Positions 1 through 64,000 of a DNA stretch of 64,000 bases are shown here, one piece after another; position 1 is the stretch's first letter, and each line of letters opens with the position of its first letter. This stretch comes from Tessaracoccus aquimaris. GTDB taxonomy: Bacteria > Actinomycetota > Actinomycetes > Propionibacteriales > Propionibacteriaceae. The translations under genes were made by a program, and so were the position numbers. Location of the stretch: positions 372,001 to 436,000 of the forward strand of contig NZ_CP019606.1 in the NCBI RefSeq assembly GCF_001997345.1, given 5' to 3'. The notes under the pieces were generated by a model. It was not told the DNA's origin and searched no databases. It worked only from the letters and a program-made list of their open reading frames with translations.

Positions 1-266
1 CCCTCCCTACGCGGAAATGGAGCGCTCCGTGGTTGCGCGCCGACATAAGTGTCTCATCGGAAGCTCGCTAGGTGAGCAGAAGGGCATGGACTGAGCCATG
101 GACGCAGGAGGTGGCACCCGATCGGTGGTGACAACCTAGGGCGGGCACCCTACGAGGACCCGATGGAGCCTGGGTGCTGCGGCCCTAGGCCGATGCTCCG
201 ACGCCACGGGCTGCCCGTTCTGACGGACGCCTGGCCAATGCGACACTGACCCTGGCCAGCTACGGC

Positions 267-779
267 CTAACGTTTGGGTCGACGGACGATGAGGTCGCGG
301 CCATCGCATTCAGTGCAGTTGCACATCGGCCATCCGAAGCGAGCCCAGAAGGATGCAGACTGCTGAGTTGGGCCGACATAGATTTCGCGGTCACGGTACT
401 CAGACGCGAGTTGCTGGATGATCGCTGTGCCTAGGTGGGTTCCATTGCAGCGGAGGTCTTCTCGAACCTCGAAACTCCAGACCATGACTGCTGGGCTGTT
501 AGTGCGGGAAGAGTGGGCGGGGTACCTGAGGTGAAGAAGAAGCCGGGCGACTTCCTCGCCCCGTTGGATATATGACCGCCACTGATGGTCGGGTGGCCCG
601 AGCCCTCCGTTCGCCCACCACGTTCTGGTGAATCGGCGGTCATCAGCGTAGTCGGGCCTGCGCCTACCATGCATGACGACCATCTCCGGTTCTTCCCAGG
701 TAATCGCCTCGCCCACGCCGTTGAGTCTCTCAGAGTCAGGTGGTGGCTGCCCAGTACTGGGTGTTCGTCTCGCGGCCAC
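267..779 (-). CDS. GNAT-family N-acetyltransferase coupled to relaxase
   Basis: About 170 aa. The C-terminal half looks like a GNAT acetyl-CoA-dependent acyltransferase: a beta strand followed by an RCNGTHLGTAII stretch at about residues 110-121 resembles the pyrophosphate-binding motif A, and ASFWARFGW near residue 143 resembles motif B. The substrate is unknown. The GTG start shares one base with the TAG stop of the upstream relaxase gene (TAGTG), so the two are almost certainly translated together. That links the enzyme to conjugation or to self-modification of element proteins, which is inference. The family assignment rests on motif similarity only. Confidence 0.6.
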   Translation of the reverse strand: MAARRTPSTGQPPPDSERLNGVGEAITWEEPEMVVMHGRRRPDYADDRRFTRTWWANGGLGPPDHQWRSYIQRGEEVARLLLHLRYPAHSSRTNSPAVMVWSFEVREDLRCNGTHLGTAIIQQLASEYRDREIYVGPTQQSASFWARFGWPMCNCTECDGRDLIVRRPKR

Positions 780-3700
780 TAGATTGTCAGGCCGCTCCGC
801 TCTTCCGCGGTGCGGTCAACGGGGTCCTCAGTTCCCCAGTCGGCAACGGTGAGTTTCCTCGTTCGGCCGAGTTCGGCTCGGGCCCGGGCTGCGTCGATCT
901 TCTGCGCGGTCGAAGTTGGAGGCGCACCTAGGGGTGATTCGCCAGCGATCTGGTAGCGGTCCCGGTACGCAGCGACGGTGCGGGCTGACCGTCGCCAGCT
1001 TGCGTACCTCCGTCGATCCGTCGGTGGTGTGCCGAGCGCCTTCGTCCACGGCGCAGCTTCGTTCAGGGAGATGTCTAGGACGGCGTCGGCGCGGGTTTCG
1101 ATGAGCGAGCGTCGTTGGTCGAGTGCTTCGTGCATGTCGGTGGCCATAGGGCCGTCCGCGTGCGGGATCAGGCCGGCGATGAGTCGAGGGGCCTTCCTGG
1201 CTCGGCCTGCCTGGGCGGGTCGTCGGGTGGCTTGTTCGACGCGGTAGTGGAGGACGGCGGCGATGTCGTCGGCGTCGCTGAACCCGCGCGCGCCGACGAG
1301 ACGTGGCAGGAGCGCCTCGACATCGTGATGGTTGGCTTCGGCGTGGCGGAGTTCGGCAGTGAGCGGGCCGAAGGCGTCGGACTCGATCGCGTTCTCGGCT
1401 TGGTCGGTGGTCAGTCCGGAGCCGCGGATGAGGGTGGCCCAGCGGTCATGCTGGGCTGCGGCGGCCAGGGTCTCGTACTCGGCGGTGAGTTGGGCGATCG
1501 AGCCCCACTGGTTCTGTTCGGTGACGATGGTTTCGTGGGCGGACAGTTCGGCGCCGGTGTGCTGCAGAACGCCGTAGAGGACGCTTCGTGCACTCGCGTC
1601 GGGGTTCTCGCCGGGGTGCGGTTCTGCATGGTCGTCGGCGTGGTCGAGGATCACGTAGGCATGGTTGGTGTGGCGGCCGCGGGTCATGGAGACGTAGAAG
1701 TTCTCTCTTGTGGAGGTCGGCTCGACGAGGACGTGCGCGGTGTCGGTGGTGACTCCTTGGGCGCGGTAGGCGGTGACCGCGTACCCGAGATCGACATGCT
1801 CGGCCGCATACCCGGCTGGCAGGACGACCGTGCCGCCGAACCGGCGGCCTGGTTTGCGGATGGTGAGGGTCCCGTCGCCGCGGACGGACGTGATGGTCCA
1901 TATGTCGCCGTTGCGTACCCAGTCGCGTCCGTTCGTGGTGCGGAGTCGTCGGTCGTTGCGGCGGGTGATGATGGTGTCCCCGACTCCGGCGGTGGTGCCG
2001 TCGTGGAGTTCGATCTCGCGGTTGGGGGTGAGGGTGCCGTCGAGGATCAGGTCGGCGCGGGCTCGGGTGTTGAGGGCGGTCACGTCCTGTTGGGTTTCGG
2101 CGATTAGCACCGACACCAGGCCGGTGTCCCGGTCTGCCCGCCATGCGGTGTAGGCGGCGTCGGTCATGGTCTCGTGGTCGCCGTCGTGGATGCGGTGGTG
2201 GTTGAGGTAGGTGTCGATGACCTGGGTTCGTCCGTGCCGGAGCTCCAGGGATGCGGTCTTCTCCCACCCGTTCTTGAAGCGGTGGACATCGACCAACTCG
2301 GGCGTATCGTGACGGTCGCCGGCGAGCATCGCAAACGCCCCGCCGGCATCGACCGATTGCAGCTGGGCGTAGTCGCCCACCAAGAGGACCTTCGCTCCGA
2401 CCTCCTGGGCGAGGTGGGTGATGCGGTCCAGAGACAGGGTGCCGGCCAGGGACGCCTCATCGATGATGACAAGCTGACCAGCCTCGAAGGTCGTGCCGTG
2501 CAGAAGGTGGTTCTGCCACCACTTCGCGGTGTTCTCCGTGTCGATGCCGAGGTCGTCGGCGAGGACTTGGGCGGCGACCGCGGATGGTGCGAGACCGACG
2601 ACGGAGCCGGGACCGTGTTCGGTCTCCCAGGCTCGGCGGAGCGCGTTCATCGCGGTGGTCTTGCCCGAGCCCGCGGGACCGACCAACACATCGAGCACCC
2701 GCCCCGACACCGCGATCCGGACCAGCGCGTCGGCCTGATCGACACCGAGCAGCCGGCCCTCGGCATCACGCTTGCGGGTGATCTTCTCGACCCTCGCCAA
2801 CGAGACGGTCGGGCCGGTGAATGTGCGGGAGCGGTCGAGCAGCCGGTCCTCAGCTTGAAGCAGTACCTCGGAGGAGAACACCGTGGAGTGCTTCGGCCGG
2901 AACACCGAGGACCCATCCGACCGGCGAAACGCCGCAGGGGAGGTGGCCAGATCGGGGGGTGTCAAGCGCAGGGAGGCGTGTTCGGCGGCGTCGGCGACCA
3001 TGGCGACGATGGCTACGCGGTCGTGGATGGTGGCGAATCGCCATCCCATCGTCTGTCGGGAGGCTTCGGCCATCAGGTTCCACCTGCGCCAGGTCGAACG
3101 TTTCTCACCCACGGCCTCCACCACGGAATGGCCGAGTTCGTCGACTACGTCGAGGGGTACATCGTCGGCGCGCAGCAGCAACGGTGTGTCGTTGTCCGTG
3201 ACCCCGCGCGCCCACAGGGTCGCATCGTGGCCGAGTGTCTTGGTCGCGCGGGTCCACCACTCGGCGGTCAACTCCGCCAGGGACCGGACGTCCTTCTCAG
3301 GGCGGGTGCTGAGGGTGGCTTGGGCTCGGAGCTTCATGATCGTCGCTGGGGACGGACGCCGCCCATGCGCCGTGACGTAATCAGCGATGAGGCGGTCGGT
3401 CTCGGCATCGATGTGGCGGGCGCGGGTCGAGAACTCCGCGATCAGTTCCTCGGGGACGCCGGTGATCGCCCAGGCCGGGTTCTTGTCGCGCCCCATATCG
3501 CGGGCCTCCCAGGCAACGCCGAAGGTGCGGGTCATGTGGTCGGCGAACACCGCCTCATGCAACTCCGACAACGCGACCACGGCGGCGTGCATCGGTCGGC
3601 CGTCGAGGGAGCGCCACTTGCCGTCGAGCACGGTCTTGGCCTTGTTGGATATGACCACATGGGTGTGCAGGTGGGGGTCGCCGGCGCGGGAGTCGAAGTG

Positions 3701-4339
3701 GTCGAACGCCGTCGCGATCAGCCCGGTGACATCGACCTGTGCAACCGCGCCGTCCCCGGCGGTTGCACCGGTGCGGGTGGCTGCAACCTCGCGTTCCATG
3801 AACGCAACCACCTCCGCAACCGCACGATGATGCGCCTCACCGATCAACGCCTGAACCCCCGCATCCGCCACCGCCCACAACACGCTCGCGGACTTCGGGA
3901 TGCTGAACGTGAAATCGAACCCGGCCACCGCCCGCCGAGTACCCCGCGCGGCCTCCTCGGCAACGATCTGCGCGACCACCTCACCCTTGCGACCCGGCGA
4001 CAACGCCGGGTCCAGATCAGCGATCCGGGCCTCGATCCGCTCCGCCGGCGTCTTGTAGACCGGGAACGCCAAGCCCAACGGATCGCCGCTGATCGGATCA
4101 CGGCCCATGCCCATCAACAGCTGAAGCTGCGCCTCCGACACCACATCCCCGACAGCCAGTTCACCGTCGCCGAGCGAGGCCACGCCGTCACCCAGCCAAC
4201 GGCCAGGCGGTGTTCCTGCCTCCATGTAGTAGCGCGTCAATGGCGTCGAAAGCGGACGATCGCCGTCAGCGGCCACGACCGTCCGCAGCAGGTACCTGTA
4301 GCCATCGCCCGCCGACATCACCCGCATGGAAACCGTCAT
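779..4339 (-). CDS. traA: MobF-family conjugative relaxase-helicase (TraA/TrwC-like)
   Basis: About 1186 aa. It nicks oriT, binds the 5' end covalently and unwinds the transferred strand. The N-terminal TrwC-type relaxase domain has the paired tyrosines in LTRYYMEAG (about residues 37-38) and the metal-binding histidines in HLHTHVVISN (about residue 222). The C-terminal RecD-like helicase has Walker A GPAGSGKTT (about 555), Walker B IIDEAS (about 623) and YAVTAYRAQG (about 853). I chose the ATG at 4339 because it has GGGAGGT just upstream and gives the family's usual MTVS-RVMSAGDGY beginning. A longer reading to 4399 is open but has no homologous look. The gene overlaps the GNAT gene downstream. 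oriT is probably nearby but was not located. Confidence 0.95.
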   Translation of the reverse strand: MTVSMRVMSAGDGYRYLLRTVVAADGDRPLSTPLTRYYMEAGTPPGRWLGDGVASLGDGELAVGDVVSEAQLQLLMGMGRDPISGDPLGLAFPVYKTPAERIEARIADLDPALSPGRKGEVVAQIVAEEAARGTRRAVAGFDFTFSIPKSASVLWAVADAGVQALIGEAHHRAVAEVVAFMEREVAATRTGATAGDGAVAQVDVTGLIATAFDHFDSRAGDPHLHTHVVISNKAKTVLDGKWRSLDGRPMHAAVVALSELHEAVFADHMTRTFGVAWEARDMGRDKNPAWAITGVPEELIAEFSTRARHIDAETDRLIADYVTAHGRRPSPATIMKLRAQATLSTRPEKDVRSLAELTAEWWTRATKTLGHDATLWARGVTDNDTPLLLRADDVPLDVVDELGHSVVEAVGEKRSTWRRWNLMAEASRQTMGWRFATIHDRVAIVAMVADAAEHASLRLTPPDLATSPAAFRRSDGSSVFRPKHSTVFSSEVLLQAEDRLLDRSRTFTGPTVSLARVEKITRKRDAEGRLLGVDQADALVRIAVSGRVLDVLVGPAGSGKTTAMNALRRAWETEHGPGSVVGLAPSAVAAQVLADDLGIDTENTAKWWQNHLLHGTTFEAGQLVIIDEASLAGTLSLDRITHLAQEVGAKVLLVGDYAQLQSVDAGGAFAMLAGDRHDTPELVDVHRFKNGWEKTASLELRHGRTQVIDTYLNHHRIHDGDHETMTDAAYTAWRADRDTGLVSVLIAETQQDVTALNTRARADLILDGTLTPNREIELHDGTTAGVGDTIITRRNDRRLRTTNGRDWVRNGDIWTITSVRGDGTLTIRKPGRRFGGTVVLPAGYAAEHVDLGYAVTAYRAQGVTTDTAHVLVEPTSTRENFYVSMTRGRHTNHAYVILDHADDHAEPHPGENPDASARSVLYGVLQHTGAELSAHETIVTEQNQWGSIAQLTAEYETLAAAAQHDRWATLIRGSGLTTDQAENAIESDAFGPLTAELRHAEANHHDVEALLPRLVGARGFSDADDIAAVLHYRVEQATRRPAQAGRARKAPRLIAGLIPHADGPMATDMHEALDQRRSLIETRADAVLDISLNEAAPWTKALGTPPTDRRRYASWRRSARTVAAYRDRYQIAGESPLGAPPTSTAQKIDAARARAELGRTRKLTVADWGTEDPVDRTAEERSGLTI

Positions 4340-4638
4340 GCCCACCTCCCGGTCCTGCCGGGCAGGTGAGCGCCAGCCTCCTGTGACTTCTGCTGCCACA
4401 GGGCCCTAGACCTCGACCTGCAAGAGGCGTGTCAGCTCAGAAAAGGCAGGGTGTGGCGGAGCTTCCTGAGTGCGGGCTGTCGTGAATGGACGTTGCTGGT
4501 CGATGGACTGGATGGCACTGGGCCGGCGACCGCGAGGACAGGTCAGCACGACGTAGTGGTGCACCTGACAGGTGACCAGCCCGGCGACACGACTCACGCG
4601 AGTTCTGGCCGGGGATCATCCCGTCAGCCGGAGCATTC
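4340..4638. promoter_or_regulatory. Divergent traA/dcm intergenic region with CACCTG-A-CAGGTG palindrome
   Basis: About 300 bases between two divergent genes, without a supportable gene. A perfect 6-1-6 palindrome, CACCTG-A-CAGGTG, lies at 4562-4574 inside GTGGTGCACCTG. The same GCACCTG core recurs ahead of several transfer genes at 44-62 kb. It is probably an operator or leader element for the methyltransferase gene. This is also a plausible place for oriT, but no nick site can be assigned by eye. Confidence 0.45.
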
Positions 4639-5754
4639 ATGCACGACACACCGACCGATCCCGCGAGTCCGCTGAGGATCGGTTCGCTCTTCTCGGGATA
4701 CGGCGGCCTCGACCTCGCTGTCGAACATGTCTTCGGCGGAGAGACCGTCTGGTTCTCTGAGATCAATGAGCCCGTGGCCAGGGTCTTCGCCCACCACTGG
4801 CCCGACGCCCCGAATCTGGGCGACATCACAAGGATCAGCTGGTCGCAGGTCGAGCCCGTTGACATTCTGATCGGCGGCTTCCCCTGCCAAGACGTGTCCA
4901 CCGTCGGCAAGCGCGCCGGTCTCGCACCCGGAACCCGCTCAGGTCTATGGGCGCACATGGGCACAGCCATCGAAGTGCTGCAACCCCAATGGGTCGTCAT
5001 CGAAAACGTCCGCGGTCTGCTCTCGTCCCCAGCCATCCGACCGATCACCGAAGGAGACGACAATGCCCCGCGCAACCCCTGCGCAGCAACCCCCGACGAT
5101 ACAGCCCTTCGCGCTCTGGAGCCCGACCCGTGGCATCTGGGAGACAGCGCAACTCGACCTCTACGAGCAGCCGGCGCCGTACTCGGCGATTTGGCCGACC
5201 TGCGGATGGATGCACGATGGGTCGGTCTACCTGCTTCCCTTGTCGGCGCTCCTCACCCCCGGTTCCGCATCTTCCTCCTGGCCCAGCGTCAAGACGCTGT
5301 TCCGAACCCCGCTCGCGTCGGACTCGCTTCGAGGTGGAGAGACCCTGGACAAGGTGAAGGCGAGACGGGGCACGATCGCACTCTCGCACCAGATCATCGA
5401 CCTCGCGCTCCACGGACCGGATGGCTCGCTCAGCAGGCACAGCGACTCGGCGACGTTGTGGTCGCTGACCGAGGACATCTTCACCGCTGGGGACGCTATG
5501 CCCACGCCGTGGCTCGTTGGGAGCACATCACCGGACGAGTCGCACCAGCGCCCGCACTCCTGAGGAACGAGAATGGCCCGCGTCCAGCACCGGAGTTCGT
5601 GGAGTGGCTCATGGGACTCCCTACCGCCTGGCTCTCCGATCCACGACATGGCCTTCCGCCGAACCAGCAACTGATGGCGCTTGGCAATGGGGTCCTGCCT
5701 CTACAAGCGGCGATCGCACTGACTGCCGTGTCAGCGTTCTCGCCGCTTGGGTAG
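4639..5754 (+). CDS. dcm: DNA (cytosine-5-)-methyltransferase
   Basis: 371 aa, a single-domain C5 methyltransferase. Motif I is FSGYGGLDLA near residue 20. The catalytic cysteine is in GGFPCQDVS (about 80-88), with ENV at about 121, a PHPRFRIF motif VIII-like segment near 205, and the motif X region MALGNGVLPLQAA near 347. It methylates cytosine in an unknown target, probably protecting the element against host restriction. The family is common in actinobacterial phages and conjugative elements. The start has a weak CCGGAG. Between motifs IV and X a second reading frame appears to code for another protein (5063-5563), so this gene seems to be dual-coding. Confidence 0.93.
   Translation: MHDTPTDPASPLRIGSLFSGYGGLDLAVEHVFGGETVWFSEINEPVARVFAHHWPDAPNLGDITRISWSQVEPVDILIGGFPCQDVSTVGKRAGLAPGTRSGLWAHMGTAIEVLQPQWVVIENVRGLLSSPAIRPITEGDDNAPRNPCAATPDDTALRALEPDPWHLGDSATRPLRAAGAVLGDLADLRMDARWVGLPASLVGAPHPRFRIFLLAQRQDAVPNPARVGLASRWRDPGQGEGETGHDRTLAPDHRPRAPRTGWLAQQAQRLGDVVVADRGHLHRWGRYAHAVARWEHITGRVAPAPALLRNENGPRPAPEFVEWLMGLPTAWLSDPRHGLPPNQQLMALGNGVLPLQAAIALTAVSAFSPLG
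5063..5563 (+). CDS. Embedded overlapping ORF inside dcm (conserved methyltransferase-linked small protein)
   Basis: 166 aa, wholly inside dcm in the +1 frame. It has its own strong Shine-Dalgarno AAGGAG (5051-5056) six bases before the ATG, which is rare for a chance frame. The protein does not look like a shadow: it is only moderately charged and has a WPTCGWMHDGSVYLLP segment and a GGETLDKVKARRGTIALSHQ segment. From memory, both resemble a short protein often found beside or within C5 methyltransferase genes of actinophages, with 'SDSxRGGE...RRGTIALSHQIID'-like wording. That recollection needs a search. Its function is unknown; a target-recognition or regulatory partner of the methylase is a guess. 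Confidence 0.6.
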   Translation: MPRATPAQQPPTIQPFALWSPTRGIWETAQLDLYEQPAPYSAIWPTCGWMHDGSVYLLPLSALLTPGSASSSWPSVKTLFRTPLASDSLRGGETLDKVKARRGTIALSHQIIDLALHGPDGSLSRHSDSATLWSLTEDIFTAGDAMPTPWLVGSTSPDESHQRPHS

Positions 5755-5969
5755 CGGAGGCTACGCGACCGCCGGCCGCGATCACTCCGCTGGGTGAGCG
5801 GCGGGGGTGTCCCCGATGCGGTGATCCTGCGTTCGTAGGTCGGCCAGGCAGCGAGCAGTAGGAGCCCGTTGGCGCTCGGCGTGCTGGGGTCCGCGGTGTG
5901 GGTGGTGATTGAGAGGTGTGGGGTAGCGCGCTTTGTTGCCTGTTTGGGAGTCGTTGACAGGGGTTGGGC

Positions 5970-6920
5970 CTATGACGCGTCCGCGTTATCCATCCTCGTG
6001 GGTAGCCGGTGTAGTCGTATGACGAGTGTCGCCGCCGTGGCGAAGGCGGCGAAGATGGTGATGTTTGTGAGGGCGTCGGTCCATGAGATCGCCTGCGTTG
6101 CCCGGAGTTGCGCGATGCTGGAGGTCATTGCGGCGATGGAGTAGGCGCCGACATTGTTGATGATGTGAGCCGCGATGCCTGCTTCGAGACCGCCGGTGAG
6201 GATCACGAGGGTCGAGGCGAGCAGCCCGAAAGCGAGTCTGTCTACGAACAGTGCGGCGTTCTGGACGCCATGGAGTGAGGCAAACACGAGTGACGATGCG
6301 GCGGCCCCGATCCAGGGGTTGGCGGTGAGTCTGGTCATCGACTGTAGTAGGTAGCCGCGGAAGAGGTACTCTTCGGCTGCGGCCTGCCACGGGGTGACGA
6401 TTGCCACGACGACAAGGAAGCTCCACCACTGCGGCTGCGGCGCGAACTGGAAGGGCTGGCTTTGGAGGTAGCCGACCAGCAAGCTCCCGCCAAGGATGAG
6501 GATGGTCGCTATCCCGAGACATATCCCGAGATAGCCGCGGCGCAGACGTTGTTCCACCGAGGAGAGTTGTCCAAGCGGGGCACGGTGGAGTCGGGTCATC
6601 AGGAGCCAGCAGCACAGGAGCAGCCCGGCGATGGCGATGCCGTTCGCCGCGAGTCCGGTGGGTATCTGGTAGCTGGCGGCATAACTCTGAAAGTCGGTGA
6701 AAGGCACGTCGGGTGCTGTCACGTAGTGGGAGACGGCGGTGATCGCCAGCGAGATCCATGGCGTGAGAGTGAAGTAGAACGCGAACGCGATGAGGATGCC
6801 GAGCAGCGCTGCGGGTCGTCCTGCTTGGCAGCTGAGCTGCTCAGCGTAGGTGACCGGCGGCGCGGGCGAGGTCTTGTCCGTCCTGCTGTCTGGGTCCGGC
6901 TGATTGCTGGGATAAGCCAT
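5970..6920 (-). CDS. CPBP-family intramembrane metalloprotease
   Basis: 316 aa membrane protein with about eight hydrophobic segments. It carries the CPBP (Abi/CaaX prenyl protease-like) signature EEYLFRGYL near residue 183, followed by a second conserved FASLHG and a later HIINN, which supply the glutamates and histidines of the active site. Family members act in peptide maturation, self-immunity or membrane proteolysis. No partner peptide gene is visible. It is a monocistronic gene with an ATG start, between dcm and the dtxR-like gene. The family call is firm and the role is unknown. Confidence 0.85.
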   Translation of the reverse strand: MAYPSNQPDPDSRTDKTSPAPPVTYAEQLSCQAGRPAALLGILIAFAFYFTLTPWISLAITAVSHYVTAPDVPFTDFQSYAASYQIPTGLAANGIAIAGLLLCCWLLMTRLHRAPLGQLSSVEQRLRRGYLGICLGIATILILGGSLLVGYLQSQPFQFAPQPQWWSFLVVVAIVTPWQAAAEEYLFRGYLLQSMTRLTANPWIGAAASSLVFASLHGVQNAALFVDRLAFGLLASTLVILTGGLEAGIAAHIINNVGAYSIAAMTSSIAQLRATQAISWTDALTNITIFAAFATAATLVIRLHRLPTRMDNADAS

Positions 6921-6994
6921 GTGCAGTGCTCTCTGTGTGCTCCCGTGAGCCCCGGCTGAGCGCTGTCCATGCCGAGGCCCTTCATTGGCGGAAC

Positions 6995-7705
6995 CTAGGC
7001 GGGACCAGGGGTGTGTGCTTCTGGGTCTGTTCGGGGGCTGACGCGTACTGCAATGGCGGCCGGGAGGCCGAGGTCGATCGTAGTGTCGTCGACGGTGACC
7101 CGGACGGCCGCAGCCGCGGGGCTGACGTCGGTGACGGTAAGTCTGGTACCGACCGAGATTCCGTGTCCGGTGAGGTAGCGGAGGATGTCGGGCGAGCGAT
7201 CCGAGACGCGCAGCACTTGCACGGAGGTGCCGGGTTCGGCCTCGTTGAGAGCTTGGCTGTGATCGGGCGGGATCCGTCCGTCAGGGTCGGGGATCGGGGC
7301 TCCGTGGGGGTCGTGGGTGGGGTGCCCGAGTGCGGCGTCCATGCGGTCCAGTACGAGGTCGGAAACGGCGTGCTCCAGGTGGTTCGCCTCGTCGTGGACC
7401 TGGTCCCAGGACAGCTCTAGATGCTCGACGAGATAGGTCTCCACGATTCGGTGTCGTCGAACGATGTCTATCGCGATTGCGCGCCCGTCGTCGGTCAACT
7501 CGATTGGGCCGTAAGGCTCGTAGGAGATGAGTCCGTCGCGGGCGAGTCGTTTTAGGTTGGCCGAGACGGTCGAGGGAGTCACGCCGAGTTGGGCGGCTAG
7601 GTCTGTTGTAGAGGGCTCCCCGCCAGGCCATTCGTGGGCTTTCCAGATCAGCGTTACATAGTCCTCGACCATGCGGGTGGCAGGAGAGCGCTTCATCGGG
7701 GTCAT
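6995..7705 (-). CDS. DtxR/MntR-family metal-dependent transcriptional regulator
   Basis: 236 aa. The N-terminal winged helix (VEDYVTLIWK, then LAAQLGVTPSTVSANLKRLARDGL at about residues 35-58) and the dimerisation/metal domain (VLDRMDAALGHPTHDPHGAPIP near 130) are typical of DtxR/MntR repressors. A C-terminal SH3-like FeoA domain follows. It starts one base after the stop of the upstream antiporter gene, so the two form an operon. It probably senses Mn(II) or Fe(II) and controls the antiporter. An alternative ATG lies three codons in (7696). Confidence 0.88.
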   Translation of the reverse strand: MTPMKRSPATRMVEDYVTLIWKAHEWPGGEPSTTDLAAQLGVTPSTVSANLKRLARDGLISYEPYGPIELTDDGRAIAIDIVRRHRIVETYLVEHLELSWDQVHDEANHLEHAVSDLVLDRMDAALGHPTHDPHGAPIPDPDGRIPPDHSQALNEAEPGTSVQVLRVSDRSPDILRYLTGHGISVGTRLTVTDVSPAAAAVRVTVDDTTIDLGLPAAIAVRVSPRTDPEAHTPGPA

Positions 7706-7706
7706 C

Positions 7707-8960
7707 CTAGGCGTGGGTGTCCATAACGGTCTTCGGCTCGTCTTGATCGACTGCGGGCTGCTCGTGGAAGGGCGCGACGAGTGTGGGGAGGATGCTGTGT
7801 CGATGAGCGACGAGGAAGCCGATGGTGAGGGCGAGGTGGATGGCGCTCAGCACGTACCGTCCGGTGGTGTCAGTGATGAGGAACTGGACGCCGAAGAGCG
7901 CGGCGAGCCCGATCGCGGACCACCAGTGGAACCGCAGCGCGAGGATGATTGCCACCCCGAGCAGCGTCTGGGTGGCCGTCAAGGTGAACTCCTCGACTTG
8001 GCGGCTGTCTAGAGCCAGCGAACTGGGTCCACCGCCCAGGAAGTGCGCCACGGGCAGTGAGCCGACCAGCAGGCTCCACTGGTTGACCTTGGATGCGATC
8101 AGCGTGCCGATGGCAGCCACACCTTTGCCGCGGGCGGCGAACATCACCGCGATGATGAACTCCGGGGCCTCCGAGGCTAGCGGGGCGAGCCACTGAACCA
8201 GAAAGTAGCTGTCGATGCCGAGCGCCGAGCCTGAGGCGACTAGTGCATCGGCGAACGGTTCGGCTGAGATCAGGATCACCGCCCCGGAGACGAGGAACAT
8301 CGCCACGACGAGAATGCGCCTCGGTCGGGCGTCAAGCCCGGCAATCAGCGCTGCCGCGCCTACGAACTCCTCCTGGTCAGCGTCGTAGGTCTGCGCGGCT
8401 CGCCATAGATGGAGGCCGAACACGACGATGAGACCGACCCCGAACCACAGCGGGATGCTCCCGATGAGCGGGATCACGAACGCGACGAGCCCGAGGATAG
8501 CGAGGAAGCCGACGTCTCGTCGGCTGGCAACAGGCAGCTCCAGCGCATTGGGGGTGGGTGCATCGTCCCGGCGTGCCTGGCGGCGCGCGACGACGAGTGC
8601 GACGACCACGACGAGGGGCCAGCCGAAGCCGAGTAGCAGCCGGTTCGAGCCGGTCATGTTCGCGGCCGCGAAGTGGAGGTAGGACGGATCGGAACCGGAG
8701 CGGTAGGCGTAGTACAGGTCTACGGCATACTCCGGGAGAACTGCGATCAGTGCCAGCAAGGCAATGGCGAGGGCGCCCGAGATGTCCTTCTGGGCGGCTT
8801 CGGCGGCCCAGGCGAGAAGGAACGCTGCTGCCACCACAGCCGCGCCGAAGACGACTACCTCAGCCACTGCTGAGAACTCAACTCCCAACACACGGATGGC
8901 GACGGCTGGGCCTGCAACGAGTAGACACAGCAGGACGCGGCGGATCAGGGCAGCAGGCAT
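7707..8960 (-). CDS. Sodium/calcium exchanger-family (CaCA) cation antiporter
   Basis: 417 aa polytopic membrane protein. It has the two inverted alpha-repeats of the CaCA superfamily, one around residues 60-80 (ALIAVLPEYAVDLYYAY) and one around 265-295 (APLASEAPEFIIAVMFAARG). It exchanges a divalent cation against Na+ or H+. The partner downstream is a DtxR/MntR-type regulator in the same operon, so the natural substrate may be Mn(II) rather than Ca(II). That is inference from context. Confidence 0.83.
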   Translation of the reverse strand: MPAALIRRVLLCLLVAGPAVAIRVLGVEFSAVAEVVVFGAAVVAAAFLLAWAAEAAQKDISGALAIALLALIAVLPEYAVDLYYAYRSGSDPSYLHFAAANMTGSNRLLLGFGWPLVVVVALVVARRQARRDDAPTPNALELPVASRRDVGFLAILGLVAFVIPLIGSIPLWFGVGLIVVFGLHLWRAAQTYDADQEEFVGAAALIAGLDARPRRILVVAMFLVSGAVILISAEPFADALVASGSALGIDSYFLVQWLAPLASEAPEFIIAVMFAARGKGVAAIGTLIASKVNQWSLLVGSLPVAHFLGGGPSSLALDSRQVEEFTLTATQTLLGVAIILALRFHWWSAIGLAALFGVQFLITDTTGRYVLSAIHLALTIGFLVAHRHSILPTLVAPFHEQPAVDQDEPKTVMDTHA

Positions 8961-9304
8961 TGGGCACTCCAGGTCAAGGCCGTGGCCGAAGGTCTCGTTC
9001 GCCTCGCAAAATGAGGTGCTACGCCGGGCGGATCAGGATGACCGCCAGCATGTCGACGCACCGCGTCCGAACCGAGGGCCTGGACGGAACTACTCCCCTT
9101 CGAGTTCCACCCTCTCCGACGGCTCCCTGGTGTGTCTATGCACAACTTGGTGTTGGAGGAGTCACACAACTCTCCCGTCTTGTTCCGTGGCGTTTGTGCA
9201 AGCCAGACGCCGGTTTCGTCTTCATCCAGACCCCGCGTTCCACATTCCGTCCCGGCCTCGATGAGCTGGCCGATGATTTGGCTCGGGTCGTCATGATTGG
9301 TGGC
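8961..9304. other. Divergent intergenic region, no gene seen
   Basis: About 340 bases between the antiporter gene (leftward) and the zinc-ribbon gene (rightward). Longer open frames crossing it show no codon-like or family-like protein. A weak CCTC-N7-GAGG dyad near 9000-9017 could serve the metalloregulator, but this is tentative. Confidence 0.3.
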
Positions 9305-9613
9305 ATGACCTATCCGAACCACCCGCGTCCATACGATCCCTATCCGGGGCAGGAACCCCCGCGGGCGGCGATTGTGTGCCCGAAGTGTCACGGCGCGATG
9401 CGAACTTATGAGCGCAACGGAATCCAGCTGGAGCAGTGCGGAAGTTGTCGAGGGCTCTTCCTCGACTTCGGTGAACTTGAGCACCTCACGCAGATGGAGG
9501 GCCGGTTCGTCAGCCAGGCACCGCCACCGCCCGGCTATGGCCCCGCTTGGGGCAAGCACGGTGATCGTCGGTATCGCAAAGGCGGCCTGGCGGGGTTGTT
9601 CTTTTCCAGCTAG
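9305..9613 (+). CDS. zf-TFIIB domain (transcription-factor zinc-finger) protein
   Basis: 102 aa. A zinc ribbon of the zf-TFIIB family is clear: CPKCHG at about residues 23-28, then CGSCRGLFLDFGELEHL near 43-59. A proline-rich linker and a basic, glycine-rich tail ending in GLFFSS follow. These small proteins are widespread in actinobacteria with unknown function. I chose the ATG at 9305 because the protein then begins just ahead of the conserved part. A much longer upstream frame runs into antiporter-antisense sequence and looks non-coding. Confidence 0.72.
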   Translation: MTYPNHPRPYDPYPGQEPPRAAIVCPKCHGAMRTYERNGIQLEQCGSCRGLFLDFGELEHLTQMEGRFVSQAPPPPGYGPAWGKHGDRRYRKGGLAGLFFSS

Positions 9614-9685
9614 TCTCGCGGACCTGCGTTCATCGACTGGTGGCGACGCGGGCGGTGCTCGCCAACCACGAGGACAGCCTCGGTC

Positions 9686-9703
9686 GCGGGCCGTCCGGCC
9701 CGC
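9686..9703. terminator. Perfect 7-bp GC hairpin between convergent genes
   Basis: GCGGGCC, loop GTCC, GGCCCGC. It sits between the converging zinc-ribbon and phosphotransferase genes. It is a plausible bidirectional terminator stem, but lacks a T-tract. Confidence 0.35.
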
Positions 9704-9822
9704 TCGCCGTTGTGGCTTGTGCGGATGCACCCGGGCGTCGGAGTGAGGCGGGTCGCTGACGCTGACTCGGATGTCGGCGTGGCACGGTGAACCGCCGGCA
9801 CCTGTGGTTTCTGCTGGGGCTG

Positions 9823-10740
9823 TCAACTGTCCTGCATCCGGCGGCACGCCTGTAGCAGTGCGCGGGTCGTGGCTGGGGACTCGCCGGAGCGGAGAGAGCG
9901 AGCGGCCGCGATCAGGGTCGCGGCGCGAGCCGGTGGGTCGAGGTCGGTCCAGGGGTCGCCGGCTGGCGGCACGGCGGGACCGCCAGCGGCTCGATAGGCA
10001 TTGAGGAGGATCGTCCAGGGCTCGTCAGGGAGCAACCCTGCCGCCCAGAACGCGGCTGGGCGCGCAAGGTCCCAGGCCGGGTCGCCGACGCCCGTGTCGT
10101 CGGGGTCGAGCAGGTACCAGTCGCCCGCCGGCGAGGGGCGGCCCAGTTGACCCAGGTGGAGGTCGCCGTGGATCATCGCGGTGCGTTGTGGCCGGCGTAG
10201 CCGGCTGGCAAGGTTCTCGCCGAGTTCGACCAGCCAGATCAGGTCGTCGTAGGGACGGCGGCGCAGATAGTCAATCGCCCGGCCAAGCCGGGCAAGCACG
10301 CCCGCCTGCGGGAATGACGACCCAGCGGGACGGGTGCGATGCAGCTCAGCAAGCAGGGTTCCCAACTGCGTCCACGGTGGCCGGTGGTCGGGAGCCAGCA
10401 CGGCTACTCGTGGCCAGATCGTGGTGAGTTGTCCGTCGGGCGCGAGTATCGGAATGCCGTGCAGTGGCTGAACCCAGAAGCGGCTTGCTCCGGGTTGGGT
10501 GATGACCTGCAGCCGGCGTCGTAGGAGTGCTGTATCGGCCCCAAAGGGGTGTATCTTCACGACAACTCCGGCGCAGGCGTAGAGCCGTGCGCGCGCCCGA
10601 TCGGGCTGCGGTCGGCGCTGGCCCTGGTGGGCCAACTCAGAGACGACAGTGTGCGAGGCCGCTTCACCGCCATGGTCACTCGCCACTGTTCGCACGAAGT
10701 CGGCTATCCCTCTCGGGATCACTGCCTGGATCTCGCTCAC
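9823..10740 (-). CDS. APH/choline-kinase-like phosphotransferase
   Basis: 305 aa from a GTG at 10740 that overlaps the upstream small membrane protein's stop (GTGA). A longer reading from 10818 would lie inside that gene. The kinase-like fold shows in MIHGDLHLGQLG (Brenner catalytic loop, about residue 190) and LLDPDDTGVGDPAWDLA (metal-binding Asp, about 210). The family phosphorylates small hydroxylated molecules, such as aminoglycosides, choline or sugars. The substrate here is unknown, and resistance should not be assumed. Confidence 0.78.
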   Translation of the reverse strand: MSEIQAVIPRGIADFVRTVASDHGGEAASHTVVSELAHQGQRRPQPDRARARLYACAGVVVKIHPFGADTALLRRRLQVITQPGASRFWVQPLHGIPILAPDGQLTTIWPRVAVLAPDHRPPWTQLGTLLAELHRTRPAGSSFPQAGVLARLGRAIDYLRRRPYDDLIWLVELGENLASRLRRPQRTAMIHGDLHLGQLGRPSPAGDWYLLDPDDTGVGDPAWDLARPAAFWAAGLLPDEPWTILLNAYRAAGGPAVPPAGDPWTDLDPPARAATLIAAARSLRSGESPATTRALLQACRRMQDS

Positions 10741-10940
10741 CTGGAGTGAACTGCCGAGATCGTTGAATGTGCCGGCGTCGGTACCGGACGGGTCAACTGG
10801 AGTCCGAGGTAGACCCACAGAGCGATGAATGCGACCCCGATGAGGAGCATCACGATCGTCCTGGTCCTCAGCCTGATGGGGGCTCGCGGCGCCGCTCGGG
10901 CGTCACCAGCGCTTGGGTGAGTCGATTGATCCTTGCTCAT
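10737..10940 (-). CDS. Small single-pass membrane protein
   Basis: 67 aa with one strong transmembrane helix (TIVMLLIGVAFIALWVYLGL, about residues 29-48), flanked by a basic RLRTR and a Ser/His-rich tail. ATG start. Its stop overlaps the GTG of the phosphotransferase gene. No family recognised. Coding is supported by the clean membrane-protein pattern and the coupled junction. Confidence 0.5.
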   Translation of the reverse strand: MSKDQSTHPSAGDARAAPRAPIRLRTRTIVMLLIGVAFIALWVYLGLQLTRPVPTPAHSTISAVHSR

Positions 10941-11173
10941 GTCAGTCTCCTGATGACTGCGTAGCGATGGTGACGGCTCCCGCGATTTGCAGCGGACGGT
11001 GAACTGCGGAGCGGGCCGAAGGACACCATCGAGTCCGTCGTGTGCGAACCTGGGTTGCCCGCTGAGTTCGCCATCGGGATGGCTCGTTCGTCACGCCCAC
11101 GGCGTCGGAGGCATGAACCGCGTGCGGAAGCGGTGCCGCGATCCGGCTGGGCGCGGCGAACGAAGAGGGCTAG

Positions 11174-11653
11174 TCAGCAGAACGAAACTGGTGGCCCGCG
11201 ACGTTGCGATGGCTGATAGTGCTCGAAAGAGTGGAAAGGCCGCGGGGTGGCGGCCGCAAGTACAGGCTTGGCCACGACTGGCCTGGTGAATGACGGCGTC
11301 GGGAACCTTCGGTGCAGCCAGTCGCGCGCCGACCGCAGGGTGCGGCGTACCCATAGTCCTGCGCCCAGCGCCAGCAGCACGCCGACGATGCCGGCGGCCA
11401 GGGTTGAGGTCGAGACCAGCACCCACAGCCGTACCGTGGTGTCGAAGTTGCTGCCGGGGAGATAGCTGTGTTCGGGGCAGCTTCGAGCCTGTGCGAACAG
11501 GTCCAGGTGGACGCCCACGGAGGCGAGTAGCGGAAGCTGCGGGGAACAGGTCTTGTCGCTCACGTCCAGACTGCCGGCCGCGCTAGCCAGGCCGATCCCG
11601 CCCAGCACCGTCATCAGCGCAGCGCTCCAGAGGCTGTGGTGACGGTTCCTCAT
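11174..11653 (-). CDS. Cys-tailed two-TM membrane protein (family shared with 22954-23433)
   Basis: 159 aa; GAGGAG precedes the ATG at 11653. The layout is an N-terminal hydrophobic segment (about 9-28), then an external loop with CSPQLPLLASVGVHLDLF and CPEHSYLPGSNF. A second hydrophobic segment lies at about 80-102. The basic C-terminal tail ends QRRGPPVSFC with a terminal cysteine. A paralogue at 22954-23433 keeps both loop cysteines, the HLDL and CPEHSYLPG words and the QRRGPP tail with a final Cys. It is last in the M23 peptidase-multicopper oxidase operon, so an envelope role in copper or thiol handling is inferred. I know no name for the family. Confidence 0.7.
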   Translation of the reverse strand: MRNRHHSLWSAALMTVLGGIGLASAAGSLDVSDKTCSPQLPLLASVGVHLDLFAQARSCPEHSYLPGSNFDTTVRLWVLVSTSTLAAGIVGVLLALGAGLWVRRTLRSARDWLHRRFPTPSFTRPVVAKPVLAAATPRPFHSFEHYQPSQRRGPPVSFC

Positions 11654-11724
11654 CAGCGCTCCTCGTCCGGACACGCCCAGTGTAGTTGGGCGACACGGCC
11701 TGGCGGAGGCAATCGGCGAGCGGG

Positions 11725-13239
11725 TCAGCGGCCCTTGTAGCGCATGGTGAGCATCATGCCGGCTTTGGTGTGGTACTCGTTTTGGCAGTGGAGTGCCCAT
11801 GTTCCCGGGTTGGTGGCATCCAGGTGCACGGCGGTGGTGCTGGATGGGGGAACCAGGAGGGTGTCTTTCCTCAGTCCGTTGTCCAGCGCGAAGGTGTGGC
11901 CATGCAGGTGCACCGGGTGTGCGCGTGTGGTGGTGTTGACGACCTCGAGCAGGAGGCGGTCGTTGTCGACCACTTCAAGGGGTTGATTCTGGCCGAAGGG
12001 CGCACCGTTGATGACCCACCGGTAGGGGTTGGCCTGCCCGCCCAGCTCGATGGTCGCGCGCGCATCGATCGGCCGGGTCGGGAGCAACGACGACTCCTCC
12101 GGGTACAGGTCGAGCCCCTGAGTGAGTTGGCCTGTGAACTCGGCCAGCTGGACCGGTGGTTCCGGTGGGCTCCCGGACCCGGTGCGTACCAGCGCGAGGC
12201 CGTGGCCGGGCTTGTTCCATGGCTTGGCCACGAGAGGGAAGACGCCGTCACCGAGGGTGACCAGGAGGTCGTATCGTTCGCCCATGCCGAGATAGAGCGC
12301 GGAGGTGGTGTGCGGCTTGACCGGGTGGCCGTCGGTGTGGGTGACGGTCAGGCGATGTCCGCCGAGGGCGAGGGCGAAGATCGTGTCCGAGGCGGCGTTG
12401 ATCACGCGGAGCCGGACACGGTCGCCGGGGCGGCCCTGGTGGGTTACGGGCGCTGTCGGTACTGCTCCATTGATCAGGTAGAGCGGATAGGGGATGTCGC
12501 CAGCGTCGCCGAAGAACGGCTCGTTGCGGGAGGACAGCTGAACGGCCTGGGTGCCGGTGGTCGAGGGGCGGCGGGCGTTCAGGCGCCGGAACATGTCCTC
12601 GGGGGTTTGACCGTCGACGACCAGCCAGTCATCCAGGACTACGGTCCATTCGGCGTCGTAACGGCCCGGCTCTGCGGGATCATCGACGATCAGTGGCCCG
12701 TAGAGGCCGCGGTCCAGTTGGACTCCGACGTGCGAGTGGAAGAAGTAAGTGCCGGGCTGGGGTGCGGTGAACTCGTAGAGATGCTGTTGCCCTGGCTGGA
12801 TCGGGTTCTGCGTGAGTCCCGGGACGCCATCGACGTCGTTCGGAATGGGCATTCCGTGCCAGTGGATCGTGGTGGGGCTGGGGAGTTGGTTGTCCAGGTT
12901 GAGGCGCAGCAGATCGCCCGGGTTGGCTCGAAGGTCGATCCCGGGAAGGGTGTCGTTGTAGGCCCAGGCCTCGGCCAGCGTGCCGCCGAGGTCGATGATC
13001 GAAGGCGCTGCCCGCAGCGTCTTCTGGACGATGGGTTGATCGGTGAGCGATCCACGTGGCCACCGCGAGCCACCGGGAATCGCAGGGTCGCTCGCCGCGG
13101 GTACGCATCCGGTGAGAAGCCAGCTACCGGCGAGTGCGAATCCACCGCCCAGCAGTGCTCGACGTGAGGTTCCGGTGTCGCGGGGTGGTTGGATGCCGGC
13201 ACTGGTGGTCGGAGAAGTCCGAGCTTGGGAGATGGCCAC
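11725..13239 (-). CDS. Multicopper oxidase, Tat-exported lipoprotein
   Basis: 504 aa. The N-terminus has a twin-arginine motif (SRRALLGG) and a lipobox (LLTGC), so it is an exported lipoprotein. Copper ligands are visible in IHWHG, FFHSH and HPVHLHGH; the last motif reads HCQNEYHTKAGM. The usual form is HCHxxxHxxxM, and the second His (a type-3 copper ligand) is Gln here. Such enzymes oxidise Cu(I) outside the membrane. The gene starts with GTG three bases after the M23 peptidase stop and is followed by the Cys-tailed membrane protein, together forming a copper/envelope operon. Confidence 0.92.
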   Translation of the reverse strand: MAISQARTSPTTSAGIQPPRDTGTSRRALLGGGFALAGSWLLTGCVPAASDPAIPGGSRWPRGSLTDQPIVQKTLRAAPSIIDLGGTLAEAWAYNDTLPGIDLRANPGDLLRLNLDNQLPSPTTIHWHGMPIPNDVDGVPGLTQNPIQPGQQHLYEFTAPQPGTYFFHSHVGVQLDRGLYGPLIVDDPAEPGRYDAEWTVVLDDWLVVDGQTPEDMFRRLNARRPSTTGTQAVQLSSRNEPFFGDAGDIPYPLYLINGAVPTAPVTHQGRPGDRVRLRVINAASDTIFALALGGHRLTVTHTDGHPVKPHTTSALYLGMGERYDLLVTLGDGVFPLVAKPWNKPGHGLALVRTGSGSPPEPPVQLAEFTGQLTQGLDLYPEESSLLPTRPIDARATIELGGQANPYRWVINGAPFGQNQPLEVVDNDRLLLEVVNTTTRAHPVHLHGHTFALDNGLRKDTLLVPPSSTTAVHLDATNPGTWALHCQNEYHTKAGMMLTMRYKGR

Positions 13240-13242
13240 CGC

Positions 13243-13980
13243 TCAGTCCTTCACGAGGTAGGGCACAGGGTCGGCACCCTTGCCGTTCTCGTAGAGGGCT
13301 AGGTGGAGGTGGCAGGCGGTGGACAGCCCGGTGGTTCCGACGTAGCCGATCACGTCGCCCTTGGTGACACTCTGGCCTGCGCTGACGGCGTACTTGCTCA
13401 TGTGGAGGTAGGAGGTCTCGACGTTCTTGCCCTTGATACGACCGTGGTCGATCCGGACGTTGTTGCCGGCGCTGCGGCTGAAGTTGGCCCTGGTCACGGT
13501 TCCGGACTGAGTGGCGTAGATGGGGTTCCCGCACGCGCCTCCGATATCCGCGCCGTTGTGCAGGCGCATGGAGCCGAGGATGGGGTGCTTGCGCATCCCG
13601 AATCCCGAGGCCACGCCACCCTTGGTGGGCCAGGTGAACCTGCTGAGGTCCTTCAACCGGGTGAGTTCTGCCTCGATGTCGGAGGCGACTTTGCGCTCGC
13701 GTTTCTCGTGTTTGGCGAGGAGAGACTGGAACCGCACCTGGTCGACCTGAGCGGCGGTTGCCTGGAGTTGTTTGCTGCGGTTCTCCAGCAGGTCCTCGAA
13801 GGTGGGCGCCCGCTCAGCGGCGACGGCTGCCGCCGAGGCGGGGGGCAACGGCGCATCAGCGGCATGAGCCGTGTGTCCCTGGTCCAGCGACCCGCTGGCG
13901 CCGATGAGGACGGCAGCTGCCAGAGCGATAATCCTTGCCGTTCCCGGCAATCGCTTCGCGCGAACCTCGCTGGCAGCCAC
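13243..13980 (-). CDS. Secreted M23 (LytM) peptidase
   Basis: 245 aa with a signal sequence (hydrophobic residues about 15-35, AxA-type cleavage near AHAAD), a coiled-coil region (about 60-105) and a C-terminal LytM domain. The zinc ligands are in RLHNGADIG (about 145) and ACHLHLALY (about 222). It would cut peptidoglycan cross-bridges or activate other hydrolases. GTG start with AGAGGGG upstream. It heads the operon with the multicopper oxidase; M23 peptidases often accompany copper-resistance oxidases in actinobacteria, possibly to let the exported oxidase pass the wall (inference). Confidence 0.9.
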   Translation of the reverse strand: MAASEVRAKRLPGTARIIALAAAVLIGASGSLDQGHTAHAADAPLPPASAAAVAAERAPTFEDLLENRSKQLQATAAQVDQVRFQSLLAKHEKRERKVASDIEAELTRLKDLSRFTWPTKGGVASGFGMRKHPILGSMRLHNGADIGGACGNPIYATQSGTVTRANFSRSAGNNVRIDHGRIKGKNVETSYLHMSKYAVSAGQSVTKGDVIGYVGTTGLSTACHLHLALYENGKGADPVPYLVKD

Positions 13981-14041
13981 CCCGTCCCCTCTCGACGGCG
14001 GTAAGACTAGCCTAAGAGTTTCTCAGATTCCATTCAGGGTT

Positions 14042-14332
14042 CTAGTCGTGACTGGCATGGTTCAGGATCTGTTCGACCATCGCTCGAACGTGGTCGTCCT
14101 GCAGGCGATAGAGGACGTTGCGTCCCTGCCGGTCGCCGGCGGCGAGGTTCAGGTGGCGCAGGATGCGCAGGTGGTTGGAGACCGAGGCTTGCGACATCGC
14201 CAGTTCTGTGACGAGCTCACTGACGGTGGCCGGGGAGTCCAACAGGCGAGCGAGGATCAGGACGCGCGCCGGCGTCGCCAGGCCGCCCATCACCTCCGCG
14301 ATGCGCTCGGCTTCGCTGGCATTCAACCTCAT
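14042..14332 (-). CDS. ArsR/SmtB-family metalloregulator
   Basis: 96 aa winged-helix repressor: LVTELAMSQASVSNHLRILRH (about 42-62) is the recognition region. The C-terminal helix reads DDHVRAMVEQILNHASHD, an Asp/His arrangement like the alpha-5 Zn/Co/Ni site of SmtB/NmtR. There is no cysteine site. It is divergent from the P1B-4 ATPase gene and probably controls it through the dyad at 14414-14433. It may also read through into the copper operon. Confidence 0.88.
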   Translation of the reverse strand: MRLNASEAERIAEVMGGLATPARVLILARLLDSPATVSELVTELAMSQASVSNHLRILRHLNLAAGDRQGRNVLYRLQDDHVRAMVEQILNHASHD

Positions 14333-14413
14333 GAACCACCACCCCTCTTCCGGAACGCGGCCTGGATTGATCCAACCAGATTCCGAGCGATCTGTGGCAA
14401 TGCATCATTACAT

Positions 14414-14433
14414 CATGATATGTTTAGATCATG
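14414..14433 (+). promoter_or_regulatory. ArsR operator and probable leaderless promoter at the ATPase start
   Basis: The perfect dyad CATGAT-N8-ATCATG ends on the ATG of the ATPase gene. A TANNNT -10 (TATGTT, 14419-14424) sits seven bases before that ATG, and no Shine-Dalgarno exists. The transcript is therefore probably leaderless, and the repressor would cover both the -10 and the start site. Confidence 0.5.
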
Positions 14434-16515
14434 AGTGCTGCGCATGAAGATCACGAAGACGACTCCCACGGACAGGGCAGGTGGGAGCTGTACTTCGCTA
14501 TCGCCTCCGGCGTGACCTACATCGCGGGGCTGATCGCTGAGTTCGGCTTTGGTGCCCCGGAACCGCTGGTGCTGGGCCTGTATCTTGCGACCTACTTCTG
14601 TGGGGGCTTCTTCACCGTGCGGGGGGCGTGGGGCTCGATCCGCCGGGGCCGGTTCGAAGTGGACTTCCTGATGATCGTGGCCGCCGCCGGTGCAGCAGCG
14701 GTCGGCAGGCTCTCCGAGGGTGCCGTGCTGTTGTTCCTGTTCAGCCTCGGACACGCCCTGGAGGAGTACGCGATGGCCCGCGCGACTCGCTCGATCAAGG
14801 CGCTGGGCGAGCTCGCACCCCGCACGGCCACGCTCCGCGTCGGCCCGGACGAGCTTGTTGAGCGTCCGGTGGAAGAGCTTCAGGTGGGCGATGTCGCGGT
14901 CGTGCGACCGAACTCGCGGGTACCTGCGGATGGTTTCGTCAGCGTCGGCAGCACGGCGATCGACCAGTCCGCGGTGACCGGGGAGTCGATCCCGGTGGAG
15001 AAGGCTGCAGTGCCCGACGTCGCCAAGGCCCTGGCCAATCCCGACGCGATCTCCAGTGGCTCGCGGGTCTTCGCCGGGACGGTGAACGGCCCCGGCGCGT
15101 TCGACATGGTGGTGACCGCAGCGGCCGCCGACACCACATTGGCGCGGGTGGTGAAGCTCGTCACCGAGGCTGACACAGCCCAATCGCCCACCCAGCAGTT
15201 CATCGACCGGTTCCAGCGGTTCTATGTGCCCGCGGTCATCCTGGCCGTGGTCGTGGTGTTGGCGGTCGGGATGATCTGGTTTGCCGAGCCGTTCGGTGAC
15301 AGCTTCTACCGGGCGATGCTGGTCCTGGTCGCGGCCAGCCCCTGCGCCTTGGCGATCGCAACCCCAGCAGCTGTGCTGGCGGGGATCGCTCGGGCTGGCC
15401 GCGCCGGCGTCCTGGTCAAGGGCGGTGCCCCGCTGGAGACTCTCGGCAAGGTCGACGCCATGGCCTTCGACAAGACCGGCACCCTCACCTGGGGACACCC
15501 CACGGTAACCGACACCATCCCAGCACCAGGCGTCCTCGTCGATGAACTCAATGCGATCGCCCTGGCTACCGAGACGTTGAGCGACCACCCGTTGGCGACT
15601 GCCATCGTCCGCGATCTCACCGAACTGGTCGGAGCGAACGCGCGCCGCGTGGCGACCGACCTCGAGGCCGTCACGGGCCGTGGCATCCGCGCGACGGTGG
15701 ATGGTGAGATCGTCCTGGTGGGCAGCGTCCGGATGATGGCCGAGGCCGATCACGAGCTGCCGGTCGAGGTCAAGGCCTCGGTCGATCAACTCCAGGACGA
15801 AGGCCGCACCACCATGGTGGTCACCCATGGCGCCCGCGTGCTCGGCGTGATCGGTGTGATGGACGCGCCCAAAGCCGAAGCCCGCCAGACGCTCGACGTC
15901 CTGCGCGAGTCCGGCATCGGGGAACTGGTCCTTATCTCGGGGGACAACCAGGCGGTCGCCGACGCCGTGGGCCGCTCGGTCGGGATCGACCGGGCCATGG
16001 GTGAGTTGTTGCCCGAGGACAAGGTGGTCGCGATCCGCAACCTCACCGAAGGTGGTCGCACCACGGCGATGGTGGGCGACGGTGTGAACGATGCCCCCGC
16101 GATGGCCAGCGCGAGCCTGGGCATCGCGATGGGCGCTGCCGGGTCGGCGGTCGCCCTGGAGACCGCCGACATCGCTCTGATGGCCGACGACCTCGGACGG
16201 GTACCGTTCATGGTGCGACTCAGCCGAGCAACCTCCCGGCTCATCCGGCAGAACCTCATCGCAGCCCTCGCCATCGTCGCGTTCCTCGTGCCGGCCAGCC
16301 TGCTCGGGCTAGCGATGGGTCCGATCGTGTTCATCCACGAAGGCTCGACCATCCTCGTCGTCCTCAACGCCCTGCGACTGCTGCGGTTCGACCACAACCG
16401 CGACCACCACGGCATCACCCACGAAGACCGTCCGGCCGGACGTGCAGGATCGGCTGCTCCACGGCAGGAACTCGCCGGCCGCACCCAGACCGAGTTGGAC
16501 GGGCGAGTGGAGTGA
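14431..16515 (+). CDS. P1B-type heavy-metal-translocating ATPase (P1B-4-like)
   Basis: 694 aa. It has TGES (actuator domain, about 190), SPC in the transport helix (about 303), DKTGT phosphorylation site (347), SDHPLA (386), GDGVND (549) and HEGST in the last helix (635). SPC plus HEGST is the P1B-4 signature known for Co/Fe/Zn/Cd export (CoaT, CtpD). There is no N-terminal CxxC metal-binding domain, only a His/Asp-rich start. It is transcribed away from the ArsR gene and overlaps the following methyltransferase gene by GTGA. Confidence 0.93.
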   Translation: MSAAHEDHEDDSHGQGRWELYFAIASGVTYIAGLIAEFGFGAPEPLVLGLYLATYFCGGFFTVRGAWGSIRRGRFEVDFLMIVAAAGAAAVGRLSEGAVLLFLFSLGHALEEYAMARATRSIKALGELAPRTATLRVGPDELVERPVEELQVGDVAVVRPNSRVPADGFVSVGSTAIDQSAVTGESIPVEKAAVPDVAKALANPDAISSGSRVFAGTVNGPGAFDMVVTAAAADTTLARVVKLVTEADTAQSPTQQFIDRFQRFYVPAVILAVVVVLAVGMIWFAEPFGDSFYRAMLVLVAASPCALAIATPAAVLAGIARAGRAGVLVKGGAPLETLGKVDAMAFDKTGTLTWGHPTVTDTIPAPGVLVDELNAIALATETLSDHPLATAIVRDLTELVGANARRVATDLEAVTGRGIRATVDGEIVLVGSVRMMAEADHELPVEVKASVDQLQDEGRTTMVVTHGARVLGVIGVMDAPKAEARQTLDVLRESGIGELVLISGDNQAVADAVGRSVGIDRAMGELLPEDKVVAIRNLTEGGRTTAMVGDGVNDAPAMASASLGIAMGAAGSAVALETADIALMADDLGRVPFMVRLSRATSRLIRQNLIAALAIVAFLVPASLLGLAMGPIVFIHEGSTILVVLNALRLLRFDHNRDHHGITHEDRPAGRAGSAAPRQELAGRTQTELDGRVE

Positions 16516-17141
16516 CGGCCCTGAACGGCTGGATCGCGCTGGCCTTGTACCTGATCGGTCTCGGTCTGGCGTTCGGCTTTCGAGCGGTGGTTCACCTGCG
16601 CCGCAACGGAGATACGGGGTTCCGACTCAAAGCAGGTGCGGCGGGCTCCGCCCAATGGTGGGGGAAGCTGCTGTTCGCGGTCGCGCTACTGCTCGGACTG
16701 GCAGGCCCGGTGACGCAGATCGTCGGCATCGGACGCCTGACCATCCCCGGCGGCACGATCGTGGAAGGGATCGGGCTGGTCCTTGCACTGCTCGGGATGA
16801 GGACGTTGCTGCGGGCGCAGCGGGAGATGGGCGCTTCCTGGCGGGTTGGCGTCGACCCGGAGGAGCACACCGAGATGGTGACCGATGGGACCTTCGCGAT
16901 GGTGCGCAACCCGGTGTTCTCCGGGATGGCTGTGTCAAGCGTCGGGTTGTTCCTGCTGGCCCCGACGATCGCCTCGTTGACGGCGACGGTCGTGCTGCTC
17001 GTCGCCATCCAGGTGCAAGTCCGGGCGGTCGAGGAGCCCTACCTGCGCGCCGCCCACGGCGACGCCTACCGCGACTACGCCGCTAGGGTCGGCAGGTTCG
17101 TCCCAAGAATGGGGCGAACCTTTCGCCAGCCCCCTCGGTAG
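16512..17141 (+). CDS. ICMT/PEMT-family membrane methyltransferase
   Basis: 209 aa with about five membrane helices. The C-terminal half has MVRNPVFSGM (about 136) and EEPYLRAAHGDAYRDYAARVG near 175-195, the conserved core of isoprenylcysteine carboxyl methyltransferase-like proteins that bind S-adenosylmethionine. The substrate in bacteria is generally unknown. Its GTG overlaps the ATPase stop, so it is translationally coupled to metal export. Confidence 0.85.
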   Translation: MTALNGWIALALYLIGLGLAFGFRAVVHLRRNGDTGFRLKAGAAGSAQWWGKLLFAVALLLGLAGPVTQIVGIGRLTIPGGTIVEGIGLVLALLGMRTLLRAQREMGASWRVGVDPEEHTEMVTDGTFAMVRNPVFSGMAVSSVGLFLLAPTIASLTATVVLLVAIQVQVRAVEEPYLRAAHGDAYRDYAARVGRFVPRMGRTFRQPPR

Positions 17142-17185
17142 CCGGAATCGGCCGGGTCGAGGACATGGGACGCGCGTGGCAGCTT

Positions 17186-18742
17186 TTAGCGCCGAACTGC
17201 GAACCCGAGCAGCAGGAGGCCGAGCAGGCTGGTCGCGGCCAGAAGGCCGGCGGTCCATGTGCCGAGAGTGACAGCCGGGGTCAGTCCGGTGCGTAGTGGG
17301 ATGGTGGTGACGCGGGCGCCGGCGGTGTCGGCGGGAAGGTCGTCGAGGAGGGTGCCGTCGGGGGCGAAGGCTTGGCTGGTGCCGGTCGTGGAGACGTTGA
17401 CGACGCTTCGGCCGGTTTCGATTGCTCGCATCCGGGCGAAGGCGGCCTGTTGCAGGTTCTCGTCGGTGCCGCGGAAGTCGCCGTTGTTGGATTGGAGCAG
17501 GTATAGCTGAGCCCCGTCTTGGGCGCCCTGCCAGATGACGTCATCAAAGATGACGTCGAAGCAGATCGCCAATCCCACCCCGACGCCGTTCAGGTTGATG
17601 TGCGGGGAGTTGGTGCCGGGGGTGTACTCGCGTCCGATCAGGCCGATCAGGTCGGGTGCGATTCGCTGGTAGAGCCAGCGGTCGGGCACATACTCGCCGA
17701 ACGGCACCGGATTCGCCTTGTCGAACAGCTGGACTTCGCCGCCGGTAGGCGGCCAGAGCAGGGAGGTGTTGTAGGTGTTCTCCCCGCGGCGGGTTGCAGC
17801 GTTCACCAGCAAGGGCGCCGAGACCTGGTGGGACAGCTCATCGAGTGCCCTGCTGGTCCCCAGGTTGTTGAGTGGGTCACTGTCGACCCCTCCTTCGGGC
17901 CAGACCAGCACATCCATCGGTTGGCCGATCAGCGGCATGGTCGCGGCGGTCTGTGCGGTGAGCATCGCACCAGGGGCCGCGGCGTCGAAGTAGCCGGCCG
18001 GCCCGTTGCCCTGCACCCAGCCCACGGTCACCTCACCAGCCGGGGTGGTGGGGAACTGCGGTGTCACGAGCAGCAAGGCGGTCACCGCGGCAGGCATGAC
18101 CAGGCCCCGCCAGTCACGCCGGCGACCGATCCGCCACCACTGCGCGATCCCTGCACAGACGGCTGCTATCAGGAACGACAAGCCGGTCACACCTACCCAC
18201 GAGACAGCTTCGGCGAACGGGCTGCCGGCCTGGCTCATCCCCAGACGAGCCCAGGGGAACCCGCCGTAGGGCCAGCTGCCCATGATGGACTCGCGCAGTG
18301 TCCACAACCCTCCGACCAGAAGCGGGACGATCACTAGCTGACCCCACTTGCCGCGCAGCGTCCGCGTGGACCACCGGTAGGCCAACGCGATCGGTATTGC
18401 TCCCGCGGCGAACAACAGTGCCTGCAAGCCGGCCAGACCGAGCCACGGCAGCGGACCCAGAAACCGTCCCGCCCAACTCAGGTGCGCCACGAAGAAGGCA
18501 CCGCCGTAGACCAGAGCGACCAGAAAGGCTCCGCCCGACTTCCGGCCGGCGAGCGCGAGCAGGGCCAGGGTGACGCTGACGAAGGCGATCGGCCACCAGC
18601 CGAGTTCGGGGAATGCAGCGTCCAGCCCCACGCCAGCCAAAGCCGAGGTCACAATGGCCCACCCCAGCGGCAGCGCAGGCCGCGCCGGCTGCGCGGGCTG
18701 GCTGATGTCGTCCGCAGGCGGACTGGTCGTGGTGATGGTCAT
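17186..18742 (-). CDS. lnt: Apolipoprotein N-acyltransferase
   Basis: 518 aa. It has an N-terminal block of about six membrane helices, then a nitrilase-like domain with WPEGGVDSDP (catalytic Glu, about 275), a lysine near 340 (FDKANPVPFGEYVPD) and the cysteine region AICFDVIFDD (about 392), then a C-terminal helix. It N-acylates the lipoprotein cysteine at the outer face of the membrane. It starts eight bases after the CtpG-like ATPase gene and so belongs to a metal-resistance operon rather than a housekeeping locus. Confidence 0.92.
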   Translation of the reverse strand: MTITTTSPPADDISQPAQPARPALPLGWAIVTSALAGVGLDAAFPELGWWPIAFVSVTLALLALAGRKSGGAFLVALVYGGAFFVAHLSWAGRFLGPLPWLGLAGLQALLFAAGAIPIALAYRWSTRTLRGKWGQLVIVPLLVGGLWTLRESIMGSWPYGGFPWARLGMSQAGSPFAEAVSWVGVTGLSFLIAAVCAGIAQWWRIGRRRDWRGLVMPAAVTALLLVTPQFPTTPAGEVTVGWVQGNGPAGYFDAAAPGAMLTAQTAATMPLIGQPMDVLVWPEGGVDSDPLNNLGTSRALDELSHQVSAPLLVNAATRRGENTYNTSLLWPPTGGEVQLFDKANPVPFGEYVPDRWLYQRIAPDLIGLIGREYTPGTNSPHINLNGVGVGLAICFDVIFDDVIWQGAQDGAQLYLLQSNNGDFRGTDENLQQAAFARMRAIETGRSVVNVSTTGTSQAFAPDGTLLDDLPADTAGARVTTIPLRTGLTPAVTLGTWTAGLLAATSLLGLLLLGFAVRR

Positions 18743-18750
18743 GCTGACCG

Positions 18751-20837
18751 CTAGTGGGTGCTGGCCAGCACGGCACTGGGTTGTTCCGCAGACCTGGCAT
18801 TGCTCAAAGCGGCCGGTCGTTGGGCGGCGCGGATGCCGTTGAGGATCACCACGACCTCGGCCACCTCGTGGACCAGGACAATCCCAGCCAGTCCGACGAT
18901 GCCGAACAGCGCCAGCGGGAACAACAGCACGATGATCGCCAGCGCGAGGCCAATGTTCACCGTCATGATCCGCCGTCCCCGGCGCGCGTGAGCCAGCGCG
19001 GCGGGTATGAGCCGCAGGTCGTGACCGGTGAACGCCACGTCCGCTGAGTCGATCGCGGCGGCTGCTCCTTTGGCGCCCATGGCGATGCCCACCGTCGCTG
19101 TCGCTAGCGCTGGGGCGTCATTGATGCCGTCGCCCACCATCGCCGTGGGGCTGCCACCGGTAAGTTCCCTGATGGCCAGGGCCTTGTCGGCCGGAAGTTG
19201 CTCGGCCCTCACGTTGGTGATCCCGGCCTGCCGGGCCAGCGCGTTCGCGGTGCTGGCGTTGTCGCCGGTCAGCATGATCGTGTCAATGCCCTGGGCGCGC
19301 AGCAGACGTACCGTTTCTGCGGACTCAGGTCGCAGTTCGTCACGAATGCCGATCAGCCCGGCTATCTGACCGTCGGCTTCGACCACGACGACCGTCATGC
19401 CCTCGCCCGCCATTGCATCAGCATCTGGCGAAAGCCCTGCGGGGTCGATCCATCGAACGTTACCGACCCTGACCCGGGCATCTCCGACCTGACCGGTGAT
19501 GCCGCAGCCGGCTTCTTCGACCACCCCGGATGCCGCGGGCGCGCCCGATACGGTCGCGGCGATCGCCGCCGCCAACGGGTGGGCGCTGGATGCCTCCAAA
19601 GCCCCAGCCAGCGACAACAAGTCCCCCCGCGAGATGCCAGGCGAGGTTCGTACGTCCACCACCGCGGGGTCGTTCCGGGTCAGGGTGCCGGTCTTGTCCA
19701 GCGCGATCGTGCGAATGGTCCCCAATTGTTCGAACGCTTCGCCCGACTTGATCACGACACCGAACTTCGACGCCGCGCCGATCGCGCTGATCACGGTCAC
19801 CGGCACCGCGATGGCTAAAGCGCACGGTGACGCCGCGACCAGCACCACCAGAGCTCGTTCGGTCCAGGTCCATGGATCACCGACGATGAACCCGAAGACA
19901 ACCACCAGGACCGCCACGACCAGCACCACGGGCACCAGCGGGCGGGCGATCCGATCCGACAAACGCGCCCGTTCCCCTTGCGGGCGTGGGCCTGCTCGAC
20001 CAGCGCCACGATCTGAGTCAGCGAGTTATCCCGGCCATCCGCGGTGGCCTCGACCTGCAGGGTCGCCGAGCCGTTCACCGACCCCGCCGGCACCTCATCG
20101 CCCGGACCCACCTCCACCGGGATCGACTCTCCAGTCACTGCCGATGTGTCGATGCTCGATCGGCCCATCACCACGACCCCATCGGTCGCAACCCGCTCAC
20201 CAGCGCCGACCACCAGGATGTCCAGCACCTGCACCTCCGCGGCCGGGACCGTCACGTCTCCGCCCAGCCGCGAGATACGAACGGTCTGCGGAATCAGCGC
20301 CAGCAGCCCCCGCAGACCGTCCTTCGCACGATCCATCGCCCGGTCCTCAAGAGCCTCGGCCAACGAGAACAAGAAGGCCAGCGCAGCCGCCTCCCCGACA
20401 TGTCCCAGAAGAACCGCCCCGACCGCCGCGATCGTCATGAGCAGGCCTACGCCGAGTCGGCCGCGAGCCAGCCGCCGGAGAGCGCCCGGCACGAAGGTGT
20501 AGGCCCCAGCCGCCAGGGCAACGGCCTGAAGCCCTCCAGCGGCCAGGTCGAGCCCGGCCCATGCCAGACCATAACCGGCAAGCAGAAACACCCCAGAGAC
20601 CAGCGACGGCAGCAAAGCGGGATCCCGCCACCACGGTGGCCGCACCCCCTCAGTGTCCTCGTCGCGCTCGCCGCGACCATTGGAAGCCGGCTCGCAGCAC
20701 GCGCCGCCCGGTGTGTGCGCCGCAACTCTCAGGTCTCCGGCGGGTCCGGGTTGGTTTGTTCCAGGTTCCCGCAGCAGACTCATCGGCAAGGAGCCGTCCC
20801 CACGTGGAGCGTCCTCGCCGCAGCACTCCCTGCTCAC
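18751..20837 (-). pseudogene. CtpG-like P1B heavy-metal ATPase, interrupted by a one-base frameshift
   Basis: Read through, this is a full-length ATPase with the same layout as the intact copy at 29905-31809. The first part (to about 19980) carries membrane helices 1-4 and TGES. The second carries SPC, DKTGT, GDGIND and a C-terminal HEVAEV. The frame breaks at a run of G (complement of 19974-19977, four C on the plus strand). One more G restores KGERARLSDRIARP, matching the paralogue's KGDRARLADRIARP. This may be a true null mutation, a sequencing error, or slippage. The GTG start overlaps the CmtR-like gene's stop (GTGA), with lnt eight bases downstream. Substrate is likely Cd/Pb/Zn. Confidence 0.85.
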
Positions 20838-21208
20838 CGGGCCTCTCCCGTCCTGCCAGCACCCGGGCCACAGCACAACGGCACGTCACAGTCCTCATTC
20901 ACACAGGACACGCCGTCGTCGTAGGCGACCACCGCCTCCACCAGCAACTCCAGCGCTCGCGTCAGATGCGGGTCAGCGATCTCGTACCGCGTCTGCCGGC
21001 CCTCGGGCGTTGCCACCACCAATCCGCAGCCGCGCAGGCAGGCCAGATGGTTCGACACATTGGTGCGGGTCAGGCCCAGTGACTCCGACAACCGAGCCGG
21101 GTACCCCGGCGCCTCCAGCAACTGGAGCAGAATCCGCGAACGGGTCGGATCGGCCATCGCCCGGCCCAACCGATTCATCACGTCCAACCGGGAAGCAAGA
21201 GTCAGCAC
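20834..21208 (-). CDS. CmtR-like ArsR-family Cd/Pb-sensing repressor
   Basis: About 124 aa. The winged helix reads LGRAMADPTRSRILLQLLEA and GLTRTNVSNHLACLRGCGLVVATPEGRQTRYEI. Cysteines in LACLRGCG plus CVNEDCDVPLCC at the C-terminus match the site used by mycobacterial CmtR. I chose the GTG at 21208 (V-L-T start). A TATGGT -10 lies six bases upstream, and the start is embedded in the dyad GTCAG-N6-CTGAC, as in the second copy at 29549. Another start at 21223 is possible. It heads the cmtR-ctpG-lnt operon. Confidence 0.88.
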   Translation of the reverse strand: MLTLASRLDVMNRLGRAMADPTRSRILLQLLEAPGYPARLSESLGLTRTNVSNHLACLRGCGLVVATPEGRQTRYEIADPHLTRALELLVEAVVAYDDGVSCVNEDCDVPLCCGPGAGRTGEAR

Positions 21209-21220
21209 ACACTGACCATA
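21201..21220 (-). promoter_or_regulatory. Leaderless promoter and dyad operator of the first cmtR-like gene
   Basis: On the minus strand, TATGGT (21215-21220) is followed six bases later by the GTG start (21206-21208). The dyad GTCAG-TGTGTG-CTGAC overlaps the start codon. The geometry is the same as at 29537-29559. Confidence 0.45.
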
Positions 21221-21334
21221 CATCGGATGCTGACCTTATGCGTGAGGATGGGTCACCCAGGCAGCCCGGTTTCTTTTGACGCCGCAACGTGGCTCACGCT
21301 GATCCCGGCGGTGAGTACGTGGATCGGTGTCGGG

Positions 21335-22114
21335 TCAGACCGGCAGTGCAAAACTGCTCGCCCACTGCCGTACACCGGCCATTGCGATGTCCCACCAGCC
21401 GGTGATCAGCAGCACCCCGATCACCATCATGGTCACCCCGCCGGTGACCTGAATGGCACGATGGTGGCGGCGCACCCAGCCCAGCGTGCCGCCCAGCCGG
21501 TCGAAGGCCAGTCCAGCGACAATGAACGGCAGCCCGAGGCCGAGCGCGTAAGCGAAGGCAAGCACGGCGCCGCGCAGCGCAGTGCCCTCGTTCAGGGCCA
21601 ACGTGAGCACGACCGATAGCGCCGGGCCGATACATGGCGTCCACCCCAGCCCGAACACGATTCCCAGCAGCGGCGACGCCGCCACGCCGGCTCGGGGGAG
21701 CACTTGCAGCCGCCACGTCCCGCGACCCCACGGCAGCCAGTCGGTGAACACTAATCCCAGGGCGATGCTCAACACGCCGGCAGCCACCATCAATGGCCGC
21801 TGCCACGCGAAGAGCGCGGCACCCACCGAACCCATCAGCGCTCCGGTGGCGACGAACACCGCCGCGAAACCGCCCACGAACCCCAGCGTCCCGAGCAGTA
21901 CGCGACCCCGCCCGGCCACCCCTTTCGCGCTCTGGCCGGTAGTGATGTCCGCAGCCCCCATCCCGGTGGCGTACGACAGGTAGCCAGGCAGCAGCGGCAG
22001 CACGCACGGTGAGAAGAACGACACCAGCCCGGCGAGGAGCGCGATCGGCAAACCCAATGCGACCGAGCCGCCCACAGCCTGGCGGATCCAGTCGCCCAAC
22101 TCCAGCGGGATCAC
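21335..22114 (-). CDS. ccdA: CcdA/DsbD-type transmembrane thiol reductant transporter
   Basis: 259 aa with six membrane helices. SFFSPCVLPLLPGYLSY (about residues 33-49) and GWTPCIGPAL (about 153) each carry one of the two redox cysteines that pass electrons from cytoplasmic thioredoxin outward. It overlaps the upstream TlpA-like lipoprotein gene by ATGA, so the pair reduces extracytoplasmic thiols. This is the counterpart to the oxidising VKOR-DsbA pair nearby. Confidence 0.92.
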   Translation of the reverse strand: MIPLELGDWIRQAVGGSVALGLPIALLAGLVSFFSPCVLPLLPGYLSYATGMGAADITTGQSAKGVAGRGRVLLGTLGFVGGFAAVFVATGALMGSVGAALFAWQRPLMVAAGVLSIALGLVFTDWLPWGRGTWRLQVLPRAGVAASPLLGIVFGLGWTPCIGPALSVVLTLALNEGTALRGAVLAFAYALGLGLPFIVAGLAFDRLGGTLGWVRRHHRAIQVTGGVTMMVIGVLLITGWWDIAMAGVRQWASSFALPV

Positions 22115-22710
22115 TTGCCCGCTGCCACGTCTTGGATCAGACCCACCAGGGTCGATTCTGTGGTCTCGCCGATGATCCGGGCAGCGACCCGGCCCTCCAG
22201 GTCGACCACGATCGTGCTTGGGATGGCGTTGGGCGGCAACTCGCCGGAGAAGTTCAGCAGAAGCGCACCCTCAGGGTCGAACAGGTTCACATAGGGAACC
22301 TCGAATGCCCGCACGAACGCACGGGGCGCGGCCTTGTCGAAGTCTCGGGTGTTCAACCCGACGAAGACTGCCTGGTCGGCAAGCTTCTGGCTGGCGGCCA
22401 CGAGCGCGGGCGCCTCGGAGCGGCATGGCGCGCACCAGGAACCCCACACGTTGTAGACGATCACCTTCCCGGAGACGTCAGCACTCGTCCACCGCTCGTC
22501 ATCCAGCGTGACGCCCTCGATCACGGGCGCCTGCGGACGCTCATCGGCAGGCAGCACCGTCAGGCTGCCATCACCCGACACGAACCCTCCAGTGTTGGCT
22601 TGTGTCGACCCGCAACCCGCGAGCAGAACACCCGACGCGATCGCAACGGCCGCGCTCCAGAGCCGGCGCCTGACCGTGTGCGGAAGGCTCCCAATGTGCG
22701 ACCGTTGCAC
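22111..22710 (-). CDS. TlpA/ResA-like thioredoxin-fold lipoprotein
   Basis: 199 aa. The lipobox LLAGC near residue 32 predicts a membrane-anchored lipoprotein. The thioredoxin-fold domain has the active site WGSWCAPCRSEAP (about 92) and a cis-Pro region near 160. It acts as a thiol-disulfide reductase outside the membrane, fed by the overlapping ccdA product. The known role in this family is cytochrome c maturation; here it may equally protect envelope thiols in metal stress (inference from neighbours). Confidence 0.9.
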   Translation of the reverse strand: MQRSHIGSLPHTVRRRLWSAAVAIASGVLLAGCGSTQANTGGFVSGDGSLTVLPADERPQAPVIEGVTLDDERWTSADVSGKVIVYNVWGSWCAPCRSEAPALVAASQKLADQAVFVGLNTRDFDKAAPRAFVRAFEVPYVNLFDPEGALLLNFSGELPPNAIPSTIVVDLEGRVAARIIGETTESTLVGLIQDVAAGK

Positions 22711-22953
22711 TGATCCAACCTCTCAGAGTCACAGTTGCGGTCCCGACCACTGCCAGGGACCGTCCCTGGCCCACAAGACTGCCACAGCCGAAAAGGGCCT
22801 CCGGCAAGCAGCTTCGTGGCCTGGTAGTCAAACCCCATCAGCCACGTGATCTCGCGTCAACCCTCTATCGCTGCGAGTACTGCCGTCGTCGGACAGAGCG
22901 CAGCGGCACGCTTCGGCCAGTAGCTAGACTCATCGACAACCCGAGGAGCGAGC

Positions 22954-23433
22954 ATGAGATCACAACGCGGCGGCGCCGCAGGCGCCGCCGCGTTGATGCT
23001 CATCGGTGCGAGCAACCTTGCTACCGGAGTGAGATCGGTGAACATCGCCGATACAGCCTGTATGCCGCAGGTGCCCCTGATCGCGCCGTTCGGCGTCCAC
23101 CTCGATCTGTTGGTCGAGTCCGAGCTGTGCCCAGAGCACAGCTACCTGCCAGGGCTGAACTTCGGACGCTTCGCACAGTCCTTCATGGTGCTCTCAGCAA
23201 CCACCTTGATCGCCGGCCTGGTCGTTCTGCTGCTCGGGCTCGGCGTGGGACTCTACGCCCGCCAGGCAGCAAAGACGGCCCGCGACTGGTTCCGGACACG
23301 CCTAAGTGATGCCAGGCCGGCGACCCTTACCGTGCCTACCCACGTTGCCGTCACGGCCCTCGTGGTGGCCACCCCCGGACGTCGCCCCTATCACCCGCTT
23401 CAACGCCGAGGCCCACCCGCCCTGTCCTGCTGA
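22954..23433 (+). CDS. Cys-tailed two-TM membrane protein (paralogue of 11174-11653)
   Basis: 159 aa; GAGGAGCG precedes the ATG. The plan matches the first copy: N-terminal hydrophobic segment, external loop CMPQVPLIAPFGVHLDLL followed by CPEHSYLPGLNF, a second hydrophobic segment (about 80-106), and a basic tail ending QRRGPPALSC. It is the first gene of a unit with VKOR and DsbA, so the two loop cysteines and the terminal cysteine may be part of disulfide chemistry. No known family recognised. Confidence 0.72.
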   Translation: MRSQRGGAAGAAALMLIGASNLATGVRSVNIADTACMPQVPLIAPFGVHLDLLVESELCPEHSYLPGLNFGRFAQSFMVLSATTLIAGLVVLLLGLGVGLYARQAAKTARDWFRTRLSDARPATLTVPTHVAVTALVVATPGRRPYHPLQRRGPPALSC

Positions 23434-23547
23434 TCGACTCAACTCGCACCCGTGCGCAGACGAGCGCCCTTTCGGTGAACGCCGAGGTCCTGGTGCTCGG
23501 CGCGGCGCTGCGGTGCGTCCGAACGACGACAGACAGGTCCAACCACC

Positions 23548-24177
23548 TTGACCACATCAGACGACCTTTTGGAGCGCATCCACCGTTTCAGACAGACCGA
23601 CAGGTGGATCTTCTCCACCATGCTCTTCTCGGCCTGCCTCAGCCTGTACGCCTCCTTCGTCCTGTCAACCGACGCCATCCGGCTAGCGGCCAACCCCAAA
23701 GTCGGACTCCCATGCAACCTCAACGAGGTCATCAACTGCAGCGCAGTCGCCAGATCCTGGCAGGCCGGACTGTTCGGATTCCCGAACGCGTTCCTCGGCC
23801 TGATGGCCGAGCCCGTAGTCATCACCATCGCGGTCGCCAGCCTCGCCGGCGTCAGGTTTCCGCGAGGCTTCATGCTCGCCGCCCAGATCGTCTATGGCCT
23901 GGGCTTCGTGTTCGCCTACTGGCTGTTCTTTGAGTCCACTTTTGTCATCGGGGCGCTGTGCCCCTGGTGCCTGTTGGTGACTGTGTCCACCACCTTGGTG
24001 TTCGCATCACTCACCCACGTCAACCTGCGCGACAACAACCTGTTCCTCCCAACGAGCCTGCACAAGACCTTGACCAAAGGGCTTCGCCTGGGAGTCGACA
24101 ACCTGCTCGTCGTGCTCTGGCTCGGAGCGATCACCACCTTGGTGCTCGCCAAATACGGTCCAGCCCTCTTCGGGTAA
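23548..24177 (+). CDS. Vitamin K epoxide reductase family protein (disulfide regeneration)
   Basis: 209 aa with about five membrane helices. The CNLNEVINCSAV pair near residues 55-63 and CPWC at 138-141 are the two redox centres of bacterial VKOR homologues, which re-oxidise a DsbA partner with quinone (the DsbB role in actinobacteria). The DsbA-like gene follows after about 90 bases. Confidence 0.93.
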   Translation: MTTSDDLLERIHRFRQTDRWIFSTMLFSACLSLYASFVLSTDAIRLAANPKVGLPCNLNEVINCSAVARSWQAGLFGFPNAFLGLMAEPVVITIAVASLAGVRFPRGFMLAAQIVYGLGFVFAYWLFFESTFVIGALCPWCLLVTVSTTLVFASLTHVNLRDNNLFLPTSLHKTLTKGLRLGVDNLLVVLWLGAITTLVLAKYGPALFG

Positions 24178-24263
24178 GGACCCCAACCAAACGACCTGCC
24201 CACACACCGCGTCGCCGCCAGTCAGCACGCGTCCTACCCACATCTTCCGGCAAGGAGCCCTAC

Positions 24264-24992
24264 ATGCCCAGCAATCAGAAGCCCAAGAAGCCAATCGTCG
24301 ACGAACGCCCCGAACCAGGGGAACGTGGCGCCCGAAGAACCATCATCTTGATCTGCGCGGTGCTGGTGATCTCGGTGGTCATCTTCGGCATCATCCAAGC
24401 CAGTCGCCAGCCCGCCGCCGTCGTCGAGCCGTCCACACCCGTCCCCACCGAAACCTCCGGCGCGCTCGTGGTACGCGAAGACTCCCGCCGACTCAACGAC
24501 GTGCCAGATGCCACTGTGACCTTCGTAGAGTTCCTGGACTTCGAGTGCGAGGCCTGCGCCGCGGTCTTCCCGGCGATCGAGCAACTCCGGCAGACCTACG
24601 GCGATCGAGTGTCCTTTGTCATCCGGTACTTCCCGCTACCCAGCCACTTCAACAGCGAACGCGCGGCCAGAGCGGTCGAAGCCGCCGCTCAGCAAGGAGA
24701 ACTTGAAGCGATGTACACCAAGATGTACCAGACCCAGACCGAGTGGGGTGAACAGCAGATACCCAAAGACGACCTGTTCCGCCAGTACGCCCAAGAACTC
24801 GGCCTCGACCTTGAGCAATGGGACGCCGCGTACAACTCTGAGGCCACGCTCCAGTTCATCCGCAACGACTTCAACGACGGTGTGGCCCTGGGCGTGACTG
24901 GTACGCCAACCTTCTTCCTCAATGCAGAGTTGATCAGTCCTGAGACCCTTGATGACCTCACCACCATGCTCGACCAGGCGCTCGCTGAGTAG
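24264..24992 (+). CDS. Membrane-anchored DsbA-family disulfide oxidoreductase
   Basis: 242 aa; AAGGAG (24252-24257) precedes the ATG. It has an N-terminal anchor (IILICAVLVISVVIFGII, about 27-44), a linker rich in Pro/Thr, and a thioredoxin fold of the DsbA_2/DSBA type. The active site is CEAC (about 94-97) and the cis-proline segment is GVTGTPTFFLN near 215. It introduces disulfides into exported proteins, with the VKOR homologue as the likely electron acceptor. Confidence 0.93.
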   Translation: MPSNQKPKKPIVDERPEPGERGARRTIILICAVLVISVVIFGIIQASRQPAAVVEPSTPVPTETSGALVVREDSRRLNDVPDATVTFVEFLDFECEACAAVFPAIEQLRQTYGDRVSFVIRYFPLPSHFNSERAARAVEAAAQQGELEAMYTKMYQTQTEWGEQQIPKDDLFRQYAQELGLDLEQWDAAYNSEATLQFIRNDFNDGVALGVTGTPTFFLNAELISPETLDDLTTMLDQALAE

Positions 24993-25018
24993 ACCGCTGC
25001 GGGTGCGGTACTGCCTAC

Positions 25019-25942
25019 ATGTCTGAGCCACTGCGGGTCGGCAGCGACTACTGGCCGGTTTGGGCATGCACGTACGCCGGCTCTCGCCCCATCGGCCCCG
25101 CGGCTCTCGATTGTGTCAGAGTCATCGTGATCCGTAGTGGTAGCGCACTCCTCGTTGGCGAGTTGGGGCAAAGGCTTGTGAAGACGGGGGATGTGGTCCT
25201 CCTTGCAGCAAACGTCCTGTGCGGAAGCGAGCCTGAGGGCCACATCACCTTGACCACGATCCATGCGGATACGGACTATGTGATCGATCAGGTCTACTGG
25301 CAGCACGCTGGGCTCGTGCGGGATCGGCTTGATGCTCAGGACTTCGCGGCGACCATCTACGCCGAGCCAGCGCAGGTTCTCAGCCTCGGTGAAAGGCAGG
25401 CCGAGACACTCACAACTTGGCTCGACGAGATGGTCGCGCTGAGCGCCGAGCGGCCCGTTGCTCGCTACTTCTTCCGGATGCAGGCCCTGTGGTTTTCCAT
25501 AGCACACGTCATTGCCCCGTTCATCAAGGCGTCCCCGGTGCGGATATCAGCCGCCCGGCCGAGTCATGTCCGGCCAACCTTGCCGAGGGAACGACGGTTC
25601 GCTCCCATCAGGGAGGAGGCCCGCAGAGTTGCTGAGCTGTTGCGGACATCACCCGAGCGGCGATGGACTCTCGCCGCTTTGGCCATGGAAGTACACCTGT
25701 CGCCTGCTCAGCTAGGCAGGGTGTTCGTCGACGCCTTTGGCAAGACACCGCTCGCGTTCCTAACGATGGTGCGAGCCGAACGCTTGGCAAGGTACCTGCG
25801 CGAGACGGACCTCACTGTCACCGAGGCAATGTGGCGGGTCGGATGGCGCAGCCGAAGTCACGGCACGGAACTGTTCCGTCAGTACGTCGGACTGACGCCG
25901 GGTGCCTACCGACGACGCCAAGGGTCGTGTGGGCGCAACTGA
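25019..25942 (+). CDS. AraC-family transcriptional regulator
   Basis: 307 aa. The N-terminal half is a divergent sensor region with a cupin-like GDVVLLAANVLCGSEPEG. The C-terminal third is the AraC double helix-turn-helix: WTLAALAMEVHLSPAQLGRVF (about 222-242), and a second one ending TELFRQYVGLTPGAYRRR (about 283-300). The effector is unknown. It stands at the left edge of the first element-core copy. Similar AraC genes occur beside ArdC/primase genes in actinobacterial elements, but I cannot say what it controls. Confidence 0.85.
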   Translation: MSEPLRVGSDYWPVWACTYAGSRPIGPAALDCVRVIVIRSGSALLVGELGQRLVKTGDVVLLAANVLCGSEPEGHITLTTIHADTDYVIDQVYWQHAGLVRDRLDAQDFAATIYAEPAQVLSLGERQAETLTTWLDEMVALSAERPVARYFFRMQALWFSIAHVIAPFIKASPVRISAARPSHVRPTLPRERRFAPIREEARRVAELLRTSPERRWTLAALAMEVHLSPAQLGRVFVDAFGKTPLAFLTMVRAERLARYLRETDLTVTEAMWRVGWRSRSHGTELFRQYVGLTPGAYRRRQGSCGRN

Positions 25943-26161
25943 TGTACCCGATCTCGTCGTGTTCAGTGCCCGATTTCGGGACGTCTGTCTTCCCTGGGCC
26001 TCTCATAGCCGGTCGGTGATGTAGTCCGGTAGGGACTCGTCAGGTTCGTGTTGTCGCCTGGCGGTCTTGGTCGCACCCCTGGCCCGCCGTGCTTCTTGAT
26101 GTTCCTGGCGTACCTCACGGTCACCGACGATCGGGTGATCTCGGCGGAGGGAAGGTCCAGG

Positions 26162-27238
26162 ATGACTGCGACGGAGGAAGTACGAGCCAAGCGGGACGCG
26201 AAGCTCGATGAGCTGCACGAGAAGCTGACTGGCGCGGTGGAGACGCTGGTCTCCGGGCGGGACTGGGCCCGCGCGTTGGCGTTCGCGGCCCGGTTCCGAT
26301 CGCGCTCGTTCAACAACGCGCTGCTGATCTGGGTTCAGCACGAGGCTGCGTTCGAGGCTGGCCGGGTGCCCGGGCCGGTGCCGTCGTATGTGGCTGGGTA
26401 TCGGCAGTGGCAGCAGCTTGGCCAGCAGGTGCAGAAGGGCCAGCCGGGTTACATGATCTTCGCTCCGGTGACCGGCCGGTTCGCCTCGTCGAATCCTGGT
26501 GATCCGTCGTCGTGGCGTCGTTTGGGTCCGCGCGAGAAGCACAAGGTCAACGAGGTAGTGCGCACGAAGATGGTGGGCGCTCGGCCCGCCTATGTGTGGG
26601 ACGTGACGCAGACCGAGGGCGATCCGATCCCTGAGCCACTCGCACCGAAGCTGCTGGACGGCGAAGCCCCGCAGGGACTGTGGGATGGCCTGGCCATGCA
26701 GGTCGAAGCGTTGGGGTTCGAGGTGCTGCGTGTCCCGGATGACGGGCGGATCGGCGGCGCGGACGGCCTGACCGACTACGTCGCTCGGCAGGTATCGGTG
26801 CGTACCGATGTGACGGAGGTCAATCAGATCGCCACGTTGGCGCACGAGCTGGCGCATGTGCTGATGCACGACCCCAAGGATGAGGACGCTCGCCAGCATC
26901 GGGGTGTTCGTGAGGTGGAGGCCGAGAGCGTGGCGTTGATGGTCGGTGCTGCGCACGGGTTGGATACCAGTGGTTACACGATTCCGTATGTGGCGGGGTG
27001 GGCGTCGTCGGTCAAGGACGCTGAACCTGTGGAGGTCGTCAAGGCGACCGGTGAGCGGGTGCGGAGGACGGCGCTGGGCATCCTCGACCAGCTGGACACG
27101 TTCCAGGTCGCCGATGGCACGCCGCCTGGTCTTGCGCGTGATGTTCCCACTGCGGAGCCGAAGGCGCTGCATGTGCCGCCGCCGTCGGAGCATCGGCCGG
27201 CGGCGAGGGTGCCGGTGGTGGCGGGTCGGGGGTTGTGA
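26162..27238 (+). CDS. ArdC-like antirestriction/ImmA-type metalloprotein, core copy 1
   Basis: 358 aa from the ATG at 26162 (GGAGG about ten bases upstream). The N-terminal part is ArdC_N-like (ssDNA-binding antirestriction type; FAARFRSRSFNNALLIWVQ near 41, then QKGQPGYMIFAPVT near 98). The central part has a zinc-peptidase-like HELAHVLMHD near residue 227 and EVEAESVALMVG near 255. Such proteins coat incoming ssDNA and blunt restriction. A close paralogue lies at 44104-45183. It overlaps the primase-polymerase gene downstream. Confidence 0.85.
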   Translation: MTATEEVRAKRDAKLDELHEKLTGAVETLVSGRDWARALAFAARFRSRSFNNALLIWVQHEAAFEAGRVPGPVPSYVAGYRQWQQLGQQVQKGQPGYMIFAPVTGRFASSNPGDPSSWRRLGPREKHKVNEVVRTKMVGARPAYVWDVTQTEGDPIPEPLAPKLLDGEAPQGLWDGLAMQVEALGFEVLRVPDDGRIGGADGLTDYVARQVSVRTDVTEVNQIATLAHELAHVLMHDPKDEDARQHRGVREVEAESVALMVGAAHGLDTSGYTIPYVAGWASSVKDAEPVEVVKATGERVRRTALGILDQLDTFQVADGTPPGLARDVPTAEPKALHVPPPSEHRPAARVPVVAGRGL

Positions 27239-28164
27239 TGCCCGCGCGTGCCGACTTCACCAGGGCGTTGTTGCGTGCCAGTGGTGCTTCGACGCTGGCG
27301 GCGTCGGCCCGGCATCTCGCGCAGGTGGGGGTGCCGGTGTTCCCCTGCCAGCCGAGTGGGAAGCGTCCGCTCACGACGCGGGGGTTCCACGATGCCACCA
27401 CCGACATCGGCCGGGTCGAGGCGTGGTGGTCGCGGACTCCGGAGGCGAACCTGGGTGTCCCGACTGGCGTGGTGTCGGGGATGGTCGTGGTGGATGTGGA
27501 CGTGCATGGCCCGGTTGATGGGCGGCAAGCGTTCGCCCGCGCCGAGCGAGCCGGGCTCGTCGATGGCTGGGGTCTGCTGGTGGAGACCCCGACGGGTGGC
27601 CTGCACGCCTACTTCGCTGCGACGGCGGGGGTCGAGCAGCGGTCATGGCAGGCCGCTCGTGCGGGGGTGGACTTCCGGGGTGATGGCGGGTACATCATCG
27701 TGTCGCCCTCGGTTCGCATCGTCGGCGGTGTCCCGATCCGCTACGAGGTCGTCAATGTCGGCGACCAGCCTGCCGCTGCGCTGGACTCGCGTCGGCTGCG
27801 GGACTTCCTCGATCCACGTCCGGGACCGGTCGTGCGGCAGGGTCGTGGGTTGGTGCGGTTGGCGGATATGAACCGGCTGGCGTTCTGGGTCGCTGGGCGT
27901 GGTGAGGGTGAGCGGAACCGGGGGCTGTTCTGGGCCGCGTGCCGCTTGGCCGAGAGTGATGTCTCTGCCTCGGATGCGCTCGATGTCCTCAGCGCAGCCG
28001 CCAGCCAGGCCGGGCTGGGCGAACGCGAGATCGCCACCACGGTGCGCTCCGCCTACCGGATCGCGCACCCCGCGCCCGAAGCCGGTGGCCCCGGCCTCGG
28101 TGGCGGCGCCTGGTTCGAGCGAGCCAACGCCCCGAACCCAGGCATGGGTGGGCGGAGGCTGTGA
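27238..28164 (+). CDS. Bifunctional DNA primase/polymerase (prim-pol), core copy 1
   Basis: 308 aa. Recognised by VPVFPC and GKRPLTTRGFHDAT near the N-terminus, the catalytic acidic pair in VVVDVDVHG (about 83), TPTGGLHAYF (about 120) and GVDFRGDGGYIIVSPS near 142, all typical of the prim-pol domain used by plasmids and mobile elements for replication. The ATG overlaps the ArdC-like stop (TGATG); a GTG one codon earlier is also possible. A paralogue lies at 45183-46115. Confidence 0.88.
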   Translation: MPARADFTRALLRASGASTLAASARHLAQVGVPVFPCQPSGKRPLTTRGFHDATTDIGRVEAWWSRTPEANLGVPTGVVSGMVVVDVDVHGPVDGRQAFARAERAGLVDGWGLLVETPTGGLHAYFAATAGVEQRSWQAARAGVDFRGDGGYIIVSPSVRIVGGVPIRYEVVNVGDQPAAALDSRRLRDFLDPRPGPVVRQGRGLVRLADMNRLAFWVAGRGEGERNRGLFWAACRLAESDVSASDALDVLSAAASQAGLGEREIATTVRSAYRIAHPAPEAGGPGLGGGAWFERANAPNPGMGGRRL

Positions 28165-29093
28165 TGAAGACGACCGGTAGGCAGTGGGCGGGGCGCACCG
28201 CAGTGGTGGGGACGGTGTTCATCGCGTTGGGTGCGTTCTGGCTGAGCTTTACCGCGCTCGCCGATCTGGCGGCGCGTTCCGGGGTCGACCGGGGACAGGC
28301 GTGGGCGTGGCCGTTGATCGTTGATGGGATCATCGTGGTGGCGACGGTCGCGGTGGTGGCGCTGGCTGGGCAACGCTCAGCCTGGTATCCCTGGTCGCTG
28401 CTGGTCGGCGGGGCGCTGGTGTCGGTGACGGCGAATGCGATCCACGCTGTGGTCGCTGCGGACGCCGATGTGCCCGGCCTGCTGGCTGCCTCGGTGGCCG
28501 CGGTACCGCCGGTGGTGCTGCTGGCGATCACCCATCTCACCGTGATCCTCACCCGCACCTTCCCACAGGAGTTGCCGGGGCAGCCTGAGGTGTTGTCCGA
28601 GATCCCGGAGATGCTGTCCGAGGTGTATGCCGGACCGCAGGGTGTTGTCCACTCAAAGTCGTTGTTGTCCGTTGCCTCTGAACCTCTGGCCGATGAGCGG
28701 GAGTTGTCCTTAGCCTCGGATGAAACCCCTGGTCGTTCTGATCGCCGGGCTCGTGCTGCGGCGTTGCGGGCCGCGGGCTGGTCGAACAAGCGGATTGCCC
28801 GCGAGGTGCAGGTGCATCCGGCAACTGTGGGGAGATGGTTCGCCGCCGCGCACCTTCCCGACACCAATGATGACGCCGCCGGCGAGCGGGAGGAGACGCG
28901 TCAGCGCCAGCCCTCCCCTGACGACGCCGACGGCCCCCGCCCAGCACCGGCATTCGTCGAATGGCTCATGGGCCTGCCGACTGGATGGGTCACCGATAGC
29001 GGCGGCCTGACGCAGAATCAACAGATCACCGCCCTCGGCAACGGATTGCTACCCCTCCAGGCTGTGTCCGCGCTGTCACTGCTCGCCGCGTGA
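28164..29093 (+). CDS. DUF2637 membrane protein fused to a C5-methyltransferase C-terminus
   Basis: 309 aa. Residues 1-140 hold four membrane helices of DUF2637, the 'spread' type protein of actinobacterial plasmids. An HTH-like segment follows (AAGWSNKRIAREVQVHPATVG, about 208-228). After about residue 255 the protein switches into a methyltransferase tail: GPRPAPAFVEWLMGLPTGW and ITALGNGLLPLQAV, nearly the end of the dcm product at 4639-5754. The paralogue at 46112-46795 lacks this tail. It looks like a deletion fusion. The gene overlaps the primase gene (TGATG). Confidence 0.82.
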   Translation: MKTTGRQWAGRTAVVGTVFIALGAFWLSFTALADLAARSGVDRGQAWAWPLIVDGIIVVATVAVVALAGQRSAWYPWSLLVGGALVSVTANAIHAVVAADADVPGLLAASVAAVPPVVLLAITHLTVILTRTFPQELPGQPEVLSEIPEMLSEVYAGPQGVVHSKSLLSVASEPLADERELSLASDETPGRSDRRARAAALRAAGWSNKRIAREVQVHPATVGRWFAAAHLPDTNDDAAGEREETRQRQPSPDDADGPRPAPAFVEWLMGLPTGWVTDSGGLTQNQQITALGNGLLPLQAVSALSLLAA

Positions 29094-29100
29094 ACGTGGG

Positions 29101-29410
29101 CTACGAGAGAGCGGCGTCCTCCGGTGCTCCCGGTGTCGTTCCCAGAGCGGCGAGCAGGCGGACCCGGACTCGCTGCTTGCGCTGCTCGAAGAACGAGGTG
29201 AAGTCGGCCAAGTCGAGCGGAAGGCCGTCGAGGTCGTCCTCGGCAAGGTACGTAGCTCGCTTGTCCTTCGCTCGGGAAGGCGGTGTCCATCCACTCCGCA
29301 GGCAGTCCATCCTGCTTCTCGATGTTGGCGGCCCCACTCAGCAACTGAAGGTTCGGCAGCAGGCATGCGGCGGCCAAGTAGTCGTCGACCTTAATCGAGC
29401 GGGACGCCGG
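29101..29410 (-). pseudogene. C-terminal remnant of a GmrSD (DUF262/DUF1524) restriction gene
   Basis: Read on the minus strand, one frame gives LPNLQLLSGAANIEKQDGLP and then AEWMDTAFPSE. After a one-base slip near 29270 the next frame gives KRATYLAEDDLDGLP, then FTSFFEQRKQRVRVRLLAALG and a stop. This wording is the usual C-terminal end of DUF262/DUF1524 (GmrSD-like, modification-dependent restriction) proteins. No start or N-terminal part is present here. A matching N-terminal piece lies at about 35180-35390 on the same strand, beyond the metal cargo. Confidence 0.6.
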
Positions 29411-29520
29411 CACGGAGGAACGGGACATATTCTCCACGACGGATCTTCGAGCACTTCGCCACGCTCGCTGGTAGGGAGCTGTCAACTGACTCGCCGCTCA
29501 TGAGGACACCTGGCGCCGAC

Positions 29521-29559
29521 TGTACGTCGTACAGTGTATAGTCATCGTATGCTGACTAT
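29521..29559 (+). promoter_or_regulatory. Operator and leaderless promoter of the second cmtR-like gene
   Basis: TGTACG-T-CGTACA (29521-29533) is a perfect palindrome. ATAGTCA-N8-TGACTAT (29538-29559) is a second perfect dyad with the gene's ATG (29549-29551) inside its spacer. TATAGT (29537-29542) is a good -10, six bases before that ATG, and there is no Shine-Dalgarno. The repressor therefore probably acts on its own leaderless promoter. Confidence 0.55.
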
Positions 29560-29908
29560 TTCCGATCGACTCGACGTGATGAACCGGCTCGGCCGAGCTA
29601 TGGCCGACCCGACCCGCTCCCGCATTCTGCTGACCCTGCTGGCCGGGCCGAGCTACCCGGCGGTGCTGTCCCGCGAGCTGGGGTTGTCGCGCTCGAACGT
29701 GTCGAACCATCTGACATGCCTGCGCGGGTGCGGGATCGTGGTGGCCGAGCCCGAGGGCCGACAGACCCGCTACGAGGTGGCAGACCCGCACCTGGCCCGC
29801 GCGCTGACGGCGCTGGTGGATGTCACGCTCGCGGTCGACGAGAGCGTGCCGTGCATGGACCCGGACTGCGGGGTCGAGGGTTGCCAGGCGGGGGAGGTGC
29901 GGGCGTGA
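29549..29908 (+). CDS. CmtR-like ArsR-family Cd/Pb-sensing repressor, second copy
   Basis: 119 aa from MLTISDRLD (ATG at 29549). The DNA-binding region is GLSRSNVSNHLTCLRGCGIVV, with the cysteine pair in LTCLRGCG and a C-terminal CMDPDCGVEGC, as in CmtR. A GTG at 29534 would add five residues but lies in the -10. It is about as similar to the copy at 20834-21208 as the two ATPases are to each other. It overlaps the ATPase start by GTGA. Confidence 0.9.
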   Translation: MLTISDRLDVMNRLGRAMADPTRSRILLTLLAGPSYPAVLSRELGLSRSNVSNHLTCLRGCGIVVAEPEGRQTRYEVADPHLARALTALVDVTLAVDESVPCMDPDCGVEGCQAGEVRA

Positions 29909-31809
29909 GCGCGGTCACGGGTTCGCAGGTCGAGCATGTCGACCTCGACGACCACGATGATGACGATGACCGGCCGTGGTATCGGAGCCCGAGCGTTCTG
30001 ATCCCGATCGCCTCCGGCGTCGCGTTCGCCGCCGGCCTGGTGTGCGAGTGGACCGGCGCGGAGACCGCGGGCCTGGTGCTGTTCTGGATCGGCCTGCTGC
30101 TGGGCGCGTACACGTTCGTGCCGGGCGCGCTGCGCAAGCTGTTCACCAAGGGCAAGCTCGGCATCGGGCTGCTGATGACGATCAGCGCGACCGGCGCGGT
30201 GATCCTCGGCTACGTCGAGGAGGCCGCCGCGCTGGCATTCCTGTACTCCATCGCGGAGGCGCTGGAGGACAAGGCGATGGACCGCGCCCGCGCAGGGTTG
30301 CGGGCGCTGTTGAAGCTCGTGCCCGAAACCGCACTCGTCAAGCGCGGCGACGCCACCGCCGAGGTCGAGGCGAAGGAGCTGCGCGTCGGGGATGTCCTGG
30401 TGGTCCGGCCGGGCGAACGGATCGCCACCGACGGCACCGTGCGGGCCGGGCGGAGCAGCCTGGACACGTCCGCGATCACGGGTGAATCGATCCCGGTCGA
30501 GGTCGAACCGGGCACCGACGTCTCGGCCGGGTCGATCAACACCACCGGCGTGCTCGAGGTCGAGGCCACCGCCGCCGGCACCGACAACTCGCTCACCACC
30601 ATCGTGGAGCTGGTCGAGCAGGCGCAGGCCGAGAAGGGCGACCGTGCCCGCCTGGCCGACCGGATCGCCCGCCCGCTGGTGCCCGGCGTGATGATCCTCG
30701 CCGTGCTGGTCGGCGTGCTTGGGTCGCTGTTGAGCGGCGACCCTGAGCTGTGGATCACCCGCGCTCTGGTGGTGCTGGTCGCAGCCTCGCCGTGCGCGCT
30801 GGCGATCGCCGTCCCGGTCACCGTTGTTTCCGCGATCGGCGCGGCGTCGAAGTTCGGTGTGGTCGTGAAGTCCGGGGCCGCGTTCGAGCGGTTCGGCGGC
30901 ATCCGCCACGTCGCCGTCGACAAGACCGGCACGCTGACCCGCAACGAGCCCACGGTGACCCGCGTCGTCACCACCGGCGCGACCGAGAATGAGGTGCTGG
31001 CGTGGGCGGCGAGCCTGGAAGGTCACAGCACGCACCCGCTGGCCGCCGCGATCACGAAGGCCGTCCCCGACGCCCCGACCGCGCACGACGTCACCGAGAC
31101 CGCCGGGCGCGGCATCACCGGCACGCTCGGTAGTGCCCGTCTCGCCGTCGGTAGCCCCCGCTGGCTGGACGCCGGCACGCTGGCCGACCAGGTGCAGGTG
31201 ATGGAATCCGAGGGGATGACCGTCGTCATCGTCCACCGCGGCGACCGGCCGGCTGGCGCGATCGGGGTGCGTGACGAACTGCGCCCAGAGGTTCCCGAGG
31301 TCATCGCCACGCTGAACCGCCGCGGGATCGGGGTGACGATGCTCACCGGCGACAACGCCCGCACCGCCGCAGCGCTGGCCGGCCAGGCCGGCATCATGGA
31401 CGTGCGCGCCGAGCTGCGCCCCGAGGACAAGGCCACCGCCGTCGCGGAGTTGTCGAAGTCTCAGCCCACTGCCATGATCGGGGACGGCATCAACGACGCT
31501 CCCGCGCTGGCGGCCGCGGATGTGGGGATCGCGATGGGAGCCAAGGGCGCCGATGCTGCGATCGAGTCGGCCGACGTCGCGTTCACCGGCCACGACCTGC
31601 GCCTCATCCCACAGGCCCTCGCCCACGCCCGCCGCGGCCGCAACATAATCAACCAGAACGTCGTGTTGTCGATCGCGATCATCGTGGTGCTGCTGCCGCT
31701 GGCGATTACCGGAGTCCTCGGGCTCGCCGCGGTCGTGCTTGTACACGAGGTCGCTGAAGTCGTCGTCATCCTCAACGGGCTCCGCGCGGCGCGGCGCACG
31801 AAGGCATGA
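29905..31809 (+). CDS. CtpG-like P1B heavy-metal (Cd/Pb/Zn) ATPase
   Basis: 634 aa. The GTG start overlaps the repressor's stop, with GGGGAGG upstream. The N-terminus is Asp/His-rich (DLDDHDDDDD) in place of a metal-binding domain. Motifs are TGES near 195, SPC near 294, DKTGT near 338, STHP near 375, GDGIND near 527 and a final HEVAEVVVILN near 613. CmtR-CtpG pairing is the known cadmium-response arrangement of mycobacteria. It is intact, unlike the frameshifted copy at 18751-20837. lspA overlaps its end (ATGA). Confidence 0.93.
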   Translation: MSAVTGSQVEHVDLDDHDDDDDRPWYRSPSVLIPIASGVAFAAGLVCEWTGAETAGLVLFWIGLLLGAYTFVPGALRKLFTKGKLGIGLLMTISATGAVILGYVEEAAALAFLYSIAEALEDKAMDRARAGLRALLKLVPETALVKRGDATAEVEAKELRVGDVLVVRPGERIATDGTVRAGRSSLDTSAITGESIPVEVEPGTDVSAGSINTTGVLEVEATAAGTDNSLTTIVELVEQAQAEKGDRARLADRIARPLVPGVMILAVLVGVLGSLLSGDPELWITRALVVLVAASPCALAIAVPVTVVSAIGAASKFGVVVKSGAAFERFGGIRHVAVDKTGTLTRNEPTVTRVVTTGATENEVLAWAASLEGHSTHPLAAAITKAVPDAPTAHDVTETAGRGITGTLGSARLAVGSPRWLDAGTLADQVQVMESEGMTVVIVHRGDRPAGAIGVRDELRPEVPEVIATLNRRGIGVTMLTGDNARTAAALAGQAGIMDVRAELRPEDKATAVAELSKSQPTAMIGDGINDAPALAAADVGIAMGAKGADAAIESADVAFTGHDLRLIPQALAHARRGRNIINQNVVLSIAIIVVLLPLAITGVLGLAAVVLVHEVAEVVVILNGLRAARRTKA

Positions 31810-32375
31810 CCGATCCCCTTGACGGCTCCGCTCCCTCCCCGGGAAAAGCGGATGCCGTGGAAGCGAGTTCTGCCGGCCCGGCGGCGGCGCGCGTCCGGCT
31901 CCGCTGGTTCCTGCTCGCGTGCGCCGTCGCCGCTGGCGCGGTGCTGATCGATCAAGGCAGCAAGGCACTCGCCCTCGCTCAGCTCAGCGAGGATGACCGT
32001 ATTCCGCTCTTGGGAGACTGGCTCGGCTTGCAGCTCGCGTTCAACCCCGGCACCGTGATGTCCCTCGGAGCCGGCGCAACCTGGCTGCTCACCGTCATCG
32101 CCGCGGCGGCCTCTGTCGCTCTACTCGTCGCCGCAACCCGCGCCCGCACCGTCGGGTGGGCGGTCGCGATCGGCCTGGTGTGGGGAGGCGCGGTCGGCAA
32201 CCTGCTGGACCGGCTGTTCGCCCCTCCCGAGTTTGGCCGCGGTCACGTCACCGACTTCCTCGCCTACGGCAACCTGTTCATCGGCAACCTTGCCGACGTC
32301 ATCCTCGGTTTCGGCGTCGCCCTGGGCGTCCTGCTTTACCTCCGAGGCCCACACCACACCAGGAACGGACAATGA
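31806..32375 (+). CDS. lspA: Lipoprotein signal peptidase (signal peptidase II)
   Basis: 189 aa with four membrane helices. The catalytic aspartates are in GNLLDRLF (about 134) and NLFIGNLADV (about 162), with the conserved DQGSK near residue 50. It cleaves lipoprotein signal peptides. It overlaps the CtpG-like ATPase gene by four bases and belongs to a cadmium-type operon. The first CmtR/CtpG operon in this window instead carries lnt, so both link metal export with lipoprotein processing. Confidence 0.93.
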   Translation: MTDPLDGSAPSPGKADAVEASSAGPAAARVRLRWFLLACAVAAGAVLIDQGSKALALAQLSEDDRIPLLGDWLGLQLAFNPGTVMSLGAGATWLLTVIAAAASVALLVAATRARTVGWAVAIGLVWGGAVGNLLDRLFAPPEFGRGHVTDFLAYGNLFIGNLADVILGFGVALGVLLYLRGPHHTRNGQ

Positions 32376-32451
32376 TGGTCGCAGAGTATCAACGGCACGC
32401 GGCTGCCGGAACCGCTGGGTCGCCAGGCGGCTGTAACGCGGCGGTGGGCGC

Positions 32452-33054
32452 ATGATCCTGTCCTCCGTCCTGCAGGCGATCGGCCTATTCATCGCCACGA
32501 ACATCGATGACATCATCGTGCTCTCACTGTTCTTCGCCCGAGGCGCGGGCCAGCGCGGGACCACCGCCCGAATCCTGGTCGGACAGTACCTCGGGTTCGC
32601 TGGCATCCTGGGCGCTTCCGTGCTGGTGACGCTCGGGGCGGGAGCGTTCCTGCCGCCAGAGGTCATCCCCTACTTCGGACTCATTCCGCTGGGGTTGGGA
32701 CTTTGGGCTGCGTGGCAAGCCTGGCGCAACCGCGGTGCCGACGATGACGATGAGGCAAAGGTCGAGGGCAAGAAGGTTGGGGTGTGGACGGTGGCCGGGG
32801 TGACCTTCGCCAACGGCGGGGACAACATCGGCGTCTACGTCCCGGTCTTCCTCAGCGTGGGCCCAGCGGCCGTGGTGGCGTACTGCATCGTGTTCCTCGC
32901 CCTGGTCGCCGCCCTCGTCGGCCTGGGCAAGTTCGTCGCCACCCGCCGACCGATCGCCGAACTCCTGGAACGCTGGGAACACATCCTGTTCCCGATCGTG
33001 CTCATCGGCCTGGGCATCTTCATCCTCGTCAGTGGTGGTGCCTTCGGCCTCTGA
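32452..33054 (+). CDS. cadD: CadD-family cadmium resistance transporter
   Basis: 200 aa with about five membrane helices. FIATNIDDIIVLSLFF (residues 13-28) and a second NGGDNIGVYVPVF (about 122) are the repeated Asn-Asp motifs of CadD/LysE-like metal exporters. An acidic loop (DDDDEA) lies near 98. ATG start, 76 bases after lspA, probably the last gene of the cmtR-ctpG-lspA-cadD operon. Confidence 0.9.
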   Translation: MILSSVLQAIGLFIATNIDDIIVLSLFFARGAGQRGTTARILVGQYLGFAGILGASVLVTLGAGAFLPPEVIPYFGLIPLGLGLWAAWQAWRNRGADDDDEAKVEGKKVGVWTVAGVTFANGGDNIGVYVPVFLSVGPAAVVAYCIVFLALVAALVGLGKFVATRRPIAELLERWEHILFPIVLIGLGIFILVSGGAFGL

Positions 33055-33276
33055 ACTCGTAGCCGACTGCGTAGATGGCAGCGTGCTGTGGTTGCTACCT
33101 GGCGGCTGAGTGTCCCGGTGCGCTGCGCGTGTGAGCGGCCCAGACGACGTGCTCGGCGCCGCTGCCTCAACTGAGCCCACGCTGACCGCGTAGGCGTCGA
33201 TCACGCGGTCGGTGCCGGTGTTGAAGGCGTCGCGGATATCACTTGGATCACCACATCGCTGGGCCCGGCTCTTGTG

Positions 33277-34653
33277 TCAGGCGCAGCAGGAGGTGGGGAG
33301 TTCGTTGCGGAAGAGGTTCGCGGTGAGGCGGATGCCTTCGGCCATGGTGAGGTAGGGGGCCCAGGTGTCGGCGAGTTGGGTGACGGTGAATCCGGCGGTG
33401 ATGGCGTAGGTTGCGGCGAGCATCATCTCCCCAGCGGTGTCGGCGAGGGCGTGGATACCGAGGACTTTGCCGGTGTCGGCGTCGGCGACGACCTTGATGC
33501 CGCCGCGTGTGTCGTGGTTGGCGATGGCCCTGGGCACGTCGGAAAGTCGTAGGAATCGGCAGGCGCACCGGTATCCGGCGGCGATGGCGCTGGCTTCGGT
33601 GATCCCGGCGGAGGCCAGTTGGGGTGAGGTGAACAGCACAGACGGCAACCCGGTGTAGTCGACTCGCTCGTCGTGACCCAGGGCGTTGTGCGCGGCGATC
33701 TTCCCAGTCCTCGCGGCGACGTACACGTACTGGGGCACGTCAGTGACGTCACCGGCGGCGAACACAGCCGGGTTCGTGGTCCGCTGCTGCTCGTCTACGA
33801 TGACGAAGCCGCGCTCGTCGGTCGCGATACCCGCAGCAGGAAGGTTGAGCCCTTCGGTGCGCGGGGTGCGACCGGTGGCAACGAGGACACGTTCACCGGT
33901 CGCGTCCTTCCCGTTGCGGGTCGTCACCTGGACCAGGCCCTCGTGCTGGGTGATCGTGGCTGCGCGGTCGCCGATGACGCTGATCCCCTCGGCCAGGAAG
34001 GCCTTGCGGAGCTCGGATGACAGTTCCGGTTCGGCGTGCGGGGCGAGCCGACCGATGACGGTGACCTCTACTCCGAGCCGGGCGAACAGCTGCGCCTGTT
34101 CCAGGCCGACGAAGCCACCGCCGATCACCACGAGCGACGCGGGCAGTTCCGTCAGTTCCATCGCTGTGGTCGACGTGAGGTAATCAACCTGCTCAAGCCC
34201 AGGGATTGCCGGCACGTGCGGCTCGGCGCCGGTGGCGACGAGATACGACTTCGCGCGCACCGGTCGTCCATCCACGAGCAGGGTTCCCGCGTCTGTGAAC
34301 GTTGCAGTGCCCGGGAGGATGTCAAACCCGTAGGCAGCGGCGATGTCGGCGTACTTGGTCTGGCGGAGCATCCCAACCAGATCATCCTTCTGCTCGATGA
34401 GCGCGCTGAGATCGACCATCCCAGCAGAGCTGGGGACGCCTGAGAACCGGTTCGTGAGGGCGGAGTGCCGGGTGTGCGCGGCCGCGAGAAGCGTCTTGGA
34501 CGGCACACAACCCACGTTCACGCAGGTACCGCCGAGGGTTCCCGATTCGATGGCGACCACGCTGGCCCCCTCGAGGCGCGCGTGGATCGCTGCGGACATC
34601 GCCGCCCCGCCCGTCCCGATCACCACGAGATCAACCTCCGTGTGCCATGTCAC
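33277..34653 (-). CDS. merA: Mercuric reductase
   Basis: 458 aa flavoprotein. FAD-binding VIGTGGAAMSAAIHA is at the N-terminus; the redox disulfide is in GGTCVNVGCVPSK (about 42-54), the NAD(P)H site in VVIGGGFVGLEQA near 172, and the C-terminal vicinal cysteines TSCCA receive Hg(II). It reduces Hg(II) to volatile Hg(0). It lacks the N-terminal NmerA domain, and no merT, merP or merB is nearby. GTG start with GGAGGAG. Divergent from merR. Confidence 0.94.
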   Translation of the reverse strand: MTWHTEVDLVVIGTGGAAMSAAIHARLEGASVVAIESGTLGGTCVNVGCVPSKTLLAAAHTRHSALTNRFSGVPSSAGMVDLSALIEQKDDLVGMLRQTKYADIAAAYGFDILPGTATFTDAGTLLVDGRPVRAKSYLVATGAEPHVPAIPGLEQVDYLTSTTAMELTELPASLVVIGGGFVGLEQAQLFARLGVEVTVIGRLAPHAEPELSSELRKAFLAEGISVIGDRAATITQHEGLVQVTTRNGKDATGERVLVATGRTPRTEGLNLPAAGIATDERGFVIVDEQQRTTNPAVFAAGDVTDVPQYVYVAARTGKIAAHNALGHDERVDYTGLPSVLFTSPQLASAGITEASAIAAGYRCACRFLRLSDVPRAIANHDTRGGIKVVADADTGKVLGIHALADTAGEMMLAATYAITAGFTVTQLADTWAPYLTMAEGIRLTANLFRNELPTSCCA

Positions 34654-34706
34654 GATGCCTCCTCCAGTTCGAACCGGCCACTCATGCGGCCACTCCTGAA
34701 AGAATG

Positions 34707-34730
34707 GACCTTAAAGTATGCTTGAAGGTC
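34707..34730. promoter_or_regulatory. MerR-type operator between merA and merR
   Basis: A 24-bp dyad, GACCTT-n-AAG-n4-CTT-n-AAGGTC, lies in the divergent intergenic space. The adjoining TTGACC (minus strand, 34728-34733) can serve as a -35 for merA with the long spacer typical of MerR-activated promoters. Confidence 0.55.
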
Positions 34731-34751
34731 AAGTCGGTGGCCGAGGTGACG

Positions 34752-35141
34752 ATGCGGATCGGAGAACTCGCGGGGAAGGCGAAGACGAGGGCGTCCACGC
34801 TGCGGTACTACGAGGAGCGCGGGCTGCTCCAACCGCCGGAGCGCACCCCGGCCGGGTACCGCAACTACGGCGACGAGGCGGTGCAGCGGCTCGAATTCAT
34901 CGACCGGGCCCGCGCAGCAGGGCTCACCCTCGCGCAAACCGCCGAGATCCTCGAAGTACGTGACGCGGGCGGGTCGCCGTGCGGTCATGTTCGAGACCTC
35001 CTCGACCGGCGACTGGTCGAGATCGACGAGCAGCTCGAGCAGCTCCGCCTGCTCCGTACCAGCGTCGCCGAGCTCCGCGCGAACGCAGCACAGACGCCGC
35101 CGGAGGCCTGCACACCCGAGTCGATCTGCCGGTACCTCTGA
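34752..35141 (+). CDS. merR: MerR-family mercury regulator
   Basis: 129 aa from the ATG at 34752 (GAGGTG upstream). The winged HTH begins MRIGELAGKAKTRASTLRYYEERG; a dimerisation helix follows, and Cys residues occur in GSPCGH (about 76), EACTPE and SICRYL at the end, the three-cysteine layout of Hg(II)-binding MerR. Divergent from merA, with the operator between. A longer upstream reading would run over the operator and is rejected. Confidence 0.88.
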   Translation: MRIGELAGKAKTRASTLRYYEERGLLQPPERTPAGYRNYGDEAVQRLEFIDRARAAGLTLAQTAEILEVRDAGGSPCGHVRDLLDRRLVEIDEQLEQLRLLRTSVAELRANAAQTPPEACTPESICRYL

Positions 35142-35179
35142 CCAATCGGCTGAAGGGTCTTGCTGCCCGGAGGGAACCG

Positions 35180-35390
35180 TTGTCTTGTCCGCGTAAGGTT
35201 GTCGCGCTCGCGGTAGTTCGTCAGGAACTCGTAGAACGTGTACGACTGCGCGGTCTCGGGCTTGAAGTTCCAGAGCAGGAAGGAGCCGACAGGGTATCCG
35301 TGCCTCAGACAAATTCACGATGGATAGCTGGCATCAGATACTCGCGCTTGCGGATGGCGGTGAGCATCTCCTCGATGCTGCACGGGGTCT
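35180..35390 (-). pseudogene. N-terminal remnant of a GmrSD (DUF262) restriction gene
   Basis: On the minus strand one frame reads SIEEMLTAIRKREYLMPAIH then REFV and a stop. A shifted frame continues GYPVGSFLLWNFKPETAQSY, then TFYEFLTNYRERDN. This is the start of DUF262/GmrS proteins with about twenty residues lost at the junction. It is the probable partner of the C-terminal remnant at 29101-29410. Broken and non-functional. The rest of 35142-35430 holds no gene. Confidence 0.62.
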
Positions 35391-35430
35391 AGAAGTACAT
35401 GCGGCTCTCTCGATTCGGGCTGACGGGTGG

Positions 35431-38001
35431 TCAGACTGCGGTCTCGTCGTTGACGGCGACGACGGTGTCGTAGAGGCCGTAGCGGCGCAGGCCCTTGTGG
35501 GACTCGATGCCGGTGTAGGACAAGGAGGAGTCCTCGTAGCGGCGGAAGGCGAAGACGGCCTGGTTCATATGGGTGGCGTTAAAGACGCCGAGATTCACGA
35601 GGAGGTGGAAGTCCTCGACGGTCAGTCCGGTGACGGTGCGGAACAAGCCGGGTTCGAGCTTGGTGATGACGTCGGTAAGAGTGTTCTCACGGAAGTCGGT
35701 CAGGTACATGAACGCAGGGACGCGGGTGGCGAACTTGACCAGCTTCTCCTGAATCTGCGTCCGCTTGGACTTGTACTCCTTCTCCTCCTCCGTCAACTCC
35801 TTCTTCTCCGCCGGAGTAATGTCGTCGCCCTTCTCCTTCTTCGCCTTCTTCACGGCGTCGCTCTTGTTCACGACGGTCTCGAAAATGTCGCTGCCGAGCG
35901 CGCGGAAGCCTTCGATGTTCATGACGGCGTTGAGGGCGTCGGGGTTGTTCATGATCTTGCGCAGGGTGTCGTTGTCGACGTTGACGAGGATTGCGGACTC
36001 CCACTTGCGGGCCAGGAGGGTCGCGGAGGTGCCCGACATGGCGATGTCGAGGATGCCGCCGGCATCGACCTGGGTCATATTCGACCCGTCGTACGCCAAC
36101 ACGGGCAGGAACTTCACGAGCTCCTCGACGGCTTGCTCAGGGTTCGGCGTCTCCGGCGAGAGACCGGCGCCGTAGTCGGCGATCTGACGCAGCGCGCGAG
36201 TGGGCGCGAAGTCGAACACGAAGCACACAGGCTTGAGGACTGCTTCGGCGCTCGGGTTGTCTCCGTCGGGATTCTTGATCGACCACGGTGACTGTACGCG
36301 GAACGCTGCCTGAAAGTAGGTCTCGGGTGAGTTGAGGTTGCGCAACATCAGGATCGAGGACCACTGCTTGACGGTGACGCCCGTGGTGAGCTTGCCGCAC
36401 GACAGGGTGATCGTCTTGGTGTCGTGGCCGTCGCCGATCGCCGCCCGCACTGGCGGGAGAGCATCCAGCCCGATGCCCGCGCCGGGACCCGCGACGACGA
36501 GGACCTTGTAGTCGTGCCAGAACACGTTCTGCTTCTCCGCGAGCAGGTTCGACATTGCCTCGCAGGCAGCAACGTTGGGCAGGAACCAGAACGAGTGCTG
36601 AAGGTACGGCAGGAGTCGGACATCGGAGTACGGGAATGGCGGGCGGGTGCCCATCCGCATCGCGTCGACCTGGGTGGGAAGGTGAGCGCCGCGGACGAGA
36701 TCGAGCCACTTCTGCACGTCGGTCTTGTGGGTGAACTCGGCGTCCTTACCGATGCCCTTTGCCTCGAAGAACTCGTTGAGGTCGAACTCGTCGAACTCTC
36801 CCTGATTCGCAACGGCAATCAACTCGTCAGGCATCTGGTACGTGAACAGACGCATCTCCGGGAGCGACCCGTACGGGTTCCAGGCGTCCGGTTGCGCGAC
36901 GGCGTACTCGGCCTTGGCGCGCTGCTCATCGGTGTAGGTCCAGTTGAAGATTTGCTCCTCGATGAACTCACCGGTTGCCAGCGCCTTGAATGGCGTGCCC
37001 GACAGGTACAGGTAGGCGCGGGTGGTGATCGGCAGGAAGTCGTCCTCGTCGTTGCCGAGTTCGTCAAGCTCCTCGTCGAAGGCCACGAGGCCGTCGTTGT
37101 ACTCCGCGGCCAGTTCCTTCTGCTTGACTTTCTCGTCCTCGCCCTCGAACAGCTCCTTGGCGGACTCTCGCCACGCACCGAAGTGGTATTCATCGAAGAT
37201 GACGAGGTCCCAGTTGGTGGTGTGGACCCACTCGTTCTTCGCCTTGATGAGGCCGGTCTTCCGATCTCGCCCGAGCAGGTCCTGGAACGATCCGAAGTAG
37301 ACCAGTGGCCGAGTCTTGTCCGCCTCATCTGGGCTGCCCCCGGTGGCCGAGGAGAGGTACTGCCAGCCGTCGAAGTCGGCGTGAGACTCCAGGTCGGTCT
37401 GCCAGGCGTCCTCCACTGCGGGCTTGAAGGTGACCACGAGGATGCGTTTGGCGCCGAGCCGCTTCGCGAGTTGGTAGGAGGCGAAGGTCTTCCCGAAGCG
37501 CATCTTGGCGTTCCACAGGAACCGTGGCACCGCGTGAGAGTCCTCGGCCCAGATGGACTTGTAGTAGCCCTCGGCCTTGTCCACGGCGCTGGCTTGCTCC
37601 GGGCGCATCGGAAACTTCTCATGATGGGTTCCACTGAGCTTCACGCCTGTGCGAAGCTCAGTGATCGCCGTGCGCACATCGTCTGGGGTGCACCACATCC
37701 ACTCTCGCGCTGAGCCGAAGATCGGGTTCTCGAAGCCCTTGTCGATCAGCCGTTGGCGCACATCTGAGTCGCGAAACACCGTCCCGTCGCCTCGTTCGGC
37801 GAGCTCATCAACGTGCAGCGTGTATGCCTGCTGCATCTGCCCCTGAGACTCGCGGATGCGCGCGTTCACATCCGCCTTCGTCGTCTGGCCCACCTTGAGA
37901 AGCCCCGCGTAGCCGACTGGTGGATCGTTCGGCGACCATGCGTAGATTCGCAGTCGCGCCTCGGGCTTCTTGGGGAGGAGTTCGTCAATCTCCCGCTTCA
38001 C
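35431..38001 (-). CDS. GIY-YIG-like / DEAD-box helicase restriction-type protein
   Basis: 856 aa. The N-terminal region (YAGLLKVGQTTKADVNARI, about residues 30-48) looks like a divergent GIY-YIG/T5orf172 nuclease. A superfamily 2 helicase core follows, with a Walker-A-like MRFGKTF near 166, DEYH near 265 (VIFDEYHFGAW) and LSGTPFKA near 335. A lysine/glutamate-rich coiled coil lies near 730-775. It probably translocates on and cuts DNA as the restriction arm of the operon. Its GTG overlaps the upstream methylase stop (GTGA). Confidence 0.82.
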   Translation of the reverse strand: MKREIDELLPKKPEARLRIYAWSPNDPPVGYAGLLKVGQTTKADVNARIRESQGQMQQAYTLHVDELAERGDGTVFRDSDVRQRLIDKGFENPIFGSAREWMWCTPDDVRTAITELRTGVKLSGTHHEKFPMRPEQASAVDKAEGYYKSIWAEDSHAVPRFLWNAKMRFGKTFASYQLAKRLGAKRILVVTFKPAVEDAWQTDLESHADFDGWQYLSSATGGSPDEADKTRPLVYFGSFQDLLGRDRKTGLIKAKNEWVHTTNWDLVIFDEYHFGAWRESAKELFEGEDEKVKQKELAAEYNDGLVAFDEELDELGNDEDDFLPITTRAYLYLSGTPFKALATGEFIEEQIFNWTYTDEQRAKAEYAVAQPDAWNPYGSLPEMRLFTYQMPDELIAVANQGEFDEFDLNEFFEAKGIGKDAEFTHKTDVQKWLDLVRGAHLPTQVDAMRMGTRPPFPYSDVRLLPYLQHSFWFLPNVAACEAMSNLLAEKQNVFWHDYKVLVVAGPGAGIGLDALPPVRAAIGDGHDTKTITLSCGKLTTGVTVKQWSSILMLRNLNSPETYFQAAFRVQSPWSIKNPDGDNPSAEAVLKPVCFVFDFAPTRALRQIADYGAGLSPETPNPEQAVEELVKFLPVLAYDGSNMTQVDAGGILDIAMSGTSATLLARKWESAILVNVDNDTLRKIMNNPDALNAVMNIEGFRALGSDIFETVVNKSDAVKKAKKEKGDDITPAEKKELTEEEKEYKSKRTQIQEKLVKFATRVPAFMYLTDFRENTLTDVITKLEPGLFRTVTGLTVEDFHLLVNLGVFNATHMNQAVFAFRRYEDSSLSYTGIESHKGLRRYGLYDTVVAVNDETAV

Positions 38002-39665
38002 TCGTCCGCCTCCATCGGGCGAACGATCCGCTCGACGAAGTCGATCTCGTCTTCCGAGAGTCCGTACTTCTCGTAAAGATCATGATCGTTCCAGTCTCGC
38101 GTCCAATCCTGGGTCGGAACGAAGGCATAGACCTTCCGCGTGGTGTCTTGCGAGGGCTTGTGAAGGAGGATGAGAAAGCGCGTCAGACGGCAGCGGAGGT
38201 ACGACAGCGCGCTCTCCGCCTCTCCTCGTGTATCGAAGGTTCCGATGCAGAGGTACGTCTCGGAGGAGATGCTCCCGCTCTCGCCAAGGAAGGGAGTGCT
38301 GATGATCCGATGGGGATAGGTGTCCTTATTTCCCGTGCCGGGCGCGGCGCGGCCAACGTAAACCTTCCAGCCATCGATGAGGTGAGCGCCCGAAGGGATC
38401 GATGCTCGGTCCACATACCCAGTCCCACCGTTCTGGTAGATGAGCACGTCGCCAGGCGCCTTTGACGCTCTGCCCTTGAACGTGGTCTCAAATCCAAAGG
38501 GCTTACGGGAGCTGACCAGCCTTTCGAAGCGCTTGCTCTCCGGCAGTGCCAGCGAGTGCTCCTGCCCGGTCTCGACGGCAATCACCTTGCGCAAGATTGA
38601 CAGAGCCTCGTTGAACCGGATGAAGACATCCGCGCCTGGTTCGAGCAAAGAGCGAGTGGCCGTGGTCGTCGGCCAATCCTTGAAGTGGGTGGTGACCTCG
38701 CAGAGTCCGGGGTGGTCGCGATCCCAGAGGAAGTAGCACACCCCGCCCTTTAGTCCGACGCCTGGGAACACGTCCGAAGCGCTCAGGTAATCGTTGATTG
38801 CCCGCACGCGGCTGTCGGTCAGCATTGACTCCCTGAACTCATCGAGGCCTTTTCCTCCCGCAAACCAACGCGAGGGAACGATCATGGACAAGAAACGCGG
38901 GTCGAGTTTCTTGGCCTGCTCTACGAAGAGTTGATAGATCGGGGCGGCGCTGGTCCCATGACCGCCGTCGCTGAGCTGGTAGGGCGGGTTGCCGATGATG
39001 ACGTCGAACTGCATGGTGTCTCCGAACAGCTCCGCGATGCGGGCTTTGATGTCGTCGGTGTGGATGAAGGCGTAGGCGTGAGTCTCAAGGTCGTCACCAC
39101 GGGCGTAGTCATCCTCGCCTGCGCCGCAGTAGATGCACTTGCGGTTGGTATAGACGGCGACTTCCTCGCTGGTCAGTGGATCAGCACGGAACTCCCGCTT
39201 CCCGCCGCCCCAGGTGTGCTCGGTGCGCTCGAACCAGATGTTGCCGTCCTCGGTCGTGAATGACCTAGCGATCGAGTGCGGGCCGTTGGCGAACTTCGAG
39301 CAGTAGACGCTCCGGCGCGCGAGCAGCGCCGTGAGCTGGGTGATCCCGATGCCGAACACTTGGTGGGTGAGGATGTGATCGACGCGTTCGGTGAGGTCGG
39401 GGATCGTCAGGATCAGGCCGTCGGTGAGTCGGCGCACGATCTCGCGGAGGAACACACCAGACTTGGTGAACGGATCGAGGAACGTGACATCGGGGTTGGC
39501 CCAGATGTCGGCGCCGTCGTTGGCGTCTGCCCACGCGGCGGCAAGCGTGTCGAGCATCTGGTTCGCGAACTCCGGCGGGGTGAAGACCTCATCGTTGGAG
39601 AGGTTCGCGATGCAGGTCAAGACATCCGGGTTGTGCCCTCGGAGAGTCAAAGGTGCAAGGGTCAC
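37998..39665 (-). CDS. Eco57I-type adenine DNA methyltransferase/specificity protein
   Basis: 555 aa. Motif I-like FLDPFTKSGVFL (about 63), a zinc-ribbon-like CIYCGAG near 175, the catalytic NPPY in DVIIGNPPYQLS (about 222), and a C-terminal region that looks like a target-recognition domain (FERLVSSRKPFGFETTFKG onward). It should methylate adenine N6 and may set specificity for the helicase protein. GTG start overlapping the smaller methylase gene's stop. A second SAM-binding-like protein upstream suggests a split or two-methylase system. Confidence 0.85.
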   Translation of the reverse strand: MTLAPLTLRGHNPDVLTCIANLSNDEVFTPPEFANQMLDTLAAAWADANDGADIWANPDVTFLDPFTKSGVFLREIVRRLTDGLILTIPDLTERVDHILTHQVFGIGITQLTALLARRSVYCSKFANGPHSIARSFTTEDGNIWFERTEHTWGGGKREFRADPLTSEEVAVYTNRKCIYCGAGEDDYARGDDLETHAYAFIHTDDIKARIAELFGDTMQFDVIIGNPPYQLSDGGHGTSAAPIYQLFVEQAKKLDPRFLSMIVPSRWFAGGKGLDEFRESMLTDSRVRAINDYLSASDVFPGVGLKGGVCYFLWDRDHPGLCEVTTHFKDWPTTTATRSLLEPGADVFIRFNEALSILRKVIAVETGQEHSLALPESKRFERLVSSRKPFGFETTFKGRASKAPGDVLIYQNGGTGYVDRASIPSGAHLIDGWKVYVGRAAPGTGNKDTYPHRIISTPFLGESGSISSETYLCIGTFDTRGEAESALSYLRCRLTRFLILLHKPSQDTTRKVYAFVPTQDWTRDWNDHDLYEKYGLSEDEIDFVERIVRPMEADE

Positions 39666-40306
39666 GCGGCGGCCTCGGCGATCTGAATGACGGTCATCGT
39701 CGGGTAAGTCTGCGCGGGGACGAACAGGTCCTCGTCATCGAGCTCGCCGAATAGGGTTCCCTCGTACGAGGCGCGCTGAGTGAGGTCGTCGTAGCGAAAG
39801 TCGCGCCTCTGGAACTTGCCTTTGCCGAGGTAGCCCCACTCAGGAAAGGTGATCGGCTGGCCGCTTGGCACGGTCATGGTCAAGGCATCGCCCTGGACGA
39901 TGTTCACGGTGAGAACCGCGCGGGCCGCTCGTGCCCACTGGTCATCGTTGCCGATACCCAAGAACGTGTTGAACACCTCGGCGAGATTGTGACGGCACTC
40001 TTCGGCGTTGTCTGCGAGAAGTTCGATACCGTAGGTGCACATGAGCGCGAACAATGCGTAGTGGCGCTTCTCGAACTCGCTCTTGCCGTGCCGAAGCTCG
40101 ACCGTGGCGAGCTTGCGAGCCAGGACGGGGATGAGGAAGTTGCCCGAGCCGCAGGCGGGTTCGAGTACGCGGGAGTCGATCCGCTCAGACTCGTGCTTAA
40201 CGAGGTCGAGCATGTCCTCGACCATCCACGCCGGCGTGAACACCTCGCCGTGGTCCGCAACGCGTTGCTTGGACTTCACCAAGCGCTGGGCGTCTTTCAG
40301 GTTCAT
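39662..40306 (-). CDS. N6 adenine methylase-like subunit
   Basis: 214 aa from the ATG at 40306, where GGGAGGGGGAAG gives a strong ribosome site; a GTG at 40360 is less likely. The start KQRVADHGEVFTPAWMVEDML and motif I VLEPACGSGNFLIPVL (about 48-63) are typical of N6-methylases. NIVQGDAL near 145 follows, but no NPPY was seen, so it may need the Eco57I-type partner for catalysis. Translationally coupled to it (GTGA). Confidence 0.8.
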   Translation of the reverse strand: MNLKDAQRLVKSKQRVADHGEVFTPAWMVEDMLDLVKHESERIDSRVLEPACGSGNFLIPVLARKLATVELRHGKSEFEKRHYALFALMCTYGIELLADNAEECRHNLAEVFNTFLGIGNDDQWARAARAVLTVNIVQGDALTMTVPSGQPITFPEWGYLGKGKFQRRDFRYDDLTQRASYEGTLFGELDDEDLFVPAQTYPTMTVIQIAEAAA

Positions 40307-40562
40307 CTTCCCCCTCCCGGTGCTCGTCGTTGTCATGAGCGTAGGAGCGTCCACCGACACCGGGATGGGCTACGTGGAGCTCTTGGTCACTGGCCGCCGC
40401 ACCCGCGCGCACCCAGTCGTCTATCTCGCTGGCTTGGAACTTCCAGAGGCGTCCGACCTTGTGGGCGGGCATGGCCTTCTCGGCGATCCAGGTGTAGACG
40501 GTGTCTTTGGTGACCCCGAGGTGGGCGGCGATGTCGTCTGCGGACAGCCACGGCTCAGCCAC
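40197..40562 (-). CDS. Excisionase-type (HTH_17) DNA-binding protein
   Basis: 121 aa as read. The first 60 residues form a MerR/excisionase-like helix-turn-helix: WLSADDIAAHLGVTKDTVY, then HKVGRLWKFQASEIDDWVR. The tail after about residue 65 is low-complexity and overlaps the start of the methylase gene by about 110 bases, so the functional protein is the N-terminal half or the overlap is real. It is the first gene of the restriction-type operon and likely its controller. Confidence 0.72.
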   Translation of the reverse strand: MAEPWLSADDIAAHLGVTKDTVYTWIAEKAMPAHKVGRLWKFQASEIDDWVRAGAAASDQELHVAHPGVGGRSYAHDNDEHREGEDEPERRPALGEVQATRCGPRRGVHAGVDGRGHARPR

Positions 40563-40697
40563 GTTGGTCCTCCCTCGCTCAATGGCCCAGGCAGGCCAAC
40601 ACCCACGATGATACCGGCTGAGGTACGGCTTGAGTTGGGTTTCTCCGGGCGTGGCCGAACGAGACGGGTTTCGAGAGTGGCCGCTGCGTTCTGCCGA

Positions 40698-41834
40698 TCA
40701 GCGTGGGATGCGCACCTTGAGCCAGGCGGTCACCGTGTTCCGCCAGCGGTCCAGATCGCTGTTCCAGCAGAGGGTGTGGCCGGCATCGAAGGTCTCAAGC
40801 TCAACGAGGTCCGGGCGAGCGTCTCGGAGTGCTTGTGAGAGCCGGATCGGCACGGAGTCGTCTCGGGTGCCGTGGAGGATCAGGGTCGGCGTGTTGAGCT
40901 CTACGGCTCGGGATGTCCAGTCGAAGGTGGGAAGTGGGATGCGTCCTGGCAGGCCGACTGTGCGTGCCAGTGGGTCGAGGGTGAGCCACGGGATCGCGAG
41001 GTGCCCGGCTGCTGCAGGCCATCCGCTGCGGGCGCAGTTGGACTTGATGACTTCGGTCCAGTTGAGGACTGGGGAGTCGAGTACGAGCGCGGCGATCAGT
41101 CCCGGATGTCGCGGGTGGTCGGCGAGCTGGAGAGCGACAGCGGCACCCATCGACCAGCCGAAGATCACGACCTGTTCGGCTCCTCGTCGGACGGCGTACC
41201 CGATGGCCTCGTCAACGTCGCTCGTCTCTGCGTAGCCGAAGGTCGTCCGGCCGGTGCCAACTCGCGGCCCTTCTGCTGTGTTGCGGTAGCTGACGACGAG
41301 GGAGGTGTAGCCGAGTTCGGTTGCGGCGAGGACGCCGCGGAGGGTGCCGGCGCGGGTGCTGCCGAGGCCGTGGATGTGGATGGCCCAGGTCGCGAGGTCG
41401 CCGTCGATGCGCCAGGCCGGGCATGGTCCTGCGGGGGTCGTGATGGTGATGTCGCGTGTGTGGAGTCCGGCGTCGGCTGGGGTGGCGTAGTAGATGCCGC
41501 TCCAGGAGGCGCAATCGCCGGTCTTCGGAGTGAAACCCGATGTGGTGCCCGTGATCCTGCGAGCGACGCGGGTGGGTCCTCGATCGACGCTATCTGTGGC
41601 GAGCTGCGCCCAGCCGCCGTGCTCGAACCAGAGATTGTAGATGCCTGGCGCGGCGGCCTGGTCGGTGCGGTCGAGCACGATCAGGTCGCCGTCGTCGGTG
41701 TACTCGACGCCTCGAACGGTGAGGTCGAACATTCGTGGGCCGACGGGTGCGGTGAGCCGCCGCGCGATGGCCCACCCGACCCCGGCAACCGCTGCCGCCG
41801 CGGCCCCAGCGCCGAGAGCGATGCGGCCTATCAC
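40698..41834 (-). CDS. Alpha/beta hydrolase, membrane-anchored
   Basis: 378 aa. An N-terminal hydrophobic stretch (GAGAAAAAVAGVGWAIA) anchors it. The hydrolase core has the nucleophile elbow GWSMGAA near residue 223, an acid in GTRDDSVP near 327 and a histidine in DAGHTLCW near 350. Its substrate is unknown. The GTG overlaps the upstream membrane-protein gene, making it the fourth gene of the XRE-ImmA-membrane protein-hydrolase operon. Confidence 0.83.
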   Translation of the reverse strand: MIGRIALGAGAAAAAVAGVGWAIARRLTAPVGPRMFDLTVRGVEYTDDGDLIVLDRTDQAAAPGIYNLWFEHGGWAQLATDSVDRGPTRVARRITGTTSGFTPKTGDCASWSGIYYATPADAGLHTRDITITTPAGPCPAWRIDGDLATWAIHIHGLGSTRAGTLRGVLAATELGYTSLVVSYRNTAEGPRVGTGRTTFGYAETSDVDEAIGYAVRRGAEQVVIFGWSMGAAVALQLADHPRHPGLIAALVLDSPVLNWTEVIKSNCARSGWPAAAGHLAIPWLTLDPLARTVGLPGRIPLPTFDWTSRAVELNTPTLILHGTRDDSVPIRLSQALRDARPDLVELETFDAGHTLCWNSDLDRWRNTVTAWLKVRIPR

Positions 41835-42841
41835 GACTCCCGCTCCTCGACGTAGGGAACGGGCGAGGTCGTCGCGAGGGCACTGTCGCTTCCGACGAGG
41901 TGGCTCTCGGCGCGTTCGAGCAGGTCGCGGTCGTCGGTGCTGATGTCGAAGGTGATGCGAGGGTCGATCATCGCGTCGCGGATTTCGACGATCACTCGGT
42001 GGAGGTGCCCTTCGGGGTCTTCGCTACTGGCGGCGAGGGGGTCGGCCTGGCTCAGCCCGGGCCGTGCGCGCGTCGCCTGGTGCCAAAGCGACTCCAGCTG
42101 CGCTGTGAGGGCGACGGTCTGCCTCTGCCGGGCGCGGTGCTGAGCGCGACGGACGGCAGGCTGGATCGCGAACCCGGCACAGAGGAACACGAAGGTCAGG
42201 ACGGAGAGCGGATCGTAGGCGGACTGGATAGTGTGCATGAGGTCGAGGTGGCCCGTGGCGTGGGCAACGTCCATGACGATCACGGCGAGGCAGAGCGCGA
42301 CGCCGAACGCCGACCCCAGGCTCAACAGTGCCGCGGGGAGGTGCTGGATGCCGGTGTTGTGCCGGTACTGCCTTATGGCGAGGACGAGCATCGCCACGAC
42401 AATGACGAGGCAGTAGGTGAAGTTGATGATCGAGTAGACCGCCGCCGCTGGCTGTGCGCCGAGGTCGATCATAAATCGTGTGGTAGTGGTGCCGCGGTCG
42501 ATGAGCAGGAACGATGCGGTGATCGCGAGCAGCGCGACGAGCAGGACGGGGATGCTGACGGCGGCTCGGACGAGCCTGGGCCGGTACTCGCCGGTCTTCA
42601 TGACGCCGCGGCCGAGGAAGAACAGCCCGGTCATCAGGAGCGCGTCCGCGATCAGGGTGGCGAGGTTGGTGCCACCGAGCAGTCGATCGACGGCGCTGTA
42701 GGCGGCATCCACGTTGAGCGTCATCGCGATGGCGATGGTGAGGGCGGCGTAGGTGATGCTTCGGTCGGTGCGTTTGCGTCGGAAGATGAGCAGGCTCGCC
42801 ACGAGCGCCCACATGAGCGTTGCGACGAGCGTCTGGATCAT
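41831..42841 (-). CDS. Polytopic membrane protein (MAB_1171c/DUF6545-like)
   Basis: 336 aa. About seven hydrophobic segments fill residues 1-240, followed by a soluble C-terminal tail of about 95 residues. The pattern resembles the MAB_1171c family that travels with XRE and ImmA/IrrE genes in actinobacteria; I base this on layout and context rather than a search. It may sense an envelope signal for the element's switch. ATGA overlap with the peptidase gene. Confidence 0.65.
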   Translation of the reverse strand: MIQTLVATLMWALVASLLIFRRKRTDRSITYAALTIAIAMTLNVDAAYSAVDRLLGGTNLATLIADALLMTGLFFLGRGVMKTGEYRPRLVRAAVSIPVLLVALLAITASFLLIDRGTTTTRFMIDLGAQPAAAVYSIINFTYCLVIVVAMLVLAIRQYRHNTGIQHLPAALLSLGSAFGVALCLAVIVMDVAHATGHLDLMHTIQSAYDPLSVLTFVFLCAGFAIQPAVRRAQHRARQRQTVALTAQLESLWHQATRARPGLSQADPLAASSEDPEGHLHRVIVEIRDAMIDPRITFDISTDDRDLLERAESHLVGSDSALATTSPVPYVEERES

Positions 42842-43302
42842 CCGAATATCTCCGAGTATCTGGACTCTGCGAACACCGACCCTCGGATGCCGGCGGCGAG
42901 CCGGTCGGCGAGGGACTCGGCGGCGATCTCGGTTTCGCTGTCGAGGTCTTGCCGCCTGAGCAGGCGACCTCTGGTGTACGGCGGGATGTTGGGCAGCAGT
43001 ACCTCCCCGACTGCACAGCCGTCGCCTTCGCCGTGGCCAAGGATCATGTGGGCGAGCTCGTGGAGCACGAACTGCTGGCGATGCAGCGCGGAGTCGCTGC
43101 GGGCGTGAAGCACGACGTCTTCGGCATCGGTGGAGAGCCAGAGCGCGCAGAGGCCGTCGTGGGTGTCGAGGTCTGCGAGTTCGACGACGCGGAGCCTACG
43201 GTGCCGCCGGTCTTGGACGGTGTGGAGGAGATCGTCAAGGGCGAAGGTATTGCCGAGCTCAAGGCCCGCGACGGCCGCCGATACGGTCTGTTCGATCTTC
43301 AC
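42838..43302 (-). CDS. ImmA/IrrE-family metallopeptidase
   Basis: 154 aa from the GTG at 43302 (AAGGGG upstream). The zinc site is VLHELAHMILGHGEGDG (HExxH near 80) with a downstream glutamate in EIAAESLADRLAAGI near 128. In ICEBs1 and related systems such a peptidase cleaves the XRE repressor and so induces the element. The XRE gene lies immediately upstream here. The pair is followed by the membrane protein and hydrolase genes. Confidence 0.87.
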   Translation of the reverse strand: MKIEQTVSAAVAGLELGNTFALDDLLHTVQDRRHRRLRVVELADLDTHDGLCALWLSTDAEDVVLHARSDSALHRQQFVLHELAHMILGHGEGDGCAVGEVLLPNIPPYTRGRLLRRQDLDSETEIAAESLADRLAAGIRGSVFAESRYSEIFG

Positions 43303-43361
43303 GGTTCGCCCCTTCTCTGTAGGGAGCAGGGACCGGTGGCGGCTCCATCGTGCGGTACCGG

Positions 43362-43793
43362 TCAGTGCTCGGGCATGTGTGTCATTTCCTCGTCCAGGAA
43401 CTTGGTGATGGCGTGGAGTGCTTTCGGCGAGATATCGCCGAGGGTGCGGGCAGCGTAGGACTTCACCTTCGCGGCACGCATGGACCGAACCAGGTCGAGC
43501 TGCGCAGAGACCTTCTCGGGAGTGGCAGCACCGTCCTCGCCGAGCAGGAACGCGGCGTCCACGTCGAAGAACTCCGCGAGCCCTTCGAAGACGGCGGGGT
43601 CTTGGACGTAGCGGTGGCCGTTGACCATGTACGTCCAGCGCGACCGCGACAGGTTGGTGCCTCGTTCTTGGAGGTAGCCGGCGATCTGCGAGTAGGTCGG
43701 CTCCGTGCCGGACTCGGCGACGGCGACATCCATCAGGAGCCGCAGACGTTTGGCGAGGTCTTCGGCCGCAGCCTGGCTCTCGTCTTCGGTCAT
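43362..43793 (-). CDS. XRE-family repressor (ImmR-like)
   Basis: 143 aa from the ATG at 43793 (AAGGGGG upstream). The HTH reads EPTYSQIAGYLQERG and NLSRSRWTYMVNGHR (about 30-60), followed by a long C-terminal region that probably dimerises and may carry the peptidase cleavage site. It would bind the GCATGCTCAA sites at 43857-43959, repressing itself and the rightward core operon. The immA-like gene follows after about 60 bases. Confidence 0.85.
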   Translation of the reverse strand: MTEDESQAAAEDLAKRLRLLMDVAVAESGTEPTYSQIAGYLQERGTNLSRSRWTYMVNGHRYVQDPAVFEGLAEFFDVDAAFLLGEDGAATPEKVSAQLDLVRSMRAAKVKSYAARTLGDISPKALHAITKFLDEEMTHMPEH

Positions 43794-43856
43794 GACGGTG
43801 ACCCCCTTCCCTTCGCAACGGGCAAGGCATCGATGTAGTCCACCCAGAAGGTGGTT

Positions 43857-43959
43857 GTGCATGCTCAACCGTACTCGTTGAGCATGCACAAATCAAGGCT
43901 TGCGCATGCTCAACGGTCAGTGCTAGAACAGGACTCCGGGGCATTTTGAGCATGCTCAA
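43857..43959. promoter_or_regulatory. Four GCATGCTCAA operators with divergent promoters
   Basis: The sites are GTGCATGCTCAAC (43857-43869) and its perfect inverted mate GTTGAGCATGCAC (43877-43889), GCATGCTCAAC (43904-43914), and the palindrome TTGAGCATGCTCAA (43946-43959). On the minus strand TTGATT (43891-43896) and TACGGT (43868-43873) are 17 bases apart and make a good promoter for the XRE gene, overlapped by the inverted pair. On the plus strand TTGCGC (43900-43905) and TAGAAC (43924-43929), 18 apart with an upstream TG, can drive the core operon through site three. Confidence 0.7.
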
Positions 43960-44103
43960 TGTTGCGTCCCGGTCTCGGCTCGGGCTGCCTCAAGGAGGTG
44001 AACGATGTCCAGCTCACGGTCTGGGCGCGGGTGTTCGCGCCTACCTGCCAGGTGTACCGCCGCGCGCAGCCGCGTCGCGGCCCGCCGAAGAGGAGGCCGG
44101 AGC

Positions 44104-45183
44104 ATGGCATCGAACGAGGACGCCCGCGCGGCGCGAGAGGCGAAGCTCGACGAGCTGCACGAGAAGCTGACCGGCGCGGTCGAGTCGCTGGTCTCGGGTG
44201 ACGACTGGCGCCAGGCGCTCGCCTTCGCGGCGCGGTTCCGGTCGCGGTCGTTCAACAACACGATGCTGATCTGGGTGCAGCACGAAGCCGCGTTCGAGGC
44301 AGGCCGCGTGCCCGAACCCTTCCCCACCCTGGTTGCCGGGTACCGGCAGTGGCAGGGGCTCGGTCGGCAGGTGATGAAGGGCCAGCCGGGCTACATGATC
44401 TTCGCGCCCGTGACGGGCCGGTTCGCCACCGCGACCCCTGCCGATGCGGGCTCGTGGCGGCGGCTCGGGCCGAGGGAGACGCCGAAGGCCGGCGAGGTGG
44501 TGCGCTCGCGGATGGTCGGAGCCCGGCCGGCCTACGTGTGGGATGCCTCCCAGACCGACGGAGAACCATTGCCAGTTCCGCCCGCTCCGACGCTGCTGGA
44601 AGGCGAAGCACCCTCGGGGCTGTGGGACGGGCTGGCCGGGCAGATTCGCGGCGCGGGGTTCGAGGTGCTGCGGGTGCCACACGAGGGGATGATCTCCGGC
44701 GCGAACGGCATGACCGACTATGAGGAGCGCACGGTAGCGGTGCGGGAGAACATGGACCCTGCTGCGCAGGTCAAGACGCTCGCGCACGAGCTGGCGCACG
44801 TGCTGATGCACGATCCCGACGACGAGGAAGCACGTCAGCATCGCGGCATCCGCGAGGTCGAAGCCGAGTCCGTCGCGCTGATGATCGGTGCCGCGCACGG
44901 CATGGACACCACCGGGTACACGATCCCGTACGTCTCGACCTGGGCCGCCCGCGTGGACGGCCAAGAGCCCGTCCAGGTGGTGCAGTCCACCGGCGAGCGG
45001 GTGCGGAAGACCGCGCTGGCGATCCTCGACCAGCTCGACACGCTCCAGGTCGGCGACGGCACCCCGCCCGGACTCGAACGCGACGCTCCCAGTCCGCGCA
45101 CCTCCCGTACGGCTGCGAACTCGGTGGAGACCGATCGTCCGCGTGCTGCGTCGGCGCCAGCGCTGGCAGGGCGGAGGCTGTGA
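44104..45183 (+). CDS. ArdC-like antirestriction/ImmA-type metalloprotein, core copy 2
   Basis: 359 aa; GAGGAGG precedes the ATG. It has the same architecture as the copy at 26162: ssDNA-binding ArdC_N-like part (RFRSRSFNNTMLIWVQ, MKGQPGYMIFAPVT), then a zinc-peptidase-like HELAHVLMHD and EVEAESVALMIG. It is the first gene of the main core operon, under the XRE operators. This copy, followed by an unbroken series of transfer genes, is presumably the working one. Confidence 0.87.
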   Translation: MASNEDARAAREAKLDELHEKLTGAVESLVSGDDWRQALAFAARFRSRSFNNTMLIWVQHEAAFEAGRVPEPFPTLVAGYRQWQGLGRQVMKGQPGYMIFAPVTGRFATATPADAGSWRRLGPRETPKAGEVVRSRMVGARPAYVWDASQTDGEPLPVPPAPTLLEGEAPSGLWDGLAGQIRGAGFEVLRVPHEGMISGANGMTDYEERTVAVRENMDPAAQVKTLAHELAHVLMHDPDDEEARQHRGIREVEAESVALMIGAAHGMDTTGYTIPYVSTWAARVDGQEPVQVVQSTGERVRKTALAILDQLDTLQVGDGTPPGLERDAPSPRTSRTAANSVETDRPRAASAPALAGRRL

Positions 45184-46115
45184 TGCCCGAAGCATTCGAT
45201 GTCCTGGCGGCGCTCATTCGCGTGGATCGTTCACCGAGCCTGGGGCTCGCGGCGCGGAGCCTCGCGGCGGCTGGCGTGCCCGTGTTTCCGTGCGTCGTCG
45301 AGGGGAAGCGTCCGCTGACCCGCCGTGGGTTCCTCGATGCGAGCAGCGACCCGGAACAGGTTGCCGCGTGGTGGTCGCGCACACCGAACGCGAACATCGG
45401 CATCCCGACCGGCGCTCCATCCGGCGTTGTCGTCGTCGATGTCGATGTCCACGGCCCCCACGACGGCCGCGCGGCGTTCCAGCGCGCCACCGACGCGGGG
45501 CTCGTCGATGGCGCGGGTCTGCTCGTGCGCACACCCACCGGAGGCGCGCACGTGTACTTCCCGGCGACCCCGGGCCGCGAGCAGCGGTCGTGGCAGGCAG
45601 CCACCGCGGGCGTCGACTTCCGGGGCGACGGCGGCTACATCATCGCTCCTCCCTCCCGGCGAATCATCGACGGCAGTGTGTGCCGCTACGAGGTCGCGGA
45701 CATCGCCGCGCACTCGGTCGGTCATGTGGACGCGGCCCGTCTGCGGGACTTCCTCGACCCGCGCCCCGTCGCTCCACTACGCGCCAGCAGCGGCTCGATG
45801 GATGAGGATGCTGAGCGGTTGGCGACGTGGGTCGCTGGGCGGGGTGAGGGCGAGCGGAACCGAGGCCTGTTCTGGGCTGCCTGCCGCCTCGCAGAGAACG
45901 GCGTCTCGCCCGCCGAGGCGCTCGATGCGCTGGGTGCTGCGGCACAGTCGGCGGGTCTGGGTGATCGCGAGATCACCACGACCGTGCGCTCCGCCTACCG
46001 AGCCACCCAGCCCGCATCCGAAGTGACGCCCGGCGGCCGGAGCCAGAGCGCGGGTCGGTGGTTCGGTCGCTCGGCGAGCCCACCGTCCGCAGCCTTGGGG
46101 AGGGCTGGGCTGTGA
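45183..46115 (+). CDS. Bifunctional DNA primase/polymerase (prim-pol), core copy 2
   Basis: 310 aa. It has VPVFPC, GKRPLTRRGFLDAS, the acidic pair VVVDVDVHG (about 86), TPTGGAHVYF and GVDFRGDGGYIIAPPS (about 145). The C-terminal RGEGERNRGLFWAACRLAE is shared with copy 1. It starts synthesis on the transferred or replicating strand of the element. The ATG overlaps the ArdC-like stop; a GTG one codon earlier is possible. DUF2637 follows with a GTGA overlap. Confidence 0.88.
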   Translation: MPEAFDVLAALIRVDRSPSLGLAARSLAAAGVPVFPCVVEGKRPLTRRGFLDASSDPEQVAAWWSRTPNANIGIPTGAPSGVVVVDVDVHGPHDGRAAFQRATDAGLVDGAGLLVRTPTGGAHVYFPATPGREQRSWQAATAGVDFRGDGGYIIAPPSRRIIDGSVCRYEVADIAAHSVGHVDAARLRDFLDPRPVAPLRASSGSMDEDAERLATWVAGRGEGERNRGLFWAACRLAENGVSPAEALDALGAAAQSAGLGDREITTTVRSAYRATQPASEVTPGGRSQSAGRWFGRSASPPSAALGRAGL

Positions 46116-46795
46116 GGCGTGAATCGGGAGGGCGGCGCTGGGCCGCGATGACGGCGGTCGCGGGGACGGTGTTCATCGCCGCCGGGGCGTTCTGGCTGTC
46201 GTTCACGTCGTTGGCCGATCTGGCTGCTCGCTCCGGGATCGGGGCTGGGCAGGCGTGGGCGTGGCCGCTGATCGTGGACGGCATCATCGTCGTCGCCACG
46301 GTTGCCGTCGTCGCGCTCGCCGGGCAGCGCTCGGCCTGGTATCCGTGGGCGCTGCTGGTAGGCGGCGCGCTCGTGTCGGTGACGGCGAACGCCATTCATG
46401 CTGTCGTCGCCGCGGACGCCGACGTGCCAAGGATGCTCGCGGCCTCGGTCGCCGCGGTGCCGCCCGTCGTGCTGCTGGCCATCACGCACCTGACCGTGAT
46501 TCTCACCCGCACCACCGACCCCCATGCGGAACCCGCCACTGCCGACTCGTTCTCGACGAACACCGCGGATTCGATGCCTGCGCTGCCGCCTGGCGAGATG
46601 GAGGCCAACCGTCGCGATGAGGGTGTGGCGGATCGGCGGGCGCTGGGGTGGGAGCTGCGCGAGGCGGGCTGGTCGAACAAGCGGATCGCCCGCGAACTCG
46701 GGGTGCATCCCTCGACCGTGGGCCGCTGGTTCGCCGTCGCGCACCTCACTGACACCACTGACACCGCCGACGAGCGGGAGGAGACGATCCCATGA
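46112..46795 (+). CDS. DUF2637 membrane protein with C-terminal HTH, core copy 2
   Basis: 227 aa from the GTG at 46112. Four membrane helices fill the first 130 residues (VFIAAGAFWLSFTSLADLAA, then AWPLIVDGIIVVATVAVVAL and onward). An HTH-like segment lies near 185-205 (EAGWSNKRIARELGVHPSTVG). DUF2637 proteins of Streptomyces-type plasmids are linked to plasmid spread. Unlike copy 1 there is no methyltransferase tail; it ends in DEREETIP, overlapping the next gene. Confidence 0.85.
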   Translation: MRRESGGRRWAAMTAVAGTVFIAAGAFWLSFTSLADLAARSGIGAGQAWAWPLIVDGIIVVATVAVVALAGQRSAWYPWALLVGGALVSVTANAIHAVVAADADVPRMLAASVAAVPPVVLLAITHLTVILTRTTDPHAEPATADSFSTNTADSMPALPPGEMEANRRDEGVADRRALGWELREAGWSNKRIARELGVHPSTVGRWFAVAHLTDTTDTADEREETIP

Positions 46796-47196
46796 ACACC
46801 ACTGAGAACCCCCAGCGCAACGATTCCGCGAGGCCCGATCCCGCACGGCTGGTGCCCGAGGAGCCGCGGGAGCGCCCCGAGTCGGTCGAAGTGATGAGTA
46901 CGCCGGAGGCGGTGCGGGCCGCGCCGGTCGCCCGCGACGACAAGCGGCACGCGCTCGTTCGTGGGCGAGGCGTGGAGTGGGTGCGCCCCACTGACTTGAT
47001 CGCCCGGCACTCGGCGCACGCGGCCGGGCGGGGTCTCGACTTCCAGGCCGAGCTGGCACGCCGCACCCGCACCCCGCTCGGTGCAGGTGTTCGTCGTCTC
47101 GGGGATCGCGCCCGGCGGTTGCCGCCGATCTCGGCGTTCGGGTGCAGCACCGCACCTGCCTCGCAGGTGTCCCGCTCCGGGGTCTCGATGAGTTGA
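46792..47196 (+). CDS. Small polar protein of the core operon, unknown
   Basis: 134 aa, ATGA overlap with the DUF2637 gene. Proline/arginine-rich N-terminus, then GRGVEWVRPTDLIARHSAHA and GLDFQAELARRTR near the middle, which look conserved rather than random. No domain recognised. Its place between DUF2637 and the following transfer genes supports coding. Confidence 0.55.
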   Translation: MNTTENPQRNDSARPDPARLVPEEPRERPESVEVMSTPEAVRAAPVARDDKRHALVRGRGVEWVRPTDLIARHSAHAAGRGLDFQAELARRTRTPLGAGVRRLGDRARRLPPISAFGCSTAPASQVSRSGVSMS

Positions 47197-47249
47197 CGGT
47201 GGTGACAGGTCATGGCTGCGACGGCATCGGCATGCAGGACGCGCTCGTG

Positions 47250-47268
47250 GGAGCGAGTGCGCACCTGC
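47250..47268 (+). promoter_or_regulatory. GCACCTG leader element before the 47290 gene
   Basis: GGGAGCGAGTGCGCACCTG, 22 bases before the ATG. GCACCT can pair with the AGGTGC formed by the downstream Shine-Dalgarno region (GGAGGTGC), so the element could mask ribosome binding. Related elements are at 4561, 44029, 49186, 52767, 57176 and 61856. Confidence 0.45.
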
Positions 47269-47289
47269 CTGCCAGGAGGTGCCGACACC

Positions 47290-48177
47290 ATGACCAGACC
47301 AACCAGCACCAGCACCGAGCAGACGGCCGACGGGGCTGAGGACTTCACCACCGGCGAGGGCCTGCGTGCCCTGCTCAATCGCCTCGCCGAGGGCGGCGAG
47401 GATGCCTGGGTTCACGACCCGGTGGCCCGCGACCTGATGGAGTTCGCCGCCGACAAGTACCGCGCTCTCGCGAGGAAACACAGGCTCGACACCTGGGAAG
47501 CGGTGACGGCGGCGTTCGACGCGATGCAGTACCGCTCGACCCGCGAGGCCAACGATCCGTGGGCGATCATCACCCACGCCGTGCGGATCACCTGCGTCTA
47601 CGAGGAACGCGCCCAAGGCCTGCTCTGCTCGGTGCACCAGGCTCGTCGCGCGCACGTTTCGGCGTTCCACGATCCTGAACGGTTCTCCGAACGCGACACC
47701 GCGCTGGCCGACTATCATCCCGCGTTCCACACCACCGACCTGCGTCCCAGCGACCTCGAACCGGAACCGCGCGACAGTCTCGGGTCAGCGCAAGCGTGCA
47801 TGTCCGCTGGATCGGCGGCCGAGGACGCCATCGCGATGCTGTGCCTGCTCGACTGGCCCGCCGACACCGCACGGGCCGCGGTCGAGCACGTCTGCGGGGC
47901 GTTGACGAAAGCCGGCACCCGCCAGTCCGCCTACGAGACGCTGCGCCGCGACCGGCACGCGCGGGCACTGCTCGACCTCCCGCGCCGCTCCTGGGCCGCA
48001 CTGCTGAAGGCGCTGCTCGGGAACCCGCACCCGGCCTACGTCGCCACCAGCAGCGGTCGCGGCATCCTGCTCCGGCTGCTGCTGGGCGAAACGCTCGACC
48101 TACTGCTCCGCGACGACGATCTGATCCTCGCGCTCGCTCTGGCCGCTCCGAGTGGTGGAGGCGGTGAGTCGTCGTGA
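47290..48177 (+). CDS. Conserved protein of actinobacterial transfer operon, unknown
   Basis: 295 aa from the ATG at 47290 (CAGGAGGT upstream). Mostly alpha-helical and soluble, with WAIITHAVRITCVYEERAQG near 95 and RSWAALLKALLGNPHPAYVA near 245. No known domain found by eye. It is always read together with the ParB-like gene, which overlaps its end (GTGA), and could take part in DNA processing or regulation. Confidence 0.65.
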   Translation: MTRPTSTSTEQTADGAEDFTTGEGLRALLNRLAEGGEDAWVHDPVARDLMEFAADKYRALARKHRLDTWEAVTAAFDAMQYRSTREANDPWAIITHAVRITCVYEERAQGLLCSVHQARRAHVSAFHDPERFSERDTALADYHPAFHTTDLRPSDLEPEPRDSLGSAQACMSAGSAAEDAIAMLCLLDWPADTARAAVEHVCGALTKAGTRQSAYETLRRDRHARALLDLPRRSWAALLKALLGNPHPAYVATSSGRGILLRLLLGETLDLLLRDDDLILALALAAPSGGGGESS

Positions 48178-49175
48178 CCGAGCCACAGATCGGCAGCATC
48201 CAGCTCGACCGCACCGTCGAGTCGATCCTCGTCGGCACCCGGCACCGCGCCGACCTCGGCGACATCGACGCCCTCGCGGCATCCATCGGGCGCGACGGAT
48301 TGCTGCAACCACTCACCATCACGATCGACGGCGTACTGGTGTGCGGGGCACGACGCCTGGCCGCGATCAAGAAGCTCGGCTGGCGCACCGTCAACGTGTG
48401 GGTGCGCAGCGGCCTGTCCGACCGGCTCGGGCAGCTCCTCGCCGAGCAGGACGACAACATGCTCCACAAGCCCTACACCCAGCTCGAAGCCGCCGGCCTC
48501 TACCGCGAGATCAAGCAGGTCATGGCCGAAGACGCCGCCCGTCGCAAGAGCGCGACCCAGTTCAGCAGCGAGAACCAGCCAGGAAACGACGGTGGTGCAA
48601 AATTTGCACCACCGTCGAGCGGGCCGCTTGGGAAGGCCCGGGAGCAGGCGGCGGCGATGATTCCGGGTGGCGCGTCGCACACGACGCTGGAGAAGATCGG
48701 CTACCTCGAAGACATCGCTGGCAACCCTGCTCTGCCAGAGACTCTGCGCGCCGAGGCCGCCGCCGGGTTGGGTCGGATCGAGGCCGGTGACGCGGTGCAT
48801 CCGATCTATCAAGCGATCCGCGATGCCGACACCGCTGCGCGGGAGCGGCGCGAGGCAGAGATGCACGCTCGCGCCGAAGCAGCCGTGGCCCAGGCGAAGT
48901 CGATCAAGAAGGGCAAGCGCACCCCACCCAAGCCGTTGCCGCTCGTCACCGGCGACGGCCAACCCGTCCGCTACCCGCTTCGCGCGTTCGTGCAGACCTG
49001 GGGCGAGCTCACCAACTGGTGGACCCACTACGACGCCGACACACTCGCCGCCGAGTTAACCGACGAGCAGTTCGAGAACTTCCTCACCACCACCGACGGC
49101 ACCGTCCGGTTCGCCGACGCCCTCCGTGCCGCACGCGAAGACGCGGTGGAGCGGCCACGACTCCGCGCGCTCTGA
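48174..49175 (+). CDS. ParB/Srx-domain protein
   Basis: 333 aa. The N-terminal ParB-like domain reads IDALAASIGRDGLLQPLTIT (about 30-49), GVLVCGARRLAAIKKLGW (about 54) and the following helix with EQDDNMLHKPYTQLE. The middle is a helical HTH-like region, and the C-terminal half is element-specific (LRAFVQTWGELTNWW near 264). It may serve partition, regulation or nicking. GTG overlaps the preceding gene. Confidence 0.82.
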   Translation: MTEPQIGSIQLDRTVESILVGTRHRADLGDIDALAASIGRDGLLQPLTITIDGVLVCGARRLAAIKKLGWRTVNVWVRSGLSDRLGQLLAEQDDNMLHKPYTQLEAAGLYREIKQVMAEDAARRKSATQFSSENQPGNDGGAKFAPPSSGPLGKAREQAAAMIPGGASHTTLEKIGYLEDIAGNPALPETLRAEAAAGLGRIEAGDAVHPIYQAIRDADTAARERREAEMHARAEAAVAQAKSIKKGKRTPPKPLPLVTGDGQPVRYPLRAFVQTWGELTNWWTHYDADTLAAELTDEQFENFLTTTDGTVRFADALRAAREDAVERPRLRAL

Positions 49176-49185
49176 CCGCTGGCAT

Positions 49186-49205
49186 GGGTGTCGGATGTGC
49201 ACCTG
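49186..49205 (+). promoter_or_regulatory. GCACCTG leader element before the 49212 gene
   Basis: GGGTGTCGGATGTGCACCTG, closely like the 61856 element. It covers a GTG at 49188 that would otherwise be an alternative start, which argues for the ATG at 49212. Confidence 0.4.
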
Positions 49206-49211
49206 CTCGGC

Positions 49212-49904
49212 ATGAGCCCTGCACCCACCGATCCCCGGAACCGCCGCCGACTCGTCGCCCTCATCGCCGCCGGCATCGTCCTGCTGCTCCTCGCCAGTGT
49301 CGGCGTCTACGGACTCCTCACCGGCCCCCGCACCAGCACCAGCACCGATCCCGGCCCGGAGCCTGGCCCGACCACGACGGCACCGCCGACCGTGGCACCG
49401 AGCACGCCCCGGACACCACGGGTTCCAGCGGTTCCGCGTTCGGTAGACCCCGAGACCTTCGCTCGCGGCGTCGCGTCCACGCTGTTCGCGTGGGACACCG
49501 CCTCGGGGCTGTGGCCGCTGGACTACAGCCCGACGATCCTCGCGGTCGGTGACCCCAGCGGGGACGAACAGGCGGGGCTGGCCTCCGACGTAGCCGTCTA
49601 CCTGCCGACCCGAGACGCCTGGATCGAGCTGCGGCAATACGCCACCCGCCAACACCTCACCATCGAGGCCGCGTACGTCCCCGACGGCTGGGCCGACGCG
49701 GCAGCGCAGGCCCAGCCGGGGCAGCTCGCGGCAGGAACGACGGCCGTCACGATCGAGGGCACCCGCTACCGTGCCGGGGTCTGGAACGGGCAACCGGTCA
49801 CCAGCGAGCATCCGGTCGCGTTCACCGTGTTCGTCGTCTGCGCCCCGACCTACCCGACCTGTCATCTGCTGCGGCTCTCGCAGCTCGACAACCCGCTGCG
49901 CTGA
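49212..49904 (+). CDS. Single-pass membrane protein of the conjugation operon
   Basis: 230 aa: short basic N-terminus, one transmembrane helix (LVALIAAGIVLLLLASVGVY, about 12-31), a Thr/Pro/Gly linker and an external globular domain of about 160 residues with WIELRQYATRQHLTIEAAYV near the middle. The layout and place suggest a VirB8/TcpC-like channel component, but no firm motif is present. I prefer the ATG at 49212 over the GTG at 49188. Confidence 0.6.
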   Translation: MSPAPTDPRNRRRLVALIAAGIVLLLLASVGVYGLLTGPRTSTSTDPGPEPGPTTTAPPTVAPSTPRTPRVPAVPRSVDPETFARGVASTLFAWDTASGLWPLDYSPTILAVGDPSGDEQAGLASDVAVYLPTRDAWIELRQYATRQHLTIEAAYVPDGWADAAAQAQPGQLAAGTTAVTIEGTRYRAGVWNGQPVTSEHPVAFTVFVVCAPTYPTCHLLRLSQLDNPLR

Positions 49905-49916
49905 AGGGCTGGCGTC

Positions 49917-51527
49917 GTGTTCCGCAAAGCCACCATCGCAGCGCTGGCACTGCTGTTCTTCGCCCCCGCCGCCACGCTCCTCGGGATCGGGGTGCTGATG
50001 AACCCCGCCGCTGCGTACTGCGCCACACCTGCCGGGAGCGTGAACCTCGGACCGATCCCGGACGCGCTCACCGTGACCACCGCGAACGACGAGACCTTCA
50101 CGCTGAATCGTCAGCAGCTCACGCACGCGGCCACGATCATCACGGTCGGCAACGGCATCACCAACGTGGGCAGGCCGGGAATCAAGATCGCGCTGATGGC
50201 CGCGCTCACCGAGTCCACGCTGCGGATGCTCACCAACACCGGCACCTACCCCGACTCGGCGAACTACCCGAACGACGGCAACGGCGGCGACCACGACTCC
50301 CTCGGCCTGTTCCAGATGCGCCCCCAATCCGGGTGGGGCACCGTCGCCGAGTTGATGGACCCGAACTATCAGGCGCAGGCGTTCTTCGGCGGGCCGACCG
50401 GCCCGAACTACCCCTCGCCGCGCGGGCTGCTCGACATCCCCGGCTGGCAACAGATGGACCCTGGCGAAGCCGCCCAAGCCGTCGAGGTCTCCGCCTTCCC
50501 CGACGGCTACCGCAACTACGCGCCCGTCGCCGACAGCATCCTCGCCGCCCTCACCACAGGCGGCGGTGCCGCTAGCGGCGCGGGCGGCCCGGCGGTCTTG
50601 TCGTCGCGGGTGGTGTTCCCGCTGCCCGAGGGCACCTGGGTGCTGACCTCGCCGTTCGGGATGCGAGTGCACCCGATCACGGGCGAACGGAAGATGCACA
50701 CCGGCACCGACTTCGCCGCGCCCGACGGCACGCCGATCCTCGCCGCCGCGGATGGCACCGTGACCGTCGCGGAGTTCTCCGGTGGGTACGGCGGCCTCAT
50801 CGTCATCGAGCACACCATCGACGGCCAGACCGTCGCCACGGCCTACGCGCACATGTGGCAGAGCGGCATCCACGTCCGTCCCGGTGACCGCGTGAACGCA
50901 GGGCAGCACATCGGCGATGTCGGCTCCTCGGGCATGAGCACCGGCGCACATCTGCACTTCGAGGTCCGGCCCGGCGGCACGAACGGGGAAGCCATCGACG
51001 CCGCCGCCTGGCTCAATGAGCACGGGGCTGCGAACCTGCCGACAGCGACCAGCGGATCACCCGCCGCCTGCAACAACACCACTGCGGGCACGCCGACCGG
51101 CGTCGATGGAGACCCCGACCGGCTCGTCGACGATCCCACCAGCTCGGGCAAGATCACCGCCCGCATGCTCCACCTCTACCAGCAGACCCTCGCAGCGTTC
51201 CCCGACACCGGCTGGGGCTGCTACTCACCACGCCCCGGCACCAAGTCCGAGCATCCCCTCGGCAGGGCTTGCGACATCACCTTCGGCAACCGCATCGGCC
51301 AGCGACCCACCCCGGCACAACTCGACGCCGGCTGGAAGGTCACCAACTGGATGAAGGACAACGCCGACGTGCTCGGCGTCGAGTACCTGATCTGGCAAGG
51401 CCAAATCTGGTCCGTCGCCCGCGACGCCGAGGGCTGGCGGCCATACAACGGCGGAGGCATGCACGACCCCGCCTCCATCACCGGCGGCCACTACGACCAC
51501 CTCCACCTCACCGTCAAGGCAGGGTGA
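49917..51527 (+). CDS. Conjugation cell-wall hydrolase: lysozyme-like, M23 and C-terminal domains
   Basis: 536 aa with a signal anchor (about 4-24). Domain 1 (about 60-210) is transglycosylase-like: AALTESTLRML with a possible catalytic Glu and DHDSLGLFQMRP. Domain 2 (about 245-365) is an M23/LytM peptidase: HTGTDFAAPDGTPI and TGAHLHFEV. Domain 3 (about 395-536) is an ARB_07466-like region with HPLGRACDITFGN and a final HYDHLHL. It opens peptidoglycan for the transfer channel. GTG start; thirteen bases after the previous gene. Confidence 0.9.
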   Translation: MFRKATIAALALLFFAPAATLLGIGVLMNPAAAYCATPAGSVNLGPIPDALTVTTANDETFTLNRQQLTHAATIITVGNGITNVGRPGIKIALMAALTESTLRMLTNTGTYPDSANYPNDGNGGDHDSLGLFQMRPQSGWGTVAELMDPNYQAQAFFGGPTGPNYPSPRGLLDIPGWQQMDPGEAAQAVEVSAFPDGYRNYAPVADSILAALTTGGGAASGAGGPAVLSSRVVFPLPEGTWVLTSPFGMRVHPITGERKMHTGTDFAAPDGTPILAAADGTVTVAEFSGGYGGLIVIEHTIDGQTVATAYAHMWQSGIHVRPGDRVNAGQHIGDVGSSGMSTGAHLHFEVRPGGTNGEAIDAAAWLNEHGAANLPTATSGSPAACNNTTAGTPTGVDGDPDRLVDDPTSSGKITARMLHLYQQTLAAFPDTGWGCYSPRPGTKSEHPLGRACDITFGNRIGQRPTPAQLDAGWKVTNWMKDNADVLGVEYLIWQGQIWSVARDAEGWRPYNGGGMHDPASITGGHYDHLHLTVKAG

Positions 51528-51533
51528 CCTGCA

Positions 51534-51800
51534 ATGGGTGTCTTCCCCGACTTCGACGGACTCGGCGGCATCGGCGACCTCCGCGCCGTGGTCGGCGCGC
51601 TCCTGACGTTCGTCCTGATCGTGGCCGTCCTCATGCTCATCGTCTCCGCGATCGTCTGGGCGATCGCGACGGCCCACGGAAACTACGCGACCGCCAGCAA
51701 AGGCCGCATCGGTGTCCTCGTCTCCGTCGGCGCGGCCGTCCTCGCCGGAGGCGGCGTGGCCTGGATGAACTGGCTACTCACAGTCGGTTCAAGTTTGTAG
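51534..51800 (+). CDS. Small two-TM protein, DUF6112/VirB2-like (copy A)
   Basis: 88 aa: two hydrophobic helices (GALLTFVLIVAVLMLIVSAI, and VLVSVGAAVLAGGGVAWMNW) separated by a short basic loop (ASKGRIG). The size and layout match pilin-like VirB2/TrbC subunits; the family label DUF6112 is from memory. It lies a few bases after the wall hydrolase gene. A relative occurs at 52845-53165 beyond the antisense gene. Confidence 0.72.
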   Translation: MGVFPDFDGLGGIGDLRAVVGALLTFVLIVAVLMLIVSAIVWAIATAHGNYATASKGRIGVLVSVGAAVLAGGGVAWMNWLLTVGSSL

Positions 51801-51814
51801 CTGCGGCTTCGCGG

Positions 51815-52681
51815 TCATCGGTCTGATTCCTCCGCGTCGGCGCTCGCTGTCTCGCACTGGTCGAGCAGGCGCGCGAGGTAACTGTATGCCGCGAGGCGCT
51901 CCATCGCTTCCTGCTCGGACAGTTCGGTGCGCGTGTGCGTCGTCACGTTGCGGACCGTGAGGTTCAGACCAGTGGCCAGCGCGTTGAGGGCCTTAGCGAG
52001 CGGTTCAAGACCGCCGCGCATGCTCTTCACCGTCTTGTCATCCGACCCTCCCGGCCAGGTGAGCTTCGGCTTGCCCGGTTCAGGAGCGCCCGACGATAAC
52101 GTCTGCTGCCAGAAGACCGTGTCATCGACATCGTTCCGGCCGAGACGTTCCTTCCAGTGGACCGTGAGGCCTTCGGCTGCTTCACGAACTGCAACTCGGT
52201 ACTGATGCGTCGTCCAATGGGCGGAAGCACCAGCCCAGACCACGGGGTGAAACTGTGCGGGAGCGAAGGTCGGAAGGTCAGAGTCGGTACGTGACTCGGC
52301 GTCGACGATCATCGCGTCGAGCCTGCCCTTGACGTTGGCGGTCGTAGTCCGAATATCCCGAGGCGCGATGGGGGCCTTGGGCGCAGACATAAATGACCAG
52401 TTAGAGATCGGGTCGATCGCTCCGAGACCAGCGATCCCAATGTAGGCACCGGTCACTGACACAGCGCTCGCCGCCAGGCCAGCAGCCTCCGCGACACCGA
52501 GTTCGAGCCGTTGAACCTCGCTCTGGTCCTGGCCTTCCTTTGTCCACACAGTAGGAAAGAGGCCGCGCGCCGACATGTGATCCGACTCAACCTGAGTGCT
52601 CATCCAGGCGTCGAACGCTTCCTCGAACTTCTCAACAGCGGCACGCAACCGCTGGAGGTAATCCACCCCGTACTGACTCAT
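51815..52681 (-). CDS. TIGR02391-like (Hypoth_Ymh) protein, antisense cargo gene
   Basis: 288 aa, read against the transfer operon, its stop 14 bases from the end of copy A. The C-terminal part (LKALNALATGLNL-like region, then RNVTTHTRTELSEQEAMERL and AAYSYLARLLDQC) resembles the TIGR02391 domain, whose known members sit in defence or restriction loci. The N-terminal half has a small hydrophobic patch (AAGLAASAVSVTGAYIGIAG). I chose the ATG at 52681; reading further upstream passes into an antisense frame of the VirB2-like gene. The function is unproven. Confidence 0.6.
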   Translation of the reverse strand: MSQYGVDYLQRLRAAVEKFEEAFDAWMSTQVESDHMSARGLFPTVWTKEGQDQSEVQRLELGVAEAAGLAASAVSVTGAYIGIAGLGAIDPISNWSFMSAPKAPIAPRDIRTTTANVKGRLDAMIVDAESRTDSDLPTFAPAQFHPVVWAGASAHWTTHQYRVAVREAAEGLTVHWKERLGRNDVDDTVFWQQTLSSGAPEPGKPKLTWPGGSDDKTVKSMRGGLEPLAKALNALATGLNLTVRNVTTHTRTELSEQEAMERLAAYSYLARLLDQCETASADAEESDR

Positions 52682-52766
52682 GTTCCTTGCACCTCTCGTC
52701 CGGCGGTCCCGTGCGGGCGAGCGACGCACAGATACTCCAAGGCTACGGGCGGCCACCGACAGGGAC

Positions 52767-52785
52767 GGCGACGAGCGCGCACCTG
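52767..52785 (+). promoter_or_regulatory. GCACCTG leader element before the 52845 gene
   Basis: GGCGACGAGCGCGCACCTG. It restores a leader between the antisense gene and the second VirB2-like gene. The core element is as at 47250 and 61856. Confidence 0.38.
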
Positions 52786-52844
52786 TCGCGTGTACCCCGT
52801 CTGCGAGTTCGTGGGCGGGCCGCCCGTCGCCAAGGAGACCTACC

Positions 52845-53165
52845 GTGTTCGATCTGCTCGCCAACGTCATGTCCGCGCCGCTGCTGGTGCCAATGGACAT
52901 CAACATCGACCCCAACACCAACGGCCTGCCGGGGATCAACCAACTGCGCACCATCGTCGGCGCGGTGATGACCATCGGCCTCATCCTGTCCGTGCTCGCG
53001 CTGATCGTGTCCGCGATCGTGTGGGGCTTCGGCGCGAACTCCTCCAACCCACACCTCGCCTCGCGCGGGAAGATCGGCGTCCTCGTCTCCTGCGGCGCTG
53101 CGGTGATCTGCGGCTCGAGCGTGACGCTCATCAACTTCTTCTGGAACGTCGGCCAGTCCGTCTGA
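52845..53165 (+). CDS. Small two-TM protein, DUF6112/VirB2-like (copy B)
   Basis: 106 aa from the GTG at 52845 (AAGGAG upstream). A polar N-terminus (DINIDPNTNGLPGINQLR) is followed by two helices (TIVGAVMTIGLILSVLALIV and VLVSCGAAVICGSSVTLINF), with a SRGKIGVLVS loop nearly the same as in copy A. It is a pilin-like candidate, followed directly by the VirB6/TrbL gene. Confidence 0.75.
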   Translation: MFDLLANVMSAPLLVPMDINIDPNTNGLPGINQLRTIVGAVMTIGLILSVLALIVSAIVWGFGANSSNPHLASRGKIGVLVSCGAAVICGSSVTLINFFWNVGQSV

Positions 53166-53199
53166 CCCGCCCCATCGTCGTCGAGAGCTGGTGTTCGTG

Positions 53200-54561
53200 A
53201 TGGGCGTGTGCGACGTTCCCGTGATCTCCTCGGTGTGCGATGCCGTCGGCGAAGGAGCCGCGTCGTTGGTCGCGGCCCCGTTCGACTGGCTCGCGCAGGC
53301 GATGGGTGCCGCCGCCGGGTGGCTGTTCGAGGCGGTCTGGTCGGTCTTCGACACCACGACGCTGGTGGATGTCACCAAGCCCGGCTACATCGCCGTCTAC
53401 AACCTGCTGTTCGGCATCGCCGTCTTCGTGATGCTGATCTTCTTCTGCCTCCAACTCATCACCGGGCTGATCCGCCGCGACCCCACCGCCCTGACCCGCG
53501 CCGCGCTCGGCCTGGCGAAGTCCGTCCTCGGATCGTTTGTCGTCATCACGCTCACGGCACTGCTGCTGGAAGTCGTCGATCAACTGTGCATCGGGATCGT
53601 GCAAGCCGCCGGAGAGACCACCGAGTCGATGGGCGACAAGATCGCCCTCCTCGCCGCAGGGCTGGTCGGCATCAACATCGCCGCTCCCGGTGTCGGCGCC
53701 ATCATCACGATCTTCATGGCTGGCCTCGCGATCACCGCCGCCGCGATCGTGTGGCTGTCCCTCCTCGTCCGGAAAGCGCTCCTGCTGGTGGCGGTCGTGT
53801 TCGCGCCGCTCGCGTTCAGCGGTGCCTCGTGGGACGCCTCGCGGGGGTGGATCGGGAAGTGGGCGATGTTCGTCGTCGCGCTGATCTGCTCCAAGCTCGT
53901 GCTCGTCGTGATGTTCCTCGTCGCGATCACCCAGGTCTCCGCACCGATCGACGCCGACCTCGCCTCGGTCAGCGATCCCATCGCGGGGATCGTGCTGATG
54001 GCGATGGCCGCGTTCGCCCCGTATCTCACGTACAAGTTCATCGCGTTCGTCGGGTTCGACATGTACCACGCGATCGGCTCCGAGCAGGACGCCAAGAGCG
54101 CACTCAACCGCCCGATCCCCGTCCCGACCAAGCCGCAAGGAGGCGGCGATCGGAAGAAGGTGCTCGACGGGAGCAGCAGTGGCGGCGGGAACGCGGGCGG
54201 AGGCTCCGGTGGAGGAAGTAGCACACCGCCACCGCCGAAGACCCCGGCACCGGCACCCGCCGCGGGTGGTGGAGGTGCCGCCGCAGGCGGGGGCGGCGCG
54301 GCCGCGGCCGGCCCCGTGGCCGCAGGGGTGGTGGTCGGGGCGAGTGTCGCCAAGGGTGCCGCGACCGCCGGGCCGAAGGCCGGAACGGCGCTGGGAACCC
54401 AGGGCGAGCACGCCGCCGACGCAGCCGCGCAGACAACGCCACCGCCCGCCGCCTCACCTGCGGCACCGCCGTCAATCTCGGCACCACGACCGCCGAGCAC
54501 CGACCCGTCACCGCCGCCGAAGCAGCCCCCGCCGCCCGCGCCACGCCCACCAAAGGAGTAG
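53200..54561 (+). CDS. VirB6/TrbL-like conjugal transfer membrane protein
   Basis: About 453 aa from the ATG at 53200 (GTG at 53191 possible). Six to seven membrane helices (residues about 75-300, e.g. YNLLFGIAVFVMLIFFCLQL) match the TrbL/VirB6 inner-membrane channel component. The C-terminal third is a low-complexity Gly/Ala/Pro tail (residues about 320-450) that may be flexible or cytoplasmic. It ends in AAAGGAG/TAG, which supplies the ribosome site for the next gene. Confidence 0.85.
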   Translation: MGVCDVPVISSVCDAVGEGAASLVAAPFDWLAQAMGAAAGWLFEAVWSVFDTTTLVDVTKPGYIAVYNLLFGIAVFVMLIFFCLQLITGLIRRDPTALTRAALGLAKSVLGSFVVITLTALLLEVVDQLCIGIVQAAGETTESMGDKIALLAAGLVGINIAAPGVGAIITIFMAGLAITAAAIVWLSLLVRKALLLVAVVFAPLAFSGASWDASRGWIGKWAMFVVALICSKLVLVVMFLVAITQVSAPIDADLASVSDPIAGIVLMAMAAFAPYLTYKFIAFVGFDMYHAIGSEQDAKSALNRPIPVPTKPQGGGDRKKVLDGSSSGGGNAGGGSGGGSSTPPPPKTPAPAPAAGGGGAAAGGGGAAAAGPVAAGVVVGASVAKGAATAGPKAGTALGTQGEHAADAAAQTTPPPAASPAAPPSISAPRPPSTDPSPPPKQPPPPAPRPPKE

Positions 54562-54564
54562 ATG

Positions 54565-56034
54565 ATGAGCAGCACGAACCAGGACCGGCCCACTGCGGGT
54601 GAACTCGTGCCGGTGAAGTTCTCCCGCCTCACCCGCCGCGGCGTCCTCCTCGGCCTGTCGCTGACCCAGCTCATCACACTCGCCATCGGCGGAGCCACAC
54701 TCATCGGCGCGTTCTACGCCGGAGGTGGGATGCTGCTCGCCTACAGTGCCCCGATCTGGGTACTCGCCGCCGCGCTGACTTGGATACCGATCGCGGGCCG
54801 GCCGATCGTGGAGTGGCTGCCCATCGCCTGCTGGTGGCTGTGGCGTACCACCGGCGGACAACTGCTGTACCGGCGCAGGATCGTCGTCCCGCGCCCCGTC
54901 GGCACCCTCGCACTGCCCGGCGACATGGCGCGACTGCGCGAGTACACCGACCCCGACACCGGAGCGGGGATGATCCACGACCCCCACGCCGCCACGTTGA
55001 CCGTGGTGTGCGAGGTCACCCATCCCGCGTTCGTGCTCCTCGATCCCGGCGAGCAGGAACGCCGCGTCAGCTCCTGGGGCCGGGTGCTGGCCACCGTCTG
55101 CCGCTCCGGGCGGATCGCGACTCTTCAGGTCTTGGAGCGGACTCTGCCGGACTCCGGCACCGGACTGGCCGAATGGTGGGCCACCCACGGCACCCCGGAC
55201 GGATCATGGGCGGCCGACACCTACGCAGAACTCATCGACCGTGCCGGACCCGCCGGCGAACGCCACGCCACCACCCTCTCGCTGTCACTGGACATGAAGA
55301 CCAGCGCTCGGCAGATCAGGACCGCGGGCGCCGGGATGCGCGGTGCTGCCGCCGTGCTGCGCCAAGAGATGAACACTCTCATCGCGGCGCTTCGCTCCGC
55401 CGACCTCTCGCCGTCGGGATGGCTGACACCAGGGCACATCGCGGTGATGCTGCGTTCCGCCTACGACCCAGCGATCGCCGCCACGCTGGAACGGCACGGC
55501 AGGCTCGGCCAGTCCCTCGCGACCGCAGGGCCGGTTGCGGTCACCGAGACCTGGGGCAAGCTGCGCACCGACTCCGCCCACCACGCGGTGCTCTGGGTCA
55601 GCGAGTGGCCCAGGTCGCTCGTCTATCCGGGATTCCTGTCGCCCGTGCTGCTGTCCACCGGCATCCAGCGGTCGTTCTCGCTGATCTGCACCCCGATGCG
55701 CTCCGATGCCGCTGCTCGCGACATCCGCAGGAAGAAGGTCGAGCACATCTCCGACCAGGCCCAGCGCGCGAAGATCGGCCAGATCGAGGACGCCTCGCAG
55801 ACCGCCGAGTATCACGACGTGCTCCAGCAAGAAGCCGACCTCACCGCCGGCCACGGCATCCTCCGCTACACCGGCCTCATCGCCGTCTCTGCGCCCACCG
55901 GCGAAGAGCTCGATGCCGCCGTCGCCGCGATCGAGCAGGCCGCGATCCAAGCCTCCTGTGAGACGCGGCTGCTCGTCGGCCAGCAAGCCGCCGCCTTCAC
56001 CGCCGCCGCGCTCCCGCTCTGCCGGCGGGTCTGA
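54565..56034 (+). CDS. SCO6880-family transfer protein
   Basis: About 489 aa. AAAGGAG ends seven bases before the ATG at 54565; the ATG at 54562 is too close. Two membrane helices at about 30-75 (LITLAIGGATLIGAFYAGGG and APIWVLAAALTWI), then a soluble body with RRKKVEHISDQAQRAKIGQI near 390. In actinobacterial conjugation systems this family acts beside VirB4 and resembles a VirB3 plus N-terminal VirB4 part (inference). A CHAT gene now lies between it and the ATPase. Confidence 0.85.
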   Translation: MSSTNQDRPTAGELVPVKFSRLTRRGVLLGLSLTQLITLAIGGATLIGAFYAGGGMLLAYSAPIWVLAAALTWIPIAGRPIVEWLPIACWWLWRTTGGQLLYRRRIVVPRPVGTLALPGDMARLREYTDPDTGAGMIHDPHAATLTVVCEVTHPAFVLLDPGEQERRVSSWGRVLATVCRSGRIATLQVLERTLPDSGTGLAEWWATHGTPDGSWAADTYAELIDRAGPAGERHATTLSLSLDMKTSARQIRTAGAGMRGAAAVLRQEMNTLIAALRSADLSPSGWLTPGHIAVMLRSAYDPAIAATLERHGRLGQSLATAGPVAVTETWGKLRTDSAHHAVLWVSEWPRSLVYPGFLSPVLLSTGIQRSFSLICTPMRSDAAARDIRRKKVEHISDQAQRAKIGQIEDASQTAEYHDVLQQEADLTAGHGILRYTGLIAVSAPTGEELDAAVAAIEQAAIQASCETRLLVGQQAAAFTAAALPLCRRV

Positions 56035-56036
56035 GT

Positions 56037-57098
56037 TCAGCCTTCAGGGCTGACGAGGATCGTGGCTGATGGATCGACATCGGGTGCCCAAGCAAGGGTC
56101 GGCAGGTCAGCGCTTTCCAGTCCCGCGAGTTCGAGCGCAGCCTGTCCCGACAGATGCGAAGAGATGATGGACTGCCCGTTTGCGACTGCCGCGTAGAACT
56201 GTGCGGCGTAGTTGATCGCATCGGCGTCTTCGATGCTGTCGGCCATCCCGATCGCGAACGGCACGACTCGAGCCACCAGGTCGTCGATCTGGGCTGCGGA
56301 GCGACACGAGTTCAGCAGGACGAGGAGCGGAGGATCGTCGGTTGCGCTGATCGCGCGTGCGAAGGCTAGCGCCGTCACGATCACTCCCTCGTGGGGTTCG
56401 TCTGCTTCATCCTCAAAGACGATCAGGTCGTCGTTGCTGTGGCCCGAGAAGTGGACCACGTGAGGACGGAACTTCGTGATGCCGTCCAGTAGGTCAGCCG
56501 TAGTTGCTGCTGGCCGCACATCGAGTTCGATCTGGTCACGGTGCAAAGCCGACTCGACCGCTGCCCGGATGCGCTTCTGCTCCCTTCCAACGCGGAGGTC
56601 ACCTTCGGCCGAAGCACCCAGCATGAGCACTCGGAGCTTCTCCGGCTTGGGCGCTGGGAGCTGACGCAGCGCGTGACTGACGGCTACCTCGGCACCGCTG
56701 ATCCGCGATTCAAGCTGGGCACGTTCAGCCGCCGCCCGCCGGTCGGCACGCTGCTGCTCGCTCTTTCGGCGTCTCTCGGCGGCATCGGCCTCCGACTGTT
56801 CGGCACGGGAGAGCTTGGTCTGTAGCGCGGCCTCGTCCTTCGCGTAGCCGGCTGCCCGGGTCTGCCAGCGGCTGGCCTCCTTGCCCGCAGTCTCCGCTTC
56901 CTTCTCGCGGCGCTCGGCGTCCCGCAACTTGCTGCTGCGGGTGGAACTGCTCGTCGTCTTTGCGGCAGCCTGCCGCGCCTTGGCGGCATCGGCTCGCTTC
57001 GAGGACTCCTTCGACCGGTACTCACCCGCCTTCTTGTCCGCGTCGATCCGCTGTTTGCGCTTGCGGTCAAGCTGTCCTCGGTACTGACTTGCGCTCAC
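56037..57098 (-). CDS. Coiled-coil CHAT-domain (caspase-like) protein, antisense cargo gene
   Basis: About 353 aa from the GTG at 57098 (AGGAG upstream; an ATG at 57134 adds twelve residues). Residues 1-130 are a charged coiled coil (RDAERREKEAETAGKEA...). A CHAT-like cysteine protease fold follows: VVHFSGHSNDDL (His near 217) and LVLLNSCRSA (Cys near 263). The gene runs against the transfer operon, its stop two bases after that of SCO6880. CHAT proteases occur in anti-phage and cell-death systems. The role here is inferred, not shown. Confidence 0.72.
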   Translation of the reverse strand: MSASQYRGQLDRKRKQRIDADKKAGEYRSKESSKRADAAKARQAAAKTTSSSTRSSKLRDAERREKEAETAGKEASRWQTRAAGYAKDEAALQTKLSRAEQSEADAAERRRKSEQQRADRRAAAERAQLESRISGAEVAVSHALRQLPAPKPEKLRVLMLGASAEGDLRVGREQKRIRAAVESALHRDQIELDVRPAATTADLLDGITKFRPHVVHFSGHSNDDLIVFEDEADEPHEGVIVTALAFARAISATDDPPLLVLLNSCRSAAQIDDLVARVVPFAIGMADSIEDADAINYAAQFYAAVANGQSIISSHLSGQAALELAGLESADLPTLAWAPDVDPSATILVSPEG

Positions 57099-57175
57099 TC
57101 TGTCGGGCTCCTGCCTCGTTTGCCCTCGTGTCATCTACAACGCTAGGCCGCACCACCGACATTTTCCGTTCGCTG

Positions 57176-57186
57176 GTGCGCACCTC
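57176..57186 (+). promoter_or_regulatory. GCACCTC leader element before the 57214 gene
   Basis: GTGCGCACCTC. The ACCTCC that follows is the exact complement of GGAGGT in the downstream ribosome site (CAGGAGGTCACC), so a hairpin could mask it. Confidence 0.4.
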
Positions 57187-57213
57187 CCCGTCATACGGCA
57201 CCAGGAGGTCACC

Positions 57214-58044
57214 ATGCCTACGTTCTTCGATTCGACTGCCGACGCCGCCGAGGCGTCCGAAGCCTTGCGCGGCCTCGCGCACGCGAGCCGGGGCTTCGAT
57301 CAGCCCGCCGAGATGTACGGGGTGATCGGTGATCTGTCCTCGGGCATGCGCTCGCTGCGGCAGGCGCTCGACCAGATCGCCGATGTTCACGAGCGCAAGG
57401 CCGCGCACGCGTTCAACGACGCCGGAAGCCACGAGGCAGGCGTGCGGGAGGCGCTCGCTGCTGCGGAAGAGTTGCGTCAGGCCGCGAACCTCGTCGACCG
57501 GGCCCACGACCGGCTCGCGGAAGGCTTCATCGCCGCGGGGCGGATCGCCTGGCACCCCGAGCCCGCCGTCGAGGAGGTCATGCCGTCGCGGTGGGTCAGC
57601 GTGGTGTTCCTCCAGGGCGAGGAGGCCGACCGGCCGTTGCACATCCTGGGCGAGCTGGGACACGTGGATGCGGTGGACTTCCTCGCGCAGTGGGACTACG
57701 GCGACGAGACCACGCAGGCCGCGCTGGAGAACGGGTATGTCTACGACAAGCCCGGCGAGGGCACCAACGATCGGGTTGCGCTCTCGGGCGACTACGCGCT
57801 GGTCGTCAACCCGCATATCGGCTACGTCTCGCTGCTGCGCCGCTACACCGAACCAGAGGCCGAGCCCCAGGATGCCGAGCTGGTCGAACCGGCTCCGGTG
57901 CAGCCGGGGCCGGAGCTTCTGGTGTCGTACTCGTCGCCGGGCGCTCCGAAGCGAGCCGACCCGCCGACCCCGAAGCGGGATGGGTCGTGGTTCGAGCCGG
58001 CCAAGATCACGGCGGTCAAGCAGTCGCGGGGGCTGGTGCGGTGA
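57214..58044 (+). CDS. Helical protein of the conjugation operon, unknown
   Basis: 276 aa; CAGGAGGT precedes the ATG. Residues 1-110 are alpha-helical with many Ala/Glu/Arg (RQALDQIADVHERKAAHAFN). A beta-rich middle follows (WVSVVFLQG, HIGYVSLLRRY), then a proline-rich tail. No domain was recognised. It overlaps the VirB4 ATPase gene by GTGA, so it should be a partner of that ATPase. Confidence 0.65.
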   Translation: MPTFFDSTADAAEASEALRGLAHASRGFDQPAEMYGVIGDLSSGMRSLRQALDQIADVHERKAAHAFNDAGSHEAGVREALAAAEELRQAANLVDRAHDRLAEGFIAAGRIAWHPEPAVEEVMPSRWVSVVFLQGEEADRPLHILGELGHVDAVDFLAQWDYGDETTQAALENGYVYDKPGEGTNDRVALSGDYALVVNPHIGYVSLLRRYTEPEAEPQDAELVEPAPVQPGPELLVSYSSPGAPKRADPPTPKRDGSWFEPAKITAVKQSRGLVR

Positions 58045-59525
58045 CCGAGGATCGCGCGCGGCTGCATACCGCTGTCCTGGTGGCACCGTCGAAGGAGCGG
58101 CGGAAGCTCCGCAAGCAGCGCCGCAAGGCCGAGGCCCGACTCCACGCCGAGCAGCGAAGGACCGCGCTCGCCGCCGCGAAGGCAAAGGCCGAGGAGGAGC
58201 GTGCCGAGCGCCGCGCGACGGTCTACCTGCCGAAGGCAGGCGAGTCCGGCGCTGCGCGGCTGCGCACTCCGGGCCGGTTCCATCTGACGCGGCATCAGGA
58301 CACGTCGGCGACGCTGGCGGGTGCGTACCCGTTCGTCGCCGAGGGCGGTCTCGGCGCCGATGGCGTGTTCGTCGGCCAAGACCTCTACTCGGGCGGGAGT
58401 TTCGTCTACGACCCGTGGGTGCTCTACGCACGCGGCATCATCACCGCACCCAACGTGGTGCTGGCCGGGATCGTCGGCTCCGGCAAGTCATCGCTGGCCA
58501 AGTCCCTCTACACGCGCTCGCTACCGTTCGGACGGCGCGTATACGTGCCCGGCGACCCGAAGGGCGAACACACCGCCGTCGCCAACGCCGTCGGTGGACG
58601 TGCCATCGTCCTCGGTCACGGACTCAACACTCGCCTGAATCCGCTCGATGAAGGCCACCGGCCCAGCGGTCTCTCGGATGAGCAATGGGCGTCCACTGTC
58701 GCAGCCCGACGGCGTGACCTGATCGGCGCACTCGCGGAGACCGTGCTCGCGCGGGGATTGTCGCCGTTGGAGCACACCGCGATCGACATCGCCCTGACCC
58801 AGACCGTGCGGGAGAACGATGTGCCGATCCTGCCGATGGTCGTTGACCGCATCCTCGCCCCGAGCGCGGATGCCGACGGCCGGTTGGCCGAGGACGGCAG
58901 GCTCGTCGGCCACGCGCTGCGCCGTCTCGTGGCCGGCGACCTGGCCGGACTGTTCGACGGGCCTTCGACGGTCGCGTTCGACCCGTCGCTGCCGATGATC
59001 TCGCTCGACCTCTCGCGCGTCACCGAGAACTCGACGCTCATTTCGGTGTTGATGACGTGCTCGTCGGCGTGGATGGAGTCCGCGCTGCTCGACCCGAACG
59101 GTGGACAGCGGTGGGTGATCTACGACGAGGCCTGGCGGCTCATGTCCCATCCAGCGCTGCTGCGGCGGATGGATGCGCACTGGCGACTCGCGCGGCACTA
59201 CGGGATCGCGAACATGCTGATCTTCCACAAGCTCACCGACCTCGACAACGTGGGCGACCAAGGCTCAGCCATGCGCTCCCTGGCGAACTCACTACTCGCG
59301 AACGCGGAAACGCGGATCGTGTACCGGCAGGAGTCCGACCAGCTCGGACCGACCGCGACCGCCCTCGGTCTGACCGGCACGGAGCAGCAGCTCTTGCCGA
59401 ACCTTGGCGTCGGCCAAGGGCTGTGGCGGATCAAGGCCAGGAGCTTCGTCTGCCAGCACCAACTCCACCCCGACGAACTCGCCCTGTTCGACACCAGCAG
59501 CCGCGCCGCAGGAGGACACCGATGA
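58041..59525 (+). CDS. VirB4-like conjugation ATPase
   Basis: 494 aa from the GTG at 58041. The N-terminal 50 residues are strongly basic/charged (KLRKQRRKAEARLHAEQRR). Walker A IVGSGKSSLAKS lies near 145, Walker B RWVIYDEAWRLM near 358, and FHKLTDLD near 400. It powers substrate or pilus handling in the transfer machine. It lacks the usual N-terminal VirB4 domain, which in these systems is supplied by SCO6880. ATGA overlap with the next gene. Confidence 0.9.
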   Translation: MTEDRARLHTAVLVAPSKERRKLRKQRRKAEARLHAEQRRTALAAAKAKAEEERAERRATVYLPKAGESGAARLRTPGRFHLTRHQDTSATLAGAYPFVAEGGLGADGVFVGQDLYSGGSFVYDPWVLYARGIITAPNVVLAGIVGSGKSSLAKSLYTRSLPFGRRVYVPGDPKGEHTAVANAVGGRAIVLGHGLNTRLNPLDEGHRPSGLSDEQWASTVAARRRDLIGALAETVLARGLSPLEHTAIDIALTQTVRENDVPILPMVVDRILAPSADADGRLAEDGRLVGHALRRLVAGDLAGLFDGPSTVAFDPSLPMISLDLSRVTENSTLISVLMTCSSAWMESALLDPNGGQRWVIYDEAWRLMSHPALLRRMDAHWRLARHYGIANMLIFHKLTDLDNVGDQGSAMRSLANSLLANAETRIVYRQESDQLGPTATALGLTGTEQQLLPNLGVGQGLWRIKARSFVCQHQLHPDELALFDTSSRAAGGHR

Positions 59526-60070
59526 ACCTCACCGGCCCGCGCCGATCCACCCCGAACGAAGACGATGCCACGGCTCCCGTCGAGCTGCCGCACGTCCTCG
59601 TCACCGTCGCTGCAGACGGCACCCTCACCGCCACGGTCGATGGAACACCGTTCGCGTCGCCGGACGCGGGCGACTGGACGCGCGCGACGTTCGGGCCGCT
59701 CATGGATGCCATCACCAACGACCGCACCATCGCAGTCCGAGTCGAGGTGCGCGAGAACGACGGCAGCGTCTTCACCGACATCCTCCGCACCCGCAAACCC
59801 CGACGCGCAGTCGCACCGTCCGAGACCCCTGCGCCGGAAACTCGTCGAAGTCGCCACGCCCGACGGGTGCCGCGCTTGGCTGAGGTCACCGCGGGCGGGT
59901 TCGTGCCTGGCGAGGATGTCGCTGTCGCGACGATCGTCTCCCACACCGACGCTACCGGGACCGGCGAAGCCCGGACGCTCATCGACCTCGACGACCTACC
60001 CGACGGCACACACGAGGTGATCCTGTTCGGGCGCATCTCGGGCACGCTCGCGGTGCGGCGGCTGACATGA
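59522..60070 (+). CDS. Beta-rich protein between VirB4 and VirD4, unknown
   Basis: 182 aa. The N-terminal half looks like a small beta domain (LPHVLVTVAADGTLTATVDG, then DGSVFTDILRTRKPRR). The second half is separate (VAVATIVSHTDATGTGEAR, EVILFGRISGTLAVRRLT). Overlaps both neighbours by ATGA. No known domain. The position suggests a cofactor of VirB4 or the coupling protein. Confidence 0.6.
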   Translation: MNLTGPRRSTPNEDDATAPVELPHVLVTVAADGTLTATVDGTPFASPDAGDWTRATFGPLMDAITNDRTIAVRVEVRENDGSVFTDILRTRKPRRAVAPSETPAPETRRSRHARRVPRLAEVTAGGFVPGEDVAVATIVSHTDATGTGEARTLIDLDDLPDGTHEVILFGRISGTLAVRRLT

Positions 60071-61845
60071 ACCAGCGGCAGGCCGGGGGCATGGGCGACG
60101 AACTCACCAATGCCGCCCTCATTGGGCTGATCGGCATGTTCGGGATCGCCCTCGTTCTCCGCGCCGGTGGCAGTGTCGCCGCGTTCCTCACCGGCACACC
60201 CCAGCCAGACGCCGGCGCAGCGGCGGGACTCGCCGTGCTGTTCAACCCCGGCGACCCGGCAACCGCGCTCGGTGCCGACGGTCTCAACCCGGTCGCCTAC
60301 TGGCTCGTCAGCGCGGCACTGCTCGGCGGACTCGCCACCGGGATCGTCTGGGTGTGGATCGTGCTGCGCCGCCACACGCGGAAGACCGAGACCGACCCGC
60401 ACCGCCTTGCCGGGATCGCGACCAGCCATGAAGTCAAGACCGCAGCATCCGCGAAGGCACTGCTGCACCGCGCGGCCACACTGCGCCCCTCCTTGGAATC
60501 ACCAGCCCCGCAGGATGTCGGCTACCTCCTCGGTGCCAGTCGCGGGACGGAGGTCTGGGCATCTGTCGAAGACTCGATCCTGCTGATCGGCCCACCCCGC
60601 TCAGGCAAGGGCCTACATGTCGTCATCAACGCGATCCTCGACGCACCCGGAGCGGTCGTCACCACCAGCACCAGGCCCGACAACCTCACCGCGACCCTCC
60701 GCGCCCGACGCCGCAGGGGCGGACCGGTCGCGGTGTTCGACCCGCAACACCTCGCCGAAGGCATCCCCGCCGGGCTGCGCTGGTCGCCCATTCGCGGCTG
60801 TGACGATCCGCTGACCGCGATGATCCGCGCTAACGGCCTCGCAGCCGCCACAGGACTCAGCGCCGGAGGGGTCGAGTCCGGCGGGTTCTGGGAAGGCAAA
60901 ACCCGCACCGCACTCCAAAGCCTGCTGCATGCCGCCGCGCTCGACGGCCGCCAGCCAGCCGAGCTGTTCAGATGGACCCTCGACCCCAGCGCCGCGTCCG
61001 AAGCCGTCGCCATCCTCAACTCACACCCGAACGCGGCGATGGGCTGGGACGACTCCCTGGCCGCGATGATCGACGCCGACCCCAAGACCCGCGACAGCAT
61101 CTGGCAAGGCGTCTCCCTCGCACTGGCCGCACTGGCCGACCCGCGCGTGCTCGATGCCGTCACGCCAGGCCCGCACGAGCACTTCGACCCCGAGACCTTC
61201 CTCACCGAACAAGGCACCCTGTACCTGCTCGCCACCGGAGCAGGAGCAGGAGCCTCGGCATCGCTGGTCGCGGCGTTCGTCGAAGACCTCATCGAAACCG
61301 CCCGCCGACTTGCCGCCCGCTCGCCCGGAGCACGGCTCGACCCGCCGCTACTGCTCGCGCTCGACGAGATCGGGAATCTCGCACCGCTGCCGTCACTGCC
61401 GACGCTCATGGCCGAAGGCGGTGGCACCGGGATCACGACCATGCCGGTCTTGCAGTCCCTCGCACAGGCTCGCGACAGGTGGAGTGAACACCAGGCCGGC
61501 GCGATCTGGGACGCTAGCATCGTCAAGATCATCCTCGGCGGCGCATCCAACAGCCGCGACCTCCAAGACCTCTCCACGCTCATCGGAGAGCGCGACGAGT
61601 ACACCGACAGCGTGACACTCGGCGACCACGGCACCCGCTCCAACCAGCGCTCGATCCGCCGCGTCCCGATCCTGCCGCCAGACCGCATCCGCACCCTGCC
61701 ATTCGGCACCGGCATTGCGATGCTGCGCTCCGCGCCGCCCATCGTCACCGACCTCCGCGCCTGGCCGACTCGCCCCGATGCCGCGCAACTCCGCAGCGAC
61801 CGCGACGAACTCGAAACACTGCTGCGCCACCGCCCCGTCACCTGA
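60067..61845 (+). CDS. VirD4/TraG-family type IV coupling protein
   Basis: 592 aa. Two N-terminal membrane helices (about 12-33 and 75-100). Walker A GPPRSGKG near 176, Walker B LLLALDEIGNLAPLPSLP near 428 and the TraM-recognition-like region MAEGGGTGITTMPVLQSLAQ that follows. It links the relaxase-DNA complex to the transfer channel. ATGA overlap with the preceding gene. The TraA relaxase it would serve is at the other end of the window. Confidence 0.92.
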   Translation: MNQRQAGGMGDELTNAALIGLIGMFGIALVLRAGGSVAAFLTGTPQPDAGAAAGLAVLFNPGDPATALGADGLNPVAYWLVSAALLGGLATGIVWVWIVLRRHTRKTETDPHRLAGIATSHEVKTAASAKALLHRAATLRPSLESPAPQDVGYLLGASRGTEVWASVEDSILLIGPPRSGKGLHVVINAILDAPGAVVTTSTRPDNLTATLRARRRRGGPVAVFDPQHLAEGIPAGLRWSPIRGCDDPLTAMIRANGLAAATGLSAGGVESGGFWEGKTRTALQSLLHAAALDGRQPAELFRWTLDPSAASEAVAILNSHPNAAMGWDDSLAAMIDADPKTRDSIWQGVSLALAALADPRVLDAVTPGPHEHFDPETFLTEQGTLYLLATGAGAGASASLVAAFVEDLIETARRLAARSPGARLDPPLLLALDEIGNLAPLPSLPTLMAEGGGTGITTMPVLQSLAQARDRWSEHQAGAIWDASIVKIILGGASNSRDLQDLSTLIGERDEYTDSVTLGDHGTRSNQRSIRRVPILPPDRIRTLPFGTGIAMLRSAPPIVTDLRAWPTRPDAAQLRSDRDELETLLRHRPVT

Positions 61846-61855
61846 CGCTGCGTCT

Positions 61856-61874
61856 GGGTGCCGAAGCGCACCTG
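61856..61874 (+). promoter_or_regulatory. GCACCTG leader element before ssb
   Basis: GGGTGCCGAAGCGCACCTG, 53 bases before the ATG of the ssb-like gene. The CCTGA just after it is complementary to TCAGG of the TTCAGGAGG ribosome site. Confidence 0.42.
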
Positions 61875-61927
61875 CCTGACACAGCGGCCACACACGGCTG
61901 GTCGCCCGAGTTCAGGAGGACGCCATC

Positions 61928-62365
61928 ATGGCCATTCGTACCCACCAGTCCATCTCCGGCTTTGTCGCCTCGGACCCGCAGCTCAGCTACACCGACCGCG
62001 GCGACGCACGGCTCTACATGAAGGTCGGCATCGAGCATTACCGCAAGGAGCCCGACAACTCCTTCACGCAACTGGAGACGACGTTCCACGACCTCATTGC
62101 GTATCGCGGTGCTGCCGAGCAGGGAGCCGAGCGGCTCGCCAAGGGCGACAACATCATCGCCGACGGACGGGTGCGCGACTACTCCTACGAGCGCAACGGC
62201 CAGCGGTACGAGGGCGAGGAGTTCATCGCGACGCGCATCGGACACGACCTCGCCCGCACCCGCTACGAGGTGGATCGCAGCGAACGCACTTCCGGCCGAG
62301 ACGCCGCGGCGTTCACCGGACCTCAGCAGGCCGCGCCGTCCACCGCGGCTGCCATCGGAATGTGA
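61928..62365 (+). CDS. ssb: Single-stranded DNA-binding protein (element-encoded)
   Basis: 145 aa; CAGGAGG precedes the ATG. An OB fold of the SSB type: ISGFVASDPQLSYTDRGDAR at the start, LETTFHDLIAYRGAAEQGAE near 48, and the basic segment DGRVRDYSYERNGQRYEG near 77. There is no typical acidic C-terminal tip, so it may not dock on host repair proteins. It protects transferred ssDNA. The following gene begins on its stop. Confidence 0.88.
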   Translation: MAIRTHQSISGFVASDPQLSYTDRGDARLYMKVGIEHYRKEPDNSFTQLETTFHDLIAYRGAAEQGAERLAKGDNIIADGRVRDYSYERNGQRYEGEEFIATRIGHDLARTRYEVDRSERTSGRDAAAFTGPQQAAPSTAAAIGM

Positions 62366-62940
62366 GCGATCCCGCCATGAGCGATCAGTTCCACCCTGAG
62401 CACGACGACATGCCACCCGAGGCAGGTCTCGCGTCCCCGCGTTTCGACGTGCCCGAGCCGCCGCATCCGGTCAACTGGAATCTGCTGACCGCCAACGATC
62501 TCGAAGCCGAGTTGCTCGAACTGAACCGTTGGGTGGACTGGCTTCGCCACACCTACGGACTTCCGGCCAGCGTCGTTCCGCCCTACTGGCACCGTCACCC
62601 CGAGCTCCTCTGGGAACTGTCGGCGCTGCACCTGCACTGGCTGTGCGCATACGACCCCGAGCAGAATGGGTCGGCACCGCTCGGCTGGCACCGCGACTTC
62701 GCCGATGCCCGTGCCCGCCTTCGTGATTGGGTGTCGGCCTGCGGTACGCGGCTCGACCGAGACCGCCCGACTCGCCAGACGAGCTGGCCCGGTGAAGACC
62801 CCACTCAGCCCATCGAGGACTCACCGATCACGGATCGCGACGAAGACTTCGTTCGGTTCGTGATCGACATGGTGGATGCGCGCCAGGAAGCAGAGGATGC
62901 CTTCTTCGCGGGCATCGACCCGGAGACGGGCGAGGTGTGA
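62362..62940 (+). CDS. DUF4913-family protein
   Basis: 192 aa from GTG at 62362 (GTGA overlap with ssb), or 187 aa from ATG at 62377. The central region WVDWLRHTYGLPASVVPPYW (about 54-73), then the helical WELSALHLHWLCAYD, is the DUF4913 pattern found in conjugative elements and plasmids of actinobacteria. Function unknown. It is soluble, acidic at the C-terminus. Confidence 0.82.
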   Translation: MSDPAMSDQFHPEHDDMPPEAGLASPRFDVPEPPHPVNWNLLTANDLEAELLELNRWVDWLRHTYGLPASVVPPYWHRHPELLWELSALHLHWLCAYDPEQNGSAPLGWHRDFADARARLRDWVSACGTRLDRDRPTRQTSWPGEDPTQPIEDSPITDRDEDFVRFVIDMVDARQEAEDAFFAGIDPETGEV

Positions 62941-62943
62941 ATC

Positions 62944-63150
62944 GTGGCGCGCCGCTATGAACGGAAGACCGGGCAGCGTCAACAGAGCGAGCGCGAGCTG
63001 ACGATCCGCGCCGAGTTCCACGAGCCGCCCGACCTGGACAAGCTCTGCGAGCTGCTGATCCGCCTGGCGCTCCAACAGTCGGGAGCGTGCCGTTCGGAGG
63101 GATCGACGCGACCGAAGCGCCCTCGTGCCTGCGCGAGCGCGTCGTCGTAG
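62944..63150 (+). CDS. Small basic protein before the recombinase, unknown
   Basis: 68 aa; GTG at 62944, three bases after the DUF4913 stop. Begins RRYERKTGQRQQSERELTIR, continues PPDLDKLCELLIRLALQ (a helical segment) and ends basic. It looks conserved in the first 45 residues. No domain assigned. The tail after about residue 48 is less convincing, so the end may be degraded. Confidence 0.5.
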   Translation: MARRYERKTGQRQQSERELTIRAEFHEPPDLDKLCELLIRLALQQSGACRSEGSTRPKRPRACASASS

Positions 63151-63173
63151 AATGGAGGCATCCGTCGCGGATG

Positions 63174-63280
63174 GCGGATGTTGTGGTCCTAGCGCTTCGC
63201 CGCCACGGCGAGGCAAAGTAAACGTGGCCGACTCGGCCTAGTCCTACAGCCTTCGGGCTCTTCTCACGATCAACATCCGC
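63174..63280 (+). ncRNA. Putative structured RNA upstream of the serine recombinase
   Basis: A closing helix of ten perfect pairs, GCGGATGTTG (63174-63183) with CAACATCCGC (63271-63280), encloses three hairpins in order: GCTTCGCCG/CGGCGAGGC with a CCA loop (63194-63214), GGCCG/CGGCC with loop ACT (63226-63238), and AGCC-TTCG-GGCT (63248-63259). The GTCCTA word is repeated at 63186 and 63241. This multi-branched layout is unlikely by chance, although GC-rich DNA folds easily. It could be a leader, a small RNA or part of the attachment region. No known class is recognised. Confidence 0.5.
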
Positions 63281-63326
63281 TCTCACAAGTCCGCGTCGGC
63301 AGGACCAGTGACTGTGGAGAAGAGCC

Positions 63327-64000
63327 ATGACGATCATCGACGCGGACCGAACCGCGATAGACAGCCTCGTAGCGCCCACCCCGTTCCCCGGATCATTCGC
63401 CGTCTCCTACCTACGGGTCTCCACGAAGGAGCAGGCGGAGAAGGGCGGCCAGGCGGAGGGCTTCTCGATCCCGGCCCAGCGCGAGGCGAACCAGCGCAAG
63501 GCCGACCAGCTCGGAGCAACGATCATCGAGGAGTTCGTCGACGCGGGCGAGTCCGCGCGCAAGGCCGACCGGCCCGAACTGATGCGGATGATCCAGTACG
63601 TCGCGAAGCACAAGACGAACTACTGCATCGTCCACAAGGTCGACCGGCTCGCCCGCAACCGAGCCGACGACGTGACCATCCACCTCGCCCTCAAGGACGC
63701 CGGCGTCACGCTGGTGTCGGCCACGGAGAACATCGACGAGACCCCGTCCGGGATGCTGCTGCACGGCATCATGTCCTCGATCGCGGAGTTCTACTCCCGC
63801 AACCTCGCCACCGAGGTCGTCAAGGGTCTGTCGCAGAAGGCCGCGCAGGGCGGCACCGTGACGAAGGCACCCATCGGCTACCGCAACGTCGGCGTGCGCG
63901 ACGAGTTCGGGCGGGAAGTACGCACCGTCGAGATCGACGAGGAGCGAGCCCCGTTGGTGCGGTGGGCGTTCCAGGTGTTCGCATCCGGCGACTGGACGAC
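63327..64000 (+). CDS. Large serine recombinase/integrase (partial, runs off the window)
   Basis: At least 224 aa; the 3' end is beyond 64000. ATG at 63327 with GGAGA upstream. The N-terminal resolvase domain has SYLRVSTKEQ with the catalytic serine at residue 32, then DRLARNRADD near 112 and the helix E region SSIAEFYSRNLATEVVKGLSQ near 148. The start of the recombinase domain follows (APIGYRNVGVRDEFGRE). It probably integrates and excises the element. An attP core should be near, but I cannot place it. Confidence 0.92.
   Translation, partial: MTIIDADRTAIDSLVAPTPFPGSFAVSYLRVSTKEQAEKGGQAEGFSIPAQREANQRKADQLGATIIEEFVDAGESARKADRPELMRMIQYVAKHKTNYCIVHKVDRLARNRADDVTIHLALKDAGVTLVSATENIDETPSGMLLHGIMSSIAEFYSRNLATEVVKGLSQKAAQGGTVTKAPIGYRNVGVRDEFGREVRTVEIDEERAPLVRWAFQVFASGDWT

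Follow-up and report, generated by a model that had tools for sequence, protein, structure and literature searches.

Long same-strand overlaps with conservation of both encoded proteins are considered uncommon among bacteria. Among the C5-cytosine methyltransferases, the small polypeptide of M.EcoHK31I is reportedly encoded within the large one in another frame, an arrangement said to have been described by Lee et al. in 1995 and to be defining for enzymes of its type, and M.EaeI is similar to M.EcoHK31I. The two polypeptides of M.EcoHK31I (YGGCCR) make up one C5-methyltransferase (PMC3404938), which is described as 'naturally split' (PMC3439449); the large polypeptide carries motifs I-VIII and X and a predicted target recognition domain (TRD), and the small one carries motif IX only (PMC3404938). 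The alpha and beta parts of M.AquI are split inside the variable region that separates motif VIII from motif IX (PMC3404938). An out-of-frame ORF in actinophage methylases, ShiLan, is a mobile insertion that codes for an HNH endonuclease (PMC11855218).

The dcm gene of the window (the whole stretch of 64,000 nucleotides of Tessaracoccus aquimaris DNA analysed) and ORF166, the protein-coding frame within it, resemble M.EcoHK31I in the nesting of a second polypeptide in another frame. However, whereas the small subunit of M.EcoHK31I carries only motif IX, the product of dcm (alpha) keeps motifs IX and X and that of ORF166 (beta) has a module in the TRD slot. Going by its motif layout, ORF166 is thus not of the M.EcoHK31I type, yet it may well work likewise, and the window pair would be a variant of a nested split C5-methyltransferase, with M.EcoHK31I as a precedent in which the motifs are divided otherwise. 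Beta also differs from the beta subunit of M.AquI, as it is fully nested in alpha and has no motifs IX-X; a small subunit of the M.AquI type, with the distal variable region and motifs IX-X, occurs among some phage relatives, and the overlapping pairs of the phages Jamun, ArV1 and Pumbaa resemble the M.AquI split. Similarly, phrog_1008, a second methylase gene of actinophages, extends into motifs IX-X, whereas ORF166 does not. No description of an actinobacterial nested dcm partner was recognised in the literature searched, the coverage of which was partial. The reading favoured here, with a probability of about 0.75, is that a split C5-methyltransferase has ORF166 as its beta subunit, nested in the gene for alpha, and that this subunit supplies target recognition in trans.

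The dcm locus and its nested frame

The features of the locus are given in Table 1, with names and numbers of the alpha motifs (VII-VIII, IX-like and X) that we take to apply. The dcm frame is uninterrupted over positions 4639-5754, according to both the sequence and the ORF list, and its product matches the C5-methyltransferase core PF00145, with motifs I, IV (PCQ), VI (ENV), VIII and X present. ORF166 lies entirely within dcm at an offset of +1 (5063-4639 = 424 = 1 mod 3) and ends upstream of motifs IX-X; the motif IX-like FVEWLMGLP belongs to alpha and not to ORF166. The preliminary description of this DNA, made from the sequence alone, was right about the coordinates and the +1 frame of the 166-codon ORF, about the AAGGAG six bases before its ATG, and about a methyltransferase frame that stays intact and carries family motifs.

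Table 1. Positions of the dcm locus and its parts in the window
Feature	Position	Strand	Size, content or basis
Alpha (dcm), C5-cytosine DNA methyltransferase	4639..5754	+	371 aa; motifs I-VIII, IX and X in a single frame
Beta (ORF166), nested +1-frame protein	5063..5563	+	166 aa; ORF list, homologues and two-frame selection
AAGGAG, RBS-like	5051..5056	+	6 bases, then beta ATG at 5063-5065
Beta residues 79-113 (LFRTPLASDSLRGGETLDKVKARRGTIALSHQIID), 'TP unit', core with the strongest conservation	5297..5401	+	conserved alignment columns; in the recognition-domain slot of alpha
Alpha residues 190-217 (GAPHPRFRIFLLA), motifs VII-VIII	5206..5289	+	conservation; overlaps beta residues 49-76
Alpha residues 218-260, recognition-domain slot	5290..5418	+	low model confidence; alpha drifts, beta nearly fixed
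Alpha motif IX-like (PAPEFVEWLMGLP) and motif X (GNGVLPLQAAIAL)	5578..5718	+	conservation; outside beta
TrwC-type relaxase/helicase	779..4399	-	PF08751, E=2.3e-87; divergent from dcm

ORF166 matched 0 Pfam and 0 NCBIfam families. The profile phrog_1008 ('DNA methyltransferase'; profile positions 67-148) matched ORF166 residues 10-93 with E=1e-4, over 84 residues only, and all six long beta proteins of phages and plasmids that were scanned matched this profile too (best E=4.9e-96). Furthermore, relatives of ORF166 were found in 174 phage records, 162 of which represent Mycobacterium, Arthrobacter or Gordonia phages; together with the phrog_1008 match, this bears out the methyltransferase-linked actinophage family that had been named in the preliminary description. 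A beta profile searched against solved structures retrieved no methyltransferase and only two U2AF matches (E about 0.6), which were taken as chance. In the records examined, either one protein of the pair is annotated or both are named 'DNA methyltransferase', and methylases annotated as 'split' in phages may be genuine two-subunit genes.

Conservation and selection in the two frames

The length of the open +1 frame is ordinary for a GC-rich gene and is on its own no evidence of a second gene. Indeed, the native open stretch of 230 codons was equalled or exceeded in 26/300 dcm-synonymous shuffles, so that the length was rejected as support for beta and the argument previously drawn from 166 uninterrupted codons falls away. 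The amino acid sequence of beta was assessed with a profile HMM that was composed of bacterial beta sequences only, phage sequences not being included. This profile scored 274 bits on the native window and at most 104 bits in 300 whole-gene shuffles; when only the overlap was shuffled (n=1000), the maximum was 101 bits, compared with a native beta score of 266 bits. Among the 18 phage and plasmid loci fetched, it also matched dcm in the +1 frame in 17, with no match in the phage dcm L092. The native beta score was reached by 0/1000 dcm-preserving shuffles in 17 of the 18 loci that were shuffle-tested (the window locus and the 17 HMM-matched phage and plasmid loci), and by 2/1000 in the remaining one (L093). 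Judged by these scores, the conserved amino acid sequence of ORF166 is not due to chance.

Homologues of ORF166 are plentiful, as 559 of 623 candidates were retrieved at E<=10 in the protein search and 117 of the best 120 listed have a length of 149-169 aa. Nearly all of the beta matches (n=64 in 67 scanned loci) were located at a dcm locus with an offset of +1 (63 matches), L120 being the exception. Similarly, a DNA pattern of the ORF166 motif retrieved 19 viral contigs, unselected for dcm, and the overlap with dcm at +1 was present in 19/19. The homologue check proposed in the preliminary description was thus successful with respect to the number of homologues and to phage beta proteins that extend beyond the overlap, but the stand-alone copies it had looked for were not found among these 19 contigs; on the protein side, this search rests on the best 120 listed, which rarer copies may escape. 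A DNA pattern of a proteobacterial variant of beta matched 0 viral contigs. The relatives were mostly fetched via beta, so that the frequency of dcm without beta cannot be read from them.

For the analysis of selection, 80 of 84 relatives were kept from a scan of species genomes, giving 81 loci with that of the window. A continuous dcm match was present in 59 of these, which were collapsed, when near-identical, to 48 representatives; the continuity test failed in the other 22, in some owing to cut contigs, and L012 and L037 contained an alpha stop though they passed it. Diversity and pairwise synonymous differences were calculated for 45 sequences, i.e., the 48 representatives minus L012, L030 and L037. 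For alpha codon positions 1/2/3, the diversity amounted to 0.169/0.123/0.381 for residues 1-141 and to 0.263/0.211/0.581 for residues 309-371, compared with 0.469/0.145/0.055 for residues 221-260. As position 1 of alpha is position 3 of beta and position 3 of alpha is position 2 of beta, the finding that alpha position 1 is the freest and alpha position 3 the most fixed in residues 221-260 indicates selection in the beta frame.

Between pairs of sequences, the synonymous difference counted in the frame of alpha was 0.384 for residues 1-141, 0.203 for 143-180, 0.363 for 181-217, 0.058 for 218-260, 0.272 for 261-287 and 0.614 for 309-371. The value of residues 218-260 was below the N-terminal value in 975/975 pairs, whereas that of residues 181-217 (motifs VII-VIII) was so in just 543/975 pairs (median ratio 0.95). 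On these values, the suppression of synonymous change in dcm is regional; the suppression anticipated earlier for the whole of 5063-5563 holds strongly for residues 143-180 and 218-260 and weakly for 261-287, but is not clear for 181-217.

The alpha frame is kept open across beta as well, as alpha-frame stops within the beta segment were present in 3/54 representatives, whereas shuffles that preserve beta gave 44 on average and never fewer than 32, and the third frame was stopped in 54/54. The matched segment crosses one or two beta stops in 18/54 representatives, mostly close to its end; beta is truncated early in L030, L057 and L086, and L123 contains an intact ORF of 236 residues. An RNA element as the cause of the constraint was rejected, given that no Rfam match at gathering scores was found in positions 4300-6000 and that the constraint shows codon periodicity. 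The codon patterns of both frames are those of two proteins selected in one stretch of DNA, and the second real protein within dcm put forward in the preliminary description agrees with homologues, shuffle scores and selection alike; it is supported by the tests for selection and by the phage proteins that extend past the overlap.

In addition, a start codon was present at 60 of the 64 beta starts considered in relatives (58 ATG) and a Shine-Dalgarno (SD)-like word at 50, loci with a match starting after beta residue 16 being left out of this count. Both signals are retained in a mean of 31% of the alpha-preserving shuffles, and the conserved start signal therefore provides only moderate evidence for beta.

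A probable recognition subunit acting in trans and its alternatives

The preliminary description assigned no function to beta; on the present evidence, it is likely to be a subunit of the methyltransferase encoded by dcm. The TP unit of beta lies in the TRD slot of alpha, and TP units between motifs VIII and X of relatives were counted 86 times in the beta frame (35 of 40 loci), 27 times in the alpha frame (10 loci) and once in the third frame, the 40 loci being those that passed the motif filters out of 74, with duplicates collapsed beforehand. In the viral contig L120, a unit resembling the beta core (LFRTPVAAEAQGG...LSGQMID) occurs in the alpha frame, downstream of a stop codon. The relatives display two partitions of the frames, with motifs IX-X either in the alpha frame, as in the window, or in the beta frame; in the latter type, beta comprises the overlap, TP repeats and motifs IX-X, and in some phages the beta protein extends past the overlap. 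The open-frame and IX-X labels of L117, L120 and L123 in this comparison of layouts are unreliable, as open stretches were counted there from where the match begins. AlphaFold2 modelled alpha with a pLDDT below 50 at residues 221-255 and 125-172, both in or adjoining the overlap, and also outside the slot, at residues 83-101 and 201-207. This suggests, low pLDDT not being proof, that alpha has no folded TRD in cis between motifs VIII and IX. Beta alone was not modelled confidently (mean pLDDT 48.8, pTM 0.19) and no TRD fold was visible.

The window contains two real overlapping genes, the products of which are most likely the two subunits of one methyltransferase, one stretch of DNA encoding a C5-cytosine methyltransferase of two polypeptides. 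Alpha carries motifs IX-X in addition to the catalytic core (motifs I-VIII), and beta would be translated separately, in the +1 frame, from an internal ribosome-binding site and ATG, and would form a complex with alpha. Beta would contribute in trans a TRD-like target recognition module that is absent from alpha, while the alpha segment in the TRD slot drifts, is kept open and is probably a disordered spacer. The pair may serve a TrwC-type mobile element as its orphan modification enzyme, most likely shielding that element from host restriction.

It is unlikely that beta is a real, dual-coded protein with another task, whether as a partner that regulates alpha, acts as its chaperone or keeps it soluble, or as a protein of the element unrelated to alpha. 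The lack of a confident AlphaFold2 fold and of a Pfam or NCBIfam family would be in keeping with such a task, but beta of other phages runs on into TP repeats and methyltransferase motifs IX-X (the profile comparison shares rows with it and is not independent), TP units switch between the alpha and beta frames in one slot and almost never enter the third frame, and the alpha model is without a confident recognition domain. Programmed frameshifting, which would fuse alpha and beta segments into one chain without separate initiation of beta, has a much smaller probability still. Alpha does stop shortly past motif VIII in several phages, with motifs IX-X in the +1 frame, and the natural chimeras P0154 and P0061 share frames; however, phages and bacteria alike conserve the first approximately 50 residues of beta, which precede any point at which a shift would be useful, the start codon and SD-like sequence are usually retained at the same site, and a single chain in the window would have to shift twice, into the beta frame and out of it again, as motifs IX-X are in the alpha frame.

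It is hardly credible that there is no second protein and that the +1 frame merely follows from a high G+C content and the conservation of alpha. The open length, within the shuffle range (26/300), would agree with this view, but the beta sequence score, the codon-position periodicity and the synonymous suppression contradict it, diversity being lowest at alpha third positions of residues 221-260. An insertion of an out-of-frame homing endonuclease was considered too, since ShiLan lies out of frame within the methylases of actinophages (PMC11855218) and ORF166 is likewise an out-of-frame ORF in a methylase gene of the actinophage type. Unlike ShiLan, ORF166 has no match to HNH or any other Pfam family and overlaps native methylase sequence, namely motifs VII-VIII of alpha, and hence is no insertion; its identity with an HNH or ShiLan-like element was rejected on these grounds, leaving this explanation a negligible probability.

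The proposed recognition subunit in trans may be one form of a wider class, a generalisation to which little better than even odds are given. In this class of cytosine methyltransferases of phages and conjugative elements, the catalytic core and the recognition module would be encoded in overlapping frames, with the module either in cis or in trans at +1, and lineages would have moved motifs between the frames. If so, recognition parts would be exchanged by recombination as two-frame cassettes. The nested pair also offers a testable system for the division of a modular enzyme between frames.

Mobile-element setting and relatives with other layouts

A homologue of the TrwC-type relaxase was located on the strand opposite to dcm in 65 of 80 related loci, and upstream in all 65. 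Going by this neighbour, the pair would be placed on a conjugative or mobilizable element. Records under the names Propioniciclava soli and Tessaracoccus bendigoensis contain loci with identical beta, and the element therefore moves. Beta matches occurred in 27/147 genomes of the family (E<=1e-10) and in 7/396 genomes of the phylum (E<=1e-6), the window genome and partial matches being included in both counts. An orphan methyltransferase on a mobile element would fit protection from host restriction. The locus L050, on a contig labelled as a Planctomycetota MAG, has the same beta match statistics as L051 and L052 (Brevibacterium and Gulosibacter), which may reflect a mobile element or contamination.

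The relative L024 (alpha at 1824-2936), with an alpha that is 83% identical, has DNA identical to that of the window through alpha residue 175, after which the DNA identity is 62-87% per block of 20 residues, up to residue 360. Recombination has likely occurred where the recognition half begins, as if this half had been exchanged.

Another layout was found in the viral contigs L151-L155, in which alpha contains motifs I-VIII and X and beta contains TP repeats and a motif IX-like end (motif names that we take to apply), the two overlapping at +1. They share with M.EcoHK31I the division of motifs IX and X. In each of five leave-one-out tests, 0/500 alpha-preserving shuffles reached the native score. 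Their beta profile matched the long actinophage beta with a probability of 96.5 and ORF166 weakly, with a probability of 60. The pair at L153:2344-3310, two same-strand subunits at +1 of 318 and 320 aa that are almost co-extensive, is perhaps more striking than that of the window.

Two natural chimeras were encountered among the proteins, P0154 running from the alpha N-terminus into beta and P0061 from beta into motifs IX-X, each in one frame; a frameshift, a sequencing error and a functional fusion are all possible in both cases. On an Embleya plasmid (L096:1963-5113), two methylase loci lie close by each other, one for each frame architecture. Finally, the viral contig L117 contains, at 1994-2497 (L117:1994-2497), an extra ORF overlapping the alpha frame that, by eye, has the look of a LAGLIDADG-type homing endonuclease (VAGLIDGEGC).
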